64,000 nucleotides of DNA from Pseudomonas asgharzadehiana (GTDB taxonomy: Bacteria > Pseudomonadota > Gammaproteobacteria > Pseudomonadales > Pseudomonadaceae): the NCBI RefSeq assembly GCF_019139815.1, contig NZ_CP077079.1, positions 2,666,001 through 2,730,000 on the forward strand. The letters are read 5' to 3'. Below, in pieces: positions 1 to 64,000 of the stretch (within the stretch, counting starts at the first letter, position 1; the number at the start of each line of letters is the position of its first letter). The translations under genes and the position numbers were made by a program. The notes beneath the pieces are model-generated. The model saw only the letters and a program-made list of their open reading frames with translations, was not told where the DNA came from and searched no databases.

Positions 1-387
1 CCCACCCAAGCCGACGATGAACGACGGGATGCGCAGATACGCGGTCATGTAGCCGTTGGCCAGGCCGATCATCAGTCCGCACAGCGCCACCAGGCTCAGG
101 TTGGCCAGCAGCGGGATGTGATAGACCACGTCCAGGATGGCCGCCAACCCACCCAGCAGCCCCAGCAACGAGCCCACCGACAAATCGATCTCGCCACTGA
201 TAATCACCAGCACCATGCCGCACGCCAGAATCCCGGTGATCGACATCTGCCGCAGCAGGTTCGACAGGTTACGCGGCGTCAGGAAGCCACCCTCGGTCTG
301 CCAACTGAAAAACAGCCAGATCACGGCCACCGCGATCACCAGGGCGAGCATTTTGTAGCGGGTAAACAGCTGTTTGAGCTGATTCAT
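1..387 (-). CDS. xylH: Xylose ABC transporter permease XylH (partial)
   Basis: This is the N-terminal 129 codons of an inner-membrane sugar ABC permease; the rest lies beyond the left edge. It should form the channel through which XylG-driven transport moves D-xylose. Hydrophobic segments begin near residue 13 (LALVIAVAVIWLFFSW), and the family motif GEIDLSVGS lies near residue 65, as in XylH, RbsC and AraH. The ATG directly follows the xylG TAG with no spacer, so translation is probably coupled. It is the last visible gene of xylA-xylF-xylG-xylH. Assignment to xylose rests on the neighbours, because the permease alone does not show its substrate. Confidence 0.93.
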   Translation of the reverse strand, partial: MNQLKQLFTRYKMLALVIAVAVIWLFFSWQTEGGFLTPRNLSNLLRQMSITGILACGMVLVIISGEIDLSVGSLLGLLGGLAAILDVVYHIPLLANLSLVALCGLMIGLANGYMTAYLRIPSFIVGLGG

Positions 388-1944
388 CTACGCGGTCTTC
401 CGATTGTTATTGTGTTGGCTGAGCGCGGCGGCGAGCACCTGTTCCTGGGTGAGCCCCTCGTTGATGAAATCGCCGCGCAGTTGGCCGTCACCGATCACCA
501 GCACACGGTTGGACACGCCGAGCACTTCGGCCAGTTCCGAGGAGACCATGATGATCGCCACCCCTTCGGCCGCCAGCGCGCCCATCAGTTTGTAGATCTC
601 ATATTTGGCGCCCACATCCACCCCGCGCGTGGGCTCGTCAAGGATCAGCACCTTGGGCTTGGCCATCAGCATTTTCGCCAGCACGGCTTTCTGCTGGTTG
701 CCGCCGGACAGGCTGGTGATCGGCAAAAACGGGCTGGAGGTCTTGAGATGCATGCGCGCGATCTGCTGGTCGATGCTGCCCAGTTCCGCTTCGGCGTCGA
801 TGCGGGTCAGGTGCGCGTAGGTGTCGAGCACCGCCAGGGTGATGTTCTGGCCCACGCCCAGGTCGGGAATGATGCCCTGGCGCTTGCGGTCCTCGGGCAC
901 CATGCACAGCCCGGCCTGGATTGATTTGAGCGGCGTGCGCGTGTCGATCACCGCGCCGTCCAGCCACACCTCGGCGCTGTAGCGGCCAGGGTAGGCGCCG
1001 AACAGCGCCGACACCAGCTCGGTACGCCCGGCGCCCACAAGACCTGCGATGCCGAGGATTTCACCGCGCTTGAGCACGAACGAAATATCATCGACACGCT
1101 TGCGCTTGGGGTTGTCCACGTCGTAGCAGGTGACATGGCGCGCCTCGAAAATCACCTCGCCCACCGCATGGGGCTCGGTGGGGTAGAGGTTGCTCATCTC
1201 GCGGCCGACCATCTGCGTAATGATGCGCGGGATGTCCATGTCGGCCATGGCCGTGGTCGCAATGTGCTTGCCATCGCGGATCACCGCGATGGTGTCGCAC
1301 ACGGCGGCCACTTCATCGAGTTTGTGGGAGATGTATACGCAGGCCACGCCCTTGGCCTTGAGGTCACGGATGATGTCCAGCAGCACTTCGATTTCCGAGC
1401 GGGTCAGCGCCGAGGAGGGTTCGTCGAGGATCAACAGGCGCGCCTGTTTGTTGAGGGCCTTGGCGATTTCCACCAACTGCTGGTAACCGCCGCCGTACTG
1501 CGACACTGGCAGCGCCACATTCATGTCCGGCACCTTGAGTTCACGCATCAACGCTTCGGCGCGGTGGAACATCGCCGGGTAGTTCATGCGCCCGCCGGGC
1601 AGGGTCAGCTCGTGGCCCATGAAGATGTTCTCGGCCACCGACAGGTCGGGCACCAGGGTCAGTTCCTGGTGGATGATGACGATGCCGGCCGCCTCGGTTT
1701 CGCTGATGGACTGCGCCCTGAGCGGCTGCCCGTCCCAGAGGATTTCGCCGTCCCAGCTGCCGTACGGATACACCGCCGACAGCACCTTCATCAGGGTGGA
1801 TTTACCGGCACCGTTCTCGCCGCACAGGCCCACGCATTCCCCCGGCCGCACCTTGATATCGATGCCGTTCAGCGCGTTGACACCGCCAAAGCTTTTGACG
1901 ATGCCGTTCATTTGCAACAGGTAGTCGGCGGCCATGGCGTTCAC
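388..1944 (-). CDS. xylG: Xylose ABC transporter ATP-binding protein XylG
   Basis: A 518-residue ATPase with two fused ABC domains, as usual for monosaccharide importers. The first Walker A is GENGAGKST at residues 42-50. The second domain has the degenerate [10 protein letters not shown] instead of a normal Walker A, but keeps the signature [14 protein letters not shown] and the Walker B region [13 protein letters not shown]. It powers D-xylose uptake with XylF and XylH. The longest start is GTG at 1944, overlapping the xylF stop by four bases (GTGA); an ATG three codons in (1935) is an alternative. It is the third gene of the operon and abuts xylH. Confidence 0.95.
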
Positions 1945-2942
1945 TGCCCGCCGATCTGCTCTTTGGTGTAGAACCCGTCCTTCTCCAACAGATCGATATT
2001 GGCCTTGGTCAGCGGGGTCGGAGTGAGCAGGATGGTGTCGACTTTTTTGCTGCCGTTGTCGTATTGCGAGCTGTAGGTGGGCTTCTCGTTACGCGCCAAC
2101 TGCACCGACAGCTTGGCGGCTTCGGTCGCGATCAGTTTGAGCGGCTTGTACACGGTCATGGTCTGGGTGCCGTCGATCACGCGCTTGACGGCGGCGAGGT
2201 CGGCATCCTGGCCGGAGATCGGCACCTTGCCCGCCAGTTTCTGCGCGGCCAGGGCCTGGATCGCACCGCCGGCGGTGGCGTCATTGGAGGCGACGATGGC
2301 GTCGATCTTGTTGTCGTTTCGAGTCAGGGCGTTTTCGACGATGCTCAGCGCTTCGGTGGGGTTCCATTCCTTGACCCATTGCTGGCCGACAATCTTGATA
2401 TCGCCCTTGTCGATGGCCGGCTGCAGCACTTTCATCTGGCCTTCGCGCAGCACCTTGGCGTTGTTGTCGGTGGGCGCGCCGCCGAGCAGGAAGTAATTGC
2501 CCTTGGGCGCCGCTTGCAGCACGCCGCCGGCCTGCATTTCGCCGACTTTTTCGTTATCGAAGGAGATGTAGGCATCGATGTCTGCGTTGAGGATCAGGCG
2601 GTCATAGGACACCACTTTGATCCCGGCCTTCTTGGCTTCGGCCACCGCGTTGGTCAACACCGTGGCGTTGAACGGCACGATCACGATCACATCGACGCCA
2701 CGGGAAATCAGGTTTTCGATCTGGGAGATCTGCTTTTGTTCGTTGGCATCGGCGGACTGCACGAAGACCTTGGCATCGAGTTTCTCCGCGGCCGCCACGA
2801 AGTAATCGCGGTCACGGGACCAGCGCTCCAGGCGCAGGTCATCGATAGAGAAGCCGATTTTCGGATGGGCCGGGTCGGCCATGACCGGCAGGGTCAGCAG
2901 GGCCAGGGTGGTGGCGAGCAGGGTACGTTTGAATGACTTCAT
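1941..2942 (-). CDS. xylF: D-xylose periplasmic binding protein XylF
   Basis: A 333-residue periplasmic sugar-binding protein that delivers D-xylose to XylGH. A signal peptide spans about residues 1-22 ([16 protein letters not shown], cleaved near VMA-DP). The mature part begins with the type-1 periplasmic binding fold ([13 protein letters not shown]) and continues through motifs typical of XylF ([23 protein letters not shown]). An in-frame start at 3035 exists, but ATG 2942 is chosen because it gives a clean signal peptide and sits behind AAAGGA. An AACAACAATAA motif just upstream is a candidate Hfq/Crc site. It lies 112 bases after xylA and overlaps xylG by four bases. Confidence 0.95.
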
Positions 2943-2959
2943 GGTGGTGCGTCCTTTTA

Positions 2960-2967
2960 TTGTTGTT
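2960..2967 (-). promoter_or_regulatory. Candidate Hfq/Crc CA motif before xylF
   Basis: The minus strand reads AACAACAA, a perfect AAnAAnAA, just upstream of AAAGGA and ATG 2942. In pseudomonads Hfq with Crc binds such A-rich motifs near ribosome-binding sites and blocks translation during catabolite repression. Binding here is inferred from sequence. Confidence 0.6.
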
Positions 2968-3014
2968 GGAAAGACACTGGGTGAAGACTTTAGGCGAACA
3001 CTGTGGGTGTGGCT

Positions 3015-3042
3015 AGCGGGCCGCCCCTGTGGCAAGCCCGCT
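3015..3042 (-). repeat. REP-like hairpin between xylA and xylF
   Basis: AGCGGG (3015-3020) pairs with CCCGCT (3037-3042). Read on the minus strand it contains GAGCGGGCTTGCC, the core of a common Pseudomonas REP type. Lying inside the operon just after the xylA stop, it may protect the upstream mRNA 3' end or lower expression between xylA and the transporter genes. There is no U-tract. Confidence 0.5.
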
Positions 3043-3054
3043 CACGACAACCCC

Positions 3055-4371
3055 TTAACTGTAGATAAAACGGTTGACCATTCCTTCAAGCATTTCCTGG
3101 CGCCCACTCACGGCCTGCGGGTTGAGCTCATGGGCAAACGCATGCTCGGCCAGCGACTCCAGGCTGAACTCGCCCGCCAGCACGGCCTTGCCCAGCGGCT
3201 GCTGCCAGCCGGCATAACGCTGGTCCTTGAATTGCTGCAACTGGTCGTTTTGCACCATGGCCGCCGCGCGTTCCAGGGCCAGGGCCAGGGTGTCCATGGC
3301 GGCGACGTGGCCGTAAAACAGGTCGACCTCGTCCAGGCTCTGGCGGCGCACCTTGGAGTCAAAGTTGTAGCCGCCGTTCTTGAAGCCGCCGGCCTTGAGG
3401 ATTTCATAGGTGGCCAGGGTCATTTCTTCGACGCTGTTGGGGAACTGGTCGGTGTCCCAGCCGTTTTGCGGGTCGCCGCGGTTGGCGTCGATGCTGCCGA
3501 AGATCCCCAGGGACACGGCGGTGGCGATCTCATGATGAAAACTGTGCCCGGCCAGGGTGGCGTGGTTGGCTTCGATATTCACCTTGATCTCGTGTTCCAG
3601 GCCGTACTCATGCAAGAAGCCGAACACCGTCGCGCTGTCGTAATCGTATTGGTGTTTGGTCGGCTCCTGGGGCTTGGGTTCGATCAGCAGGTCGCCCTTA
3701 AAGCCGATCTTGTGCTTGTGCTCCACGACCATGCGCATAAAACGTCCGAGCTGTTCGCGCTCGCGCTTGAGGTCGGTATTGAGCAGGGTTTCATAGCCTT
3801 CGCGGCCGCCCCACAACACGTAGTTGGAGCCCTTGAGCCGCAAGGTGGCGTTCATGGCGCTGAATACCTGGGCGGCGGCATAGGCGAATACCTGCGGGTC
3901 CGGGTTGCTCGCGGCGCCGGCGGCAAAGCGTGGGTTGCTGAAGCAATTGGCGGTGCCCCACAACAGTTTGATGCCGGTTTGTTCCTGATGGCGCTCCAGG
4001 TGGTCGACCATCTGCGCAAAGTGGTTGCGGTATTCCTTGAGCGAGCTGCCTTCGGGGGCCACATCGGTGTCGTGAAAGCTGTAGTAGTCGATGCCCAGCT
4101 TGGAGAAAAACTCAAAGGCCGCGTCTGCCTTGCCGATGGCCAGTTCCATGGGGTCGCCGCTGCGCTGCCACGGCCGCTTGAACGTCCCCACGCCAAACAT
4201 ATCCGCACCCGGCCACACGAACGTGTGCCAATAACAGGCCGCCATGCGCAGGTGCTCACGCATGGGTTTGCCGAGGATCAGCTTGTTGGCATCGTAATGG
4301 CGAAAGGCGAGGGGGGCGTCGCTGGTGGGGCCTTCGAAGCGAACCTTCTCGACACCTGGGAAGTACGGCAT
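3055..4371 (-). CDS. xylA: D-xylose isomerase XylA
   Basis: A 438-residue TIM-barrel enzyme that interconverts D-xylose and D-xylulose in the cytoplasm with divalent metals. Catalytic His100 and Asp103 lie in FHDTD. Metal ligands are in [29 protein letters not shown] and [19 protein letters not shown]. Length matches proteobacterial class II xylose isomerases. It is first in the operon and divergent from xylR. ATG 4371 sits behind AAGGAA, which overlaps a double AAnAAnAA motif. No xylulokinase gene is nearby, so xylulose must be phosphorylated by an enzyme encoded elsewhere. Confidence 0.97.
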
Positions 4372-4381
4372 GGCGTTTTCC

Positions 4382-4392
4382 TTATTGTTCTT
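4382..4392 (-). promoter_or_regulatory. Candidate Hfq/Crc CA motif before xylA
   Basis: The minus strand reads AAGAACAATAA, two overlapping perfect AAnAAnAA matches (AAGAACAA and AACAATAA). It touches the xylA Shine-Dalgarno AAGGAA, so occupancy by Hfq/Crc would be expected to block initiation. Confidence 0.6.
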
Positions 4393-4435
4393 GGCGGTGT
4401 CTGGATACTAGCAATGGCCTGGGGGCTGCTGATTA

Positions 4436-4466
4436 TGAAAATCACCAAAGGGGCGTGCGATTTTGA
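4436..4466. promoter_or_regulatory. Candidate XylR operator in the xylA-xylR intergenic region
   Basis: An imperfect inverted repeat: TGAAAATCAC (4436-4445) faces GCGATTTTGA (4457-4466), eight of ten positions symmetric. It is central in the 139-base divergent region and the best symmetrical element there. AraC-type activators usually bind next to the -35 of their target. Assignment to XylR is by position only. Confidence 0.4.
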
Positions 4467-4503
4467 GTGGCGGGGGCTAGTCTCTGGCGACCGGCCACAG
4501 GAC

Positions 4504-4511
4504 AACAACAA
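4504..4511 (+). promoter_or_regulatory. Candidate Hfq/Crc CA motif at the xylR start
   Basis: AACAACAA, a perfect AAnAAnAA, ends on the first base of the xylR ATG, between AGGA (4499-4502) and the start. Hfq/Crc bound here would repress synthesis of the xylose activator itself. Confidence 0.55.
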
Positions 4512-5692
4512 TGAAAACCCTACCGCCCGTTCACCGCATCGCCTTGCTGTTCAACGGCAGCAAAATCTATGACCGTGGCATCATCGCTGGCATCGGCAAT
4601 TACCTGAGCAGCACACGTGCGTCGTGGGACCTGTTTCTGGAAGAGGACTTTCTATGCCGCCTCAAAGGCATAGAGCGTTGGCAGGGCGACGGCATCATTG
4701 CCGACTTCGACGACCCGTTGATCGGCGAAGCATTGGCGGGGATCAAGTTGCCGGTGGTGGCGGTGGGCGGTTCTTATGAGGATGCGCGTGCCTACCCCAA
4801 GGGCATTCCCTACGTGGCGACCGATAATGACGCGTTGATGAAGCTGGCCTATGAGCATCTGATCGAGGCCGGGCTGACGCGGTTTGCCTGTTTCAGCTTG
4901 CCCGAAGCCCAGGCCAACCGTTGGGCCCAGGAGCGCGAAAAAGCCTTCCGCCGGCTGATGCAGCGCGACGGTTTGCACGTGGAGATCTATCGCGGCCTGG
5001 GCACCAGCGCGCCACTCTGGGACAGCGCCGTGGAACTGCAGATCGCCTGGCTGCATAGCCTGCCCAAACCCATCGGCATCATCGCCGTCACCGACGCCCG
5101 CGCTCGGCAATTGCTGCAGGCCTGCCTTACCGCCGGTATCGCGGTACCGGAGCAGGTGGCGCTGATCGGCATCGACAACGACCCGCTGACCCGCACCCTT
5201 ACGCGCGTGCCCTTGAGCTCGGTGATCCAGGGCACTGAAACCATGGGCCGCACCGCCGCCGCGCTATTGCATCAGATGCTGCACGGCAAGCCTTGCGCCG
5301 GTACGCAAATCCTGGTGCCGCCGGAGGCCATCAATGTGCAGGCCTCCAGCTTGCATCAACCCTTGGGCAACCCTTACGTGATGCAGGCGCTGCTGTTTAT
5401 CCGGCAATACGCCTGCCAGGGCATCAAGACCGCCCAGGTCGCGGCCTATGTCGGCGTGTCGCGCTCATCCCTGGAGTCGCACTTTCGCAAGGTGCGCGGT
5501 TGCAGCGTGCATGACGAGATTCTGCGTTTCAAACTGGCGGCGGCGGCCAAGGGGCTGGAACACGGCGATTTGGCGATTACCGACATTGCCCAACAGTGCG
5601 GCTTCAAGTCGGCGCAGTACCTGCACACCGTGTTCCGGCGTGAGTACGGGTGTACGCCACGGGAGTATCAGCACGGCGTGGCGTGTGATTGA
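4511..5692 (+). CDS. xylR: Xylose operon activator XylR (AraC family)
   Basis: A 393-residue regulator joining an N-terminal LacI/periplasmic-binding-like sensor (about residues 8-270) to a C-terminal AraC/XylS DNA-binding domain (about 285-390). Both helix-turn-helix units are visible: the first around AAYVGVSRSSLESHF, the second around DIAQQCGFKSAQYLH. This is the XylR architecture, in which sugar binding to the sensor drives activation. It is divergent from xylA, so it most likely activates xylAFGH. ATG 4511 follows AGGA by eight bases. In P. fluorescens SBW25 the orthologous regulator and isomerase are called XutR and XutA, as I recall. Confidence 0.92.
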   Translation: MKTLPPVHRIALLFNGSKIYDRGIIAGIGNYLSSTRASWDLFLEEDFLCRLKGIERWQGDGIIADFDDPLIGEALAGIKLPVVAVGGSYEDARAYPKGIPYVATDNDALMKLAYEHLIEAGLTRFACFSLPEAQANRWAQEREKAFRRLMQRDGLHVEIYRGLGTSAPLWDSAVELQIAWLHSLPKPIGIIAVTDARARQLLQACLTAGIAVPEQVALIGIDNDPLTRTLTRVPLSSVIQGTETMGRTAAALLHQMLHGKPCAGTQILVPPEAINVQASSLHQPLGNPYVMQALLFIRQYACQGIKTAQVAAYVGVSRSSLESHFRKVRGCSVHDEILRFKLAAAAKGLEHGDLAITDIAQQCGFKSAQYLHTVFRREYGCTPREYQHGVACD

Positions 5693-5796
5693 GGGCTGTA
5701 TTGCCACTCGCGCAGAAGAAACATTTTTTAATACTTATCCAACCCTTATGGTTGTACGACGTCATATCAACTGTGTTCGACTAGCCGCGCTCTCAC

Positions 5797-5807
5797 AAAA
5801 AAAACAA
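5797..5807 (+). promoter_or_regulatory. A-rich candidate Hfq/Crc site before the NRAMP-like gene
   Basis: A run of A residues broken by one C, containing AAnAAnAA, leads directly into AAAGGAG, the Shine-Dalgarno sequence for ATG 5821. The match comes mostly from a poly-A stretch, so it is weaker evidence than the motifs at the sugar genes. Confidence 0.35.
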
Positions 5808-5820
5808 AGGAGACTCTCCG

Positions 5821-7122
5821 ATGACCGGTTTCCCTTCCATCGAAGGCAAGGCTGCGGCACCTGCGTCCGGCCGTGTTGTACGACTTCTAAAGCTGCTTGG
5901 CCCTGGCGTGATTGCCGTGCTGTCCTGGTTGGGAGCCGGTGATCTGATCACCTCCTCGGTGGCGGGCGCCAACTATGGCTACGCCATGATGTGGGTGCTG
6001 GCGGTGTCTCTGCTGCTCAGGTACCTGATCGTCAACATCATTGCGCGCTTCCAGTTATGCAATAACCAAGGCATGACGATCCTGCAGGGCTACGCCCAGT
6101 TGAACCCGTTTTTTGCCTGGTTCCTGCTGGTGTACGCATTGCTCATGGGGCACCTGATGAATGCCTACATGATCAAGGGTGCGGGTGAGGCCCTGGCCAT
6201 GCTCTTCAAGACCGACTACGCACTGCTGTGTTCGGTGGCGGTGGTGCTGGCGGTGTGGATGCTGGTCGGGCGCAACATCTACTCGATGATCGAAGGCGTA
6301 ATGAAAGGCCTGTTGGCAATCATGACCCTGGCATTCATTGCCTTGGCGGTCATGTCCGGGCCGGACATGGCAGGGATCGTCAAAGGCACGATCGGTTTCA
6401 GCATCCCGCCGGACGAGGGCGTGCATGGCGCGCTGCTGGTCGCGGTATCGGTGATCGGCGCGGTGGCGGGTTCGATCGCCAACTTCGTGCACCCGTATGT
6501 CATGCGCCAGAAGGGGTGGACGGGCCCGCAACACAAGCGCATCCAGCGTAACGACCTGCTGTTTGCGGTGTTCGTCGGCATTGTGATCAACCTGGCGATC
6601 TGGATCGTGGGTGCCGAAATCCTTCGGCCCAACGGTATCGAAGTGAAGACACTGGGCGATCTGGGCAAGGCGCTGGAAATCTTCTTTGGCCCGATTGGCT
6701 GGTACATCTTCTTCATCGGCGTGTTCGCCACGCTGTTTGCCAGCATCTCCGGCAAGACCACTGCGTTTCCGATGCTGATCACCGACGCGTTCCAGCACGT
6801 ACGGCCAGGGCGGCGCGAGCGTTACGGCAAGCAATTCCACCATGACCCGATGCATAAGTGGTTCATGCTGTTCATCCTGGTGACCCCGTTGGTCTGGTCG
6901 CTGCCTGGCATGCCGGACTTCGTCACGCTGACCATCGGCGTCAGCGCGTTGAACATCATCGGGTTGCCGGTGATTTCCCTGGGCCTGCTGATCATGTCCA
7001 ACCAGAAGTCGCTGCTCGGCAAGGAATACCGCAATAACCTGTTCGAGAACATCGCGCTGCTCTTCGCCACGGGGCTGGCACTGTGGGTAGCGTTCCAGCT
7101 CGGGGTAGACCTGTTCAGCTGA
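5821..7122 (+). CDS. NRAMP-like inner-membrane transporter with altered metal site
   Basis: A 433-residue polytopic membrane protein (about 11 helices) of the NRAMP/SLC11 superfamily. The helix 1 motif that is DPGN in canonical Mn/Fe transporters reads GAGD here (residues 38-41). The helix 6 MPH region reads AGSIANFVHP. The three classical side-chain metal ligands (Asp, Asn, Met) therefore appear to be Gly, Asp and Gly. Related groups with a changed site carry Mg2+ or other substrates, so Mn or Fe transport should not be assumed. The ATG follows AAAGGAG. It appears monocistronic, followed by a strong hairpin. Neither neighbour suggests the substrate. Confidence 0.8.
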   Translation: MTGFPSIEGKAAAPASGRVVRLLKLLGPGVIAVLSWLGAGDLITSSVAGANYGYAMMWVLAVSLLLRYLIVNIIARFQLCNNQGMTILQGYAQLNPFFAWFLLVYALLMGHLMNAYMIKGAGEALAMLFKTDYALLCSVAVVLAVWMLVGRNIYSMIEGVMKGLLAIMTLAFIALAVMSGPDMAGIVKGTIGFSIPPDEGVHGALLVAVSVIGAVAGSIANFVHPYVMRQKGWTGPQHKRIQRNDLLFAVFVGIVINLAIWIVGAEILRPNGIEVKTLGDLGKALEIFFGPIGWYIFFIGVFATLFASISGKTTAFPMLITDAFQHVRPGRRERYGKQFHHDPMHKWFMLFILVTPLVWSLPGMPDFVTLTIGVSALNIIGLPVISLGLLIMSNQKSLLGKEYRNNLFENIALLFATGLALWVAFQLGVDLFS

Positions 7123-7133
7123 TCTGCGTGGCT

Positions 7134-7166
7134 GTACGCGTCGCGCCTGTGCCGCGCGACGCGTAC
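7134..7166 (+). terminator. Strong GC-rich hairpin after the NRAMP-like gene
   Basis: A perfect 13-bp stem (GTACGCGTCGCGC 7134-7146 with its complement at 7154-7166) and a 7-base loop begin 11 bases after the stop codon. No U-tract follows, so it is either a terminator lacking the usual tail or an mRNA 3'-end stabiliser. Confidence 0.5.
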
Positions 7167-7363
7167 GGTACGTTCAACGAAACGCCGTCACTACCTCCTC
7201 GATACACCACGCCTGCGCCTTCCTTGTCCTGTGCATCATCGGCCCGCCTACACGCGGGCGTTGCTGCTTGTGTTCCATCACGTCCTTTCACACAAAGCCT
7301 GGCCGCCGGACGACGCGGGCATGCCGCCGGCCCTGCGCGAGGCGACAACGGCCAGGGCTACCG

Positions 7364-7379
7364 ATGTTAAAAAATGTTA
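7364..7379. promoter_or_regulatory. Tandem ATGTTA repeat upstream of ltnD, candidate DeoR operator
   Basis: ATGTTA occurs at 7364-7369 and again at 7374-7379, one helical turn apart, where the GC-rich intergenic region turns AT-rich. DeoR-family proteins often bind short tandem repeats, and a DeoR regulator closes this gene cluster. The link is positional inference. Confidence 0.3.
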
Positions 7380-7486
7380 GATTGAAAAAATACTTCACAT
7401 AATCCGTTCATTGGTGGATGATCGATCGCCATTCCAACGCGGCTCGCCGGTGTGGTGTCAGCCGCCGTTTTCCCCTGGAGTACCCC

Positions 7487-8392
7487 ATGAATAATAAGAA
7501 TGTCGGTGTGATCGGTTTGGGCGCGATGGGGCTGGGCATTGCCCGCTCGCTGTTGCGCGCAGGTTTCAATGTGCATGCGTGTGACGTACGTGAAACGGTC
7601 ACCCAGCAGTTCGCCGTCGAAGGCGGGGTGGCGTGTGCGTCGCCCGCGCAGATGGCGCAGGCCTGCGATGTGATCATCACGGTGGTGGTCAACGCCGAAC
7701 AGACCGAGACCGTGCTGTTCGGTGAGGGCGGGGCGGTGGCGTCGCTACGTGCGGCCAGCCTGGTGATCGGCTGCGCCACCGTGGCGCCGACGTACGCCGT
7801 GGAGTTGGGGCAGCGCCTGGGCGAACACGGCCTGCTGTATCTGGATGCGCCGATTTCCGGTGGCGCGGCCAAGGCCGCCGCCGGTGAAATGACCATGATG
7901 ACATCCGGCCCGCAGGCCGCCTACGCCAAGGCCGAAGCGGTGCTGGCGGGCATGGCGGGCAAGGTTTATCGCCTGGGCGACGTGCATGGCCTGGGCTCGA
8001 AGGTCAAGATCATCAATCAATTGCTGGCCGGGGTGCACATTGCCGCATCCGCCGAGGCCATGGCCCTGGGCCTGCGCGAAGGGGTCGATGCCGACGCCTT
8101 GTACGAAGTCATCACCCACAGTGCCGGTAACTCCTGGATGTTCGAGAACCGCGTGCCGCACATTCTCAAGGCCGACTACACGCCGCTGTCGGCGGTGGAT
8201 ATTTTCGTCAAGGACCTGGGCCTGGTGCTCGATACCGCCCGCGCCAGCAAGTTTCCGCTGCCGCTGTCGGCCACGGCGCACCAAATGTTCATGCAGGCGT
8301 CCAGCGCCGGTTTCGGCCGCGAGGACGACTCGGCGGTGATCAAGATTTTCCCGGGTATCGACCTGCCCACCGCCAAGCCCGAGCCTGTTTGA
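7487..8392 (+). CDS. ltnD: L-threonate 2-dehydrogenase LtnD
   Basis: A 301-residue NAD-dependent dehydrogenase of the 3-hydroxyisobutyrate/6-phosphogluconate family. It should oxidise L-threonate to 2-oxo-tetronate, the first step of threonate use. The N-terminal dinucleotide fold shows VGVIGLGAMGLGIA, the substrate loop reads LDAPISGGAAKAA, and the catalytic lysine region is GSKVKIINQLL. ATG 7487 is chosen over an upstream in-frame start because it follows TGGAG. Codons 2-4 (AAT AAT AAG) form an AAnAAnAA motif. It is first in a run with otnK, otnC, a GntP permease and otnI, which fixes the pathway. Confidence 0.9.
   Translation: MNNKNVGVIGLGAMGLGIARSLLRAGFNVHACDVRETVTQQFAVEGGVACASPAQMAQACDVIITVVVNAEQTETVLFGEGGAVASLRAASLVIGCATVAPTYAVELGQRLGEHGLLYLDAPISGGAAKAAAGEMTMMTSGPQAAYAKAEAVLAGMAGKVYRLGDVHGLGSKVKIINQLLAGVHIAASAEAMALGLREGVDADALYEVITHSAGNSWMFENRVPHILKADYTPLSAVDIFVKDLGLVLDTARASKFPLPLSATAHQMFMQASSAGFGREDDSAVIKIFPGIDLPTAKPEPV
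7490..7497 (+). promoter_or_regulatory. Candidate Hfq/Crc CA motif in the first ltnD codons
   Basis: AATAATAA directly follows the start codon, a perfect AAnAAnAA. Hfq/Crc sites can lie within the first codons and still block initiation. Binding is inferred. Confidence 0.5.
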
Positions 8393-8402
8393 GGAACGCC
8401 GC

Positions 8403-9695
8403 ATGACTGACTCCAACGCACGTCCCTTGCTGGGCTGCATCGCCGACGATTTCACCGGCGCCACCGACCTTGCCAACATGCTGGTGCGCGGCGGTATGCG
8501 CACGGTGCAGAGTATTGGTATCCCCAGCCGCGAAGTCGCCCAGGGGCTGGAGGCCGACGCCATCGTCATCGCGCTCAAGTCGCGCACCACGCCCGCAGCC
8601 GAGGCGGTCGAGCAATCGCTGGCCGCGCTGGACTGGCTGCGCGGGCAGGGCTGCGAGCAGATCTTCTTCAAGTACTGCTCAACCTTTGACTCCACCGCCG
8701 CCGGTAATATCGGCCAGGTCAGCGAGGCGTTGCTCAAGGCGCTGGGCAGCGATTTCACGCTGGCGTGCCCGGCGTTTCCAGAAAACGGCCGCACGATTTT
8801 CCGCGGTCACTTGTTTGTGCAAGACCAGTTGCTCAGCGAGTCCGGCATGCAGCACCACCCGCTGACGCCCATGGGCGATGCGAACCTGGTGCGCGTGCTG
8901 CAACAGCAGACGCAATTGCCGGTCGGTTTGTTGCGCTACGACACGCTCGCTGCGGGGGTTGATGCCGCCCGCGCCAAGATCGTCGAACTGCGCGGGCAAG
9001 GCGTGGGCATCGCCATCGCCGACGCGCTGTCGGACCAGGACCTTTACACCCTGGGCAGTGCGTGCGCCGACTTGCCGTTGCTCACCGGCGGCTCGGGCCT
9101 GGCTTTGGGCCTGCCGGGCAATTTCCGCCGCGCCGGTAAACTGGGCGACTTCGATGTCACGGCATGCCCCACGGTCAGCGGTGGCGAGGTGGTGCTCGCC
9201 GGCAGCGCCTCGGTGGCGACCCTCGGCCAGGTGGCGGCCTGGTGCGAAGCGGGGCGCCCGGCGTTGCGTCTTGACCCCATCGCCCTGGCTAACGGCGAAC
9301 CGGTGGTGGCGCAAGCGCTGGCCTTTGCCCGCGACAGTGCCGACACCGTATTGATCTATGCCACCAGCACCCCGGACGAGGTCAAGGCGGTGCAGCAACA
9401 ACTGGGTGTCGAACGCGCCGGAGCCCTGGTGGAAGATGCACTGGGCGAGATCGCTGCCGGTTTGCGTCAAGAGGGCGTTCGACGCTTTGTGGTGGCGGGC
9501 GGCGAAACGTCCGGCGCGGTGGTCAAGGCGCTTGGCGTCACCCTGTTGCAGATCGGCGCGCAGATTGATCCCGGCGTGCCGGCCACGGTGAGCAGTTGCG
9601 CCGAACCGCTGGCGCTGGCGCTGAAATCGGGCAACTTCGGGGGGCGCGACTTCTTTGCCAAAGCCCTGGCGCAACTGGCGGGAGGCGCCCAATGA
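8403..9695 (+). CDS. otnK: 3-oxo-tetronate kinase OtnK
   Basis: A 430-residue four-carbon acid sugar kinase (the former DUF1537 family). It should phosphorylate 3-oxo-tetronate to the 4-phosphate. The N-terminal domain opens with GCIADDFTGATDLANML, the diagnostic DDFTGA motif. The C-terminal nucleotide-binding domain carries the Gly-rich VAGGETSGAVVKALG near residue 365. It starts ten bases after ltnD and its TGA overlaps the otnC ATG (ATGA). Full length with no disruptions. OtnK with a class II aldolase-type decarboxylase and a Hyi-type isomerase is the known signature of threonate/erythronate catabolism. Confidence 0.92.
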   Translation: MTDSNARPLLGCIADDFTGATDLANMLVRGGMRTVQSIGIPSREVAQGLEADAIVIALKSRTTPAAEAVEQSLAALDWLRGQGCEQIFFKYCSTFDSTAAGNIGQVSEALLKALGSDFTLACPAFPENGRTIFRGHLFVQDQLLSESGMQHHPLTPMGDANLVRVLQQQTQLPVGLLRYDTLAAGVDAARAKIVELRGQGVGIAIADALSDQDLYTLGSACADLPLLTGGSGLALGLPGNFRRAGKLGDFDVTACPTVSGGEVVLAGSASVATLGQVAAWCEAGRPALRLDPIALANGEPVVAQALAFARDSADTVLIYATSTPDEVKAVQQQLGVERAGALVEDALGEIAAGLRQEGVRRFVVAGGETSGAVVKALGVTLLQIGAQIDPGVPATVSSCAEPLALALKSGNFGGRDFFAKALAQLAGGAQ

Positions 9696-10336
9696 GCGCC
9701 ATCAACGAGCAGGCCCTGCGCGAAGAAATCTGCGACGTGGGCCGCAGCCTTTACCAACGCGGTTACACCGTCGGCAGCGCCGGCAATATCAGTGCGCGCC
9801 TGGACGATGGTTGGCTGATCACCCCCACCGATGTCTGCCTGGGTCGCCTGGTGCCCGGGTGCATTGCCAAGGTCAATCTTGACGGCGAATGGGTGTCGGG
9901 TGACAAGCCGTCAAAAACCCTGGCCCTGCACCGCCAGGTGTATGACCGCAACCCGGCGGTGGGCGGCGTGGTGCATACCCATTCGACGCATCTGGTGGCG
10001 CTGACCCTGGCCGGAGTGTGGCGGGCGGACGATATCCTGCCGCCGCTCACGCCTTATCAGGTGATGAAAGTCGGGCACATTCCGCTGATTGCGTACCAGC
10101 GCCCCGGCTCGCCCAACGTCGCCGAGCAAGTGGCGCAACTGGCCAACAGCGTGCGTGGCGTGATGCTCGAACGCCTCGGGCCGGTGGTGTGGGAAAGCTC
10201 GGTGGCCAAGGCCAGCTATGCCCTGGAAGAGTTGGAAGAAACCGCACGCCTGTGGTTGATGAGCAACCCCCGGCCCGAGCCGCTTGGCCAGGCCGCATTG
10301 GATGAACTGCGCGAGACGTTCGGCGCGCACTGGTAA
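9692..10336 (+). CDS. otnC: 3-oxo-tetronate 4-phosphate decarboxylase OtnC
   Basis: A 214-residue protein of the class II aldolase/adducin family. It should decarboxylate 3-oxo-tetronate 4-phosphate to dihydroxyacetone phosphate, feeding central metabolism. GSAGNISAR near residue 27 is the phosphate-binding region. The metal-binding histidines lie in VHTHSTH, with a further His in GHIPLIAYQRPGS. ATG 9692 overlaps the otnK stop by four bases, so translation is likely coupled. An upstream in-frame start inside otnK is rejected for that reason. Confidence 0.92.
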   Translation: MSAINEQALREEICDVGRSLYQRGYTVGSAGNISARLDDGWLITPTDVCLGRLVPGCIAKVNLDGEWVSGDKPSKTLALHRQVYDRNPAVGGVVHTHSTHLVALTLAGVWRADDILPPLTPYQVMKVGHIPLIAYQRPGSPNVAEQVAQLANSVRGVMLERLGPVVWESSVAKASYALEELEETARLWLMSNPRPEPLGQAALDELRETFGAHW

Positions 10337-10408
10337 CCCGTAGACCGACATTGCAAGCACCACTCGAGAACCGCCCGCGGCGCTCGATGGGGCCCGCTTG
10401 CGCCCAAA

Positions 10409-10419
10409 AACAATAACAA
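10409..10419 (+). promoter_or_regulatory. Candidate Hfq/Crc CA motif before the GntP permease
   Basis: AACAATAACAA holds two overlapping AAnAAnAA matches and leads directly into AGGA (10421-10424) for ATG 10434. The permease is thus a likely separate target of translational repression inside the operon. Confidence 0.6.
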
Positions 10420-10433
10420 CAGGACATTTACCA

Positions 10434-11894
10434 ATGAGCCCATTGATTTTGATGTTGACCGCCGGCGCGGGCATCGCGCTGCTACTGTTTCTGGTCCTCA
10501 AGTACAAATTCCAGCCGTTTGTCGCGCTGATGCTGGTGAGTATCGTGGTAGCGCTGGTCGCCGGGGTGAAACCGGCTGATCTGGTGGCGACCATCGAAGG
10601 CGGCATGGGCAAGACCCTCGGCCATATCGCGATCATCATCGCCCTGGGCGCCATGATCGGACGCATCATTGAGCTGTCCGGCGGGGCCGAGGCCTTGGCC
10701 AAGTCGTTGATCGAGCGGTTTGGCAACAGCCGTACGCCGCTGGCGCTGACCATTGCCGGGTTCATCATCGGCGTGCCGGTGTTCTTTGAAGTGGGGGTAA
10801 TTATCCTGATGCCGCTGGCCTATGGTGTCGCACGCCGGGCACGCAAGCCGTTGCTGGTGTTTGCGTTGCCGATGTGCGCGGCGCTGCTGACGGTGCATGC
10901 GTTTTTGCCGCCCCATCCGGGCGCGGTGGCGGCGGCCAGCCAATTGGGTGCGGACCTGGGCCGGGTGTTGATGTTCGGTCTGCCGATCACCGCCTTGCTG
11001 TGCTACGTCGGTTACCGCGTGGCGGGGCGCATGACGCGGCGCTTCTACCCGATGACCGACGACATCCGCGCCGAAGTCTACGGCCCTCATGTCACCAATG
11101 AAGACCTGCGCGCCTGGACCCACGGTAACGACAACGCGGTGCAACAGGCCGGCGTTGCCGAAGCCCCGATGGGCCTGGAAGAATCCACCAGCGCCATCGT
11201 CGCCAAGCTGCCGCCGGCCCCGGCGCCGGGCTTTGGCCTGATCGTCAACCTGATTCTGCTGCCTATCGTATTGATCCTGTTGGGCACCCTGGCCACCTCG
11301 TTGCTGCCGGTTGAATCGGCACTGCGCGGGGTGATGACGGTGCTCGGTGCGCCCCTGGTGGCGCTGTTGATCGACACCTTGTTGTGCGCCTGGCTGCTGG
11401 GCTCGCGCCGGGGCTGGAGCCGCAGCCAGGTGTCGGACGTGATCGGCTCGGCTTTGCCGGGCGTGGCCATGGTGATCCTCATCGCCGGCGCCGGTGGGGT
11501 GTTCGGTAAAGTGCTGGTGGACACCGGGATCGGCGCGGTGGTCTCCGACCTGTTGCGTACTACCGGGCTGCCGGTGCTGGCCCTGGGTTTCCTGCTGACC
11601 ATGCTGTTGCGCGCGGTACAGGGCTCCACCACCGTCGCCCTGGTGACCACGGCCGGTATCATCAGCCCGCTGATCGCCACCCTCAACCTGACGCCCAATC
11701 ACCTGGCGCTGCTGTGCCTGGCCATGGGCGGTGGCGGGCTGGCCATGTCGCACATCAACGACGCCGGCTACTGGATCTTCACCAAACTCGCCGGGCTCAA
11801 TGTGGCCGATGGGCTGCGAACGTGGACCGTCATCACCACCTTGCTGGGTACCCTGGGTTTCGTGATTACACTGCTGATCTGGCCTTTTGTCTGA
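10434..11894 (+). CDS. GntP-family acid sugar permease, probably for threonate
   Basis: A 486-residue inner-membrane protein of the gluconate:H+ symporter (GntP) family with some 12-14 hydrophobic segments, beginning LILMLTAGAGIALLLFLVL. Conserved family stretches include FIIGVPVFFEVGVIILMPL, HAFLPPHPGAVAAA and AMGGGGLAMSHINDAGYW. Placed between otnC and otnI, it most likely imports L-threonate or a related four-carbon acid. ATG 10434 (MSPLILML) is preferred to an earlier in-frame start because AGGA precedes it. It starts 97 bases after otnC, so it may have its own promoter or translational control. Confidence 0.88.
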   Translation: MSPLILMLTAGAGIALLLFLVLKYKFQPFVALMLVSIVVALVAGVKPADLVATIEGGMGKTLGHIAIIIALGAMIGRIIELSGGAEALAKSLIERFGNSRTPLALTIAGFIIGVPVFFEVGVIILMPLAYGVARRARKPLLVFALPMCAALLTVHAFLPPHPGAVAAASQLGADLGRVLMFGLPITALLCYVGYRVAGRMTRRFYPMTDDIRAEVYGPHVTNEDLRAWTHGNDNAVQQAGVAEAPMGLEESTSAIVAKLPPAPAPGFGLIVNLILLPIVLILLGTLATSLLPVESALRGVMTVLGAPLVALLIDTLLCAWLLGSRRGWSRSQVSDVIGSALPGVAMVILIAGAGGVFGKVLVDTGIGAVVSDLLRTTGLPVLALGFLLTMLLRAVQGSTTVALVTTAGIISPLIATLNLTPNHLALLCLAMGGGGLAMSHINDAGYWIFTKLAGLNVADGLRTWTVITTLLGTLGFVITLLIWPFV

Positions 11895-11909
11895 TTTTCG
11901 GGAGTTTCT

Positions 11910-12695
11910 ATGCCTCGTTTCGCTGCCAACCTGAGCATGCTGTACCCGCAACATGAGTTTCTCGACCGCTTCGATGCCGCCAGGGCCGATGGTTTTGACG
12001 CGGTGGAGTACCTGTTTCCCTATGACTACCCCGCCGAGGTGCTTGGCCAGCGCCTGAGGGACAACGGCCTGGTGCAGGCCCTGTTCAACGCGCCGCCCGG
12101 TGACTGGGCGGCGGGGGAGCGGGGTATCGCGACCCTGCCGGGGCGCGAGGCCGAGTTCCGCCGTGGCTTTGATCGCGCCCTGGAATACGCCGCCGTGCTG
12201 GGCAACAACCGCGTGCATGTCATGGCCGGCTTGCTGCCCTCGGAAGACCTGCGCCAGCGCCATCACGCGGTGTACCTGCAAAACCTGGCCTACGCCAGCG
12301 CGGCGGCGGCCAAGGTCGGCGTCACGGTATTGCTGGAGCCGATCAATACGCGCGACATGCCGGGGTTTTTCCTCAATCGCCAGGACCAGGCCCAGGCCAT
12401 CTGCAGGGAAGTCGGCGCAAGCAACCTCAAGGTTCAGTTCGACTGCTACCACTGCCAGATCGTCGAAGGCGACGTAGCCACCAAACTGCGCCGCGATTTC
12501 GACGGTATTGGCCATATCCAGATTGCCGGCGTACCGGACCGCCACGAGCCCGACCAGGGCGAGTTGAACTACCCGTTCCTGTTCGAACTGCTCGACCGGT
12601 TGGGCTACGACGGCTGGGTGGGCTGCGAGTACCGGCCAAAGGGCGATACCTCGGCGGGCCTGAGATGGTTGCGGGACTGGAAAGCCGCCCACTAG
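11910..12695 (+). CDS. otnI: 2-oxo-tetronate isomerase OtnI
   Basis: A 261-residue TIM-barrel protein of the hydroxypyruvate isomerase (Hyi) family. It should convert 2-oxo-tetronate from LtnD to 3-oxo-tetronate for OtnK. Family features include the start [30 protein letters not shown] with the metal Glu, [14 protein letters not shown] with metal ligands, and [15 protein letters not shown] near the C-terminus. It follows the permease by 15 bases behind GGGAG and completes the pathway. Classical hydroxypyruvate isomerase is the alternative, but the neighbours favour OtnI. Confidence 0.9.
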
Positions 12696-12776
12696 TCGCG
12701 TGGGAGGGGGCAGTGTGCCAACCACCCCATCAGCCAGCCCTGCCACCGCCATCCAAGCCTCGCCATTGCTCGGGGC

Positions 12777-13598
12777 TCATGCCGGCGACGGATCGCCCGG
12801 CAGCATCAATTCAATGCCACGCTTGCGGATGCCATCGGCCGCTGCGGGGGCGAGGGCGTCGTCGCTGATGATTACGTCGAACGGCTCCAGCCCGGCGATG
12901 CGGTACATGCTGAAGGTGCCGTACTTGGAGCTGCTGGCCACCAGCACCACTTGAGCCGCCGATTGCATGGCCACTTGCTTGACCTCGACTTTCAGCGCCG
13001 AAGGGGTGGTGATGCCCCGGTGCAGATCCCAGGAACTGGTCGATACAAACGCAATGTCCGTGACCACCTGGCGCAGCGTCGCCACGGCCAGCCCGCCGAC
13101 CGAGGAGTGATTGTCGTGGTCCAGCTGGCCGCCGGTGTGGATCACCATGACCTGCGGCGCATCCATCAAGGCCTGTACGATCCCGAAGTCATTGGTCACC
13201 ACCGTCATGCCGGACAGCGCCTTGATATACGGGACGATCTCCAATGTGCTGGTGCCGGCGTCCAGGTATACCGTCATGTCCGCGTGCAATAGCCGCGCGG
13301 CCAGCCGTGCCATGGCCTGCTTTTGCGGCAGTTCCACGACGGCTTTGGATTGATGGCTGGGTTCGCTGTGTAACTGGCTGGCGATACGCACTCCGCCGGT
13401 GACGGAGTACGCGCGGCCTTCCTGCTCCAGCAAGGCGATGTCGCGGCGCACGGTCATGTGCGAGCAATCGAACATCTCCATCAACTGGTGCACGCTCATC
13501 ACCTGATGCTTGCGCAACTGCCGCAGGATTTGCTCACGGCGCTGCTCGGGAATCATCGGGGTGCTGCTGTCGGCGGCCGTGTCCTTGGGGTTGGGCAT
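12777..13598 (-). CDS. DeoR/GlpR-family regulator, probably of threonate genes
   Basis: A 273-residue regulator with an N-terminal DeoR helix-turn-helix (MSVHQLMEMFDCSHMTVRRDI at about residues 33-53, here quoted as two parts: MSVHQLMEMF and DCSHMTVRRDI) and a C-terminal sugar-phosphate-sensing domain with GTSTLEIVPYI. DeoR proteins of this type usually repress sugar catabolic genes and are released by a phosphorylated intermediate. It converges on otnI across 81 bases. ATG 13598 follows CGGAG and is preferred to the ATG eight codons upstream. Control of the ltn/otn genes is inferred from position. Confidence 0.85.
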   Translation of the reverse strand: MPNPKDTAADSSTPMIPEQRREQILRQLRKHQVMSVHQLMEMFDCSHMTVRRDIALLEQEGRAYSVTGGVRIASQLHSEPSHQSKAVVELPQKQAMARLAARLLHADMTVYLDAGTSTLEIVPYIKALSGMTVVTNDFGIVQALMDAPQVMVIHTGGQLDHDNHSSVGGLAVATLRQVVTDIAFVSTSSWDLHRGITTPSALKVEVKQVAMQSAAQVVLVASSSKYGTFSMYRIAGLEPFDVIISDDALAPAAADGIRKRGIELMLPGDPSPA

Positions 13599-13689
13599 TA
13601 AGGCTCCGGGGTGGTTGGGCAAAGGGCGGGAAACGCGTGGCTATAGTAGCCAATACACGCCCCCGCAGGCGACCCCGGTGTGACAGCGG

Positions 13690-15633
13690 CTAGAACTTGA
13701 AGCGACCCACCAGGCCCTTGAGCTGACCGGAAATATCGGTCAAGCGGCCTGAGCCGGTTTGCGCCGAATGCGCAAAGCCTTCCACCAACTGCGCATCGGC
13801 ATGGATCTGTGCGATGTGGCGGTTGATCTCTTCGGCAACCTGGTGCTGTTCCTCGGCCGCGGTGGCGATCTGGGTGTTCTGGTCGCGGATCGAGTCCACC
13901 GAGCCGCGGATCTTGTCGAAGCTGTCGCGGGCCTGCTGGATGCGCTCCACGCTGGTGTGAGACACCAGCAGGCTGCCTTGCATCTGCTGCGTGACTTCCT
14001 GGGTGCGGCGAGCGAGGTTGCCCAGCAGGCTGTCGATTTCGCCGGTGGAATCGGCGGTGCGGCGTGCCAGCGCGCGGACTTCATCGGCGACCACGGCAAA
14101 ACCCCGGCCCTGGTCACCGGCGCGCGCGGCTTCGATGGCGGCGTTGAGCGCCAGCAGGTTGGTCTGCTCGGCAATCGAACGGATGGTGTCGAGGATGGTG
14201 TTGATGTTCTGGCTGTCCTGCTCCAGCAACTGCATGGTCTGGGTCGATTTCTGCAGGTCTTCGCTGAGCTTGAGCACGCTGCCGGTGGCTTCGCCGATGT
14301 GCTGTTGGCCGTCGTGCACGTCGCGGTAGCCTTCATCGGCGCTGGTTGCCGCGGCGCTGCACGAACGCGCCACTTCATTGGCGGTAGCGACCATTTCGTT
14401 GAACGCAGTGCTCACCAGTTCCACCGCTTCGCGCTGGCGGCCGGCAGCCTGGTTCATGTTGTTGGCCACTTCGCTGGTGTCGGCGGCGGCACTTTGCAGG
14501 TCCGACGATGCGTTGCCGATGCGCTGCACCAGTTGCGCGATCATGCTCAGGAACTGGTTGAACCAGCCCGCCAGGCTGGCGGTCTCGTCCTTGCCCTGCA
14601 CCTTGAGCTGGCGCGTGAGGTCGCCTTCGCCTTCGGCGATCTCTTGCAGGCCGTCGGCCACGCCGCGAATCGGCCGCACGATCACTCGGGCGAAGCTGGC
14701 GCCGACGATGGCGAAGACCACCGCGAGTACCGCCGCGATGGCACCGATCAGCCAGGTCAGGCGGGTCGCTTCGGCCATCACTTCATCGCGCTTGATCAGG
14801 CCGATAAAGCGCCAGCCCAGGTCTTTGGAGCTGACCACGTTGGCCATGTAGGCCACGCCGTCGATGTCGATCTGGGTCACGCCGTCGCTGCGCTTGGCCA
14901 GTTCGGCGTAGTTGGGGCCCAGCTCGGCCAGGGGTTTGAAGTTGTGCTTGGCATCGCTGGGGTCCACCAGCACGTTGCCGTTGCCTTCCACCAGCATGAG
15001 GTAGCCGCTGTCGCCCAGCTTGATGTTGCGCACCAGTTCGGTGAGCTGCTTGAGCGACACATCCAGGCCGACCACACCGAGGATGTTGCCGCTGGCATCG
15101 GCGACGGTGTGTACGGTGCCAATCAACACCACGTCGTCCGGCGCCCAGTAATAGGCGCCGGTACGCACGGTGGCGCCGGGGGCGGCGATGGCCGCTTTGT
15201 ACCAGGGGCGCACACGTGGGTCGTAGTTGTTCAGTTTGGTGTCGTCCGGCCAACTGGCGTAGCCGCCGTCGCTCAGGCCCAGGGACAGGTAGGCGGTGGT
15301 GGGATGGCTTTTGGCGAACTGGTCGAAAATCGCCAGCAGCTCTTTGTTGGTCTGGGTCAGCGGGATTTGCGCCGCATCGGCGCCGGCGTAGCTCTTGAGG
15401 TCCTTGGCCGCGACAACGCGCGGGTCCTTGGCCACGAAATCGACGTTCTGGCTGATGCCGTCGAAGAACTGCTTCATGCCGTTGTCGATCTGGCGTATTT
15501 CGCGACCGCTGCTGTCGAGGAAATTGGCCAGGGCCCCCTCGCGCAGATTCAGCACTACCAACACGGCCACGAGTATGACCGGAAGGCACGCGATTGCCGC
15601 GAACGCCCAGGTCAACTTCTGCTTGATATTCAT
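13690..15633 (-). CDS. Methyl-accepting chemotaxis protein with dCache sensor
   Basis: A 647-residue chemoreceptor: TM1 at about residues 11-29, a periplasmic dCache domain (about 35-275), TM2 near 285-305, HAMP, then a cytoplasmic signalling domain with the conserved tip [18 protein letters not shown] and [13 protein letters not shown]. The dCache domain carries YDPRVRPWY (Tyr137, Arg142, Trp144, Tyr145) and Asp191 in GVVGLD. This spacing matches the residues that bind amino acids in PctA-type receptors, so an amino-acid ligand is likely. The start is ATG 15633 behind AGGTGA. There is no C-terminal CheR pentapeptide. It stands alone. Confidence 0.93.
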
Positions 15634-15775
15634 GACTTCACCTGCGGGTATTTGTAGTTTTGGCAAGGAGAAACGCTAGTGCTGAACGCCGCATGTGTTG
15701 TTATGAGGGGATATGGCCATGCGTACCCTTGGTTTATCGACCGGTAGGGCACGCACTTTAGGGCGCGAGGTGTGA

Positions 15776-16666
15776 TCAGCCGATTTGGTCGTCGGCCAGG
15801 GCGTCGCGGCGCATCGATTGCAGGTTCTTTTCGATGGTTTCGCAGATGGCTTCCATCTGGATCTGGTGTTCGCTGGAGCGAAACGGGCTTTGCAGATCGG
15901 TGCCGATGCGTTCGATGGCCAACAGCATGAAGCCCACCACCGTCGACGCCAACGGCGTGAACCAGCCCAGGGACTCCACCAGGCCCACCGGTACGATCAG
16001 GCAGAACAACGAAATAAACAGCCGTGGAAAATACACGTAAGGGTAGGGCAGGGGCGTGTTGGCGATACGCTCCATGCCGCCTTGGGCGTTGGACAGGTCC
16101 ACCAGCGTCGACTCCAACCGCGCCAGGCGAATGCTGTCCAGGTGCCCGGCCTTGTATTCGCGAGCCAACAACGCCGCCGAACCGGTGAGGATATCGTTGG
16201 CAAAATTATTGGTAGCGCCGTTGCGCGCGAATTCGTCGGTGGGGATGAACGCGCGTACTTCATCCGGGCACGGCTCGCCCTTGAGGTGTGCGGCCAGGCA
16301 GTTCACATAGGCCACATGGCGGCGCAGCAGGGTGGATTTGGTCGGGTTCACGTCGCTGCCGGGGTCGTCCAGCAGGGTCAGTACCTGGCGCGCAAAGCTA
16401 CGTGAGTTGTTGACCATCGCGCCCCACAAGGTCCGCGCCTCCCACCAGCGGTTGTAGGCACTGCTGTTGCGAAAACTGATCAACACAATGAGCGCCGAAC
16501 CCAGCAAGGTGAGCGGCATCAGCGGCAAGTTGACCTTGGCGTTGAGAAACAGCATGAAATCCACCGTGACGGCGATATCCCACAGCAGCAGCCAGAACAG
16601 CGACCAGCCTACGTAACCCATGGTCTTGATGATCAAACGGTATTTTTTGATGATGGCGGCTTTCAA
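15776..16666 (-). CDS. Bestrophin-like (UPF0187/YneE) anion channel
   Basis: A 296-residue membrane protein of the prokaryotic bestrophin family, which forms pentameric ion channels in the inner membrane. Paired helices near the N-terminus (LFWLLLWDIAVTVDF, LTLLGSALIVLISF) are followed by the family stretch FRNSSAYNRWWEARTLWG, and another helical pair near 225-260. The track start at 16666 is TTG behind GAGG; an ATG 15 codons in is an alternative. The ligand and role are unknown. It appears monocistronic. Confidence 0.85.
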   Translation of the reverse strand: MKAAIIKKYRLIIKTMGYVGWSLFWLLLWDIAVTVDFMLFLNAKVNLPLMPLTLLGSALIVLISFRNSSAYNRWWEARTLWGAMVNNSRSFARQVLTLLDDPGSDVNPTKSTLLRRHVAYVNCLAAHLKGEPCPDEVRAFIPTDEFARNGATNNFANDILTGSAALLAREYKAGHLDSIRLARLESTLVDLSNAQGGMERIANTPLPYPYVYFPRLFISLFCLIVPVGLVESLGWFTPLASTVVGFMLLAIERIGTDLQSPFRSSEHQIQMEAICETIEKNLQSMRRDALADDQIG

Positions 16667-16901
16667 ACGACAACCTCGCGGTGAACGGTAAGCAAACAGT
16701 GCCTTAGCTCGGACGCCGGGCTGGGGGGAAGGTTCGAAGGCTCACTGAAAGGGTTAAGCCACTCGGGCATTTTCGGAACAATTTTGGTAGCGACGCTGTC
16801 CGTTGGCGTAATTACGATAGATTGCGCTCAAGGCAAAAAGCCATTACCGGTACTGCAATTGAGATCAGTGAATCCAAGTTGTTTGATCAGGGCTCTTTCT
16901 C

Positions 16902-17765
16902 ATGTGTGGCAGTTCGTTGAAGTTGGCAATGGAGCATTCGGCGCAAGCGTTTGAGCGTCATGAAAAGTTTGAAGCGTGCGTGCGCAATCATTACATAATG
17001 TTGCTGGAGCCCTATTCAAAGAGACCGTTTTTTTACAAGACCGCGTTAAAGTTCAGCCGTTTGATGGTGTCCTTTACGCTGTTGAGCACTTATTTCTCCA
17101 AGCCCGTGCCGTTACTCTCCGAGGTCAAAGAATTTTGCATGACGCGCGGGTTCTGTTCGGGAAACAGTTTGGAGTCGATCTTCCTGTTGTTCCGGGCGCT
17201 GGGGTTCATGAAGGTCACGGGCCATTCCGATGACAGCCGCTTGCGGGTATTCAGGCCTTCGTCCCAGGCCTGCCGGGAGATCAGGCTGATGCTCGCGTCC
17301 GTGGTGGAGCCACTGGGCGTGATGTGCCCCGAAAAGTCCGTTGTCGCGCAAATGGCGGGGTTGGATGACCGCACTTACCTGGCACGTTATTTCAAAGGTT
17401 TTTCGGTTCTGCTGACGCACAACGCGACCATCGATCTGTTACTGCCTGACTGTTATTGGCTGGTAAAGCGCGATGCCGGGCACATGTTGATGTTGGCGAT
17501 TTATAACGATGCCTGTGCGCCGGATAACCAGGGTGCAAGTTTCAGGTCGTCTTCCTATCTTGCAATCGCAGAGCAGTTATCGGTGTCCAAAACCCATGTT
17601 ATTCGTTTGGTACAAGAGGGCGCGGACCGGGGATATTTCAAGATTCATTCAAAGACCCAACTTGAAGTGCTGCCGCCGTTTATTTATTTGGTCAGACGCT
17701 TTATGGCGTATTCGTTTGCGACGTGCTTACACAGCCTTCAGTTGAGCCAGGCCGATAGTACATAG
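16902..17765 (+). CDS. Unrecognised protein with C-terminal winged-helix-like segment
   Basis: A 287-residue protein I do not recognise. Residues 225-255 (YLAIAEQLSVSKTHVIRLVQ) look like a helix-turn-helix followed by a wing (GYFKIHSKTQLEVLP), so it is probably a DNA-binding regulator. The middle has no motif I can name. It is clearly less GC-rich than its neighbours and uses more A/T-ending codons, suggesting acquisition or weak selection. It is 24 bases upstream of a diguanylate cyclase gene on the same strand, so the two are probably co-transcribed. The start is uncertain: ATG 16902 has a weak Shine-Dalgarno and ATG 16929 is possible. Confidence 0.65.
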   Translation: MCGSSLKLAMEHSAQAFERHEKFEACVRNHYIMLLEPYSKRPFFYKTALKFSRLMVSFTLLSTYFSKPVPLLSEVKEFCMTRGFCSGNSLESIFLLFRALGFMKVTGHSDDSRLRVFRPSSQACREIRLMLASVVEPLGVMCPEKSVVAQMAGLDDRTYLARYFKGFSVLLTHNATIDLLLPDCYWLVKRDAGHMLMLAIYNDACAPDNQGASFRSSSYLAIAEQLSVSKTHVIRLVQEGADRGYFKIHSKTQLEVLPPFIYLVRRFMAYSFATCLHSLQLSQADST

Positions 17766-17789
17766 GCAACTAATACAGGGAAGGAAATC

Positions 17790-18833
17790 ATGCCGGCTAT
17801 TTTGAAGCTCAGGCCGCGAATGCAGCGCTTGTTATCGCCTGCAGTCACCCAGGCCGAATTGCTCGGAATCATCGCTTGGTTGGGGGTGTTGCTGGCGAGC
17901 CCGGTGATATGGGGGCTGGACCTGATGGCGATCACGCTGGGCTTGCTGATCGTGTTTGGCTGCCATCGCGTGGCGGTCAATTATCGGGTGTGGCGCCTAT
18001 TGGGCGTGGTCTACGCGGTGCTGCTCTGCGCCGGCTTCGCCTACGTGATCAGCGCCAACGTTGAACTGCAGGTGTTTGCCTTACCGCTCGCGGTGACAGT
18101 GGTCATCAGCAGCGCCATCCTCTTTATCGCCGTCGCGGATTTTCTGCTTTGCGCGGCATTGGTGTGGGCCGTGCTGTGGCCCACCATCACGGCGGGTTTT
18201 TATCCGGGTGCGCAGACCTATCTGTTCATTTTCTGCTTATCGTCGGTGTCGATTGGTTTCATCCTGAGCTTCTCCTACTTGAAAAACCTGCGCTCAGTGT
18301 TGTTGGTGGAAAGTGAGTTTCGTGAATTGGCCCAGACTGATTACTTGACCTCCATCCTCAACCGGCGCGCTTTCATGGAGAGCTTCGCCAAGTTGATCGC
18401 CGCCAATGAAGGCGGCTGGTTCATGATGTTGGATATCGACAGTTTCAAATTGAAAAACGATCAGTTCGGCCACGATGTTGGCGACAGGATTCTCTGCGCC
18501 ATGGCCGCCAGCCTCAAAAACACCCCAGGCAGCCACAGTTTCGGCAGGATCGGCGGCGAAGAGTTCGGTGTGTTGGTGCTGGGGGATGACCCTTGGGCTG
18601 CCGGCGATTTCGCACTGCGCCTGTTGCAGGCGATTCGCAGCAGCGTCGCGCCGCCCCATCATTACACTTGCAGTGCAGGCATGACGCGTTTCTCGGCGGG
18701 TGCCGACATGTCGGCGGTCCTCAAGTGTGCCGACCGCAACCTGTACACCGCCAAGGGTAATGGCAAGGATTGTGTGTACCTGGATGGCGCGCGGGTGCGG
18801 GAGAACGTCACAAAGCGGATACCCAAAAAATAA
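17790..18833 (+). CDS. Membrane-bound GGDEF diguanylate cyclase
   Basis: A 347-residue inner-membrane protein with about six transmembrane helices (residues 20-165) and a GGDEF domain (about 175-335). The active-site motif is GGEEF within RIGGEEFGVLV, and the preceding DIDSFKLKNDQFGHDVGD holds the metal- and base-contacting residues, so cyclic-di-GMP synthesis is expected. The usual inhibitory I-site RxxD, nine residues before the motif, is absent (Pro and His occupy those positions), predicting no product inhibition by that route. The ATG follows GGGAAGG. It probably forms an operon with the HTH-like protein upstream. Confidence 0.9.
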   Translation: MPAILKLRPRMQRLLSPAVTQAELLGIIAWLGVLLASPVIWGLDLMAITLGLLIVFGCHRVAVNYRVWRLLGVVYAVLLCAGFAYVISANVELQVFALPLAVTVVISSAILFIAVADFLLCAALVWAVLWPTITAGFYPGAQTYLFIFCLSSVSIGFILSFSYLKNLRSVLLVESEFRELAQTDYLTSILNRRAFMESFAKLIAANEGGWFMMLDIDSFKLKNDQFGHDVGDRILCAMAASLKNTPGSHSFGRIGGEEFGVLVLGDDPWAAGDFALRLLQAIRSSVAPPHHYTCSAGMTRFSAGADMSAVLKCADRNLYTAKGNGKDCVYLDGARVRENVTKRIPKK

Positions 18834-18851
18834 CGAATGAGAATAGATATC
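18833..18851 (+). promoter_or_regulatory. Candidate Fur box upstream of the siderophore receptor
   Basis: The 19-mer ACGAATGAGAATAGATATC matches 12 of 19 positions of the Fur consensus and contains the typical AATGAGAAT core. It starts at the stop codon of the preceding gene, about 90 bases before the receptor ATG. A TonB-dependent siderophore receptor is a standard Fur target. Moderate match only. Confidence 0.4.
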
Positions 18852-18937
18852 AAACAAGAATGCGTTGATATACCATGCGCCGCGAATTCTTGGCAGGTTT
18901 GCCGCCCCATCTGGCTCATTCACTAGGTGCAACATCC

Positions 18938-21064
18938 ATGCGTCGTACCCTGATTTCCATCTGCGTGCTTCAGGCGTTTTCGCCTTTTACCTGGGCAGAG
19001 GTTTCGCCCACCGAAAAAGCCAGCCTCGAACTGCAAGCGACCAACGTGACCGGCGCCGCGGACTACGAGACGGCGCAGGGGCCGGTCAAGGGCTACCACG
19101 CCACGCGTTCAGCGAGTGCGACGCGCACCGATACCTCGATTCATGAAACCCCGCAGTCGATCAGCGTGGTGTCCAAGGACGTGGTCGAGGACATCGGTGC
19201 GACCCGTCTGCAAGACGCCCTGGATTACGCTGGCGGTGTGGGCCGGGCCAACAACTTTGGCGGGCAGGGGCTTACCAGTTTCACCGTGCGTGGCTTTACC
19301 ACAGCCGAGTTTTATCGCAATGGGTTCCCCGTAAACCGCGGCTATCCGGCCACGCCCGACGCCAATACCATCGAACGCCTTGAAGTGCTGCGCGGCCCGG
19401 CGACCATGCTGTACGGCCGTGGCGATCCCGGCGGCACCTTCAATGTGGTGTCCAAGCAGCCGCTGGCCGAACGCACTGTGACCCTTGGCAGCCAATTGAA
19501 TGACCAGGGCATGAAGCGCGGCACCCTGGATGCCTCCGGCCCGCTGGACGAAGAAGGCCGCCTGGCCTATCGCCTCAACGTGGTGGGCGAGGGCGGCGAC
19601 ACCTTCCGTGATCACGTCGAGACCGAACGCTACGGCGTAGCCCCGGTGATCACCTGGCAGGCCACCGATGCGACCAAGGTGATCTTCGAGGGTGATTTCA
19701 TACGCAACAATCACCCGCTGGACCGTGGTTTGACGCGTTTCCCCAACCAGCGTGGTACGCCGTCGCGCGACACGTTCTGGGGCGACAAGGACGCAGGCAA
19801 GTTGCACAACGACAACAACATGGCGCAGTTGCGCTTCGAGCATATGCTCAATGACAACTGGACCTTGGGTGGTGGTTTTCAGTGGTTGGATGGGACATTA
19901 CAGGGCAATGCTATCGAAGCTAACACCTTAGCCGCCGACGGTCGGACCCTCCGCCGTAACTTCAACTACCGCAAGCTAGAGTGGACGGACAAGGATTATC
20001 AGCTCAATTTGACCGGTCATTTCTCCACCGGCAGTTTTGATCACACGTTACTGACGGGTATCGAGTATGAAGATTACGATTACAAGTCGATCATTCAGCG
20101 CTCCAACCCGGCGCTTAACCCTTACACAACCGATATTTTCAATCCTGTCTACGGCAAGCCTCGTCCGGCATTGACGCTTACCCCTACCCACGATAAAGAA
20201 AACCTCAAGACTTACTCAGCGTTCATTCAGGATCAGGTGGCGCTGACCGAGCGTTTGAAAGTATTGGCGGGCGCTCGTTTTGAGCGTTTTGAACACGAAT
20301 ATGAAACCTATGTGGCGGATGCTAAAAGTTGGGAGGCTAGTGACAACGCAGTCACCCCACGCGTGGGTGTGATCTACGACCTTACCGATACGCTTGCGGT
20401 CTATGCTGATGCAGCGCGCTCCTTCAAGCCTAATACCGGCGCCAGCCGTGAGGGCAGTGGGTTCGAACCGGAGAAAGGCAAGTCCTATGAGATGGGTATC
20501 AAATGGGAAGGGCTGGACCGTCAGTTGAGTGTCGACGCAGCGATCTACCAGATCGATAAGAAAAATGTACTCACCACGGACCCTCTGGATCAAAACTCCA
20601 AGGTCGCAGCAGGTCAGGTCCGCAGCCGTGGCTTTGACCTTAACGTCGCCGGCAACATCACGCCTGAATGGCGTGTAATAGGCGGTTACGCTTATGTAGA
20701 TGCTGAGGTCACCAAGGACAACTCAATCCGTGTTGGCTCTCGTCTCGCAAACATTCCGCGCAACAGCTTCAGCTTGCTCAACGTTTACGAGTTCCAGGAT
20801 GGCGCTCTTAAAGGTCTTGGCCTGGGCGCCGGCGGCAAGTATGTCGCTGAACGAGTCGGGCAAACTTCCAATACTCCGTTTTCCATGGACGCCTACACCG
20901 TCGTCGACCTCCTCAGCTACTACAAAGTCAACGAGCAAGTACGCCTGAACCTGGACGTGAAGAACCTGTTCAATCGTGAATACGAAGAAGGCGCCTTCGG
21001 CAATATCTACGCCTATCCCGGCGCGCCGCGCACGGTGCAGGTGGGTATCTCCTACTCCCTGTAA
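18938..21064 (+). CDS. TonB-dependent siderophore receptor
   Basis: A 708-residue outer-membrane receptor: signal peptide (residues 1-20, cut near TWA-EV), plug domain (about 55-170, with TPQSISVVSKDVVED and NTIERLEVLRGPATMLYGRG) and a 22-strand-type barrel ending VQVGISYSL. This is the siderophore subfamily. It has no N-terminal signalling extension and no adjacent sigma/anti-sigma pair, so it is not a trans-envelope regulator. ATG 18938 follows AGGTG; an upstream in-frame start would spoil the signal peptide. Roughly 19900-20880 is less GC-rich and has different codon use from both ends, suggesting exchange of the surface-exposed barrel. The siderophore cannot be named. Confidence 0.92.
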   Translation: MRRTLISICVLQAFSPFTWAEVSPTEKASLELQATNVTGAADYETAQGPVKGYHATRSASATRTDTSIHETPQSISVVSKDVVEDIGATRLQDALDYAGGVGRANNFGGQGLTSFTVRGFTTAEFYRNGFPVNRGYPATPDANTIERLEVLRGPATMLYGRGDPGGTFNVVSKQPLAERTVTLGSQLNDQGMKRGTLDASGPLDEEGRLAYRLNVVGEGGDTFRDHVETERYGVAPVITWQATDATKVIFEGDFIRNNHPLDRGLTRFPNQRGTPSRDTFWGDKDAGKLHNDNNMAQLRFEHMLNDNWTLGGGFQWLDGTLQGNAIEANTLAADGRTLRRNFNYRKLEWTDKDYQLNLTGHFSTGSFDHTLLTGIEYEDYDYKSIIQRSNPALNPYTTDIFNPVYGKPRPALTLTPTHDKENLKTYSAFIQDQVALTERLKVLAGARFERFEHEYETYVADAKSWEASDNAVTPRVGVIYDLTDTLAVYADAARSFKPNTGASREGSGFEPEKGKSYEMGIKWEGLDRQLSVDAAIYQIDKKNVLTTDPLDQNSKVAAGQVRSRGFDLNVAGNITPEWRVIGGYAYVDAEVTKDNSIRVGSRLANIPRNSFSLLNVYEFQDGALKGLGLGAGGKYVAERVGQTSNTPFSMDAYTVVDLLSYYKVNEQVRLNLDVKNLFNREYEEGAFGNIYAYPGAPRTVQVGISYSL

Positions 21065-21210
21065 TTCTGCCTGGTGGCGTGCATCATCCGCGGGTGTTTG
21101 CACGCCACCTCACAGTCTCGGCAGAAAACCCCGCGTTCCCTCAAATAAGCGTTTACCGCTTGCCCGATAGATGAGAAAACCGTGCCCATTTTCCCGGAGA
21201 TGGACATCCC

Positions 21211-22632
21211 ATGCCTCGTTCAATCCTTATCCCCCGCCTGGTCGTCGCGCTGCTGGTCGGCGCTGCGCTGTGGTACATGTGGATTATCACCGGCCCCAAG
21301 CTGGAAATCGGCGGCGCCAGCCCGGATCAGCAGGCGGTGGGGGGCTTGCAGGGCCTGACGCCACGTGATTTTGGCGAGTGGGGAACCGGCGTGGTGGTGA
21401 CGGCTCAAGGCACATGGTTGGTGGGGCTGGTAGACGACGAATATCACACCTTCGAACCGTCCGCCGGGCCGGTAAACCTGACCGAGCAGCTCTACGGCAA
21501 GGCGCCGAAGGCGCCGCAAGAGCAAAACACCTATTTCGGCTATTTCTCGCGCAGCAAGCCCCAGACCACCATCGTGTCGCGGCTGGAGGCTGACGGCCAG
21601 TTCAAGCAAGTGGCCCAGCTCAGCGGCGCCGCATCCCTGGTGGCCAGTGCCGATGGCGCGCGCGTGTTGCTGCTCACCGACCTCAAGCGGCCCAACGGGG
21701 CCGATGGCCAGGTGGTGTTCACCAGTGATGACCAAGGCAAGACCTGGACCTTGTTGGCCGGCGAACTATTCCCCGCGATAGGGGGCGCGCTGATGCTGCT
21801 CGATCCGTACTTTTACAGCAAGGACGAGGTCTGGGCCTGGAGCTTCCCCGATGAGATGGAGGATGAATCCAACCGTGTATCGACCGGGGTGTATTACTCC
21901 GCCGATGGCGGCCTGCACAGTACGTTGATCGCGACGCCACATCCGCTGGTGGTAGGGCGTGAATACGTGAGCCGCAAACGCCCGGATATCAAGCAGTGGC
22001 ACGACTCGAACGATCAGGTGACCCACGTGCTGCAACTGGATGCCCGACGCGCCTACATCTGGGTGTCCCAGCGCTTCTGGGGCGTCGCCCCCGATGACAA
22101 GGGTGGCAATGTGAGCGTCAGCGTCACCACGCGCGTGGAACTGACGCGCGTGGACGGGCAATGGCAGACGGGCACTGCCCAGCGTGAAGACGACCTGTAC
22201 ATCACCGACCTTGCCAACAATGGCGCGGGGCGTGTGCTTGGCCTGATCGACCATGGCCCGGATGGGCAGGCCGTGGTCGCTGAAATGAACACCACCACCC
22301 TGGCCTGGCAACCTTTGGGCGAGGTGCCCAATGTGTTCTCGCCATTGGCCGCCAGCACCGTGGCCCAAAAACTGTGGGTGGGGCGCAACAGCCTGATGAT
22401 CAGCACCTACAGCCAACATCAACCCCCGCGCTGGCTGTACTGGTGGGGCAAGGCGAGCATCTCGTCGGGGGCGGTGTTCTATTCCACGAACTGGGGCCAG
22501 TCGTGGAGACGTCTGGCGCTGGACGGTGCTGAACACGGCATCCGCGGCTTCGACGGCGCCAGCGACCGCGTGTTCTGGGCCAGGCAAAGTCACCTTTACG
22601 ACGTCGGCATTCACGCCTACGGCTTGCGTTAA
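21211..22632 (+). CDS. Membrane-anchored Asp-box (BNR) beta-propeller protein
   Basis: A 473-residue protein with one N-terminal membrane anchor or uncleaved signal (residues 8-26, LVVALLVGAALWYMWII) and a predicted beta-propeller. Asp-box-like repeats are visible: TSDDQGKTW (about 170), YSADGGLHST (about 230) and YSTNWGQSWRRL (about 430). Such repeats occur in sialidases and in non-enzymatic propellers. No sialidase catalytic set is recognisable, so no enzyme function is claimed. It follows the siderophore receptor by 146 bases, close enough for a functional link but not proof of an operon. The ATG is preceded by CGGAGATGG. Confidence 0.7.
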   Translation: MPRSILIPRLVVALLVGAALWYMWIITGPKLEIGGASPDQQAVGGLQGLTPRDFGEWGTGVVVTAQGTWLVGLVDDEYHTFEPSAGPVNLTEQLYGKAPKAPQEQNTYFGYFSRSKPQTTIVSRLEADGQFKQVAQLSGAASLVASADGARVLLLTDLKRPNGADGQVVFTSDDQGKTWTLLAGELFPAIGGALMLLDPYFYSKDEVWAWSFPDEMEDESNRVSTGVYYSADGGLHSTLIATPHPLVVGREYVSRKRPDIKQWHDSNDQVTHVLQLDARRAYIWVSQRFWGVAPDDKGGNVSVSVTTRVELTRVDGQWQTGTAQREDDLYITDLANNGAGRVLGLIDHGPDGQAVVAEMNTTTLAWQPLGEVPNVFSPLAASTVAQKLWVGRNSLMISTYSQHQPPRWLYWWGKASISSGAVFYSTNWGQSWRRLALDGAEHGIRGFDGASDRVFWARQSHLYDVGIHAYGLR

Positions 22633-22683
22633 AGCGCTTGCGGGACGTGTGGGCAGGCCCACGCTCTCAAGATAGGTGAAACT

Positions 22684-22721
22684 CCAAATGTGGGAGGGAG
22701 CAAGCCTCCTCCCACATTTGG
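22684..22721. repeat. REP palindrome between convergent genes
   Basis: A perfect 14-bp inverted repeat (CCAAATGTGGGAGG 22684-22697 and its complement at 22708-22721) with a 10-base loop. The GTGGGAGGG...CCTCCCAC core recurs at 33765, 36814 and 42455. It lies between the ends of two convergent genes, where it may end or protect both transcripts. Confidence 0.8.
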
Positions 22722-22734
22722 CTCTCCAGTGGCT

Positions 22735-23457
22735 TTAAAGCGGCGTCAACACATTCATCACCGTATCCAGCGCCACTCGCGTGTCATCCAACTGCACCAG
22801 CGAGGCATGCCGCGCGCCCAGTGCGTCGCGGTTTTGGATCGCGGTGAGGATCGCCTTGTGCCGGGGCAGGCTCAAGCCCTGAATGTCCGGGCGCCGGTTG
22901 GTGATGTTGATCGATTCGCGCAGCGGCAACGACAGCATGTTGCACATGTACGCGAGCAGATCGTTGCGCGTGGCGTCGGCGATAGCGCGGTGGAAGTCCA
23001 GGTCGGCCTGTAGCAGGTCTTCGTGGGTCTTCGCGGTTTCCATGCCGCAGTAGGCCTTCTCGATAATGGCGATGTCTTCATCGGTGGCCGTGGTCGCGGC
23101 CATGGCGGCGATTTCCGGTTCGAGGATGCGCCGCACACCCGCCAGGGTATTGAAGAACTCGCTATGGGGCGTGGACTGCATCAGCCAGGACAGCACGTCC
23201 GGGTCGAGCAGGTGCCACTTCAAGCGCGGCCGCACCACCGCGCCCACCCTGGGCTTGGAATACACCAGGCCCTTGGCGCTGAGCACTCGCGTGGCTTCGC
23301 GCAGCACCGAGCGGCTGACCTTGTACTCCTCGCAGAGCGTGGCCTCCATGGGCAGCCTTTCTTCGGGCTTGAAGCGACCGGAAACGATGTGCATGCCCAA
23401 GTCCTGAACGATCTGGGCATGCATGCTCTTGCGCGGCTTGGGCGGCTGGTGATCCAT
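22735..23457 (-). CDS. FadR-subfamily GntR regulator of the arabinose genes
   Basis: A 240-residue regulator with an N-terminal GntR winged helix (about residues 12-75; RLPMEATLCEEYKVSRSVLRE) and a C-terminal all-helical FCD effector domain (about 95-220; DLDFHRAIADATRN with metal-binding His). FadR-subfamily proteins that control sugar-acid catabolism usually repress until they bind an intermediate. It ends a block with the dehydratase gene, 48 bases downstream on the same strand. ATG 23457 is chosen, though its Shine-Dalgarno is weak and an upstream TTG exists. Three sites matching TNGTNNNACNA lie before the pathway genes. Confidence 0.88.
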   Translation of the reverse strand: MDHQPPKPRKSMHAQIVQDLGMHIVSGRFKPEERLPMEATLCEEYKVSRSVLREATRVLSAKGLVYSKPRVGAVVRPRLKWHLLDPDVLSWLMQSTPHSEFFNTLAGVRRILEPEIAAMAATTATDEDIAIIEKAYCGMETAKTHEDLLQADLDFHRAIADATRNDLLAYMCNMLSLPLRESINITNRRPDIQGLSLPRHKAILTAIQNRDALGARHASLVQLDDTRVALDTVMNVLTPL

Positions 23458-23505
23458 AACGGGCGGGATGCTCTGGCTTAAATTCGCGGCATCATAGCAT
23501 CCCAA

Positions 23506-25242
23506 TTAGTGGGAATGACGCGGGACTTCAGCCCCACGGCACCCTACCAGGAAGTCAAAGTCGCAGCCCTGGTCGGCCTGCAGCACATGGTCGATGTACA
23601 GCTGGCGGTAGCCGCCGACGATCAGGTTCTGCGGTGGCGCCAGGTCAGCCATGCGCGCCGCCAGCTCTGCGTCGGGGATGTCCAGGTGCAAGCGGCCATT
23701 GGCGCAGTCCAGCTCGATCCAGTCGCCTTCCTTGACCGTGGCCAACGGCCCGCCCGCGGCGGCTTCCGGTGCCACGTGCAACACCACGGTGCCGTATGCC
23801 GTGCCGCTCATGCGTGCATCGGAGATGCGCACCATATCGGTCACGCCCTGGGCCAGCAGCTTGGCCGGCAGGCCCATGTTGCCGACTTCAGCCATGCCCG
23901 GGTAACCCTTGGGCCCGCAGTTTTTCATGACCAGGATCGAGTTGGCGTCCACGTCCAGCTCCGGGTCGTTGATGCGTGCCTTGTACATGTCGAAGTTCTC
24001 GAACACCACCGCGCGGCCACGATGCTGCATCAGCTCAGGGCTGGCCGCCGACGGCTTGAGCACTGCACCCAGTGGGGCCAGGTTGCCGCGCAGCACACAA
24101 ATGCCGCCGTCGGCGCGAATCGGGTTGTCGAGGGTGCGGATCACTTCGTCCTGGCCGTAGATCGGCGAGTCCTTGGTGTTCTCGCCCAGGGTCTTGCCGT
24201 TGACGGTCAAGGCGTTCGGGTGCGGGATCAGGTTGGCTTCGCCGAGGCGGCGCAGCACGGCGGGCAGGCCGCCGGCGTAGTAGAACTCTTCCATCAGGAA
24301 ACGCCCCGACGGCTGCAGGTCGACGATGGTGGGCATGCCGCGGCCGATGCGGGTCCAATCGTCCAGGTCCAATTCCACGCCGATGCGCCCGGCGATGGCT
24401 TTCAAATGGATCACCGCGTTGGTCGAACCGCCGATGGCGGCGTTCACGCGAATCGCGTTTTCAAACGCTTCTTTAGTCAGGATCTTCGACAGCTTCAAGT
24501 CTTCGCGCACCATCTCCACCGCGCGCATGCCGGACATGTGCGCCAACACATAACGCCGCGCATCCACCGCCGGGATCGCCGCGTTGTGCGGCAACGAGGT
24601 GCCGAGCGCCTCGGCCATGCAGGCCATGGTCGACGCGGTGCCCATGGTGTTGCAGGTGCCCGCCGAGCGCGACATGCCGCCCTCTGCCGCAAGGAAATCA
24701 TCCAGGGTAATGGTGCCGGCCTTCACTTGTTCGCTGAGCTGCCACACCACGGTGCCCGAGCCGATGTCCTGGCCCTTGTGCTTGCCATTGAGCATCGGCC
24801 CGCCGGTGACCACAATCGCCGGCACGTCGCAACTGGCGGCGCCCATCAGCAGGGCCGGGGTGGTTTTGTCGCAGCCGGTCAGCAGTACCACGCCATCGAT
24901 CGGGTTGCCGCGAATGGCCTCTTCCACATCCATGCTCGCCAGGTTACGCGTCAGCATGGCGGTGGGGCGCAGGTTGGATTCGCCGTTGGAGAACACCGGG
25001 AATTCCACCGGAAAACCGCCGGCCTCGATCACGCCGCGTTTGACGTGCTCGGCAATCTGGCGGAAATGCGCGTTGCACGGGGTCAGCTCCGACCACGTGT
25101 TGCAGATGCCGATGATCGGCTTGCCATGGAACTGGTGATCGGCAATGCCCTGGTTCTTCATCCAGCTGCGGTACATGAAGCCGTTCTTGTCGGCGGTACC
25201 AAACCACTGGGCGGAGCGTAGGCCGGGCTTTTTATCAGACAT
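23506..25242 (-). CDS. Pentonate dehydratase (IlvD/Edd family), probably L-arabinonate dehydratase
   Basis: A 578-residue [Fe-S] dehydratase of the IlvD/Edd family. It should convert L-arabinonate to 2-keto-3-deoxy-L-arabinonate. Cluster cysteines lie in IGICNTWSELTPC, TGCDKTTPALLMG and SAGTCNTMGTAST. IlvD (dihydroxyacid) and Edd (phosphogluconate) functions are disfavoured by the neighbours: AraFGH, a lactonase and a semialdehyde dehydrogenase. ATG 25242 (MSDKKPGLRSAQW) is preferred to a start 29 codons upstream. A TNGTNNNACNA site 15-25 bases before the start is placed to repress. Xylonate or other pentonates could also be substrates. Confidence 0.88.
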   Translation of the reverse strand: MSDKKPGLRSAQWFGTADKNGFMYRSWMKNQGIADHQFHGKPIIGICNTWSELTPCNAHFRQIAEHVKRGVIEAGGFPVEFPVFSNGESNLRPTAMLTRNLASMDVEEAIRGNPIDGVVLLTGCDKTTPALLMGAASCDVPAIVVTGGPMLNGKHKGQDIGSGTVVWQLSEQVKAGTITLDDFLAAEGGMSRSAGTCNTMGTASTMACMAEALGTSLPHNAAIPAVDARRYVLAHMSGMRAVEMVREDLKLSKILTKEAFENAIRVNAAIGGSTNAVIHLKAIAGRIGVELDLDDWTRIGRGMPTIVDLQPSGRFLMEEFYYAGGLPAVLRRLGEANLIPHPNALTVNGKTLGENTKDSPIYGQDEVIRTLDNPIRADGGICVLRGNLAPLGAVLKPSAASPELMQHRGRAVVFENFDMYKARINDPELDVDANSILVMKNCGPKGYPGMAEVGNMGLPAKLLAQGVTDMVRISDARMSGTAYGTVVLHVAPEAAAGGPLATVKEGDWIELDCANGRLHLDIPDAELAARMADLAPPQNLIVGGYRQLYIDHVLQADQGCDFDFLVGCRGAEVPRHSH

Positions 25243-25256
25243 GATCGATTCTCTTA

Positions 25257-25267
25257 TTGTATGACTA
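25257..25267. promoter_or_regulatory. GntR/FadR-type operator before the dehydratase gene
   Basis: TTGTATGACTA fits the FadR-subfamily consensus TNGTNNNACNA at every fixed position. It lies 15-25 bases before the dehydratase ATG, in the 5' leader or promoter, where binding would repress. Confidence 0.5.
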
Positions 25268-25330
25268 TATGTTCTCTCTGCGGCTAAACATAAGCGCAAA
25301 TTCTTCCATTTGGAAGAGTTGTTTCGCAAA

Positions 25331-25341
25331 TAGTACTACTA
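25331..25341. promoter_or_regulatory. GntR/FadR-type operator before the MFS-araFGH operon
   Basis: TAGTACTACTA is a perfect palindrome around its central base and fits TNGTNNNACNA exactly. It lies about 95 bases before the MFS gene ATG in the divergent intergenic region. Confidence 0.55.
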
Positions 25342-25406
25342 TATAGTCGATCTCAACTGAGGCACGACCCTGGCGGATTTCCGCGAGAGGCGTTCCCGAT
25401 TCCTAT

Positions 25407-25417
25407 AAGAACAACAA
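25407..25417 (+). promoter_or_regulatory. Candidate Hfq/Crc CA motif before the MFS gene
   Basis: AAGAACAACAA contains two overlapping AAnAAnAA matches a few bases before CGGAG, the Shine-Dalgarno for ATG 25434. Confidence 0.6.
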
Positions 25418-25433
25418 TCGGAGATCGACCCCC

Positions 25434-26756
25434 ATGAGCGAGGAATTGCGGCTTATCCGGCGCATCACGCTGAAACTGATTCCCTTCCTGATCCTGCTGT
25501 ACTTGATTGCCTACGTGGACCGTTCCGCCGTGGGCTTCGCCAAGTTGCACATGGGTGCCGACGTCGGCATCGGGGACGCGGCCTACGGCCTGGGCGCGGG
25601 GTTGTTCTTCATTGGTTATTTCCTGTTCGAGATCCCCAGCAACCTGATGCTCGACCGCTTCGGCGCGCGGCGCTGGTTCGCGCGCATCATGATCACCTGG
25701 GGCGCCATTACCATCGGCATGGCCTTTGTGCAGGGGCCGCACAGCTTCTATGTGATGCGCTTTTTGCTCGGCGCGGCTGAAGCCGGGTTCTTTCCGGGCG
25801 TGCTGTACTACATCACCCAATGGTTCCCGGTGCGCCATCGCGGCAAAATCCTGGGGCTGTTTATTCTCTCCCAGCCGATCGCGATGATGATCACCGGCCC
25901 CGTCTCGGGCGGCCTGCTGGGCATGGACGGCATCTTCGGCCTGCACGGCTGGCAGTGGCTGTTCATCGTGATCGGTACGCCGGCGATCCTGCTGACCTGG
26001 CCGGTGCTGCGTTACCTGCCGGACGGCCCGAAACAAGTCAAGTGGATGAACGACGCCGAAAAGGCCTGGTTGACTGGTGAGCTGAACAAAGACCTGCAAG
26101 CCTACGGCCAGACCCGCCACGGCAACCCGTTGCATGCGCTCAAAGACAAGCGCGTGCTGTTGCTGGCGCTGTTTTACCTGCCGGTGACCCTGAGCATCTA
26201 CGGCCTGGGCCTGTGGTTGCCGACCCTGATCAAGCAGTTCGGCGGCAGCGACCTCACCACCGGTTTCATCTCCGCCGTGCCGTACATCTTCGGCATCATT
26301 GGCCTGCTGATCATCCCGCGCAGTTCCGACCGTTTGAACGACCGCTACGGCCACCTCGCCGTGCTCTATGTGCTGGGCGCCATCGGGCTGTTCTGCAGCG
26401 CCTGGCTGAGCGCGCCGGTGCTGCAAATGGCGGCGCTGTGCCTGGCGGCGTTCGCGCTGTTTTCCTGCACGGCGGTGTTCTGGACCTTGCCGGGGCGTTT
26501 CTTCGCCGGCGCCAGTGCGGCGGCGGGCATTGCGTTGATCAACTCGGTGGGCAACCTCGGCGGTTATATCGGTCCGTTCGTGATCGGCGCGCTCAAGGAA
26601 TACACCGGCAATCTGGCCTCGGGCCTGTACTTTCTGTCGACGGTGATGGTGTTCGGGCTGGTGCTGACCGGCGTGGTCTATCGCGTGCTTGAGCGCAAGC
26701 ATGTACTGCCGGCCGACCAATTCGCCGCCAGCGCCCGTGGCGCCACACGTACTTAA
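25434..26756 (+). CDS. MFS sugar/sugar-acid transporter (anion:cation symporter type)
   Basis: A 440-residue major facilitator protein with about 12 transmembrane helices. It begins with family-typical RITLKLIPFLILLYLIAYVDR and has the loop 2-3 stretch NLMLDRFGARRWFARIM. This subfamily (tartrate, galactonate, phthalate-type symporters) mostly moves organic acids. As first gene of the arabinose operon it is more likely to import L-arabinonate or another pentonate than the free sugar, which AraFGH handles. It ends 16 bases before the FAH-fold gene. The ATG follows CGGAG. Confidence 0.85.
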   Translation: MSEELRLIRRITLKLIPFLILLYLIAYVDRSAVGFAKLHMGADVGIGDAAYGLGAGLFFIGYFLFEIPSNLMLDRFGARRWFARIMITWGAITIGMAFVQGPHSFYVMRFLLGAAEAGFFPGVLYYITQWFPVRHRGKILGLFILSQPIAMMITGPVSGGLLGMDGIFGLHGWQWLFIVIGTPAILLTWPVLRYLPDGPKQVKWMNDAEKAWLTGELNKDLQAYGQTRHGNPLHALKDKRVLLLALFYLPVTLSIYGLGLWLPTLIKQFGGSDLTTGFISAVPYIFGIIGLLIIPRSSDRLNDRYGHLAVLYVLGAIGLFCSAWLSAPVLQMAALCLAAFALFSCTAVFWTLPGRFFAGASAAAGIALINSVGNLGGYIGPFVIGALKEYTGNLASGLYFLSTVMVFGLVLTGVVYRVLERKHVLPADQFAASARGATRT

Positions 26757-26772
26757 TTTTTGGAGAACCTTC

Positions 26773-27765
26773 ATGCGTTTAGTGCAGTTCGAACTCAATA
26801 ATGGCCAGCGTCGTGTCGGCGTCGTAGACGGCAGCCAATTGCGCGAAGTGCTGGGTGCGCAAAGCGTGCGTGAACTGGCGCTGGCCGCCATCGAAGCGGG
26901 CATCAAGCTGCAACAGCAGGTCGAAAGCCTCGGGTTGGGCGCCAGCCATGACTACGCAGCCTTGCTGGCCGAGCAGAAAATTCTGCCGCCGCTGGACCAT
27001 CCGGACCCCGCTCATATGCTGATCAGCGGCACCGGCCTCACCCATCTGGGCAGTGCCTCGGCGCGGGACAAGATGCACCAGCAGGCCGGCGACGACAGCG
27101 CCATGACCGACACCATGCGCATCTTCAAATGGGGCGTGGAGGGTGGCAAACCCGCCGCCGGCCAGGCCGGTGTGCAACCGGAGTGGTTCTACAAGGGCGA
27201 CGGCAGCATCGTCGTGCGTCCCGGCCAGGCGTTCCCGGTGCCGCCATTTGCCGAAGACGCCGGTGAAGAGCCGGAGATCGGCGGCCTCTATGTGATCGGT
27301 CACGACGCCAAGCCCTATCGCCTGGGCTTTGCGGTGGGCAACGAGTTTTCCGACCACGTGATGGAGCGCAAGAACTACTTGTACCTGGCTCATTCCAAAC
27401 TGCGCAGTTGCAGCTATGGTCCGGAACTGCGCGTGGGCGAACTGCCGTCGCACCTGGCCGGCACCAGCCGTATCCTGCGCAACGGCGAGGAAATCTGGCG
27501 GAACGAATTCCTCAGCGGCGAGGCCAATATGTGCCACAGCCTGGAAAATCTCGAATACCACCACTTCAAATACAGCCAGTTCCTCAAGCCGGGCGATGTG
27601 CACATCCACTTTTTCGGCACCGCCACGCTGTCATTTGCCGACGGTATACGTACCCAGCCGGGCGACGTGTTCGAGATCAGCCAGGCCGAGTTCGGCGCGC
27701 CGCTGGTCAACAGTGTCGGCAGCGTTGATGCGGCATTCGAACCCGGCAACGTCATCACCCTTTAA
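26773..27765 (+). CDS. FAH-superfamily 2-keto-3-deoxy-pentonate dehydratase (AraD1/XylX-like)
   Basis: A 330-residue protein of the fumarylacetoacetate hydrolase fold. It should dehydrate 2-keto-3-deoxy-L-arabinonate to alpha-ketoglutarate semialdehyde. This role is known for the related Caulobacter XylX, and this gene occupies the right place between the pentonate dehydratase and the semialdehyde dehydrogenase. The C-terminal FAH region includes GLYVIGHDAKPYRLGFAVG and NEFSDHVMERKNYLYLAHSK. Many pseudomonads instead use a DHDPS-fold enzyme, and none is present here. ATG 26773 follows TGGAGA; an earlier start inside the MFS gene is rejected. Confidence 0.85.
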   Translation: MRLVQFELNNGQRRVGVVDGSQLREVLGAQSVRELALAAIEAGIKLQQQVESLGLGASHDYAALLAEQKILPPLDHPDPAHMLISGTGLTHLGSASARDKMHQQAGDDSAMTDTMRIFKWGVEGGKPAAGQAGVQPEWFYKGDGSIVVRPGQAFPVPPFAEDAGEEPEIGGLYVIGHDAKPYRLGFAVGNEFSDHVMERKNYLYLAHSKLRSCSYGPELRVGELPSHLAGTSRILRNGEEIWRNEFLSGEANMCHSLENLEYHHFKYSQFLKPGDVHIHFFGTATLSFADGIRTQPGDVFEISQAEFGAPLVNSVGSVDAAFEPGNVITL

Positions 27766-27776
27766 AGGAGACCACC

Positions 27777-29357
27777 ATGACCCAGTTCCTCGGCCACAAT
27801 TTCATCGGCGGCCAGCGCAGCGCCAACGGTAGCGTCAAGCTGCAAAGCGTCGATGCCACCACGGGCCAAGCCTTGCCCCAGGATTTCTACCAGGCCACCG
27901 CGCAGGAAGTCGACGCCGCCGCCCAGGCCGCCGCGCAGGCTTACCCGGCCTATCGCGCCCTGAGTGCCGCGCGCCGCGCGCAGTTCCTGGACGCCATCGC
28001 CGATGAGCTGGATGCGCTGAGCGACAATTTTGTCGAGCTGGTGTGCCGCGAGACCGCACTGCCGGCTGCGCGTATCAAAGGCGAGCGCGGGCGCACCAGC
28101 GGCCAGATGCGTTTGTTTGCCACGGTGCTGCGTCGCGGTGATTTCTACGGTGCGCGTATCGACAGGGCGCTGCCGGATCGTCAGCCACTGCCGCGCCCGG
28201 ACCTGCGCCAATACCGCATCGGCCTCGGCCCGGTCGCCGTGTTCGGGGCCAGCAACTTCCCCCTGGCGTTTTCCACCGCCGGCGGCGACACCGCCGCTGC
28301 GCTGGCGGCCGGTTGCCCGGTGGTGTTCAAGGCCCACAGCGGTCACATGGCCACGGCTGAGCAGGTCGCCAACGCGATCATTCGCGCAGCAGAAGCCACT
28401 GAGATGCCGGCCGGTGTGTTCAATATGATCTTCGGCGGCGGCGTCGGTGAGGCGCTGGTCAAGCACCCGGCGATCCAGGCAGTGGGCTTTACCGGTTCGC
28501 TCAAAGGCGGTCGTGCCCTGTGCGATATGGCGGCGGCACGCCCGCAGCCGATCCCGGTGTTTGCCGAGATGTCGAGCATCAACCCGGTGATCGTGTTGCC
28601 CCAGGCCCTGCACGCCCGCGCCGAAACCGTCGCCCGCGACCTGACCGCTTCGGTGGTGCAAGGCTGCGGTCAGTTCTGCACTAACCCAGGCCTGGTGATC
28701 GGCATCGCCTCGCCGGCATTCACCGCGTTCACCCAACAGGTGGCGCAACTGATTGGCGCGCAACCGGCGCAGACCATGCTCAACGCCGGCACCTTGAGCA
28801 GCTACGGCAAGGGCCTGGCAAAACTGCTGGCGCACCCTGGCATCCAGCACCTGGCGGGCAATGCCCAGTCCGGCAACCAGGCGCAGCCACAACTGTTCAA
28901 AGCCGATGTCAGCTTGCTGATCAACGGCGATGAGGCTCTGCAGGAAGAAGTGTTCGGCCCCACCACGGTGTTTGTCGAAGTGGCCGACCAGGCTCAACTG
29001 AGCGCCGCCTTGCACGGCCTGCACGGTCAGCTCACCGCGACGGTCATCGGCGAGCCGGCGGATTTTCAGCAGTTCGCCGAACTCACGCCGCTGCTGGAGC
29101 AGAAAGTCGGGCGCATCCTGCTCAACGGCTACCCGACCGGCGTCGAAGTGTGCGATTCGATGGTGCATGGCGGCCCGTACCCGGCGACGTCCGATGCCCG
29201 TGGCACCTCGGTCGGCACCTTGGCCATCGACCGGTTCCTGCGTCCGGTGTGCTTCCAGAATTACCCTGATAGCCTGCTGCCCGACGCGTTGAAAAACGCC
29301 AACCCGCTGCGTATCCAGCGCCTGGTGGACGGCACGCCATCGCGCGAGTCGCTGTAA
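27777..29357 (+). CDS. Alpha-ketoglutarate semialdehyde dehydrogenase
   Basis: A 526-residue aldehyde dehydrogenase that should oxidise alpha-ketoglutarate semialdehyde to alpha-ketoglutarate with NAD(P)+, the last step of the non-phosphorylating pentose pathway. The nucleotide-binding region reads VAVFGASNFPLAFS, the general-base Glu is in FAEMSSINPV, and the catalytic Cys lies in VVQGCGQFCTNPG. The length (about 525) and the FCTNPG motif are typical of the KGSA dehydrogenase branch rather than the 480-residue succinic semialdehyde enzymes. It starts 11 bases after the FAH-fold gene behind AAGGAG. Confidence 0.92.
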   Translation: MTQFLGHNFIGGQRSANGSVKLQSVDATTGQALPQDFYQATAQEVDAAAQAAAQAYPAYRALSAARRAQFLDAIADELDALSDNFVELVCRETALPAARIKGERGRTSGQMRLFATVLRRGDFYGARIDRALPDRQPLPRPDLRQYRIGLGPVAVFGASNFPLAFSTAGGDTAAALAAGCPVVFKAHSGHMATAEQVANAIIRAAEATEMPAGVFNMIFGGGVGEALVKHPAIQAVGFTGSLKGGRALCDMAAARPQPIPVFAEMSSINPVIVLPQALHARAETVARDLTASVVQGCGQFCTNPGLVIGIASPAFTAFTQQVAQLIGAQPAQTMLNAGTLSSYGKGLAKLLAHPGIQHLAGNAQSGNQAQPQLFKADVSLLINGDEALQEEVFGPTTVFVEVADQAQLSAALHGLHGQLTATVIGEPADFQQFAELTPLLEQKVGRILLNGYPTGVEVCDSMVHGGPYPATSDARGTSVGTLAIDRFLRPVCFQNYPDSLLPDALKNANPLRIQRLVDGTPSRESL

Positions 29358-29373
29358 GGAACCCGGAGGTTTC

Positions 29374-30237
29374 ATGTTGTGGAATGCGGTCACTGCACAC
29401 CGTGCACAGTTGGGCGAAGGGCCGTTCTGGGACGTGCCGACCCAGGCGCTGTATTGGGTCAATATCGCCGGTAAACAAGCGCTGCGCCTGATGGGCGGGC
29501 AATTGCGCATCTGGCAGTTGCCCGAGCATGTCTCGGCGTTTATCCCGTGTGAACGCGGCGATGCACTGGTGACCCTGAGCAGCGGCGTCTATCGGCTGGA
29601 CCTGGCGACCGAAGCCTTGACCCTGCTCTGCGTGGCCGACCCGCAACCGGGCAACCGTGGCAATGAAGCACGCTGCGATGCCCAGGGGCGCCTGTGGCTG
29701 GGCACCATGCAGAACAACATTGGCGAGGAGGGTGAAGACCTGCCGATTACCCGGCGCTCCGGCGGCCTGTTCCGTATCGATGCCGATGCGCGGGTCACGC
29801 CGTTGCTGCAAGGCCTGGGCATTCCCAACACCTTGCTGTGGAACGAGGAGGGCAGCCAGGTGCATTTCGGTGACAGCCTGGACGGCACGCTCTATCAGTA
29901 TTCGATCCACGCCGATGGCCAGCTCGCACCGCCACGGGTGTGGTTTGGGCCGCACACGCGCGGCGGCCCGGATGGCTCGGCCATGGACGCCGAGGGCTTT
30001 ATCTGGAACGCCCGCTGGGATGGCAGTTGCCTGCTGCGCCTGACGCCTGCGGGCGAGGTGGATCGCATCATCGAACTGCCGGTCAGCCGCCCCACCAGTT
30101 GCGTGTTCGGTGGGCCCAACCTCACCACCCTGTTTATCACCAGCGCGGCCAGCCCCTTGGCTCACCCCTTGGACGGTGCCGTGCTGGCCATTGATGTTGA
30201 TGTACCCGGCAAGCCTTGCCATCGCTTTGCCGGTTAA
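29374..30237 (+). CDS. SMP-30/gluconolactonase-family L-arabinolactonase
   Basis: A 287-residue six-bladed beta-propeller of the SMP-30/regucalcin family. It should hydrolyse L-arabino-gamma-lactone to L-arabinonate. Metal ligands are expected in the opening RAQLGEGPFWD (Glu), GIPNTLLWNEEG (Asn) and GGPDGSAMDAEGFIWNARW (Asp). There is no signal peptide, so it is cytoplasmic and works on the product of the aldose dehydrogenase. It is 16 bases after the semialdehyde dehydrogenase behind CGGAGG. Gluconolactonase is the family alternative. Confidence 0.88.
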   Translation: MLWNAVTAHRAQLGEGPFWDVPTQALYWVNIAGKQALRLMGGQLRIWQLPEHVSAFIPCERGDALVTLSSGVYRLDLATEALTLLCVADPQPGNRGNEARCDAQGRLWLGTMQNNIGEEGEDLPITRRSGGLFRIDADARVTPLLQGLGIPNTLLWNEEGSQVHFGDSLDGTLYQYSIHADGQLAPPRVWFGPHTRGGPDGSAMDAEGFIWNARWDGSCLLRLTPAGEVDRIIELPVSRPTSCVFGGPNLTTLFITSAASPLAHPLDGAVLAIDVDVPGKPCHRFAG

Positions 30238-30253
30238 CTCCAAAAACTCGAAA

Positions 30254-30264
30254 AACAACAACAA
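30254..30264 (+). promoter_or_regulatory. Candidate Hfq/Crc CA motif before araF
   Basis: AACAACAACAA, overlapping perfect AAnAAnAA matches, leads directly into GAGG for ATG 30277. This internal site could repress AraF separately from the catabolic enzymes. Confidence 0.6.
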
Positions 30265-30276
30265 GAGGTGTCGTTC

Positions 30277-31263
30277 ATGAAAAAGGCTCTACGCGTCCTT
30301 GCTGCCGCCGTTGCTTTAAGCAGCCTCAGCAGCCTCGCATCCGCTGAAGAAGTGAAGATCGGTTTCCTGGTCAAGCAGGCCGAGGAGCCGTGGTTCCAGA
30401 CCGAATGGGCCTTTGCCGAAAAAGCCGCTCAGGACAAGGGTTTCAAACTCATCAAAATCGCCGTGCCCGATGGCGAAAAAACCCTTTCGGCCATCGACAG
30501 CCTGGCCGCCAACGGCGCCAAGGGCTTCGTGATTTGCCCGCCGGACGTGTCCCTGGGCCCGGCCATCGTGGCCAAGGCCAAGCTCAACGACATGAAAGTG
30601 ATCGCCGTGGATGACCGCTTCGTCGATGCCAAGGGCAATTTCATGGAAGACGTGCCGTACCTGGGCATGGCCGCCTTCGAAGTGGGCCAGAAGCAGGGCG
30701 CCGCGATGGCCGCCGAAGCGAAAAAACGCGGGTGGGACTGGAAGGAGACCTATGCCGTGGTCAACACCTTCAATGAACTCGACACTGGCAAGAAGCGCAC
30801 CGACGGCTCGATCAAATCCCTGGAAGAGGCCGGCATTCCCAAGGACCACATCCTCACCGCCCCGCTGAAAACCCTCGACGTTCCCGGCAGCATGGACGCC
30901 ACCAACTCGGCCCTGGTCAAACTGCCCCGTGGCGCGAAAAACCTGATCATCGGCGGCATGAACGACAACACCGTGCTCGGTGGCGTGCGCGCCACTGAAA
31001 GCGCCGGTTTTGCCGCCGCCAACGTGATCGGCATCGGTATCAACGGCACCGACGCCATCGGCGAACTGAAGAAAGCCAACAGCGGCTTCTTCGGCTCGAT
31101 GCTGCCCAGCCCGCACATCGAAGGCTACAAAACCGCCGAGATGATGTACGAGTGGGTGACCAAAGGCACCGAGCCGCCTAAGTACACCGCCATGGACGAA
31201 GTGACCCTGATCACCCGCGAGAACTTCAAGGAAGAACTGACCAAAATCGGGCTGTGGAAATGA
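30277..31263 (+). CDS. araF: L-arabinose periplasmic binding protein AraF
   Basis: A 328-residue periplasmic binding protein with a signal peptide (about residues 1-23, cleaved near ASA-EE). The mature start KIGFLVKQAEEPWFQTEW and the stretches KIAVPDGEKTLSAIDSLAA and MKVIAVDDRFVDAKG closely resemble E. coli AraF, so arabinose specificity is well supported. ATG 30277 is chosen over a GTG three codons upstream because GAGG has proper spacing only for the ATG. It ends overlapping araG by four bases (ATGA). Confidence 0.95.
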   Translation: MKKALRVLAAAVALSSLSSLASAEEVKIGFLVKQAEEPWFQTEWAFAEKAAQDKGFKLIKIAVPDGEKTLSAIDSLAANGAKGFVICPPDVSLGPAIVAKAKLNDMKVIAVDDRFVDAKGNFMEDVPYLGMAAFEVGQKQGAAMAAEAKKRGWDWKETYAVVNTFNELDTGKKRTDGSIKSLEEAGIPKDHILTAPLKTLDVPGSMDATNSALVKLPRGAKNLIIGGMNDNTVLGGVRATESAGFAAANVIGIGINGTDAIGELKKANSGFFGSMLPSPHIEGYKTAEMMYEWVTKGTEPPKYTAMDEVTLITRENFKEELTKIGLWK

Positions 31264-32762
31264 CTGCTGCGGCCCTGCGGTTTGACGGTATCGGCAAAAC
31301 CTTTCCCGGCGTCAAGGCGCTGGACGGCATCTGTTTCACCGCCCACCCAGGGCAGGTGCACGCCTTGATGGGCGAGAACGGCGCCGGCAAATCGACGCTG
31401 CTGAAGATACTCGGCGGTGCCTACATTCCCAGCAGCGGCACGGTGCAGATCGGCGAGCAGACCATGGCCTTCAAATGCGCCGCCGACAGCATCGCCAGCG
31501 GCGTGGCGGTGATCCACCAGGAGTTGCACCTGGTGCCGGAAATGAGCGTGGCCGAGAACCTGTTCCTGGGGCATTTGCCGACGCGTTTGGGCGTGGTCAA
31601 CCGCGGCCAGCTGCGTAAGCAGGCGCTGGCCTGCCTCAAGGGCCTGGCCGATGAAATCGACCCGGACGAGAAGCTCGGGCGTTTGTCCCTCGGCCAGCGC
31701 CAGTTGGTGGAAATCGCCAAGGCGCTGTCCCGTGGCGCCCATGTGATTGCCTTCGATGAACCCACCAGCAGCCTCTCGGCGCGCGAGATCGACCGTTTGA
31801 TGGCGATCATCACGCGCCTGCGCGACGAGGGCAAAGTGGTGCTGTATGTGTCGCACCGCATGGAAGAAGTCTTCCGCATCTGCAACGCGGTGACGGTGTT
31901 CAAGGACGGCCGTTACGTGCGCACCTTCGATGACATGAGCACGCTGACCCACGACCAGTTGGTGACCTGCATGGTCGGTCGCGACATTCAGGACATCTAC
32001 GATTACCGCCCGCGCGAGCATGGCGAGGTAGCGCTCAAGGTCGACGGCTTGCTCGGTCCTGGCCTGCGTGAGCCGGTGAGTTTCGCGGTGCGCAAAGGCG
32101 AGATCCTTGGCCTGTTCGGGCTGGTGGGGGCAGGGCGCACCGAGCTGTTCCGCCTGCTCAGCGGCCTGGAACGCGCGAGTGCCGGCAGCCTGCAACTGTG
32201 CGGCGAAAAACTGCAGTTGCGCTCGCCCCGCGACGCCATTGCCGCCGGCGTATTGCTGTGCCCGGAAGACCGTAAAAAGGAAGGCATCATTCCGCTGTCG
32301 AGCGTGGCCGAGAACATCAACATCAGCGCGCGGGGCGCCCATTCCACCTTCGGCTGGCTGCTGCGCGACGGTTGGGAGAAGGGCAACGCCGAGCATCAAA
32401 TCAAGGCCATGAAGGTCAAGACCCCGAACGCCGCGCAGAAAATCATGTACCTCTCCGGCGGCAACCAGCAGAAGGCCATTCTCGGCCGCTGGCTGTCGAT
32501 GCCGATGAAAGTGCTGCTGCTCGACGAACCGACGCGGGGCATCGATATCGGCGCTAAGGCCGAGATCTACCAGATCATTCACAACCTCGCAGCCCAAGGC
32601 ATCGCGGTGATCGTGGTGTCCAGCGACCTGATGGAAGTCATGGGCATTTCCGACCGCATCCTGGTGCTGTGCGAAGGCGCCATGCGCGGCGAACAACTGC
32701 GCGCGCACGCCACTGAATCCAACCTGCTGCAGCTGGCCTTGCCGCGCCGCGTGACGAACTGA
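31260..32762 (+). CDS. araG: L-arabinose ABC transporter ATP-binding protein AraG
   Basis: A 500-residue double ABC ATPase. Domain 1 has Walker [10 protein letters not shown] near residue 38, signature [15 protein letters not shown] and Walker B VIAFDEPTSSL. Domain 2 has a degenerate Walker A ([10 protein letters not shown]) and signature [15 protein letters not shown]. It energises arabinose uptake with AraF and AraH. ATG 31260 overlaps the araF stop. The opposite strand carries a very long open frame, which I regard as a codon-bias artefact. Confidence 0.95.
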   Translation: MTAAALRFDGIGKTFPGVKALDGICFTAHPGQVHALMGENGAGKSTLLKILGGAYIPSSGTVQIGEQTMAFKCAADSIASGVAVIHQELHLVPEMSVAENLFLGHLPTRLGVVNRGQLRKQALACLKGLADEIDPDEKLGRLSLGQRQLVEIAKALSRGAHVIAFDEPTSSLSAREIDRLMAIITRLRDEGKVVLYVSHRMEEVFRICNAVTVFKDGRYVRTFDDMSTLTHDQLVTCMVGRDIQDIYDYRPREHGEVALKVDGLLGPGLREPVSFAVRKGEILGLFGLVGAGRTELFRLLSGLERASAGSLQLCGEKLQLRSPRDAIAAGVLLCPEDRKKEGIIPLSSVAENINISARGAHSTFGWLLRDGWEKGNAEHQIKAMKVKTPNAAQKIMYLSGGNQQKAILGRWLSMPMKVLLLDEPTRGIDIGAKAEIYQIIHNLAAQGIAVIVVSSDLMEVMGISDRILVLCEGAMRGEQLRAHATESNLLQLALPRRVTN

Positions 32763-32771
32763 GAGAAGACC

Positions 32772-33740
32772 ATGACCACTCAAAACAACGCGTTGCCAAC
32801 CGCACGCAAACCCCTGGATATGCGCGCGCTGCTCGACAACTGGGCGATGCTGCTGGCGGCGGTGGGCATTTTTGTGCTGTGCGCCTTGCTGATCGATAAC
32901 TTCCTTTCGCCGCTGAACATGCGCGGGCTGGGCCTGGCGGTGTCCACCGTGGGCATCGCGGCGTGCACCATGCTGTTTTGCCTGGCATCGGGGCATTTCG
33001 ACTTGTCGGTGGGCTCGGTGATCGCCTGCGCCGGCGTGGTCGCGGCCATTGTCATGCGCGATACCGACAGCGTCATGCTCGGCATCGGCGCGGCGCTGGG
33101 GATGGGCCTGATCGTCGGGTTGATCAACGGCATCGTCATTGCCAAGCTGCGGGTCAATGCGCTGATCACCACCCTGGCGACCATGCAGATCGTGCGCGGC
33201 CTGGCTTACATTTTTGCCGACGGCAAGGCAGTGGGCGTGTCCCAGGACCAGTTCTTCATCTTCGGCAACGGCCAGTTGTTCGGCGTGCCGGTGCCGATCC
33301 TGATCACCATCCTGTGCTTCCTGTTCTTCGGTTGGCTGCTCAACTACACGACCTACGGGCGCAACACCATGGCCATCGGCGGCAACCCGGAAGCAGCATT
33401 GCTGGCGGGGGTCAACGTTGATCGCACCAAGATCCTGATCTTTGCCGTGCACGGTCTGATCGGCGCGCTGGCCGGGGTGATCCTCGCGTCGCGCATGACC
33501 TCGGGCCAGCCGATGATCGGCCAGGGCTTCGAGCTGACGGTGATCTCGGCGTGCGTGCTGGGCGGTGTGTCGTTGAGCGGCGGGGTCGGTATGATCCGCC
33601 ATGTGATTGCCGGGGTACTGATCCTGGCGATCATCGAGAACGCGATGAACCTGAAGAACATCGACACGTTCTATCAGTACGTGATCCGTGGTTCGATCCT
33701 GTTGCTGGCGGTGGTCATCGACCGTATGAAACAACGCTGA
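32772..33740 (+). CDS. araH: L-arabinose ABC transporter permease AraH
   Basis: A 322-residue inner-membrane permease with about eight to ten hydrophobic segments. Family motifs include GHFDLSVGSVIACAGVVAA and NPEAALLAGVNVDRTKI. It forms the translocation path of AraFGH and is the last gene of the operon, starting nine bases after araG behind GAGAAG. A REP palindrome follows the stop. Confidence 0.95.
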   Translation: MTTQNNALPTARKPLDMRALLDNWAMLLAAVGIFVLCALLIDNFLSPLNMRGLGLAVSTVGIAACTMLFCLASGHFDLSVGSVIACAGVVAAIVMRDTDSVMLGIGAALGMGLIVGLINGIVIAKLRVNALITTLATMQIVRGLAYIFADGKAVGVSQDQFFIFGNGQLFGVPVPILITILCFLFFGWLLNYTTYGRNTMAIGGNPEAALLAGVNVDRTKILIFAVHGLIGALAGVILASRMTSGQPMIGQGFELTVISACVLGGVSLSGGVGMIRHVIAGVLILAIIENAMNLKNIDTFYQYVIRGSILLLAVVIDRMKQR

Positions 33741-33764
33741 TCAAAAGCCCTGTGAGGGGCAAAG

Positions 33765-33790
33765 GTGGGAGGGAGCAAGCCCCCTCCCAC
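33765..33790. repeat. REP palindrome between araH and galM
   Basis: GTGGGAGGG (33765-33773) and CCCTCCCAC (33782-33790) form a 9-bp stem of the same REP class as at 22684. It separates convergent araH and galM. A short AGTTTTA follows, so it may also work as a weak terminator on the plus strand. Confidence 0.7.
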
Positions 33791-33794
33791 AGTT

Positions 33795-34943
33795 TTACTC
33801 GGCGCTGAACTTGAAGACGGTGTTCTGGGTGTAGGTCTGCCCTGGGTTCAAGCGAGTTGATGCAAAGCTGGGCTGGTTAGGCGCATCCGGATAGTGCTGG
33901 GTCTCCAGCGTAAACCCACTCCAGTGCAGGTAAGTCTTGCCTGCTTTGCCCTTCACCGAACCATCGAGGAAGTTGCTGGTATAAAACTGCACCCCCGGTT
34001 CGCTGGTGTAGAGCTGCAAGCGCCGGCCGGACTCCGGGTCATGCACTTCGGCGGCCAGCTTTTTCACGTCGCCCTTGGTGTCCAGCGCCCAGTTGAAGTC
34101 AAACCCGCCTTGCTTCGGTTCGGCGAATTTGAGCTGCGGATGATCGTCCTTGATGTGCTGGCCGATCGGCGTGGGCTTGAGGAAATCCATCGGCGTGCCC
34201 TTGACGGGGGCGAGTTCGCCGGTAGGAATCAGCGTCGCATTGACCGGCGTGTAGTGGCTGGCATGCAAGGTGGCAACCTGTTTGAGGATGTCGCCATTGC
34301 CCGCGCCGGCCAGGTTGAAGTAGCTGTGGTTGGTCAGGTTGAGCACCGTGGGTTTGTCGGTGGTGGCCTTGTAGTCGATGTGCAGTTCGTTCTTGTCGTT
34401 GAGGCTGTAGGTGACCTCGGTTTTCAGGTTGCCGGGGAAGCCCATCTCACCGTCCTTGGACAAGTAGGTGAGGGTGACCCCAACCGAGTCCTTGCCCTTG
34501 ACCGGCTCGGCTTTCCATACATGCTTGTCGAAGCCCTGCGCGCCGCCATGCAATGCGTTGGGGCCGTCGTTGAGCGGCACCTGGAAGCGTTTGCCGTCGA
34601 GCTCAAAGGCGCCGCCAGCCAGGCGATTGCCGAAGCGCCCGATGGTCGCGCCGAAAAACGCCGTACCGGCCTGGTAGCCCTGTACGTCGTCGAAGCCGAG
34701 TACCACATCGTCGACCTTGCCGTGTTTGTCCGGCACCTTCAGCGACTGCAGTACGCCGCCGTAGGTGATGACGGTGGCTTGCATGCCATGGCTGTTGCGC
34801 AAGATGTACTGTTCGACGGGCGTGCCGTCGTTGGTTTTACCGAAAGGCTTGTGCTCGCTGCTGAGCCCTGCCGCCTGGGCGCCGCCGCTGGCGATCAGCA
34901 TGGACATGGCAAGGCCCGAGAGCAGGTATCGAGGGTGCTTCAT
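33795..34943 (-). CDS. galM: Periplasmic aldose 1-epimerase (mutarotase)
   Basis: A 382-residue galactose mutarotase-family enzyme that interconverts alpha and beta anomers of aldoses. A signal peptide (residues 1-24, LLSGLAMSMLIASGGAQA-A) places it in the periplasm, ahead of the importer, where anomer interconversion would help supply the form bound by AraF. The catalytic His lies in LTNHSYFNLAG and the catalytic Glu region is TSEPGVQFYTSNF. It is divergent from the aldose dehydrogenase, sharing an intergenic region with one GntR-type site. The start follows AAAGGAA and an AACAACAA motif. Confidence 0.9.
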   Translation of the reverse strand: MKHPRYLLSGLAMSMLIASGGAQAAGLSSEHKPFGKTNDGTPVEQYILRNSHGMQATVITYGGVLQSLKVPDKHGKVDDVVLGFDDVQGYQAGTAFFGATIGRFGNRLAGGAFELDGKRFQVPLNDGPNALHGGAQGFDKHVWKAEPVKGKDSVGVTLTYLSKDGEMGFPGNLKTEVTYSLNDKNELHIDYKATTDKPTVLNLTNHSYFNLAGAGNGDILKQVATLHASHYTPVNATLIPTGELAPVKGTPMDFLKPTPIGQHIKDDHPQLKFAEPKQGGFDFNWALDTKGDVKKLAAEVHDPESGRRLQLYTSEPGVQFYTSNFLDGSVKGKAGKTYLHWSGFTLETQHYPDAPNQPSFASTRLNPGQTYTQNTVFKFSAE

Positions 34944-34957
34944 GGTCGAACTTCCTT

Positions 34958-34965
34958 TTGTTGTT
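34958..34965 (-). promoter_or_regulatory. Candidate Hfq/Crc CA motif before galM
   Basis: The minus strand reads AACAACAA directly before AAGGAA, the Shine-Dalgarno of galM ATG 34943. Flanking A residues extend the match. Confidence 0.6.
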
Positions 34966-34975
34966 TTGAGTGGAA

Positions 34976-34986
34976 TAGTTCTACTA
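34976..34986. promoter_or_regulatory. GntR/FadR-type operator between galM and the aldose dehydrogenase
   Basis: TAGTTCTACTA fits TNGTNNNACNA exactly and differs from the site at 25331 by one base. It lies between the two divergent starts and could control both. Confidence 0.55.
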
Positions 34987-35079
34987 ATAGCGATATTTTG
35001 TCGGTGTGACAGCGAATTTATAGCCTTAAACGCCGATTTCGTAAAATAAAATAAGACTAATTGATCGAGGCACCGTTAT

Positions 35080-35847
35080 ATGAGTACTGCACAGGCTGTT
35101 TATCCCGACCTTGAAGGCAAGACCGTACTGATCTCCGGGGGCGCCTCGGGTATCGGTGAATTCATGGTGCGCGCCTTTGCCGCACAAGGCGCCAAGGTGG
35201 CCTTTGTGGACCGCGCACAGAGCCAGGGCGAACGCCTGGCGGCGCTGTTGAGTTCACAGGGGCGTACGGTGGAATTCGTATGCTGCGACATCACCGACGA
35301 AATTGGCTTTCGGGCGGCAATCACGCGGTTTGAGCAGTCGCTGGGGCCGATCACGGTGTTGGTCAACAACGCGGCGAACGACGTGCGCCACACCTTGGAA
35401 GACGTTGACTCGCAGATGTTCGACCAGCTGATTGCGGTCAACCTCAAGCACGCATTTTTTGCCGCCAAGGCGGTGGTGCCCATGATGAAAGGCGCCGGCG
35501 GCGGCTCGATCATCAACCTGGGTTCGGTCGGCTGGATGATGGCCTCCGCCGGTTACCCGGTGTACGCCGCCAGCAAGGCCGCCGCGCACGGCATGACCCG
35601 CGGCCTGGCACGGGAGCTGGGGCCTCACCATATCCGCGTCAATACGCTGGTGCCCGGTTGGGTGATGACCGAAAAACAACTGGCCATGTGGGTAGATGAT
35701 GCGGCCAAGGAGCTGATCGCCCGCAGCCAGTGCATGCCCGGCAGTGTCATGCCGGAACATATCGCCAATATGGCGTTGTTTCTGGCCTCGGATGCCTCGG
35801 CGATGTGTTCGGCGCAGAATTTTATCGTCGACGGCGGCTGGGTGTAG
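35080..35847 (+). CDS. SDR aldose 1-dehydrogenase, probably L-arabinose dehydrogenase
   Basis: A 255-residue short-chain dehydrogenase that should oxidise L-arabinose to the lactone with NAD(P)+, starting the pathway. The Rossmann motif is GGASGIGEF (residues 19-27), the catalytic Ser is in NLGSVGWM, and Tyr/Lys are in YAASK. Overall it resembles Caulobacter D-xylose 1-dehydrogenase (start YPDLEGKTVLISGG, NNAANDVRH, C-terminal VDGGWV). D-xylose or D-galactose oxidation is therefore possible, but AraFGH and the shared GntR-type operator favour L-arabinose. It is transcribed apart from the main operon. Confidence 0.85.
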   Translation: MSTAQAVYPDLEGKTVLISGGASGIGEFMVRAFAAQGAKVAFVDRAQSQGERLAALLSSQGRTVEFVCCDITDEIGFRAAITRFEQSLGPITVLVNNAANDVRHTLEDVDSQMFDQLIAVNLKHAFFAAKAVVPMMKGAGGGSIINLGSVGWMMASAGYPVYAASKAAAHGMTRGLARELGPHHIRVNTLVPGWVMTEKQLAMWVDDAAKELIARSQCMPGSVMPEHIANMALFLASDASAMCSAQNFIVDGGWV

Positions 35848-35875
35848 CGCGCGACTTTCCAGACCCTGCAATCGA

Positions 35876-35911
35876 GTGTGGGAGCGGTGCTGATTCAGCG
35901 GGCTCCCGCAC
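35876..35911. repeat. REP-like hairpin after the aldose dehydrogenase
   Basis: GTGTGGGAGC (35876-35885) pairs with GCTCCCGCAC (35902-35911), ten pairs including one G-U. It is a diverged relative of the GTGGGAG repeats, in the short gap before the glutathione transferase gene. Confidence 0.45.
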
Positions 35912-35967
35912 AGCGAGTCTTTGGTTTAGTCTGGAGCGCTTCGTTGATCGCCTCAGGAGCAGTGAGC

Positions 35968-36801
35968 ATGACCGAGTACGTACCTCCCGCCGTCTGGACG
36001 TGGGACACCGAAAGCGGCGGCACCTTCGCCAGCATCAACCGGCCCATCGCCGGCGCCACCCACGACAAGGCGCTGCCGGTGGGCAAGCACCCGTTGCAAC
36101 TTTATTCCCTGGCCACGCCCAATGGGCAGAAGGTCACCATCCTCCTCGAAGAACTGCTCGCCCTGGGCCACGCGGGCGCTGAATACGACGCCTGGCTGAT
36201 CAAGATCGGCGACGGCGACCAGTTCGGCAGTGGCTTCGTGGCGGTCAACCCCAACTCGAAGATCCCCGCCTTGATGGATCACAGCGGCGCCACGCCGATT
36301 CGCGTGTTTGAGTCCGGCGCGATCCTGCAATATCTGGCCGAGAAATTCGGCGCGTTCTTTCCCAAGGAACCGGCCGCACGTGCGGAGTGTTTGTCGTGGC
36401 TGTTCTGGCAGATGGGTAGCGCGCCGTACCTGGGCGGTGGTTTCGGGCATTTCTACGCCTATGCGCCGAGCAAGATGGAGTACCCGATCAACCGTTTTGC
36501 CATGGAGACCAAGCGCCAGTTGGATGTGCTGGACAAGCGTCTGGCAGTCAGCGAATACATCGCCGGTGACGAATACACCATCGCCGACATCGCCATCTGG
36601 CCTTGGTACGGTGGCTTGGTCAAAGGCCGCTTGTATGGCGCGGCGGAATTTTTATCGGTGCATGAGTACACACATGTGCAGCGCTGGGCGGATGCGATTG
36701 ACGCGCGACCGGCGGTGCAGCGGGGGCGCCGGGTTAACCGGGTGTCGGGCGAGCTTTCAGAGCAGTTGGCCGAGCGGCATGACGCGAGTGATCTGGACTG
36801 A
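35968..36801 (+). CDS. yghU: YghU-type glutathione S-transferase
   Basis: A 277-residue glutathione transferase of the Nu/YghU class, cytoplasmic, with expected glutathione-dependent disulfide-bond or peroxide activity. The thioredoxin-like domain follows an extended N-terminus (about 45 residues) and carries NPNSKIPALMD and ESGAILQYLAEKFG, the glutathione-binding region. The helical C-terminal domain includes YTIADIAIWPWYGGL. ATG 35968 is supported by CAGGAG; the longer in-frame start lies in the preceding REP-like hairpin. It appears monocistronic and unrelated to the sugar genes. Confidence 0.9.
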   Translation: MTEYVPPAVWTWDTESGGTFASINRPIAGATHDKALPVGKHPLQLYSLATPNGQKVTILLEELLALGHAGAEYDAWLIKIGDGDQFGSGFVAVNPNSKIPALMDHSGATPIRVFESGAILQYLAEKFGAFFPKEPAARAECLSWLFWQMGSAPYLGGGFGHFYAYAPSKMEYPINRFAMETKRQLDVLDKRLAVSEYIAGDEYTIADIAIWPWYGGLVKGRLYGAAEFLSVHEYTHVQRWADAIDARPAVQRGRRVNRVSGELSEQLAERHDASDLD

Positions 36802-36813
36802 CTGAGATTCAAG

Positions 36814-36843
36814 TGTGGGAGGGGGCTTGCCCCCCCTCCCACA
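36814..36843. repeat. REP palindrome between convergent genes
   Basis: A perfect 12-bp stem (TGTGGGAGGGGG 36814-36825 with 36832-36843) and a 6-base loop CTTGCC. It lies between the glutathione transferase gene and the convergent binding-protein gene. Confidence 0.8.
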
Positions 36844-36864
36844 TTTGGAGCGGTGTATACCCGT

Positions 36865-37791
36865 TTATTTGTAGCGTTGCTCGAACACCGCCACCTGTTC
36901 GGGCTTGATCAGCTCGAACGGTACCCAAACTTCGGCTTCGATCGGTTCACCCTTGATCATCCTAATCGCCGACGCCACCGCTTGGGTGGCCTGGGCCTTG
37001 GGATCCTGGAATACCGACGCCGCCAGCATCCCGCGTTTGACCGCCGCCAGACCATCGGGCAGGCCATCGATACCGACAATCGCCACTTCGCCCTTGGCCC
37101 TGCCGGATTGCTGCAAGGCCATGGCCGCGCCAATGGCCATTTCGTCGTTGTTGGCAATGATTGCATCGAACTGCGCCCCCGCCAGCAGCCAGTTGCTGGT
37201 CAGGTCCATGCCTTTGCTGCGTTGCCATTCGGCGCTTTGCTGCTCCACTACTTTGATCCCCGGAAAGTCCTTGAGCACCTGTTTGGCGCCTTCGGTGCGG
37301 TCGTGGGTGGCGTTCTGCGCAAGGTCGCCCATGATGATCGCCACATTGCCCTTGCCGCCAAGCTTTTCGGCGAGGTAGCGCATCTGCAACTGCCCGGCCT
37401 CGATGTCATTGGAGGCCACGGTGACCACGCCCTTGGGCAGCGTGCGTTCATCCGGATGGCGGTTGACGTACACCAGCGGCGTCTTGGCGGCGACTGCGGC
37501 GCGAGTCATGTTGGCGGTGGCGGAGGTGTCCACCGGCAGCACGATCACCGCGTCGACCTTCTGGTTGAGAAAACCCTCGACCTGGTTGAGTTGGCGCACC
37601 ACGTCGCCCTGGGCATCTTCGAACTGGATCTGTACATCCTGCTGCTTGGCGGCGGCTTCCAGGCCGGTGCGCACGTAAGTCATGAAGTTATCGTCGACCT
37701 TGGCGATGCTGACGCCGATGTGATAACCGGCGAAGGTCCATTGGCTGAACAGCAGTAACAGAGTGGCAACGAGCAATGAATAGCGAGGCAT
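36865..37791 (-). CDS. Orphan sugar/polyol ABC substrate-binding protein
   Basis: A 308-residue periplasmic binding protein of the ribose/inositol (type 1) class. A signal peptide (residues 1-20, YSLLVATLLLLFSQWTFA) precedes YHIGVSIAKVDDNFMTYVR. Typical motifs are VDAVIVLPVDTSATANM and IVGIDGLPDGLAAV. No ATPase or permease gene accompanies it, so it must use a transporter encoded elsewhere, or act in sensing. It is the last gene of a three-gene unit with an Idh/MocA dehydrogenase and a TIM-barrel protein, suggesting myo-inositol or a derivative. ATG 37791 follows AAGGAA and an AACAACAA motif. Confidence 0.85.
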   Translation of the reverse strand: MPRYSLLVATLLLLFSQWTFAGYHIGVSIAKVDDNFMTYVRTGLEAAAKQQDVQIQFEDAQGDVVRQLNQVEGFLNQKVDAVIVLPVDTSATANMTRAAVAAKTPLVYVNRHPDERTLPKGVVTVASNDIEAGQLQMRYLAEKLGGKGNVAIIMGDLAQNATHDRTEGAKQVLKDFPGIKVVEQQSAEWQRSKGMDLTSNWLLAGAQFDAIIANNDEMAIGAAMALQQSGRAKGEVAIVGIDGLPDGLAAVKRGMLAASVFQDPKAQATQAVASAIRMIKGEPIEAEVWVPFELIKPEQVAVFEQRYK

Positions 37792-37804
37792 GGGGGTGTT
37801 CCTT

Positions 37805-37812
37805 TTGTTGTT
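37805..37812 (-). promoter_or_regulatory. Candidate Hfq/Crc CA motif before the orphan binding protein
   Basis: The minus strand reads AACAACAA, overlapping the last two bases of the preceding gene's stop codon and leading into AAGGAA. Confidence 0.6.
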
Positions 37813-38590
37813 ATAGGGTGAACGCTTGGCGGAAACGCGCCAGGGCCAGTTCGCTGTCGCCACTGGCCCAGCCTTCCAGGCCGACCACGCCGTTGTAGCC
37901 GATGCGATGCAAGGCCCTGGCGATGGTCGGGTAATGGATTTCGCCGGTACCGGGTTCTTTGCGCCCCGGTACATCGGCCACCTGGATTTCACCAATGGCA
38001 GGGCCCGCGCGCTGGATCAGTTCGATGAGGTTTCCCTCGCCGATCTGCGCGTGGTACAGGTCCAGGTTCATTTTCAGGTGCGGGCTGCCCACGGCTTCGA
38101 TCAACGCCAGGGTGTCGTCGGCGCGGGCGAACGGGGTGCCGGGGTGGTCGACCGCGGTGTTGAGGTTTTCCAGCAGGAATACGCGGCCGGCGTCTTCCCC
38201 CAGTCGCGCGATTTTCTCCAGGGTCTTGCAGGCGCTCAACCACATGCGTCCGGTGGTCTGGCTGACGGGCTGCACCGGCAGGCCGTCGTCACCCAGGCCG
38301 GTGCCGTGCAGGTTGAGGCTGGGGCAGTTGAGCCGCTCGGCAACACTTAAGGATTCGCGGGCGCTGTCGAGCAAGCGGCGGATGCCGTCGGGGTCGGTGA
38401 GGGTGCCGCTGATATAGCCGGTCATCGAGGTGAAATCGGCGCCAGTGGCGGCGAGGGCGTTGATGTCCTTGTCGGTCCAGCTCCAGATTTCGGCGCAAAA
38501 ACCCAGTGCATGAATGCGTTTGACGCGTTCGACGAAGGGCAGGTCGAGAAATACCATCTCGGCACTGATCGCCAGCTTGAACGGGATCAC
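37811..38590 (-). CDS. TIM-barrel sugar isomerase/epimerase (Hyi/IolE-like)
   Basis: A 259-residue cytoplasmic TIM-barrel protein of the AP endonuclease 2/sugar isomerase group. Metal-site candidates are the Glu in FLLENLNTAVDHPGTP, MNLDLYHAQIGEGN (Asp/His) and VGLEGWASGDSE (Glu). It resembles hydroxypyruvate isomerase and the inositol-pathway enzymes IolI, IolE and MocC, and the exact reaction cannot be read from sequence. The start is GTG 38590, overlapping the stop of the dehydrogenase gene (GTGA), so the two are translationally coupled and probably act in sequence. Confidence 0.82.
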   Translation of the reverse strand: MIPFKLAISAEMVFLDLPFVERVKRIHALGFCAEIWSWTDKDINALAATGADFTSMTGYISGTLTDPDGIRRLLDSARESLSVAERLNCPSLNLHGTGLGDDGLPVQPVSQTTGRMWLSACKTLEKIARLGEDAGRVFLLENLNTAVDHPGTPFARADDTLALIEAVGSPHLKMNLDLYHAQIGEGNLIELIQRAGPAIGEIQVADVPGRKEPGTGEIHYPTIARALHRIGYNGVVGLEGWASGDSELALARFRQAFTL

Positions 38591-39591
38591 AGGGTCACCG
38601 CCTGACCTTGCTCATAGGACTCGATGCAGGCGCGCGCAATCGCCAGCGCCGCTCGCGCATCTTCGCCGCTGGCCAAGGGCTTGGCGCCGCTGCGCAGGCA
38701 ATCGACAAAGTGGTTGAGCTCGGCGACGTAGGCGTCGCGCAGCAGGTCGGTGTCCAGGCGCTGAGTGTCGGCCTGGATGCCCGGTGCCAGGTAGCGCACC
38801 AGGTCGGACTCCTGCACGCCGCCCATGGTGAGCATGCCGGCGCTGCCGAACACTTCACCACGCACATCGTAGCCATACACGGCCTGGAAATTCGCCTCGG
38901 CGGTGGCAATCGCACCGTTGTCGAAGCGGATCGTGACCACGGCGGTGTCGAGCAAGCCTTTGCTTTTGTAGTCCGGGGCGATCAGCGCGTCGGCCATCAC
39001 GTGGACCTGCACCGCCTCGGCGCCGGGGTTGAGGTAGCGCAGGGTGTCAAAGTCGTGGATCAGGGTTTCCAGGAAGATCACCCATTGTGGCGACGCGGCC
39101 GGGTTGTTCAGCGCCGGGTCGCGGGTGAGCGAACGCAGCAATTGCGGTGTACCGATACGCCCGGCCAGCACATCTTGGTGGGCCGTGCGGAAGCTCTTGG
39201 CGAAGCGCCGGTTGAAGCCGACCTGCAACGGAACGCGGGCATCGGCGGCGGCGGCGATGGCGCGGTCGGCTTCATCGAGGGTGATGGCCATGGGTTTTTC
39301 GCAGAAGATCCCCTTGCCGGCGCGGGCGGCGCTGATCACCAGCTCGGCATGGCTGCGGGCAGGGGCGGCGATGATGACGCCGTCGATGTCCGGGTCGTCG
39401 ATCAACTGTTGTGGGTCGGTGTAGACCTTGTCCACGCCCAGCTCAGCGGCCAAGCGCGCGGCCTGACCGGGGGTGGGGTCGGCGATCGCTGTCAGGCGGG
39501 CACCGGCAATATGCCGCGCCGCAGTCAGGCCGTGGAAGCTGCCCATGCGACCGGCACCGATCAGGCCCAGGCGGATGTTCTGTGTACTCAT
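38587..39591 (-). CDS. Gfo/Idh/MocA-family dehydrogenase, inositol 2-dehydrogenase-like
   Basis: A 334-residue NAD(P)-dependent dehydrogenase. The N-terminal Rossmann motif is LGLIGAGRMGSFHG, the EKP motif (CEKPMAITLDEAD) carries the catalytic Lys, and the C-terminal domain includes IHDFDTLRYLNPG with the catalytic Asp/His region. The overall match is to IolG/MocA-type polyol dehydrogenases, so oxidation of an inositol or hexose hydroxyl is expected. It is first in the operon, behind a perfect sigma54 promoter. ATG 39591 is preferred to a start 16 codons upstream, which would precede the AGAAGG Shine-Dalgarno. Confidence 0.87.
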   Translation of the reverse strand: MSTQNIRLGLIGAGRMGSFHGLTAARHIAGARLTAIADPTPGQAARLAAELGVDKVYTDPQQLIDDPDIDGVIIAAPARSHAELVISAARAGKGIFCEKPMAITLDEADRAIAAAADARVPLQVGFNRRFAKSFRTAHQDVLAGRIGTPQLLRSLTRDPALNNPAASPQWVIFLETLIHDFDTLRYLNPGAEAVQVHVMADALIAPDYKSKGLLDTAVVTIRFDNGAIATAEANFQAVYGYDVRGEVFGSAGMLTMGGVQESDLVRYLAPGIQADTQRLDTDLLRDAYVAELNHFVDCLRSGAKPLASGEDARAALAIARACIESYEQGQAVTL

Positions 39592-39602
39592 GTGGTAACC
39601 CC

Positions 39603-39613
39603 TTCTTATTGTT
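39603..39613 (-). promoter_or_regulatory. Candidate Hfq/Crc CA motif before the Idh/MocA gene
   Basis: The minus strand reads AACAATAAGAA, two overlapping AAnAAnAA matches, running into AGAAGG, the Shine-Dalgarno for ATG 39591. Confidence 0.6.
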
Positions 39614-39648
39614 GACCTCAGGACGATCCTGATGGGCAAAGAGGAGGG

Positions 39649-39664
39649 AGCAAAGGCTGTGCCA
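39649..39664 (-). promoter_or_regulatory. Sigma54 (-24/-12) promoter of the polyol operon
   Basis: The minus strand reads TGGCACAGCCTTTGCT, matching TGGCAC-N5-TTGCT at every position. Transcription should start near 39638, about 47 bases before ATG 39591. The divergent neighbour encodes a sigma54 activator, and its candidate binding site lies 52-99 bases upstream of the -24 element. Confidence 0.85.
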
Positions 39665-39715
39665 ATTGATAACGCATTGATTTTATTGTGTTTTTAAAAT
39701 CGATTAAACAAAATA

Positions 39716-39763
39716 TGTTCATTTTGATGACATGCCTATACTGACATGTCAAAAACATGAACA
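39716..39763. promoter_or_regulatory. Large inverted repeat, candidate activator site (UAS)
   Basis: Two 19-base arms (39716-39734 and 39745-39763) match at 16 of 19 positions in inverted orientation around a 10-base centre. Each arm runs TGTTCAT...TGACATG toward the centre. Its distance from the sigma54 promoter suits an enhancer, and it ends 12 bases before the activator ATG, so it would also allow autoregulation. A perfect 10-bp palindrome TGACATGTCA (39742-39751) lies within it. Confidence 0.6.
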
Positions 39764-39775
39764 TGGACGCATCGG

Positions 39776-41737
39776 ATGAGCCTGGCCTTCAGCGTACAAG
39801 ACCTCGATTACCTCACGACCCTGGGGCCGGCCGCGTTGAACGACGGCCCGGTTGCCGCGCTGGAGCAGGCGTGGCGTGATTGCCAGCAGGGCCGCAGCGA
39901 ACGCCCGGCCGACGTGCGCCAAGTGATCTGGGAATCCTGGCGACGCAGTGTCGAGGCCGCTATCGACCCCGCCGACAGCCAGTACCGCTTTGTTGCGCCG
40001 CAAACCTTGGCTGCCACCCTGGCCCGCCACCGCGTACTGATCGCCGCCGCCGCACAGGTCATGCATGGCTTGCTGGCCTACAACCCGCGCGGGCACATCA
40101 ACCTCACCGATGCAGACGGCACCACCTTGTATTTCTGTGGGCTGGATATCACGCCGGTGGGCAGCCGCTTGCTGGAGTCGGTACAAGGCACCAACTGCAC
40201 CGGGCTGGCCCTGGCCGAAGACCGTCTGGTGTATGTGCTGGCCGAAGAAAACTTCGCCGTCGGCCTGCGCCAGCGCCGCATGCACTGCGCCGCCGCGCCG
40301 ATCAAAAATGCCCAGGGCCAGACCCTGGCCATGCTTACCCTCACCGCCGAACCCGGCTGGTTCCACTTCCACACCCTGGGCACCGTGCAGGCGGCGGCCG
40401 ATGCTGTCTCTCGGCAGATGGCCCTGCAAGCCTTGCTCGAAGAACAGCAAGCCATGCTCGAAGTGCTCAATGAAGGCCTCGTGGTGCTGGATGAGCGCGG
40501 CTGCATCAAGGCGCTCAACCGCTATGCCCGTCAGTTGTTCGGGGTGGGGCTGGAGCTGATTGGCAGTCCCTTCCAGCGACTGGGGCGCAGTGAGTTGAGC
40601 GATCCGCTGAGTGAGCCCGTGCGCGACCTGGATTGCACCTTCCAACTGCATGACCGCAGCCAACTCGCGTGCCTGGTCTCGGTGTGCCCGCTGGAGCAGG
40701 GCGGGGTGATTGTGTCGCTGCGCGAAAACCGGCGCATCCGTGAAATCACCCGGCGTATCGTCGGCACCCAGGCGCGCTATACGTTCGACACCATCCAGGG
40801 CACCTCGCGAGCGATCCAGGATGCGTTGCACCTGGCGCGCATCGCCAGCCGCAGTGATTCCACTACGCTGATCCTGGGAGAAAGCGGCACCGGCAAGGAG
40901 CTCTTCGCCCAGGCCATCCATAACGCCAGCGAGCGTTGCAACGGCCCGTTCGTGGCGGTCAACTGCGGCGCGATTCCCCGGGACCTGGTGCAGAGCGAAC
41001 TGTTCGGCCATGTCGAGGGCGCCTTCACCGGCTCGGCCCGTGGCGGCTCGGCGGGCAAGTTCGAACTGGCCGATGGCGGCACCATTTTTCTCGACGAAAT
41101 TGGCGACATGTCCTTCGACGCCCAGGTCAGCCTGCTGCGCGTGTTGCAAGAAGGCGAAATTGCGCGCGTCGGGGCCAAAAGCGCACGCCAAGTGGACGTG
41201 CGTATCATCGCCGCCACCCACCGCAACCTGAGCCAGGCCGTGGCGGAGGGTGCCTTTCGCGAGGACCTCTACTATCGCCTCAACGTACTGAACCTGACCG
41301 TACCGCCCCTGCGCATGCGCCGCGATGACATCCCACTGCTGGCGCGGCACTTTCTCACGCGCTGTGCACGCTCGCTGCGTAAATCGGTGCAGGGTTTTTC
41401 GCCGCAGGCATTGGCCTTGCTCTCGGCGCATGCCTGGCCGGGCAACGTGCGCGAGCTGGAAAACGCCATCGAACGGGCAACCAACCTGGCCATGAGCGAG
41501 TTGATCCAGCCCGGCGATCTGCCGTTGGACACCAAGCCTCGCCCACTGGTCCGTGCCTATGAGTCGCAACCCACGCGGGACCTGAGCAGCCACGAAATGC
41601 ACGCTATCGTCGCCGCGCTGAAAAACACCAGCGGCAATATCCGCCTGGCCGCTCAACAGCTGAACGTGTCGCGGGGTGGGCTGTATAACAAGATGAGTCG
41701 GTTTGGGTTGAGTGCCGGGGATTTTCGGGGCGGATGA
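39776..41737 (+). CDS. AcoR-type sigma54-dependent activator
   Basis: A 653-residue enhancer-binding protein: N-terminal GAF-like sensor (about residues 60-215), PAS-like domain (about 225-320), AAA+ domain (about 335-560) and a C-terminal Fis-type HTH (GNIRLAAQQLNVSRGGLYNKM split as NIRLAAQQLN and VSRGGLYNKM). Walker A is GESGTGKE, Walker B IFLDEIGDM, and the sigma54-contact loop reads GAFTGS rather than the common GAFTGA. There is no receiver domain, so it responds to a ligand. Divergent from the sigma54-dependent polyol operon, it is almost certainly its activator. Confidence 0.93.
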   Translation: MSLAFSVQDLDYLTTLGPAALNDGPVAALEQAWRDCQQGRSERPADVRQVIWESWRRSVEAAIDPADSQYRFVAPQTLAATLARHRVLIAAAAQVMHGLLAYNPRGHINLTDADGTTLYFCGLDITPVGSRLLESVQGTNCTGLALAEDRLVYVLAEENFAVGLRQRRMHCAAAPIKNAQGQTLAMLTLTAEPGWFHFHTLGTVQAAADAVSRQMALQALLEEQQAMLEVLNEGLVVLDERGCIKALNRYARQLFGVGLELIGSPFQRLGRSELSDPLSEPVRDLDCTFQLHDRSQLACLVSVCPLEQGGVIVSLRENRRIREITRRIVGTQARYTFDTIQGTSRAIQDALHLARIASRSDSTTLILGESGTGKELFAQAIHNASERCNGPFVAVNCGAIPRDLVQSELFGHVEGAFTGSARGGSAGKFELADGGTIFLDEIGDMSFDAQVSLLRVLQEGEIARVGAKSARQVDVRIIAATHRNLSQAVAEGAFREDLYYRLNVLNLTVPPLRMRRDDIPLLARHFLTRCARSLRKSVQGFSPQALALLSAHAWPGNVRELENAIERATNLAMSELIQPGDLPLDTKPRPLVRAYESQPTRDLSSHEMHAIVAALKNTSGNIRLAAQQLNVSRGGLYNKMSRFGLSAGDFRGG

Positions 41738-41905
41738 GAGGGTATGGCGCAACTCTGCGCTGGCGGGTGCCGGTCGGCGCACTATAGGATGGGATGGTTG
41801 GTTGATCTGGTTCGATGTCGGCAAGCGCCGTGCGACGTTGCGCCCGGTTCTGCCGGCTGGGTAGCAAGAAACCTATTGAGTAGTCAGATCTAAGGAGAGA
41901 TCCCG

Positions 41906-42430
41906 ATGCCCCGCGAAGTTGAACCCATTATGTGCGTACCCGTCCCCTCGAGGTCCGGCATTACCCACCTTTACACGTCAACGAACCTGACAGACGCTTT
42001 TGCGATCCGGCTCCCGGTGGGCACATCGAGCAACCCGGATTTGCTGGCTCGATTCATCCTTTTCCACCAGCCGTCCTGGATCGGATGGCTCCTGAAAGTG
42101 CGAGACACTCTCGTTGTGTGTCTGGGGCTCAAGACAGCCAAGCATCTGGCATCACTGGCTGATCGGGTTGGCCCCTTCAAGGTCTACAGCACGAACCAGA
42201 CTGAAATCGTGTTGGGAGAGGACGACATGCACCTCGACTTCCGGATATCGGTCCTGTGTTCTGAAGAGGCAGAGGCGGAAGGCAGTCGCCAACTGGTTTT
42301 TTCAACCGTGGTCCAGTGCCACAACCGTCTGGGCCGGGCCTACCTCTTCGTGATCGCCCCCTTTCACCGTTTGGTCGTCAAGGCCAGCCTGCGCCGTGCC
42401 GCACGCATCGGTTGGCCTCTGGCTGGCTGA
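41906..42430 (+). CDS. DUF2867-family protein
   Basis: A 174-residue cytoplasmic protein matching the DUF2867 pattern: central LARFILFHQPSWIGWLLKVRDTLV split here as ARFILFHQPSW and LLKVRDTLV, and a C-terminal FHRLVVKASLRRAARIGWP. The family probably has a START/SRPBCC-like fold, and its biochemical role is unknown. The ATG follows a strong AAGGAGAG. It uses more mixed codons than the flanking genes and appears monocistronic, with no functional hint from neighbours. Confidence 0.75.
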   Translation: MPREVEPIMCVPVPSRSGITHLYTSTNLTDAFAIRLPVGTSSNPDLLARFILFHQPSWIGWLLKVRDTLVVCLGLKTAKHLASLADRVGPFKVYSTNQTEIVLGEDDMHLDFRISVLCSEEAEAEGSRQLVFSTVVQCHNRLGRAYLFVIAPFHRLVVKASLRRAARIGWPLAG

Positions 42431-42454
42431 GTCGGTGTGGCTTGGCTGCCGCAG

Positions 42455-42562
42455 ACAATGTGGGAGGGGGCTTGCTCCCGATAGCGGTGGGTCAGTTGAA
42501 ATTTACTGAGCTGACCCACCGCAATCGGGAGCAAGTCGAATCGTCGCACCGCCCCTCCCACA
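42455..42562. repeat. REPIN: two inverted REPs forming a 108-base palindrome
   Basis: Three nested stems: 42455-42467 with 42550-42562 (13 bp), CTTGCTCCCGAT 42469-42480 with 42522-42533 (12 bp), and GCGGTGGGTCAG 42482-42493 with 42509-42520 (12 bp), around a 15-base loop. This is the classic doublet of two REPs in opposite orientation, a non-autonomous element moved by RAYT transposases. It lies between convergent genes. No RAYT gene is in the window. Confidence 0.85.
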
Positions 42563-42574
42563 TTTGAACTGAGT

Positions 42575-42874
42575 TTAGGCCGAGGGCTTCATGCACTCGA
42601 TAGAGCGATCCACTGTGGTCCTGGCAATCTCCAGCAAATGCCACACCGCCAGAATCTTCGCGCGCTGAGGATTGTCGAGTGCCTCGCCGCAATCCAGCGC
42701 AGTTGCCGAAGCACTGTCGAGCAAACTGGCGGTGTAGAGCAGAGCATCTTCGAAGCTCAGGTCTTCGTTGATGGCGTGAAAGCCTTGGGTGGGCAAATAG
42801 TGGTCGATGGCGCGGTTAAAGGCGGCACGGTCTTTGGCGGGGTCGCGGGGTGGGTCGGGTAGGACTTTATTCAT
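42575..42874 (-). CDS. Small DUF3077/DUF6124-type protein
   Basis: A 99-residue soluble protein common in Pseudomonas, of unknown function. The N-terminal part is variable and Pro-rich (MNKVLPDPPRDPAK). The C-terminal half is a predicted helical pair (LSFEDALLYTASLLDSASATA and RAKILAVWHLLEIARTTVDR). The two small DUF families are alike and I cannot choose firmly between them. ATG 42874 follows AATAGGAG. It is preceded by a structured leader with an upstream ORF (42885-43004) that ends on the Shine-Dalgarno. It is transcribed in the same direction as rtcR, about 380 bases downstream, and no link is implied. Confidence 0.75.
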   Translation of the reverse strand: MNKVLPDPPRDPAKDRAAFNRAIDHYLPTQGFHAINEDLSFEDALLYTASLLDSASATALDCGEALDNPQRAKILAVWHLLEIARTTVDRSIECMKPSA

Positions 42875-42883
42875 TGTGTAACT

Positions 42884-43054
42884 CCTATTGAGCAAGGGAG
42901 CTACCGCCAACGCTGCTAAACGAGGGTGGCAGCTGTACGCGGGTTAGCAGACCGGTCAATAGGAAAACCAGCGCACCCGAGGGTGCCCCGCGCACAGCCA
43001 CCATAAAACGCAGAGGTGAACCGTGTGCCTATTGACGTCAGGCTGCTAAACCCG
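42884..43054 (-). ncRNA. Leader RNA with two mutually exclusive nested pairings
   Basis: Read on the minus strand. Segment A' (CTGCTAACCCG, 42950-42940) can pair upstream with CGGGTTTAGCAG (43054-43043) or downstream with GTTTAGCAG (42921-42913). Segment B' (CCTATTGAC, 42963-42955) can pair upstream with GTCAATAGG (43036-43028) or downstream with CAATAGG (42890-42884), which is joined to the gene's Shine-Dalgarno. Each alternative is properly nested. GGTGGCTGT (43002-42994) can also pair with ACAGC..CCACC (42936-42925), and a small hairpin lies at 42973-42986. The layout resembles an attenuator controlling ribosome access. The structure is inferred by eye. Confidence 0.6.
42885..43004 (-). 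CDS. 39-codon upstream ORF in the leader
   Basis: ATG 43004 opens a 39-residue frame (starting MVAVRGAPSGALVFLLTG, ending SSLAQ) whose TAG (42887-42885) lies within CAATAGGAG, the Shine-Dalgarno of the small DUF gene, ten bases before its ATG. Ribosomes finishing this frame would end on the next ribosome-binding site, allowing coupling or blockade. The frame runs through segments B', A' and C' of the leader, so its translation would melt the 5' hairpin. Its own Shine-Dalgarno is not obvious and an in-frame TAG lies nine codons upstream, so translation is unproven. Confidence 0.45.
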   Translation of the reverse strand: MVAVRGAPSGALVFLLTGLLTRVQLPPSFSSVGGSSLAQ

Positions 43055-43253
43055 ATCACTGAAATCCAGCGACGCAGCGAAGACTAGCCACCGATTGCAA
43101 CAGGCACAAGGCGGCGGAGATTGTCTAGGAAACGTCCTGCAATTAAAAGGGAGGCGCCTTGCTGGCCCTTTACAAGCCATGACCAAATGCAATTAGCCCC
43201 ACATGGAAAATACGGTGCGTGAGCGAGCGCCTGCGCCGCGATTACCACCTGCG

Positions 43254-44834
43254 CTACGGCTTCAACTGCTTCCAGTCAATCGAAAACCGCGCCAGGTATT
43301 TGCGCAGCCGATCCGCATCGTTCGGTTGCGCCTTGGCCTGGCGTGAGACGCCAAACAAGCGTCGGCCTGCATCGGACAGGCTGTCGGCTTGCAGGCATAC
43401 GTCGATGACGGCTTTGAGTTGTAGCTGGTCAAACAGATCCAGGTCGGCCGGCAGGCACGCGTGGGGTGCGCTGATGCCCCAGGCATAACGCAGGCGCTGT
43501 ATTTCTTCCTCGACCTGGGCTTGATCGATACGCCCGCTGTCGGCCAGGGTCGCCATGCGTGTGATGGAGGCGGACAGTTCGCGAAAATTGCCCAGCCACG
43601 CCGCTTCGCTGGAGCAGGCAAACGCCAGGTAGCGGCGCCGCGCTTCCAGGTTGAAACGTACGCGACGGCCTTGTTCGCGGGCGTGGCGCTCCAGCTCGAA
43701 GTCGAGGTTCGGCTCGATGTCTTCGCGGCGGCCCGCCAGGCCGGGCAGGTCGAAGGTCCATAGGTTGATGCGCGCGTAGAGGTCTTCGCGAAACAACCCG
43801 TCGGCGACCCGCTCGCGCAGGTCGCGGTGGGTGCCGGCGATGATCAGGAAGTCGCTGGCCACTTCGGTGTCGGCGCCCATCGGGTAGAAGCGTTTTTCTT
43901 CAATGGCCTTGAGCAGCATGGCCTGTTCGTCGAGGCCCAGTTCGCCGATTTCATCGAGGAACAGCATGCCACCGTGGGCGGCGCGCAACAGGCCGTCGCG
44001 GGCGTTTTGCGCGCCGGTGAAGGCGCCCTTGATATGCCCGAACAGCGCGGACATGGCGCCATCGCCGCGCAGGGTGGCGCAGTTCACCTCAACGAAGCGG
44101 CCCTGCAGTTGATGGCGGCTGCGCTTGAGTTCGTAGATGCGCCGGGCGAGGAAGGATTTACCGGCCCCGGTTGGGCCGATCAACAGCATCGGCGCGGTGG
44201 AGCGCACGGCCACGCGTTCGATCTGTTCGATGGAAGCGTTGAACGCAGGGTTGCGTGTGGCGATCCCGGATTTGAGAAACGCCAGGCCTTCCAGGCGCTG
44301 GTGGGCGAAACGCGAAGCGATGCGGTCGTAGCGCGACAGGTCGAGGTCGATCAGGGTGTGGGTGCCGGTGGCGGGTGCGTCGGCATCCAGGCGTCGGCTG
44401 GGGGAGGTTTGTATCAGGCGGGCCGGCAAGGTGCGCGCTTCGGTGAGCAGGAACCAGCAAATCTGCGCCACGTGGGTGCCGGTGGTGATATGCACCAGGT
44501 AATCCTCGCGCTCGGTGTCGAAGCGGTAGGCACTGGTGAAGTCGTGCAACGCGCCGTACACCTCTTCGAAATCCCAGGGATTGGCCAGCGGCATCGGGTG
44601 CAGGCGCACCTCGGTGTGGGGCGAGATCTGCTGGATGTCGGCGCGCACTCGCTCGGCAAGGCTGACATCGCGGGCGTCGACGTCGTGGATCAGTTCCAGG
44701 CGGTCGATCTGCAGATCATCCTGCTGGCACAGCCCGACGCTGGGGCGCCAGTGGTTCCAGCGATTGGCGCCCTTGCCGACGCGATCCAGCTTGGAACCGA
44801 TAAATCCGATGGCGACCGTGCGCTTGTGTTTCAT
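43254..44834 (-). CDS. rtcR: RtcR, sigma54 activator of the RNA repair operon
   Basis: A 526-residue enhancer-binding protein. The N-terminal RtcR/CARF-type domain (about residues 1-180) senses a signal from RNA damage. The central AAA+ domain has Walker A GPTGAGKS, the sigma54-contact loop GAFTGA and Walker [10 protein letters not shown]. The C-terminus is a diverged DNA-binding region. CARF domains bind cyclic oligoadenylates or linear RNA ends. It is divergent from rtcB, which has a sigma54-type promoter, as in E. coli. Full length, with ATG 44834. Confidence 0.95.
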
Positions 44835-44980
44835 GGCTGGACCAAAATATAAGTAACGATATGTAAGGATAGAAATAGGGGGATGGGTTTGTCATCGTTT
44901 TTCAGCGATAAAAAGATTGCGGATAAAAATAGTTATATAAAACAATCTATTACGTGTTTTTTAACGCCGAGCGTAAAACC

Positions 44981-44996
44981 TGGCACGTCTGCTGCT
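44981..44996 (+). promoter_or_regulatory. Sigma54 (-24/-12) promoter of rtcB-rlaP-rtcA
   Basis: TGGCACGTCTGCTGCT matches TGGCAC-N5-TTGCT with one mismatch in the -12 element (CTGCT). Transcription should begin near 45008, about 39 bases before ATG 45047. The adjacent RtcR is a sigma54 activator. The AT-rich stretch at 44840-44960 probably holds its enhancer sites. Confidence 0.75.
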
Positions 44997-45046
44997 GTCA
45001 CCAGCACGACGCCGTAACGACGGCTTTTCAAAAAAGAACCGAGATC

Positions 45047-46273
45047 ATGCAAAACAACACCTACCAACTGCTGGAAGTCGCCAACGGCAAACCGATCAAG
45101 CTCTGGACCGAAGGCGTTCCGGTGGAGCCCGAAGCTCGTCAGCAACTGATGAACACGGCCAGGATGCCGTTTATTTTCAAGCACCTCGCGGTGATGCCGG
45201 ATGTGCACCTGGGCAAGGGCTCGACCATCGGCAGCGTGATTCCCACCGTGGGCGCGATCATCCCGGCGGCGGTCGGGGTGGATATCGGCTGCGGCATGAT
45301 CGCCGCGCGCACCACGCTGATGGCCGGCGACCTGCCGGATAACCTGCATGGCCTGCGTTGTGCCATCGAGGCCGCCGTGCCCCATGGCCGTACCCGCAGC
45401 CGTAAAGGCCGTGACAAAGGCGCGTGGGAAGACGTGCCGGCCCAGGCCGATCAGGTATGGGCCACGTTGCATCCGCGCTTCAAGGCGATCACCGACAAGT
45501 ACCCGCAACTGGAGCGCAGCAACCACCGCCAACACCTGGGGACGTTGGGCACCGGCAACCACTTTGTCGAGGTGTGCCTGGATGAGGCCAACCGTGTCTG
45601 GTTCATGTTGCACAGCGGCTCGCGGGGCGTGGGCAATGCCATCGGCAACCTGTTTATCCAGTTGGCCCAGGCAGACATGCGTCAGCACCTGGCCAACCTG
45701 CCGGACCGCGACCTGGCGTATTTCGATGAGGGCAGCCAGCACTTCGATGACTACGTGCAAGCCGTGGGATGGGCTCAGGATTTTGCCCGGCAGAACCGCG
45801 AGTTAATGATGCGCGCGGTGGTCCAGGCCACGCGGCAAGTGATCAGCAAACCGTTTGAAGTGGCGCTGGAAGCGGTGAACTGCCATCACAACTATGTGCA
45901 AAAAGAGCGGCATTTTGGCGAAGACATCCTGGTGACCCGCAAGGGCGCGGTCTCCGCGAAAAAAGGCGAGTTGGGGATTATTCCGGGCTCCATGGGCGCA
46001 AAAAGCTTCATCGTGCGCGGGCTGGGCAACGAACAATCGTTCTGCTCGTGCAGCCATGGTGCGGGCCGCACCATGAGCCGCACCAAGGCGAAGAACACCT
46101 TTACCGTCGCCGACCAGATCCGCGCGACCGCCCATGTGGAGTGCCGCAAGGACGCCGATGTGATCGACGAAATACCGATGGCCTACAAGGACATCGACCG
46201 CGTCATGCACGCCCAGCGCGAGTTGGTGCAGGTGCTGCACACCTTGCATCAGGTGGTGTGCGTCAAGGGATAA
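45047..46273 (+). CDS. rtcB: RNA-splicing ligase RtcB
   Basis: A 408-residue Mn2+/GTP-dependent RNA ligase that joins 2',3'-cyclic phosphate or 3'-phosphate ends to 5'-OH ends. Metal ligands lie in AVGVDIGCGM, GTGNHFVEV and LHSGSRGVGN. The guanylylated His is in CSCSHGAGRTMSRTKAK. Start ATG 45047 (MQNNTYQLL) matches the family; the longer frame begins upstream of the sigma54 transcription start. The length suits the shorter bacterial RtcB branch. It is first in the operon rtcB-rlaP-rtcA. Confidence 0.96.
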   Translation: MQNNTYQLLEVANGKPIKLWTEGVPVEPEARQQLMNTARMPFIFKHLAVMPDVHLGKGSTIGSVIPTVGAIIPAAVGVDIGCGMIAARTTLMAGDLPDNLHGLRCAIEAAVPHGRTRSRKGRDKGAWEDVPAQADQVWATLHPRFKAITDKYPQLERSNHRQHLGTLGTGNHFVEVCLDEANRVWFMLHSGSRGVGNAIGNLFIQLAQADMRQHLANLPDRDLAYFDEGSQHFDDYVQAVGWAQDFARQNRELMMRAVVQATRQVISKPFEVALEAVNCHHNYVQKERHFGEDILVTRKGAVSAKKGELGIIPGSMGAKSFIVRGLGNEQSFCSCSHGAGRTMSRTKAKNTFTVADQIRATAHVECRKDADVIDEIPMAYKDIDRVMHAQRELVQVLHTLHQVVCVKG

Positions 46274-46287
46274 ACGGAGGAATCGAA

Positions 46288-47076
46288 ATGCAAAGGGAAG
46301 AACGGCACCCGTTGAGCGACGCCATGCGCGCCCGGGTTGCGCAGGAACTGGACCGAATAGAGCGCGAGCGCAATGTGAAAGTGCTGTATGCCTGCGAATC
46401 CGGCAGTCGCGCCTGGGGTTTTGCTTCCACCGACAGCGACTACGATGTGCGCTTTGTCTATGTGGAAAAACCTGATTGGTTCATGCAGGTGGATGCGCCG
46501 CGCGACGTGATCGAACGTCCGCTGGATGACGAGTTGGACGTGAGTGGCTGGGAACTGCGCAAGACTTTGGGTCTGCTGCGCAAATCCAATCCCACGTTAC
46601 TGGAGTGGCTGGATTCGCCGTTGGTGTATCGCCAGCAAACCGAGGCCACCGCGCAGTTGCGGGCGTTGGCCGAAGCCTTCTACAGCCCGCCGGCTGCGCG
46701 TAATCACTACCTGTCGATGGCCAGGAAGAACTTTCGCGGTTACCTGCAAGGCGAAACGGTACGCTTCAAGAAGTACTTCTACGTGCTGCGGCCGTTGCTG
46801 GCGGTGCGCTGGATCGATCTGGGCCTGGGGCGCCCGCCGATGACCTTCGCCGACTTGCTGAGCACGGTGAGCGACGCGCCTCTGTTGGACGAAGTGGCGA
46901 CATTGCTGGCGCTCAAACGCAATGCCGGTGAGGCGGCTTATGGTCCGCGGCGGCCGGCGTTGCATGCCTTCATCGTGGCTGAGCTGGAACGCGAGGTACC
47001 GGTATTGCCACGCACTCGGGAAGACTCGCAACGACTGGACCGCTACCTGCGGGACACGGTCAAACGGTTTGCATAA
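46288..47076 (+). CDS. RlaP-like nucleotidyltransferase of the RNA repair operon
   Basis: A 262-residue polymerase-beta-fold nucleotidyltransferase. The catalytic motif is GSRAWGFASTDSDYDVRF (residues 32-49), with the Gly-Ser and two Asp needed for metal and nucleotide binding. The rest is helical (FYSPPAARNHYLSMARKNFR, VRWIDLGLGRPPMTF). It corresponds to RlaP, a family found with RtcB and other RNA ligases and proposed to add nucleotides to RNA ends before ligation. It sits between rtcB and rtcA, 14 bases after rtcB behind CGGAGG and eight bases before rtcA, so co-expression is clear. The activity is inferred. Confidence 0.85.
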   Translation: MQREERHPLSDAMRARVAQELDRIERERNVKVLYACESGSRAWGFASTDSDYDVRFVYVEKPDWFMQVDAPRDVIERPLDDELDVSGWELRKTLGLLRKSNPTLLEWLDSPLVYRQQTEATAQLRALAEAFYSPPAARNHYLSMARKNFRGYLQGETVRFKKYFYVLRPLLAVRWIDLGLGRPPMTFADLLSTVSDAPLLDEVATLLALKRNAGEAAYGPRRPALHAFIVAELEREVPVLPRTREDSQRLDRYLRDTVKRFA

Positions 47077-47084
47077 GGACGACT

Positions 47085-48110
47085 ATGAAACAGGACGTGA
47101 TTGAACTGGATGGTGCCATCGGCGGTGGCCAGGTATTGCGCAGTGGCGTGAGCCTGTCGATGGTAACCGGGCGGACGTTGCTCATCAGGAACATCCGCGC
47201 CAGGCGCAGCCGCCCGGGGTTGATGCGCCAACACTTGACGGCCGTGCTGGCCGCAGCCCAGGTGTGTGGCGCGCGGGTGGAAGGCGCTGAGCTGGGATCG
47301 CAAACCCTGCGCTTTGCGCCGGGGCCGATTCAGGGCGGCGACTACCGCTTTGCGATTGGCACGGCGGGCAGTTGCACCCTGGTGTTGCAAACGCTGTTGC
47401 CGGCGTTGTTGCGGGCACCGGGCGCCAGCCGCGTGACCCTGTGCGGCGGCACTCATAACCCGCTGGCGCCGCCAGTGGACTTTTTGCAACGTGCCTGGTT
47501 GCCGTTGTTGCGGCGCATGGGCGCGCGTGTCGAGTTGACGCTGCTCCGGCATGGTTTCGTCCCGGCCGGTGGCGGCGAGTTGCAGGCGTTTATCCAGCCC
47601 GGCGAACTGGCGCCGTTGCACCTGATGCAGCGTGGCACATTGCTGCAAGCGCGGGCGACCACGCTGAGCGCCGGCCTGCCCCCCCAGGTGAGCGAGCGTG
47701 AGTTCAAGCGCGTACGCCAGCGACTGGACTTCAGCCTGGAGCAGTTGTCTGCGGTCGAGATAGACCCCGATCAAGGCCCGGGCAATGTGCTGATGCTGGA
47801 GTACACACACGAGCACGTCACCGAAGTGTTCAGCGCCTTTGGCATGGCCAGGGTTCGCGCCGAAACCGTGGCCGATGAGGCGATCAACCAGGCCCTGCAA
47901 TGGCTGGCCAGCGACACGGCGGTCGGCGAACACCTGGCCGATCAACTGCTGTTACCGATGGCATTGGCGGGCGGTGGCAGTTTTACCACGCCGCAGATGA
48001 GCGACCATCTGCACAGCAATATGGCGGTGATCTGCCGCTTCCTGCCGGTAGTGATTGAAACCCACGAGCAGGAGGAGGGCGGGTTGAAGGTCGAGTGCCG
48101 GGCGCGCTAA
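47085..48110 (+). CDS. rtcA: RNA 3'-terminal phosphate cyclase RtcA
   Basis: A 341-residue ATP-dependent enzyme that converts RNA 3'-phosphates to 2',3'-cyclic phosphates, making ends RtcB can seal. Family features: opening DGAIGGGQVLRSGVSLSMVTG, RPGLMRQHLTAV, HGFVPAGGGELQAF, and near the C-terminus FTTPQMSDHLHSNMAVI with the catalytic His. It is last in the operon. Its final four bases overlap the end of the convergent LacI gene. Confidence 0.95.
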   Translation: MKQDVIELDGAIGGGQVLRSGVSLSMVTGRTLLIRNIRARRSRPGLMRQHLTAVLAAAQVCGARVEGAELGSQTLRFAPGPIQGGDYRFAIGTAGSCTLVLQTLLPALLRAPGASRVTLCGGTHNPLAPPVDFLQRAWLPLLRRMGARVELTLLRHGFVPAGGGELQAFIQPGELAPLHLMQRGTLLQARATTLSAGLPPQVSEREFKRVRQRLDFSLEQLSAVEIDPDQGPGNVLMLEYTHEHVTEVFSAFGMARVRAETVADEAINQALQWLASDTAVGEHLADQLLLPMALAGGGSFTTPQMSDHLHSNMAVICRFLPVVIETHEQEEGGLKVECRAR

Positions 48111-49150
48111 AGATTCTCGGAGGTAACAATCTGCGGCGCTATATGCACCCGATGCCGCAGCGCATCGAACCCCTCGGCACTCTGCAACTCCACCAGCAAC
48201 TGCACCAGTACCAGCGCCGTCTGGCGCGGTTGCGAGTCCATCACCACATCGATCAGGCCCTGGCTCAACGCCTGGCGTGACAATTCGGTGGACTCCTGCA
48301 AAATGCAGCACAGCGCGGGCCGCTTGGGCAGTTGCGCCAGGGCGCTGATAATGCCGTCGCCACCGCCGCCCACCACGCACAGGCCGCGCAGGTCGGTGTG
48401 GCGGCTGATCAGGTCGAGGGTGGCTTCTTCGGTAATGTCGCAGTTGTCCAGGTTGATCAGCGGTTCCAGCGGCTTGAGCCCCGGCGCGTGTTCGGCCAGG
48501 TAGCTGTGCAGGCCTTCGACCCGTGCCTGGTGGCCGAGGAAGCGATGGCCGCCGAGCAGGATCCCCACGCTGCCTTTGCGCGCGCCGCACGTGCGTGCGA
48601 GCAACCAGCCCATGGTGCGCCCGACCACGTGGTTGTCCTGGCCCACGTAGGGTTCCAGGGCCTGCTCATGAATATCCGAAAGCAGCGCCACCACCGGCAC
48701 GCCGGCCGCGCGGATCTGGGCCAGGCACGCATTGATCAGCGGGTGGGCAAAGCTGACCACCGCGAGGGCGTCGCACTGCACGGCCAATTGTTCGATCTGC
48801 GCGACGATGGCGCTTGGGGTGCGGTCGTTGATGTATTCGAATTGGCAACTGAGGTTGGCCGTGGCGTGATGCTCTGCGGCGTCGCTGATCGACTGCGCCA
48901 GGTTCGCATAGAACGCCTGCGCCGTGCCCAGCAGCAGGATGCCGAAGCGGTAGGTGGGGCGGCGTTCGCGAATGCGTTGGCCGATCAGCCGCGCGGCAAA
49001 GTAGCCCACGGCTTCGGCGGCCTGGAACACCTGTTCGGCGGTGTCCGGGTTCACCGGCGCTCGCGCGTTCAATACGCGGTCGACGGTGGCCACACTGAGG
49101 CCCGCCTGGGCGGCCACGGTGGCGATGGTTGGGCGTTTGGTGGTGTGCAT
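48107..49150 (-). CDS. LacI-family regulator of the Moc-like oxygenase cluster
   Basis: A 347-residue LacI/GalR-type regulator. The HTH is at residues 8-27 (TIATVAAQAGLSVATVDRVL), with the hinge helix to about 60 and a periplasmic-binding-like sensor for the rest (FGILLLGTAQAFYANLAQS, CVVGGGGDGIISALAQLP). Such proteins respond to sugars or polyols. It is divergent from the desaturase-like gene, and a perfect 20-base palindrome lies between them at 49169-49188, 18 bases before its own ATG. It probably represses both itself and the cluster. It overlaps the end of rtcA by four bases. Confidence 0.9.
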   Translation of the reverse strand: MHTTKRPTIATVAAQAGLSVATVDRVLNARAPVNPDTAEQVFQAAEAVGYFAARLIGQRIRERRPTYRFGILLLGTAQAFYANLAQSISDAAEHHATANLSCQFEYINDRTPSAIVAQIEQLAVQCDALAVVSFAHPLINACLAQIRAAGVPVVALLSDIHEQALEPYVGQDNHVVGRTMGWLLARTCGARKGSVGILLGGHRFLGHQARVEGLHSYLAEHAPGLKPLEPLINLDNCDITEEATLDLISRHTDLRGLCVVGGGGDGIISALAQLPKRPALCCILQESTELSRQALSQGLIDVVMDSQPRQTALVLVQLLVELQSAEGFDALRHRVHIAPQIVTSENL

Positions 49151-49168
49151 GGCTGGCCCCTTGTGCGT

Positions 49169-49188
49169 CTTGATAGAAAACTATCAAG
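49169..49188. promoter_or_regulatory. LacI-type operator in the divergent region
   Basis: CTTGATAG (49169-49176), AAAA, CTATCAAG (49181-49188): a perfect palindrome with 8-base arms. A further CTTGATAG half-site lies at 49211-49218 beside a GATGATAG sequence, suggesting a second weaker operator. Size and position suit the adjacent LacI-family regulator, although most LacI operators have a central CG. Confidence 0.55.
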
Positions 49189-49302
49189 TCCCGCTGGGCC
49201 TGGATGATAGCTTGATAGGGAATGGATTCAAGGCCTTGAGGGGGATTTGGCCGCACTCTATGGTGGGTCTCGCAACGCATCTGAAACTTTTCGCTTGCGG
49301 AG

Positions 49303-49313
49303 AACAATAACAA
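49303..49313 (+). promoter_or_regulatory. Candidate Hfq/Crc CA motif at the desaturase-like gene
   Basis: AACAATAACAA ends on the first base of ATG 49313, right after GCGGAG. It contains overlapping AAnAAnAA matches. Confidence 0.6.
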
Positions 49314-50407
49314 TGCCTGAACACACCGCCCAAACCGCCCGGCGCGACTACAGCCTGACCGGCCCCGAAGCTGCCCGCGCGGCCGAAAAAGGCCTGGTCT
49401 CGGCCAGTTGGTACCAGTCGCCGATTTCCCGTAAACGCATGAAAGAACTCATGCAACGCCGAGACGGCCCGGCGCTGCTCGACACCGCCATCTGGGTGAT
49501 CGCGCTGTTTGCCACCGGCTTTGGCGGCTATTGGTTCTGGGGCTCGTGGGCCTGCGTGCCGTTCTTCCTCGCCTATGGCGTGTTATACGGCACCGCCTCC
49601 AACCCGCGCTGGCACGAAACCGGCCACGGCACCGCGTTCAAGACCCGCTGGATGAATGACGTGCTGTACCAGGTCGCCTGCTTCATGTGCATTTTCGAAC
49701 CGCATGTATGGCGCTGGAGCCATGCCCGTCACCACACCGACACCATCGTGGTCGGCCGCGACCCGGAGATCGTCGAGCCGCGCCCGCCGAGTCTGTGGAT
49801 GATGTTTCTCAGCCTGTTCAATCTGCCCCTCGCCTGGAAAACCTTCAGCGGTGTGGCGCGCCATGCCGTCGGCCAAATGAGCGCCCAGGAGCAGGACTTT
49901 ATCCCTGAATCGGAGTGGCCCAAGGTGTACCGCGCCGCGCGGATCTGGGTGGGTATATATGCGCTGCTCATCGGCACGGCGTTGTACCTGCACAGCTGGC
50001 TGCCGCTGATGCTGGTGGGCCTGCCGAGTATTTATGGCGCCTGGCTCGGCTACGTGTTCGGCCTGACCCAGCACGTGGGCCTGGCCGAAGACGTGCTCGA
50101 CCACCGCAGCAACTGCCGCACCATCTACATGAACCGCGTGCTGCGTTTTATCTACATGAACATGAATTACCACCTTGAGCACCACATGTACCCAATGGTG
50201 CCGTACCACGCCCTGGCGCAGTTGCACGAAGAGATCCGCAACGACTGCCCGCCGCCCTACGCCAATCTGTTCGAGGCTTACAAAGAGATCATCCCGACGA
50301 TCCTGAAGCAGCGCCGCGACCCGACGTATTTCGTGCAGCGGCCGATTCGCCCCCAGGCAGAACCGGCTGCCAGTGCCCCGACACATGCAGAAGCTGCTGT
50401 TAGCTAA
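49313..50407 (+). CDS. Membrane di-iron oxygenase (fatty acid desaturase-like, MocD-type)
   Basis: A 364-residue integral membrane protein with the three His boxes of desaturases and hydroxylases: RWHETGHG, WSHARHHTD and NYHLEHHMYP. Hydrophobic pairs are near residues 55-95 and 215-260. It should activate O2 at a di-iron centre. It is followed by a MocE-type Rieske ferredoxin and a reductase, which would supply electrons. In rhizobia the MocDEF trio is linked to catabolism of the rhizopine 3-O-methyl-scyllo-inosamine. The substrate here is unknown, with O- or N-demethylation of a sugar-like compound more likely than lipid desaturation. ATG 49313 follows GCGGAG. Confidence 0.85.
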   Translation: MPEHTAQTARRDYSLTGPEAARAAEKGLVSASWYQSPISRKRMKELMQRRDGPALLDTAIWVIALFATGFGGYWFWGSWACVPFFLAYGVLYGTASNPRWHETGHGTAFKTRWMNDVLYQVACFMCIFEPHVWRWSHARHHTDTIVVGRDPEIVEPRPPSLWMMFLSLFNLPLAWKTFSGVARHAVGQMSAQEQDFIPESEWPKVYRAARIWVGIYALLIGTALYLHSWLPLMLVGLPSIYGAWLGYVFGLTQHVGLAEDVLDHRSNCRTIYMNRVLRFIYMNMNYHLEHHMYPMVPYHALAQLHEEIRNDCPPPYANLFEAYKEIIPTILKQRRDPTYFVQRPIRPQAEPAASAPTHAEAAVS

Positions 50408-50433
50408 TCCTCCTTAAAACAAGAGATAACGCC

Positions 50434-50754
50434 ATGAACGATCAATGGATCGACGTCTGCGCCGTGGGCGAAATAGACGAAGAAGACGTGCTGCGCTTCG
50501 ATCACGGTGCCCACACCTACGCGGTGTTCCGCTCCGCCGACAATGAATTTTTTGCCACAGCCGGCCTGTGCACCCACGAGAAAATCCACCTCGCCGATGG
50601 CCTGGTGATGGACCATGTGGTCGAGTGCCCCAAGCACAACGGGCGCTTCGACTACCGCTCGGGCAAGGCCCTCGGCGCGCCGGTGTGCGTCAACCTCAAG
50701 ACCTACCCGGTGCGCGTTGAAGCGGGGCGGGTATTGCTCGCGGTCACGGCGTGA
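50434..50754 (+). CDS. MocE-type Rieske [2Fe-2S] ferredoxin
   Basis: A 106-residue Rieske ferredoxin. Cluster ligands are Cys-X-His in LCTHEKIHLADG and Cys-X2-His in VECPKHNGRFDYRSG. There is no oxygenase domain, so it is an electron carrier between the reductase encoded next and the membrane oxygenase encoded before. It starts 26 bases after the oxygenase gene, and its stop overlaps the reductase ATG by one base (TGATG). Confidence 0.93.
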   Translation: MNDQWIDVCAVGEIDEEDVLRFDHGAHTYAVFRSADNEFFATAGLCTHEKIHLADGLVMDHVVECPKHNGRFDYRSGKALGAPVCVNLKTYPVRVEAGRVLLAVTA

Positions 50755-51956
50755 TGATCAGCGCACCCATGATCATCGTCGGCGCCGGCCATGCCGGCGG
50801 CCGTGCGGCGCTGACCCTGCGCGAAGAAGGGTATACCGGGCGCCTGATCCTGATCGGCGACGAACCGCACTTGCCCTATGAACGACCGCCGCTGTCCAAG
50901 GGGTTGCTGCAGGGCACCGCGGACCTGGCCGGTTGCAGCCTGTGCGACAGCGCACGGATGGCTGAGTTGAATATCGAACATATCGCCGGGAACCCGGTGA
51001 CCCAGTTGCAGCCACGGCAACAGCGGCTGCAACTCGCCGACGGCCAATGGCTGGCCTATGCCGGGTTGCTGCTGGCCACCGGCGGCAGGGCGCGGCGTTT
51101 GCCTCAAGCGCAGGCCAACGTGCTTTACCTGCGCACCCATGATGAAGCCCTGACCCTGCGCAGTGCCTTGCGTCCGGGCACGCGGCTGGTGATTGTCGGC
51201 GGCGGGTTTATCGGCCTAGAGGTCGCCGCGAGCGCTAGAAGCCTGGGCTGTGAGGTCAGCGTGCTCGAAGCCGGGCCGCGCCTGGCGGGCCGGGTGTTGC
51301 CGCCGGTGATCAGCCAGGCATTGTTGGACCTGCATCGCGGCCAAGGGGTCGATGTTCGTTTGAATGTGGCACTGGAAACCATCCATGACGATGCCGTGCA
51401 ATTGGTCGACGGGCAGATGTTGCCCTGTGACCTGGTGGTGGTGGGCATCGGTATGCAACCCAATCTCGAACTGGCTGCCAACGCAGGGTTGGAGGTCGGG
51501 CAGGGCATTCGCGTGGATGCCTACCTGCGGACCAGCGCGCCGAACATCTATGCGGCCGGCGATGTCTGTGAGTTTCGCCAGGGGGGCGAGTATCAACGCC
51601 AGGAAACCTGGCGTAACGCCGAGGCGCAGGGGCGGCATGCGGCGCTGAATCTGTTGGGCCGTGAAGTGGCTTTTGACGCGATCCCCGGTTTCTGGTCCGA
51701 CCAATACGACTGGGGCCTGCAGACGGTGGGCGTGATGACCGCGACGACGGCCGGTCGCGTACTGCCGGCCGGCGGTCTGCTGCTGTTTTACCTCGATACC
51801 GAGGGCCATTTGCAAGGTGCCTGCGGCTGGGGCATCGGCAACAGCGTGGCCAAGGACATCAAGCTGTGCGAACGCCTGATCAGTGCTCGGATCCCGCTCA
51901 CCGCGGCCCATCTGGCTGACCCTGAGTTGCCCCTTAAACAGTTACTGCGAGGCTGA
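50754..51956 (+). CDS. FAD-dependent ferredoxin reductase (MocF-like)
   Basis: A 400-residue NAD(P)H-dependent reductase of the oxygenase-coupled class. The FAD-binding motif is IIVGAGHAGGRAAL (residues 7-20), the NAD(P)-binding motif is LVIVGGGFIGLEVAAS (about 145-160), and the second FAD motif NIYAAGDVCEF is near 265. It should pass electrons to the Rieske ferredoxin. ATG 50754 is taken; GTG 50751 is equally in frame. The next gene starts two bases after its stop, so it sits inside a tightly packed operon. Confidence 0.92.
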   Translation: MISAPMIIVGAGHAGGRAALTLREEGYTGRLILIGDEPHLPYERPPLSKGLLQGTADLAGCSLCDSARMAELNIEHIAGNPVTQLQPRQQRLQLADGQWLAYAGLLLATGGRARRLPQAQANVLYLRTHDEALTLRSALRPGTRLVIVGGGFIGLEVAASARSLGCEVSVLEAGPRLAGRVLPPVISQALLDLHRGQGVDVRLNVALETIHDDAVQLVDGQMLPCDLVVVGIGMQPNLELAANAGLEVGQGIRVDAYLRTSAPNIYAAGDVCEFRQGGEYQRQETWRNAEAQGRHAALNLLGREVAFDAIPGFWSDQYDWGLQTVGVMTATTAGRVLPAGGLLLFYLDTEGHLQGACGWGIGNSVAKDIKLCERLISARIPLTAAHLADPELPLKQLLRG

Positions 51957-51958
51957 CG

Positions 51959-52783
51959 ATGCGCCAATTGCTGGTATTTCAATCGCTGTGGGCCATGCAA
52001 ACCGAACCCGGTCCGCTCGAAGCGCAGCTGGACCGAATCGCCGCCGCCGGCTTCGACGGCATCACCGATCACTATTGGCGGCCCGCCGAGGTGGCGCGCT
52101 TGCACGCCGCCGCCACATCGCGGGGCTTACAGGTCGAAGGCCAGTTGTTCCCGCAAACGGTGGACGACCTGGCCGCCGCGCTGGATGTGATCAGCGGTTA
52201 TGGCTGCCACCACCTCACGCTGCAAGCCGACGTGCGCCCGCGCACCCAGGCCGAAGCCGCCCGGCTGGTCGAAGGCTGGCAACGCCTGGCCGAACAGGTG
52301 GACTTTCCGGTGCTGCTGGAAACTCACCGCTATCGGCTGACCAACGACCTGCTGTTCACCCTCGACCTGCTGGCGCAAATGCCCGACCTGAAGCTGCTCG
52401 CCGACCTGTCGCACTATGTTGTCGGGCGTGAGTTGCCGGAGCCGGGCACCGTTGAGGACGATGAACAGATCCGCACCATCCTGCGTCACAGCTGGGGCTT
52501 CCATGGGCGCGTGGCCAGCAGCGAGCAGGTGCAGGTATCGCTTGAGTTTCCCCAGCACCACGCCTGGGTCGAGCGCTTTACCGGTTGGTGGCGCTACGGC
52601 ATCGACGACTGGCTGGCCCGGGCTGATACCCCGCGGAGTTTGTCGTTCACCTGCGAACTGGGCCCGCCGCCTTATGCGATTACCGGCGCGGATGGGCGTG
52701 AGATCAGCGATCGCTGGGCCGAGGCGTTGAGGCTCAAAGCACTGATACGTCAGGTGTGGAGCGAGTGCCAAACGAGGGGCTGA
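51959..52783 (+). CDS. TIM-barrel sugar isomerase/epimerase-like protein
   Basis: A 274-residue TIM-barrel protein of the sugar phosphate isomerase/epimerase group. Likely metal ligands are the Glu in FPVLLETHRYRLTND, the Asp/His in LKLLADLSHYVVGRE and the Glu in FTCELGPPPYAI. It is last in the oxygenase cluster, two bases after the reductase, so it probably acts on the oxygenase product or on a compound in the same route. MocC of the rhizopine pathway is the same fold, but I cannot claim orthology. Confidence 0.78.
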   Translation: MRQLLVFQSLWAMQTEPGPLEAQLDRIAAAGFDGITDHYWRPAEVARLHAAATSRGLQVEGQLFPQTVDDLAAALDVISGYGCHHLTLQADVRPRTQAEAARLVEGWQRLAEQVDFPVLLETHRYRLTNDLLFTLDLLAQMPDLKLLADLSHYVVGRELPEPGTVEDDEQIRTILRHSWGFHGRVASSEQVQVSLEFPQHHAWVERFTGWWRYGIDDWLARADTPRSLSFTCELGPPPYAITGADGREISDRWAEALRLKALIRQVWSECQTRG

Positions 52784-52807
52784 AGAGCACATGACTCAAA
52801 AGAGCCA

Positions 52808-53683
52808 CTACCCTGGCAGCAGTCCGGTGCTGACCGCGACAATCAGGAACACCCCCAGCAGCGCGCGGTAGATCACGAACGGCCAGGTCGAGAAGCGCTC
52901 CAGAAATTTCATCAGCCCCCAGATCGCAAAGAACGCCGAGACGCTCGCCACCACCAGCCCGAACAGCAGATGCGGCCAGGCGTGGACCGGCAGGTCGGCG
53001 TGCAACAACACCCAGAGTTCTTTCAAACCGGCGAGGGCGATGGCCGGCAGGCCCAGCAGGAACGAAAAGCGCGCGGCTTCTTCACGCTTGAAGTTCAGGA
53101 ACAGCGCGGCGGTCAGTGTGGAGCCGGAACGCGACACCCCGGGAATCAACGCACCAATCTGCGCGATACCCACGATCAATGCATCCCGCAGGCGCATCTG
53201 GCCCACCTCGCGGGTGTGCCGTGCCCGCAGCTCGGCCGCTGCCAGCAACACCGCCATCACCAGGCAGGAAATGCCGATCACCATCAACCCGCGCAAGGGC
53301 GAGTTGCAGGCATTCAAGGTCGAAGACAGTGCCAGCCCGGCGATGCAGATGGGGATAGTCGCCAAAACGATCGCCACCGCCAGCTTGAACCAGCGGTCGT
53401 TATAGTCACCTCGGCGCACCGCGCCGATGCTGCCGGTGGTCACCTGGCGTACGTCGCGCCAGAAGTAACTCACCACCGCCGCCAGCGCCGCCAACTGCAT
53501 GGCCGCCGAAAACGCCGAGCCGGGGTCTTGCCAGCCAAGCAGGGCGGGCACCACGCGCATATGGGCGGTAGAGGACACCGGCAACAATTCGGTGATGCCC
53601 TGGATCACCCCCAGGATAAAGATCTGCAAATAATCCAGGGACGCAAAGCCCACATCCAGGCCGGCGGAACAGACGTTCGTCAA
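52808..53683 (-). CDS. uppP: Undecaprenyl-diphosphatase UppP (BacA)
   Basis: A 291-residue inner-membrane phosphatase that recycles undecaprenyl pyrophosphate for cell-wall synthesis; excess can confer bacitracin tolerance. Catalytic motifs: VIQGITELLPVSSTAHM with the (E/Q)xxxE and His, and PGVSRSGSTLTAALFL with the conserved Arg. About eight helices. The start is TTG 53683, supported by AAGGA eight bases upstream; a GTG about ten codons in is an alternative. Pseudomonads often carry more than one UppP-type enzyme. Confidence 0.93.
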   Translation of the reverse strand: MTNVCSAGLDVGFASLDYLQIFILGVIQGITELLPVSSTAHMRVVPALLGWQDPGSAFSAAMQLAALAAVVSYFWRDVRQVTTGSIGAVRRGDYNDRWFKLAVAIVLATIPICIAGLALSSTLNACNSPLRGLMVIGISCLVMAVLLAAAELRARHTREVGQMRLRDALIVGIAQIGALIPGVSRSGSTLTAALFLNFKREEAARFSFLLGLPAIALAGLKELWVLLHADLPVHAWPHLLFGLVVASVSAFFAIWGLMKFLERFSTWPFVIYRALLGVFLIVAVSTGLLPG

Positions 53684-53860
53684 AATACATGTCCTTGAGA
53701 AAGGGGGATTTCGGCGAAGTCTATTCGAAATGTTTCAGCGCTTCGGCAGCAGGGCACGGCTATTTGCAATCGGTTCAGCAAGTAGAAAGGTTCGCCGCTG
53801 TATTGGACTGTTCCGCCGATTTGTGAACAATGTCGCCGTGCATTTTTCACCGAGAGCCCC

Positions 53861-54367
53861 ATGCCTGAAACCACTGTCGAACTGATCCAGACCGGCCCTG
53901 AAGAGGCCCAACTGATCCGCAATCTTTACCAGTACTACGCTTATGAATCCTCGGACTGGGAGCAGGAGGATGTCGAGGCCGACGGCCGTTTCTACATCCA
54001 CGACGAACACCTGGCCCGCTACTGGCAGGACCCGCGTTGGAGCGCCAACCTGCTGCTGGTCGATGGTTTCATCGCCGGTTTCCTGTTGATCGAAGACAGT
54101 GAAGTCCCTGGCGTCGACGCCCTGGAGCTGGCCGACCTGTTCATCCTCAAGCGCTACCGCCGCAAAGGCATCGGCCGCGCCATCGCCAGCCAGGTGCTGT
54201 GCAGCGGCGAGGCCGATTGGCTGGTGCGTTTTTATGACCAGGACGAAGTGTCCCAAGCGTTCTGGCGCACGGTGCTGGATAACCTGCCGCGCCCGGTGCA
54301 CGCCATCGAGCTTGAGGATGAGCCGCAGTTGGTGAGTTACCTGATCACCCGTGCGGCGTTGCATTAA
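53861..54367 (+). CDS. GNAT-family N-acetyltransferase
   Basis: A 168-residue acetyl-CoA-dependent acetyltransferase of unknown substrate. The acetyl-CoA-binding core is LADLFILKRYRRKGIGRAIAS split as LADLFILKRY and RRKGIGRAIAS (motif A, R/Q-x-x-G-x-G/A), followed by WLVRFYDQDEVSQAFWRTVL. It has acidic N-terminal helices. The final 23 bases overlap the end of the convergent GlxA-type gene. No neighbour suggests a substrate. Confidence 0.85.
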   Translation: MPETTVELIQTGPEEAQLIRNLYQYYAYESSDWEQEDVEADGRFYIHDEHLARYWQDPRWSANLLLVDGFIAGFLLIEDSEVPGVDALELADLFILKRYRRKGIGRAIASQVLCSGEADWLVRFYDQDEVSQAFWRTVLDNLPRPVHAIELEDEPQLVSYLITRAALH

Positions 54368-55289
54368 ACGCCTGCTGCATCGCCTGCGGCGGTTGGCCGA
54401 ACGCGCGTAGAAACGCCTGGCGCATGCGTTCGCGGTCGCCAAAGCCGGTTTCACGCGCCACCACTTCAACCGGATGACGGCTGGTTTCCATCATCGCCCG
54501 CGCGGCCTCCACGCGCAGGGCTTCGATGGCCTTGGCCGGGGTTTGCCCGGTTTCTTCGCGAAACACCCGGCTGAACTGGCGCGGGCTCAGTCGCGCGACA
54601 TCGGCCAGGGCTTCCACCGACAGGTCATGCGTGAGGTTTTCGCGGGCATAGGCCAGGGCCAGTTGGACGCGGTCGGACTTGGGGTCCAGTTCCAGCAGCG
54701 CCGACAATTGCGACTGCTCGCTGCCGCGGCGCTGGGCGATCACCAGTTTGCGCGCAATGCGCCGGGCCAAATCACTGCCCAGGTCGTTCTCCACCATGGC
54801 CAGCGCCAGGTCCACACCGGCGCTCATGCCGGCGCCGGTCCACACCTGGCCATCCACGACGAACAGTTTGTCTTCTTCCAGGCGAATGGCCGGGTAGCGC
54901 TTGCGAAATGCCGGCGCGTGAATCCAATGGGTGGTGGTGCGCTTGCCTTCCAGCAAGCCGGCGTCGGCCAGGACAAAGATGCCCATGCACAGTGAGGCGA
55001 CCCGGCGCGACTGGGCCGAAGCGGCCTTGACCAGCTCCAGCAGGTTGGCCTCTGGCAGGCGAAATTCCAGGTAGCCGCTGACGATCAGCGTGTCATAGCC
55101 CTCGGGCCGAACCGCTGAGGTATTCACCGAAAACCCCAGGGACGACATCACCGCGCCGCCGCATTCCGACACCAGGTGGAACTCATAAGCCGGCTCGCCA
55201 CGCAGCAGGTTGGCGCACTCGAACACCGAGCCCAGGCTGAGGCTCAGCGACTGGAAGTTCGGGTAAACCATCAGCGCAACGCTGTGCAT
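54345..55289 (-). CDS. GlxA-family AraC regulator with DJ-1/PfpI domain
   Basis: A 314-residue regulator with an N-terminal DJ-1/PfpI-like domain (residues 5-165; nucleophile-elbow-like SLCMGIFVLADAG) and a C-terminal AraC/XylS double HTH (about 215-310; LADVARLSPRQFSRVF and VVARETGFGDRERMRQAF). This group in pseudomonads often senses small nitrogenous or aldehyde compounds. The ligand here is unknown. ATG 55289 is chosen from three consecutive ATGs because its spacing to GGAG is best. It is divergent from the TetR gene, and overlaps the acetyltransferase gene tail to tail. Confidence 0.85.
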   Translation of the reverse strand: MHSVALMVYPNFQSLSLSLGSVFECANLLRGEPAYEFHLVSECGGAVMSSLGFSVNTSAVRPEGYDTLIVSGYLEFRLPEANLLELVKAASAQSRRVASLCMGIFVLADAGLLEGKRTTTHWIHAPAFRKRYPAIRLEEDKLFVVDGQVWTGAGMSAGVDLALAMVENDLGSDLARRIARKLVIAQRRGSEQSQLSALLELDPKSDRVQLALAYARENLTHDLSVEALADVARLSPRQFSRVFREETGQTPAKAIEALRVEAARAMMETSRHPVEVVARETGFGDRERMRQAFLRAFGQPPQAMQQAFNATPHG

Positions 55290-55429
55290 CATCATTCTCC
55301 AAGCGGTCGGGAGAGGCGATTGTCGGCGCGTGCCTGGCAAACGGCAACCGACTTCGCGGCATGTCCGTAATCCTTGCGCATCTGACATTGTGAGCGTCCG
55401 GCGCGGCTTCTAACATGGCCCCAACGAAC

Positions 55430-55444
55430 TAGACGACTGGTCTA
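55430..55444. promoter_or_regulatory. TetR/NemR-like operator
   Basis: TAGAC-GACTG-GTCTA, perfect 5-base arms, lies 17-31 bases before the TetR ATG. It is very close to the NemR box (TAGACC-N4-GGTCTA). The adjacent TetR gene and the downstream old-yellow-enzyme gene support autoregulation and electrophile-induced expression. Confidence 0.6.
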
Positions 55445-55461
55445 ATCGGACGGGATCAAGC

Positions 55462-56070
55462 ATGAACAGCGAAACCAAAAGTGCACGGCAGACCATTCTC
55501 GACACGGCGCAAGTGCTTGTCGGCCGCAAAGGGTTTACTGCGGTGGGCCTGAACGAAATCCTCCAGGCCGCCGCAGTGCCCAAAGGCTCGTTTTATCACT
55601 ACTTCAGCTCCAAGGATGCGTTCGGCGTGGTGTTGCTCGATAGCTACTTCGACAACTACGTGCGCGGCATGCGGCAACTGTTCGATCAGCCCGGTTTGAC
55701 CCACTGCGCCAAGTTGATGCGCTACTGGCAAGCCTGGACCGACAACCAGACCGGCTGCACCGACGCGGGTAAATGCCTTGCCGTCAAACTGGGTGCCGAG
55801 GTGTCCGATCTTTCAGAGCCGATGCGTTTGGCGTTGCAGCGCGGTACGTCACGCACCATCGAACTGCTGGCGATAGCCCTGCAACGTGGCGTCGACGAAG
55901 GCTCGCTGAACCTTGGGCACAGCGCACAACAACTGGCCCCTCAGCTTTACGCGTTATGGCTGGGCGCCAGCGTGATGAGCAAGATCACCCGTACACCCGC
56001 GCCTTTCGACGAGGCGCTGCTGCTGACCCGACAGCTCTTGGGTCACCCTGAACACACTGACATTCACTGA
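55462..56070 (+). CDS. NemR/AcuR-like TetR repressor
   Basis: A 202-residue TetR-family regulator. The HTH is near residues 28-50 (LNEILQAAAVPKGSFYHYF). The C-terminal domain includes Cys residues in LTHCAKLMRYW and GCTDAGKCLAVKLGAEV. NemR-type repressors sense quinones, glyoxals or hypochlorous acid through such a Cys. It leads a probable operon with a DJ-1-type protein (15 bases downstream) and an old-yellow-enzyme reductase, the usual electrophile-response targets. A NemR-like palindrome lies upstream. Which Cys is the sensor cannot be decided here. Confidence 0.87.
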   Translation: MNSETKSARQTILDTAQVLVGRKGFTAVGLNEILQAAAVPKGSFYHYFSSKDAFGVVLLDSYFDNYVRGMRQLFDQPGLTHCAKLMRYWQAWTDNQTGCTDAGKCLAVKLGAEVSDLSEPMRLALQRGTSRTIELLAIALQRGVDEGSLNLGHSAQQLAPQLYALWLGASVMSKITRTPAPFDEALLLTRQLLGHPEHTDIH

Positions 56071-56085
56071 TCGAGGCACTGGAAC

Positions 56086-56763
56086 ATGAAAGTATTAATG
56101 GTACTGACCTCTCACGACCAGCTTGGCGATACCGGGCGCAAGACCGGTTTCTGGCTCGAAGAGTTTGCCGCTCCCTATTACGTGTTCAAGGGCGCCGGTG
56201 CCGAGGTGGTGCTGGCATCCCCTGCCGGTGGCCAGCCTCCGTTGGACCCTAAGAGCGATGAGCCGGATGCGCAAACCGAGCAGACTGAGCGCTTTGGCAA
56301 GGACCCGGCCGCGCAGCAGGCCCTGGCCACCACGGTGAAGCTGGACACAGTCAACGCCGACGACTTCGACACCGTGTTCTACCCAGGCGGCCACGGCCCG
56401 CTGTGGGACCTGGCGGAGTCGCCGGTGTCCATCGCGCTGATCGAAGCGTTTGAGCGTGCCGGCAAGCCGGTTGGTTTTGTCTGCCACGCGCCGGGCGCCT
56501 TGCGTCACGTCAAGGCGGTCAACGGCGAGCCGTTGATCAAGGGCCGTCGCGTTACCGGCTTCTCCAACTCGGAAGAGGAAGCGGTCGGCCTGACTAAGGT
56601 GGTGCCGTTCCTGATTGAAGATGAATTCAAGCAGTTGGGCGGCCAGTACGAGAAGGGTGCCGATTGGCAGTCCTTCGTGATCGTCGATGGCCTGCTGGTC
56701 ACCGGGCAGAACCCCGGCAGTTCCAGCGAGGTGGCCAAGGCCCTGCTGAAACTCACCGCTTGA
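56086..56763 (+). CDS. DJ-1/PfpI-family protein (class I glutamine amidotransferase-like)
   Basis: A 225-residue cytoplasmic protein. The nucleophile Cys lies in GFVCHAPGALRH (about residue 139), and the family Glu is in TGFWLEEFAAPY (about 25). Relatives act as glyoxalase III or as protein/DNA deglycases that detoxify methylglyoxal damage. Between a NemR-like repressor and an ene-reductase, a role in reactive carbonyl defence is likely. The ATG has only a weak upstream Gly-Ala-rich Shine-Dalgarno (GAGG). Confidence 0.87.
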   Translation: MKVLMVLTSHDQLGDTGRKTGFWLEEFAAPYYVFKGAGAEVVLASPAGGQPPLDPKSDEPDAQTEQTERFGKDPAAQQALATTVKLDTVNADDFDTVFYPGGHGPLWDLAESPVSIALIEAFERAGKPVGFVCHAPGALRHVKAVNGEPLIKGRRVTGFSNSEEEAVGLTKVVPFLIEDEFKQLGGQYEKGADWQSFVIVDGLLVTGQNPGSSSEVAKALLKLTA

Positions 56764-56842
56764 CCTGACTGACCGCTCCATTCATTGGCGACCCAAACGG
56801 GCCGCCAATGCGTTTACTCGTCCTGAATTTGGTAGATCCGCT

Positions 56843-57967
56843 ATGAATGACCGTATTTTGAACACCCCGGTAAAGCTGGGGCACCGCACCTTGAACAACC
56901 GCGTGGTGCTGCCACCGTTGACCCGTCAGCGCAGCGCGCAACCCGGTGATATCGCCACCGACCTGATGGCCGAGTATTACCGCCAGCGCGCCGGCGCCGG
57001 TTTCATGATCAGCGAGGGCACGCAGATCGAACCGCGTGGCCAGGGTTATGCGTGGACACCGGGCATCTACACCCCGGCGCAGATCAATGGCTGGCGCAAG
57101 GTCACCGACGCGGTGCATGCCGAAGGCGGGGTGATCTTCGCTCAGTTGTGGCATGTGGGGCGGGTGTCCCATAACGCCTTGCAGCCGGGCGGCGCCGCAC
57201 CGGTGGCGCCTTCCGCGCTGCCGGCGTTGCAGGCCAAGGCCTTTATTGAAACCGGTGCTGGGGTTGGAGAATTGATGCCGCCACCCGTGCCGCGTGCCTT
57301 GGCCGTGCTGGAGATCGAGGAACTGGTCGGGTACTACGCACAAGCGGCACGCAATGCGCTGGACGCAGGGTTCGACGGGGTGGAAATCCACGCGGCCAAT
57401 GGTTACCTGGTCAACCAGTTCATCTCCGCCCATTCCAACACCCGTGATGATGAATACGGCGGCTCCCTGGAAAACCGCCTGCGCTTTCTGCGCGAGATCG
57501 TCGAAGCCGTGTGCAAGGTGGTCGGGCCGGAACGCCTGGGCGTGCGTTTTTCACCGTTGTTCAGCGGCACCGACGAGGACCGCGTCTACATCGGCCTGGT
57601 GGAAGAAGACCCGCACCACACCTATATCGAAGCGATCAAGGTGCTGCAAGCTTCGGGCATTGCCTATGTCTCCATCGCCGAGGCCGATTGGGACAACGCG
57701 CCCGTGCTGCCCGACAGCTTCCGTGAAGCCGTACGCAGCACCTTCAGCGGGCGCATTATCTACGCCGGGCGCTACACCGCTGAACGCGCTGCCAAACTGG
57801 TGGACGCGGGGCTGGCGGATTTGATCGCGTTCGGGCGACCGTTCATTGCCAACCCAGACCTGCCGCAACGCTTGTTCAACGGCTGGCCGCTGAACCCACT
57901 GCGGGAAGAGGGCATGTATGGCGGCGGGGCAGTGGGCTATACCGACTACCCCACGTACCCCGGATAA
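56843..57967 (+). CDS. Old yellow enzyme-family alkene reductase (NemA/XenB-like)
   Basis: A 374-residue FMN-dependent ene-reductase that reduces activated C=C bonds, and often nitro groups, using NAD(P)H. Family features: VVLPPLTRQRS near the FMN site, the substrate-binding His/Asn pair in VEIHAANGYLVNQF, and DEYGGSLENRLRF. C-terminal FMN-binding segments are IIYAGRYTAERAAKL and LIAFGRPFIANPDLP. It follows the DJ-1-type gene by 79 bases and is the probable detoxification arm of the NemR-type module. Confidence 0.93.
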   Translation: MNDRILNTPVKLGHRTLNNRVVLPPLTRQRSAQPGDIATDLMAEYYRQRAGAGFMISEGTQIEPRGQGYAWTPGIYTPAQINGWRKVTDAVHAEGGVIFAQLWHVGRVSHNALQPGGAAPVAPSALPALQAKAFIETGAGVGELMPPPVPRALAVLEIEELVGYYAQAARNALDAGFDGVEIHAANGYLVNQFISAHSNTRDDEYGGSLENRLRFLREIVEAVCKVVGPERLGVRFSPLFSGTDEDRVYIGLVEEDPHHTYIEAIKVLQASGIAYVSIAEADWDNAPVLPDSFREAVRSTFSGRIIYAGRYTAERAAKLVDAGLADLIAFGRPFIANPDLPQRLFNGWPLNPLREEGMYGGGAVGYTDYPTYPG

Positions 57968-58069
57968 ACACGCGGCCCCCACAGGGAAACTCCATTTGGT
58001 TTGAGATTTTCACAAGGCCGGGCTTGAGGCCAAGCACCTCAACCCCTTGAGCCGTCGGGGGCTGTCAGG

Positions 58070-59068
58070 TCAGCTGACTTGCAACACAATCTTGCCAATA
58101 TGATCCCCACCCTCCATCCGCGCATGGGCCTGGGCCGCGTCGGTGTAGGCATAGACCTTGTCGATGATCGGCAGGCAGCGCCCGGCCTCCAGTACCGGCC
58201 AGATGTACTCGCGCAGTTGTTCGGCGATCGCGGCTTTTTCTTCACGGGTGCGCGCGCGCAGCAGCGAGCCGGTGATCACCGCGCGCTTGCCGAGGATGGT
58301 CAGCAGGTCAACGTCATTGGCCCTGGCGCCGCCGAGGAAACCCAGCATCACCAGATGCCCGTCCATGGCCAGGGCCTTGAGGTTGTTGTTGAGGTACGAG
58401 CCGCCCATGATGTCGAGGATCACGTCCACGCCCTTGCCGTCGGTCTGTTGGCTGATGACCTCGGCGAAGTCCTGCTCGCGGTAATTGATCGGCTCCCCAC
58501 CCAACTTGGCAATGGCCGCGCATTTGTCGGCGCTGCCGGCGGTGGCGAAGGCCTGTATACCGAACTCGCGGCACAGCATCAGCGCGGTGGTGCCGATGCC
58601 ACTGGTGCCGCCATGGATCAGCACGCGCTGGCCGGTGTGCGCATCACCGAGGCCGAACAGGTTGGCCCACACGGTGAAGAAAGTTTCCGGCACCGCAGCG
58701 GCCTGAATCCAGTCCATGCCCTTGGGGACCGGCAGCGCCTGGCCGGCAGGCACCGCGCAATACTGCGCGTAGCCGCCGCCGTTGGTCAGCGCGCACACCT
58801 TGTCACCCAGTTTGAACGCCGACACACCGTCGCCCAATGCCGCCACTTCACCGGCCACTTCCAGGCCGGGGTACGGGCTCATGCCGGGTTTCATCGGGTA
58901 CTTGCCGGCACGTTGTAGGGCGTCGGGGCGGTTGACCCCGGCGGCGTGCACGCGAATCAGGATCTCGCCGGGGCCGGCCACCGGCACGTCGACCTGGCGC
59001 GGTTGCAGCACATCCGGGTCGCCAGGGGTGGTGATTTCAATCAGGGTCATGTCGTTGGGAAGCGTCAT
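58070..59068 (-). CDS. NAD(P)H-quinone oxidoreductase (zeta-crystallin-like MDR)
   Basis: A 332-residue medium-chain reductase without zinc ligands, of the QOR/PIG3 type. The N-terminal GroES-like domain carries GVNRPDALQRAGKYP. The cofactor domain has VLIHGGTSGIGTTALML (Ala-rich Rossmann motif) and ITGSLLRARTREEKAAI near the C-terminus. Quinone or enone reduction is expected. ATG 59068 overlaps the stop of the MFS gene by four bases (ATGA), so the pair is coupled. A second ATG six codons in is an alternative start. Confidence 0.9.
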   Translation of the reverse strand: MTLPNDMTLIEITTPGDPDVLQPRQVDVPVAGPGEILIRVHAAGVNRPDALQRAGKYPMKPGMSPYPGLEVAGEVAALGDGVSAFKLGDKVCALTNGGGYAQYCAVPAGQALPVPKGMDWIQAAAVPETFFTVWANLFGLGDAHTGQRVLIHGGTSGIGTTALMLCREFGIQAFATAGSADKCAAIAKLGGEPINYREQDFAEVISQQTDGKGVDVILDIMGGSYLNNNLKALAMDGHLVMLGFLGGARANDVDLLTILGKRAVITGSLLRARTREEKAAIAEQLREYIWPVLEAGRCLPIIDKVYAYTDAAQAHARMEGGDHIGKIVLQVS

Positions 59069-60291
59069 TTGAGAGTACCTGCAGCGATGAGCGTATGGGT
59101 TGGGACCGTATCGAGCGGTCGGCGGTTCAGCAGGATCATGCCCAGTTCCAGCGCCAGCGCAACCACGATTGCCACGGCGGCGATTACGAACAACAGAGCA
59201 TGCTGGCCGCCGCTGAGATTGAACAGCGCCGAATAGGCAAAGCCTGCAATCGCCTGGAACGTGGCAAAGGAGACGGTCGCGCGGCTCCAGGCCACTTGTT
59301 GCTGGTGATGGTTGGGGATCAGCTCGTGCACCCGCGCCAGCGCCAGCGGCACGATGCCTGGCGGGAACGAACCGAGGATCACCGCCAGGGTGGCGAGGGC
59401 CATGAAGTCACTCGCCATTGCCAATGCACCCACCGCGATGGCCTGCACCACCAGCACCAGGCGGATACTCAAGCGCGCGCCCAGCGTATCCGCCAGAAAA
59501 CCGTAGGTCACCGGCCCCGCAATCGAACCCAGGCCGTACATCACCCAGATCATCGCCCCCACATGCGCCCCGGCACCCAAGCCCCGGGCCACGTAGTCGA
59601 CCAGGAACACCATCGCCGGCACCAGGCCCGCAGCCATAAAGGCGTATTGCGCAAACAGCAGATAGACGCCCGGCGGTGTGGGCGCAGAGACGCCCGATGG
59701 CGTCGGCGCTTGCTGCGGCGTGCCACTGGGCCAGGCACACCAGCTGGCGGCCGTCAGCGCCACGGCCAGCAGGCCGAGGCCGAACCAGGTTTGCGCAAGG
59801 CCAAGGCTCAACAGCGGCGGCACCAGCGTGCCGGAACCGGCAATGCCCAGGCCGATCCCGAGAAAAATCGCACCACTGGCCAGGCCCCGGCGCGCGACGG
59901 GAACATGCGGCAGCACGGTCGCGGCCACCAGTACCATGATCGCGCCGCCGGCGATGCCCGACAGCAGGCGCCAGCCGAAGAACCAGGTCAGCGACAGCGG
60001 AAAACCACAGGCAAAAAACGCCAGGGTCACCGCCACCATCATCAGGCGCAGGGCGGTTTTGTTGGAGGTGCGCTGAGCGATGGGCCGACCGATCAACGCG
60101 CCGATCAAGTAGCCGACCAGGTTGGCGGCGCCGAGGTACACCACATCGCTGGCGCTGAACCAATGGGCCTGGATCAACGAAGGAATCAACGGGGTGTAGG
60201 CAAAGCGCGCCAGGCCGATGCTGACCAGGCTGGCGCACAAACCGGCGAAGATCGGCAGCCAGACAGCGCTGCGGGGTGGGGTGTCGTGCAT
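59065..60291 (-). CDS. YbfB/YjiJ-family MFS transporter
   Basis: A 408-residue major facilitator protein with about 12 helices, of the YbfB/YjiJ branch (start WLPIFAGLCASLVSIGLARFAY split as WLPIFAGLCASL and VSIGLARFAYTPL; GWRLLSGIAGGAIMVLVAA). The substrate is unknown, with efflux of a toxic compound the usual guess. It is coupled to the quinone reductase gene and divergent from a LysR regulator across 109 bases, the classic layout of a small inducible unit. Confidence 0.88.
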   Translation of the reverse strand: MHDTPPRSAVWLPIFAGLCASLVSIGLARFAYTPLIPSLIQAHWFSASDVVYLGAANLVGYLIGALIGRPIAQRTSNKTALRLMMVAVTLAFFACGFPLSLTWFFGWRLLSGIAGGAIMVLVAATVLPHVPVARRGLASGAIFLGIGLGIAGSGTLVPPLLSLGLAQTWFGLGLLAVALTAASWCAWPSGTPQQAPTPSGVSAPTPPGVYLLFAQYAFMAAGLVPAMVFLVDYVARGLGAGAHVGAMIWVMYGLGSIAGPVTYGFLADTLGARLSIRLVLVVQAIAVGALAMASDFMALATLAVILGSFPPGIVPLALARVHELIPNHHQQQVAWSRATVSFATFQAIAGFAYSALFNLSGGQHALLFVIAAVAIVVALALELGMILLNRRPLDTVPTHTLIAAGTLK

Positions 60292-60344
60292 GATGGCGAT
60301 CCTGAGGATTTTTTTCCGGTGCCCAGCATATCCAGGATTGAAGG

Positions 60345-60388
60345 TGCAATAATGCAGCGATTACACGGCACGATGATGCATATATGCA
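60345..60388. promoter_or_regulatory. Paired TGCA-type repeats, candidate LysR sites
   Basis: TGCAATAATGCA (60345-60356) and TGCATATATGCA (60377-60388), each followed by GCG, lie 32 bases apart (about three turns). The second is a perfect 12-base palindrome. LysR proteins bind paired sites in divergent regions. Assignment is positional. Confidence 0.35.
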
Positions 60389-60400
60389 GCGGGAGCGGAG

Positions 60401-61276
60401 ATGAATTGGGATGATGCGAGGGTTTTCCTGGCGGTATGCCGCGAGTCCACATTGCGCGGTGCCGCACGGGTGTTGGGGGTGGATCAGGCCACGGTCGGGC
60501 GGCGGATCAATGCCCTGGAAAAATCCTTGAGCGCGACCTTGTTCCTGCGCACCTCCGAAGGCTATGCGCTGACCGCCGTGGGCGAGGCCGCGCTGCACTC
60601 GGTGGAAAAAATGGAGCGCTCGGCCCTGGACCTGGAGCGCCAGATCCAAGGCCTGGACGACCGCCTGACCGGTATCGTGCGGGTCAGCACCACTGACTCC
60701 CTGGCCATCGATTTCCTGATCCCGGCCATCGCCAGCCTGCACGGCAAGCACCCGGATGTGCGCGTGCAATTGGACGCCTCCACCCAGATCCTCAGCCTGG
60801 CCAAGCGCGAAGCCGATATCGCCGTGCGCAATACCCGTCCCGACAATCCCGATCTGATCGCCCGGCGCATCGCCCGTTGGCCGGTGGGGCTGTTTGCGTC
60901 GCAGGCCTATATCGAGCGCCACGGCAGCCCTGAGCCGGGCGGCCTGTTCGACGGCCACGACCTGGTGGTCTACCAACCCTACCTGCAAACCCACAAGGAC
61001 CTGACGCTGGTCAGCGAACCTTTGGGCCGGGGGCGCATCGTCGCGGCGTTGAGTTCCAGCCTGTTGGTGCGCCGCGCCATCGCGGCCGGGCTGGGCATCG
61101 GTGAGATCCCGGTGTGCACCGGCGAACGCGACGGCCTGGTGCGCCTGTGGCCGCAGCGTGTACGGCCGTTGCCGTATGACGTGTGGCTGGTGACCCACGC
61201 CGACCTGCGTCACACCGCACGGGTGCGCGCGGTGATCGAGGAAATCGTCACGGCGTTCGCCGGCACGGGGGAGTAA
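60401..61276 (+). CDS. LysR-family regulator
   Basis: A 291-residue LysR-type regulator. The HTH is at residues 3-40 (RVFLAVCRESTLRGAARVL, DQATVGRRINALE). The effector domain fills the rest (TGIVRVSTTDSLAIDFLIP, IAAGLGIGEIPVCTGERDG). It belongs to the branch with the VGRRI HTH variant often divergent from transporter/oxidoreductase pairs. It most likely controls the divergent MFS-quinone reductase genes. The effector is unknown. Confidence 0.9.
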   Translation: MNWDDARVFLAVCRESTLRGAARVLGVDQATVGRRINALEKSLSATLFLRTSEGYALTAVGEAALHSVEKMERSALDLERQIQGLDDRLTGIVRVSTTDSLAIDFLIPAIASLHGKHPDVRVQLDASTQILSLAKREADIAVRNTRPDNPDLIARRIARWPVGLFASQAYIERHGSPEPGGLFDGHDLVVYQPYLQTHKDLTLVSEPLGRGRIVAALSSSLLVRRAIAAGLGIGEIPVCTGERDGLVRLWPQRVRPLPYDVWLVTHADLRHTARVRAVIEEIVTAFAGTGE

Positions 61277-61354
61277 AGGTCAGCACAGGCTTGCAAGCGT
61301 GCATGCGCCTCGGTGGACACAATCGACGTCGATAACCACCTACAGGGAGCGCAT

Positions 61355-61741
61355 ATGAACGAATCAAAACACCAGGATCTGGGGCTGTTGTTTCTGCGGG
61401 CGAGCGGGGCGCTGTTCCTGCTGTGGGTGCATGGCTTGCCCAAGGTGCTCGACTACAGCGAACAGTTGAAGCAGATCGAAGACCCGTTTCATTTGGGCGC
61501 GCACATGACCTTGCTACTGGCGATTTTTGCCGAGGTGCTGTGCCCCGTGTTGATCGTCGCCGGGGTGCTGGTGCGCCTGGCCTGCTTGCCGATCCTGGCG
61601 GTGCTGTTGATCGCCATGCTGGTGGTGCATCCGCAGTGGACGTTGTTGGAAGGGCAGTTCGGCTGGTTGCTGCTGATCATCTTTACCAGCGTACTGCTCG
61701 CCGGGCCGGGTCGCTTCACATTGGGCGGGCGGTTTGCCTGA
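61355..61741 (+). CDS. DoxX-family membrane protein
   Basis: A 128-residue inner-membrane protein with four helices (about residues 8-25, 48-70, 72-92, 98-118) and the DoxX-typical start LGLLFLRASGALFLLWVHGLPK. Family members have been linked to redox or oxidative stress functions, but the biochemical role is not established. ATG 61355 follows CAGGGAG; an earlier in-frame start lacks such support. A terminator hairpin nine bases after the stop separates it from the convergent esterase gene. Confidence 0.85.
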   Translation: MNESKHQDLGLLFLRASGALFLLWVHGLPKVLDYSEQLKQIEDPFHLGAHMTLLLAIFAEVLCPVLIVAGVLVRLACLPILAVLLIAMLVVHPQWTLLEGQFGWLLLIIFTSVLLAGPGRFTLGGRFA

Positions 61742-61749
61742 ATAAAAAG

Positions 61750-61767
61750 GGCCGGGCAAGCCCGGCC
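61750..61767 (-). terminator. Rho-independent terminator of the aryl esterase gene
   Basis: GGCCGGG (61750-61756) and CCCGGCC (61761-61767) form a 7-bp stem with a 4-base loop. Read on the minus strand it is followed by CTTTTTATT, a good U-tract, so it terminates the esterase transcript. In the plus direction it lacks a U-tract but may still slow the DoxX transcript. Confidence 0.75.
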
Positions 61768-61795
61768 AAATAAGGAGAGCGGTGTTTCAGCTGTT

Positions 61796-62614
61796 TCAGC
61801 GGTTCAGGAACGCCAGCAAGTCTTCGTTCAACGCCTGGGCGTGGGTCACGGCGAACCCGTGGGGCGCGTCCTTGTAGACCTTCAACTCGGCGCCCTTGAT
61901 CATCTCGGCCGCCACCTTGCCAGTGGTTTCGAACGGTACGATCTGGTCGCCGTCGCCGTGGATCACCAGGGTCGGCACGTCGATTTTGGCCATGTCCGGG
62001 CGGAAGTCGGTTTCGGAGAACGCGGTGACGCAGTCCACGGTCGACTTGAGCGAGGCCAGCATGGCGATCTGCAGGGTCTGGCTCAGGGTGCCTTCAGACA
62101 CCACCTGGCCTTTGTTGAGGCCAAAGAACGGGGTGTTGAAGTCTGAGATGAACTGCGCACGGTCCTTGAGCAAACCGTCCTTGATACCCGCGAACACTTC
62201 CAGCGGCACGCCTTGGGCGTAATCCGGTTGCTGCCCGAAGATCGGCGTCACCGCGCCCAACAGCACCAGGCCGGCAACACGGGCGCTGCCGTGGCGGGCG
62301 ATGTAGCGCGCGACGTCGCCACCGCCCATGGAGAAGCCCACCAGGGTCACGTCCTTGAGGTCCAGGTGTTCGATCAACTGCGCGATATCGTCGGCGAAGG
62401 TGTTGTAGTCGTTGCCGGTCCACGGCTGGTCCGAACGGCCAAAACCACGGCGGTCGAACGCGATGGTGCGGTAGCCGCGGCTGCTCAGGTATTCCATCTG
62501 GTATTCCCACATGTCGGCATCCAGCGGCCAGCCGTGGCTGAACAGCACGGGCTTGCCGCTGCCCCAGTCCTTGAAGTAGATCTGGGTACCGTCTTTGGCA
62601 ACGAATGTGCTCAT
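61796..62614 (-). CDS. Aryl esterase/perhydrolase of the PFE (EstF1) type
   Basis: A 272-residue alpha/beta hydrolase with the triad Ser95 (GFSMGGG), Asp in IHGDGDQIVP and His in KDAPHGFAVTH, and oxyanion-hole Trp29 in SHGWPLDADMW. From memory it is near-identical in many stretches to the P. fluorescens aryl esterase PFE, whose Leu29 (numbered without Met) is Pro here. Pro at this site is typical of cofactor-free haloperoxidases/perhydrolases, and the engineered L29P change in PFE raises peracid formation. Expected activity is hydrolysis of small aryl and alkyl esters with notable perhydrolysis. Cytoplasmic, with a terminator downstream. Confidence 0.93.
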   Translation of the reverse strand: MSTFVAKDGTQIYFKDWGSGKPVLFSHGWPLDADMWEYQMEYLSSRGYRTIAFDRRGFGRSDQPWTGNDYNTFADDIAQLIEHLDLKDVTLVGFSMGGGDVARYIARHGSARVAGLVLLGAVTPIFGQQPDYAQGVPLEVFAGIKDGLLKDRAQFISDFNTPFFGLNKGQVVSEGTLSQTLQIAMLASLKSTVDCVTAFSETDFRPDMAKIDVPTLVIHGDGDQIVPFETTGKVAAEMIKGAELKVYKDAPHGFAVTHAQALNEDLLAFLNR

Positions 62615-62704
62615 GCAAAACTCCTTGATAGGGGTGGGTAAAACGCGGGATCACTATGGCCGTTAAACCGGCTTCACGGCTTGTACCGGTGTGCTTGTTT
62701 GGGG

Positions 62705-64000
62705 CTACCAACTGAACTTGAGTTCGACCCCCAGGTAATTACTGTCCGCGCCGCCGGCATCGCGCAGGGTCTGGCCCACCGCGTAGTGCACCGCTTCGAC
62801 CGCGCCGGTGAGGTTGGGGGTGAAGCCATAGTCGGTACGCAGTTGCGCGTAGGCCCCGGTCCAGCGATCACCCTGGCCGGCGGTTCCCGCCACCGGCAGG
62901 TTGGGCTGGGTGTACACCGCATCATCGGTGGTTTGCCGCCACAACAGGCCGACGGCGGTTTGCACGCTGAGCTTGTCGAGGGGCTTGACGGTGATCGATG
63001 GCTTGACGTGGATCAGGTTGCTGTAGCCGGTGTAGCCCGCCAGGGAAAAGTAATAGCCGTTGGGAAACAGCGGGTTGAAGGTGCCGAGGGTGCCGTCACC
63101 CGCCTTGCGATCGCCCGAGGCGATGTCCAGTTGCAGGCCGATGCGCGGTTTCCAGGCCAGGCTGTCAAAGGTGTAGCCGGTGCGGCTGCCGCCGGCCCAG
63201 GCATGAATGTCCTTGCTGCCCACCGAGCCACTTTGCAGCATCGCTTCGATGTCCCAGTCGAACCCCATGGCCGCGCCGCCCAGGCGCGCATCGAACAGGT
63301 GGCGGGTCTCGTCACCGTCGGCATCCAGGTAATGCGCGGCGCTGCGTTCATACACGCCGTAGTAGGCCGACAGCTCGTTCTTGCCACCCACCAGCCGCTC
63401 GACGCGCACCATGTGAAAGCGCGCGTCGCTGTTGGACTTGTCGTCGAAATGTCGACCGTCCTGGTACTGCACCGGCTGGCTGGCGATGCCGATAAAGCGC
63501 CAGTGGGTGGTCTCCCAGTCGGCCCACAGCGCATCGAACGACTGCCGCACATTCGGGCCGTCCCGCGAGGAGATAAAGCGCTGCAAGTCGAAGGCAAAGT
63601 CCTGGCGCCCGGCTCGCGCCTTGAACGTGCCGCTGTCGAAGGTGTTGACGTACTCGGCAAAGGCCAGGCGCAAATCGACGCGGTTCTGGTCGGCGCCACC
63701 GACGGTGGTCTTGTCGTACGCCCGCACATCTTCCAGCTGGGTAAATACCCGCCAGTGTTCGTTCAGATGCAGGTCGGCGTGTACCTGCAAGCGCTGGATC
63801 AGGTAGCGATCACGCTGCACATTCTTCACGCCGAAGCCACTGGCGTCGTTCATCTCGAAGCGCTCGCGCAAGGTCGCCCCGAGCGACAGGTAGCTGTACG
63901 GGTTGGCGCCTGACAACGGGATGTACTTGAGGTTGTCCAGCGCTTGCGTGCGCAGCGCCGGGTTCTGCAGTACGGACCAGTCTTCCTGCCAGCGATTGGC
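62705..64000 (-). CDS. Alginate-export-family outer-membrane porin (partial)
   Basis: At least 432 codons of an outer-membrane beta-barrel of the alginate-export (AlgE-like) family, running off the right edge so that the N-terminus and signal peptide are missing. Visible features: WQEDWSVLQNPALRTQALDN then YSYLSLGATLRERFE, repeated amphipathic strands, FKARAGRQDFAFDLQRFIS, and a C-terminal YLGVELKFSW ending in an aromatic residue as barrels do. In pseudomonads such proteins outside the alginate cluster are general or sugar-specific porins, so alginate export itself is unlikely. Confidence 0.87.
   Translation of the reverse strand, partial: ANRWQEDWSVLQNPALRTQALDNLKYIPLSGANPYSYLSLGATLRERFEMNDASGFGVKNVQRDRYLIQRLQVHADLHLNEHWRVFTQLEDVRAYDKTTVGGADQNRVDLRLAFAEYVNTFDSGTFKARAGRQDFAFDLQRFISSRDGPNVRQSFDALWADWETTHWRFIGIASQPVQYQDGRHFDDKSNSDARFHMVRVERLVGGKNELSAYYGVYERSAAHYLDADGDETRHLFDARLGGAAMGFDWDIEAMLQSGSVGSKDIHAWAGGSRTGYTFDSLAWKPRIGLQLDIASGDRKAGDGTLGTFNPLFPNGYYFSLAGYTGYSNLIHVKPSITVKPLDKLSVQTAVGLLWRQTTDDAVYTQPNLPVAGTAGQGDRWTGAYAQLRTDYGFTPNLTGAVEAVHYAVGQTLRDAGGADSNYLGVELKFSW

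Follow-up and report, generated by a model that had tools for sequence, protein, structure and literature searches.

What does the leader of a small DUF gene in Pseudomonas asgharzadehiana do, when parts of it can pair with each other in two different ways? The gene lies on the minus strand of the window, the stretch of 64,000 nucleotides that was analyzed (contig NZ_CP077079.1, positions 2,666,001 to 2,730,000). In a preliminary description, two central segments of its leader were proposed to pair either with upstream or with downstream partners, and the arrangement was compared to a translational attenuator with an upstream open reading frame. The paired segments are found on the minus strand where they had been placed, both alternative pairings are nested, and the last downstream partner, b2, is indeed joined to the Shine-Dalgarno sequence, which it overlaps. 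As the two pairings are mutually exclusive and one of the partners lies on the Shine-Dalgarno sequence, translation would be controlled by the pairing. This part of the proposal stands; the part that made the upstream ORF an attenuator is not supported, as neither its stop nor its frame is conserved. The features of the leader are as follows.

43109-43081, minus strand: promoter-like motif TTGTGC-N17-TAGTCT, recognized by consensus only, 5' of a1
43087-43035, minus strand: c4-a1b1 element (RF03163; sensitive Rfam scan, 36.3 bits, E 1.8e-7)
43054-43039, minus strand: second hairpin of c4-a1b1, with a1 in its loop region; the fold shows two hairpins
43049-43043, minus strand: a1, TTAGCAG, upstream partner of a' and complementary to it
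43035-43028, minus strand: b1, TCAATAGG, upstream partner of b' and complementary to it
43008-42922, minus strand: C4 antisense RNA (RF01695; Rfam 84.5 bits, E 3.4e-15, model positions 1-87)
42963-42956, minus strand: b' loop of C4, CCTATTGA, complementary to b1 and b2
42950-42944, minus strand: a' loop of C4, CTGCTAA, complementary to a1 and a2, covarying with a2
42919-42913, minus strand: a2, TTAGCAG, downstream partner of a', with 7 of 7 pairs changed on both sides
42908-42899, minus strand: candidate partner for an alternative stem with the 3' strand (42934-42925) of the outer stem of C4; weak at this locus
42891-42884, minus strand: b2, TCAATAGG, the partner of b' on the downstream side; it overlaps the Shine-Dalgarno sequence
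42886-42882, minus strand: Shine-Dalgarno sequence AGGAG, 7 nt 5' of the ATG at 42874
42874-42575, minus strand: DUF6124 (PF19619) gene, the predicted target, 99 aa (38.4 bits, cut-off 27)

Judged by its sequence, the leader is built like a C4 antisense RNA and not like an upstream-ORF attenuator. The central block matches the full C4 model at 84.5 bits, where the Rfam cut-off is 45, and by itself folds at -51.3 kcal/mol (z -6.5). Its loops a' and b' are complementary to a2 and b2, with b2 at the ribosome-binding site, and exact complements of both loops are repeated upstream as a1 and b1, although the c4-a1b1 score of 36.3 lies below the gathering score of 46.7. A weak match to isrK was also found in the leader by the sensitive Rfam scan. 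The preliminary description knew of no mechanism described for this small DUF family; because the central block is a C4 antisense RNA, however, a mechanism has been described, in phages P1 and P7. The C4 of these phages belongs to the same Rfam family as that of the window, and their icd-ant module (immI) has the same order of a1, b1, c4, a2, b2, and a small ORF, with b2 just 5' of the start; the P1 record is annotated accordingly with a1, b1, c4 (77 nt), a2, b2, and icd. Here, by contrast, the target is DUF6124 instead of icd and ant, so that the antirepressor of the phage module is not found at this locus, the cassette is chromosomal, and each genome carries many cassettes with different codes. 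Both c4 and c4-a1b1 elements have already been catalogued in Proteobacteria and phages, according to the part of Weinberg 2010 that was available (PMC2864571).

The pairing segments of the window form a two-part address, TTAGCAG-N5..34-TCAATAGG, which the 6.1-Mb genome contains in three places. All three lie within the DUF6124 leader: two are a1b1 and a2b2, and the third is the C4 core, read on the opposite strand. The reversed control pattern has no occurrence in the same genome. The address is thus unique to this leader.

To place the locus among its relatives, C4 elements were surveyed more widely. A C4 was found in 138 of 149 Pseudomonas genomes and matched in 24 of 369 genomes of the class, the P. 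asgharzadehiana genome being included in both counts; 33 of the Pseudomonas genomes reached the upper limit of 27 candidates scored per genome. With 150 candidates scored in each case, P. asgharzadehiana has at least 12 C4s and another Pseudomonas genome, G005, at least 42, of which at least 39 exceed the cut-off. From 233 loci, 19 gave no usable distinct C4 (duplicate, truncated, or without a match), and 219 distinct C4s were kept after that exclusion: 12 from P. asgharzadehiana, 73 reached through the DUF6124 protein in named genomes, and 134 from other Pseudomonas. This set is neither random nor independent, because the genus listing is biased towards high-scoring C4s and the named, DUF6124-derived set is dominated by a single a' code (CGACTAA, 64 loci).

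Both alternative pairings are maintained among these loci. The complement of a locus's own a' 6-mer is present in the a1 region of 212 of the 219 loci, in the a2 region of 208, and in both regions of 206, while the a' codes of other loci match the a1 region in 842 of 41,480 comparisons (2.0%) and the a2 region in 606 of 41,480 (1.5%). The loops are diverse: 28 different 6-mers occur as a', and b' comes in 132 different forms. For the downstream alternative, an alignment of 100 loci with at most 6 per a' code showed covariation of all seven a'-a2 pairs: 184 cells were changed on both sides, against 43 after shuffling, and 95.7% of the cells were paired, against 26-48% when one side was slid. 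Variation of all seven pairs was also seen in 47 of 500 shuffles, but the cell count and the score were reached in none of the 500. For the second loop, a run of at least 7 pairs joins b' to its own b2 in 67% of the 219 loci (3.1% for foreign loops) and to its own b1 in 38% (2.0% for foreign loops). Where the run with b2 is at least 6 pairs long, in 173 loci, it overlaps a Shine-Dalgarno-like motif in 151. Outside Pseudomonas, 20 loci were found in the class, 14 of them readable, with a1 in 13 and a2 in 12. Among 83 C4 places in viral sequences, 76 had a readable a', 71 of them together with a1 and 50 with a2; those where a2 was missed are mostly PAJU2-like contigs, in which the search used detected a1 but not the a2 6-mer. 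C4-like DNA was present in 9 Pseudomonas phage records, including that of PAJU2.

The covariation of a' and a2 fits action in cis and in trans alike, and the nested pairings are compatible with a cis attenuator, in which the transcript would flip between an a1b1-C4 and a C4-a2b2 structure, with the outcome decided by ribosomes that translate the 39-codon ORF. A related arrangement has been described, in the part of the report available (PMC4825925), for isrK-orf45-anrP of the Salmonella prophage Gifsy-1, which switches between two structures; its translated ORF, orf45, lies between isrK and anrP and is coupled to the latter. By analogy with orf45, translation of the 39-codon ORF is possible. 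This ORF is present at 43004-42885 on the minus strand, and its ATG is part of the C4 consensus, occurring in 208 loci. Third positions of the ORF frame carry 107 of the 253 substitutions in the first 36 nt of C4, a mild excess. The stops, however, scatter: among the 208 loci, 66 lie inside C4, 43 lie 0-20 nt behind it, 4 at 20-34 nt, 21 at 34-46 nt, and 74 beyond. A stop within the b2 region, as in the window, was found in only 8 of the 73 DUF6124-derived relatives and in 1 of the 12 P. asgharzadehiana loci. An ATGA overlap with the target start was seen in 12 of 206 loci, and the stop lies at most 15 nt before the start in 25. In addition, the b' loop varies in length from 9 to 16 nt, which shifts the frame of the ORF. 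A conserved leader ORF, as expected of a translational attenuator, was therefore not found across the C4 loci and was rejected, and we consider regulation by such a cis attenuator very unlikely.

How private are the codes? In a matrix of duplex energies calculated over long stretches, 5 of 12 rows had the C4's own downstream target in first place and 8 of 12 its own upstream region; this matrix was replaced by an ad hoc pairing score that considers the loops only. With this loop-only score, 10 of the 12 C4s of P. asgharzadehiana scored best on their own target, as did 11 of 12 when seen from the target; for G005, these numbers were 37 and 35 of 41. At a threshold of 33.5, the 10th percentile of cognate scores, cognate-like scores were reached by 0 of 132 non-cognate pairs in P. 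asgharzadehiana and by 8 of 1640 in G005, compared with 3 of 1681 pairs with shuffled targets. The two exceptions in P. asgharzadehiana, L005 and L012, lack a good own target. L005 has a poor b2, and L012 (3804554-3804640) has a C4 with its upstream b1 kept, without an a2 match and without a convincing target gene; both look like cases of loss of control and decay.

Another reading is that C4 mainly targets unlinked mRNAs or the leaders of incoming phages, with its own gene as a side target. Such action has been proposed for C4-like sRNAs of Acinetobacter in the part of PMC5320573 available, and a cognate-like score of at least 34 on a viral target is reached by 81 of the 219 C4s, although the viral contigs may include host-type cassettes. 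Against it, the exact two-part address of the window has no other site in the genome, and the best viral target of the window's C4 scores 29.5, compared with 38 for its own. We give this reading very little weight. Phage targeting was also considered for the P. asgharzadehiana C4s as a group and rejected: the best viral target scores 34.5 and belongs to L012, whose own target is lost, and those of the other 11 score at most 32.

The genes behind the C4s lie at a nearly constant distance. Outside G005, the ORF next to C4 starts 45-55 nt downstream (5th-95th percentile), with ATG as the start in 92 of 94 loci. About 50 nt after C4, we found genes for DUF6124, DUF3077, Bro-N antirepressor-like proteins, and small proteins without a family. 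A scan of 91 target proteins, the window's own and 90 from these 94 loci, assigned 28 to DUF6124, 14 to DUF3077 (some may match both), and 8 to Bro-N, and the 8 Bro-N proteins also match anti-repressor PHROGs. In 31 of the 94 loci, the first ORF after C4 fits the sequence pattern of a family of basic peptides, about 52 aa long (e.g., L120), that has no Pfam name, although one of these matches, L208, is doubtful and looks spurious. A second small ORF overlaps the end of this peptide by 4 nt in 27 of the 31 loci, resembling the P1 record, in which ant1 overlaps the end of icd (48688 vs 48691).

Conversely, a C4 lies about 50 nt upstream in 68 of 73 relatives of the window's DUF6124 gene, and of the 5 relatives without one, 2 are fragments or begin at a contig end. 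Within 500 bases of a C4 are 26 of the 32 DUF6124 and 5 of the 6 DUF3077 matches of G005, and 7 of the 8 DUF6124 matches of P. asgharzadehiana. For 6 of the 32 and 1 of the 8 DUF6124 matches, no C4 was found within this distance, and the gene family can therefore do without C4. The eighth DUF6124 match of P. asgharzadehiana is L018 (4034284-4034466), a gene without a C4 match upstream.

The DUF6124 protein itself gives few clues. Its closest named relative, in P. lactucae, is 99% identical. Its model contains helices at residues 12-26, 41-64, and 70-94 (mean pLDDT 78.7), and Foldseek returned nothing at E <=0.001 from PDB and BFVD, a helical hairpin being an uninformative shape. NCBIfam gave no match for the protein, and its best PHROGs hit (E 0.035) is a family of unknown function. 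Literature and database searches returned no described function for either DUF6124 or DUF3077; DUF6124 was not found in the literature, and for DUF3077 only a resequencing result was.

Since C4 is known from phages, and in viral contigs precedes Bro-N antirepressor-like genes (in many of them a 286-aa protein resembling Bro-N), the leader could be a decayed prophage remnant that stands before DUF6124 by chance and no longer acts; L012 has lost its target. Four neighboring proteins tested (RtcR, RtcB, DUF2867, and a GAF/sigma-54 regulator), however, do not belong to phage families, and 206 of 219 loci have retained the pairing. The DUF6124 frame is moreover under purifying selection, judging from the 1549 of 2368 substitutions that fall at third codon positions between 49 relatives and the window. 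We consider a decayed remnant extremely improbable. The DUF6124 protein had 0 matches in 50,697 phage and 72,556 plasmid records.

The unit that is homologous between relatives begins near 43200 and ends with the DUF6124 gene or with the repeat behind it. Directly 3' of the gene, at 42561-42458, lies a long inverted repeat (TGGGAGGGG... / ...CCCCTCCCA), which we take to be REP-like and which is possibly the terminator of the gene. Upstream of the cassette, at 43254-46273, the window encodes RtcR, a sigma-54 regulator of RNA repair, and the RNA ligase RtcB as divergent neighbors. Among the 73 relatives, RtcR stands beside the cassette in 4 (6 if a distant sigma-54 relative is counted) and DUF2867 in 2. 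Two cassettes occur in tandem at L022, and G005 carries three tandem C4-DUF6124 cassettes about 850 bases apart (3628473-3630617, L146-L147). At L092, the leader is 89% identical to that of the window and the protein 47%; recombination seems to treat leader and gene as modules.

A motif TTgtgC-N17-TA.tcT is common to 196 upstream stretches aligned on a1; in the window, its two halves are TTGTGC (43109-43104) and TAGTCT (43086-43081), on the minus strand. A terminator-like hairpin with a T-run between a1b1 and C4 was found in 59 of the 219 loci. In the leader of the window, five consecutive T do not occur between b1 and C4, and no terminator of the isrK type was found there. Downstream, the sequence separating a2 from b2 contains a second possible partner for the 3' strand of the outer C4 stem. 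Of the cells of this alternative stem in the alignment of 100 loci, 87.5% pair, compared with 85.1% after shuffling, and 38 cells are changed on both sides, compared with 16 after shuffling and 3-20 after sliding. Across 277 distinct loci, viral ones included, a locus's own strand paired better than one differing by at least 3 bases in 5333 of 6925 comparisons, worse in 1092, and equally in 500. The viral locus L331 has an 11-pair alternative stem with other letters; the stem is weak in P1 and in the window, where the pairing is interrupted (score 13.5). It is likely an alternative stem that would compete with C4 folding, and was not mentioned in the available parts of the C4 literature.

Taken together, and in the reading that we strongly prefer, the leader is a C4 cassette, with C4 lying between a1b1 and a2b2, that likely blocks translation of the DUF6124 gene through a2 and the Shine-Dalgarno-overlapping b2. 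By analogy with phages P1 and P7, a single transcript would carry all parts, RNase P would cut at the 5' end of the outer stem and so free C4, which would act in trans on the remaining mRNA. For P1/P7, the available part of PMC5320573, citing Hartmann 1995, reports processing by RNase P to an RNA of about 77 nt. By pairing a' with a2 and b' with b2, C4 would then block ribosome entry at the Shine-Dalgarno sequence. We infer that a1b1 may compete with a2b2 for C4, and surplus a1b1 RNA would therefore release the DUF6124 gene. Without a five-T run between b1 and C4, the role of competitor would fall to the leader itself and not to a terminated RNA of its own. The small helical DUF6124 protein would be under a switch that is off by default.

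Known systems share parts of this scheme. In Gifsy-1, as far as the accessible part of the report goes (PMC4825925), the upstream pairing RNA competes for sequences of the same operon, as a1b1 would, and activates translation in trans; a stable RNA of about 80 nt is processed from the orf45 region, which we infer to correspond to C4. Gifsy-1, however, has a terminator that gives rise to the short IsrK RNA, and an AUGA coupling of orf45 to anrP, neither of which is present in the leader of the window. In phage P4, the same partial source describes CI RNA as likewise processed from between two complementary sites, seqA and seqC, on one transcript; CI causes transcription termination, whereas b2 of the window lies on the Shine-Dalgarno sequence. 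The Group 1 sRNAs of Acinetobacter baumannii are likewise chromosomal, multi-copy C4-like RNAs with a variable a' loop, whose targets are left open in the part of PMC5320573 available, whereas the Pseudomonas C4s have a matching site before the next gene. A literature search, with subscription papers largely outside its reach, found no title on C4 control of DUF6124 or DUF3077. The chromosomal expansion of C4s with largely private codes, their link to DUF6124 and DUF3077, and the candidate alternative stem are apparently new.

A more speculative idea is that the self-addressed C4 switches, up to about 40 per chromosome, derive from a phage immunity RNA and serve as RNA sensors of phage infection. 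An a1b1 or target leader of a phage that matches the code would soak up C4 and release the silent small protein. We regard this as unlikely.

With the C4 cassette as the preferred reading, DUF6124 and DUF3077 gain a concrete predicted mechanism of control. The question of what chromosomal C4 RNAs target, as raised for Acinetobacter in the available part of that work, would for Pseudomonas most likely be answered by the gene directly behind C4. Finally, with 12 to about 40 nearly orthogonal antisense/target pairs per cell, these genomes may provide a natural test bed for the divergence of pairing codes after duplication.
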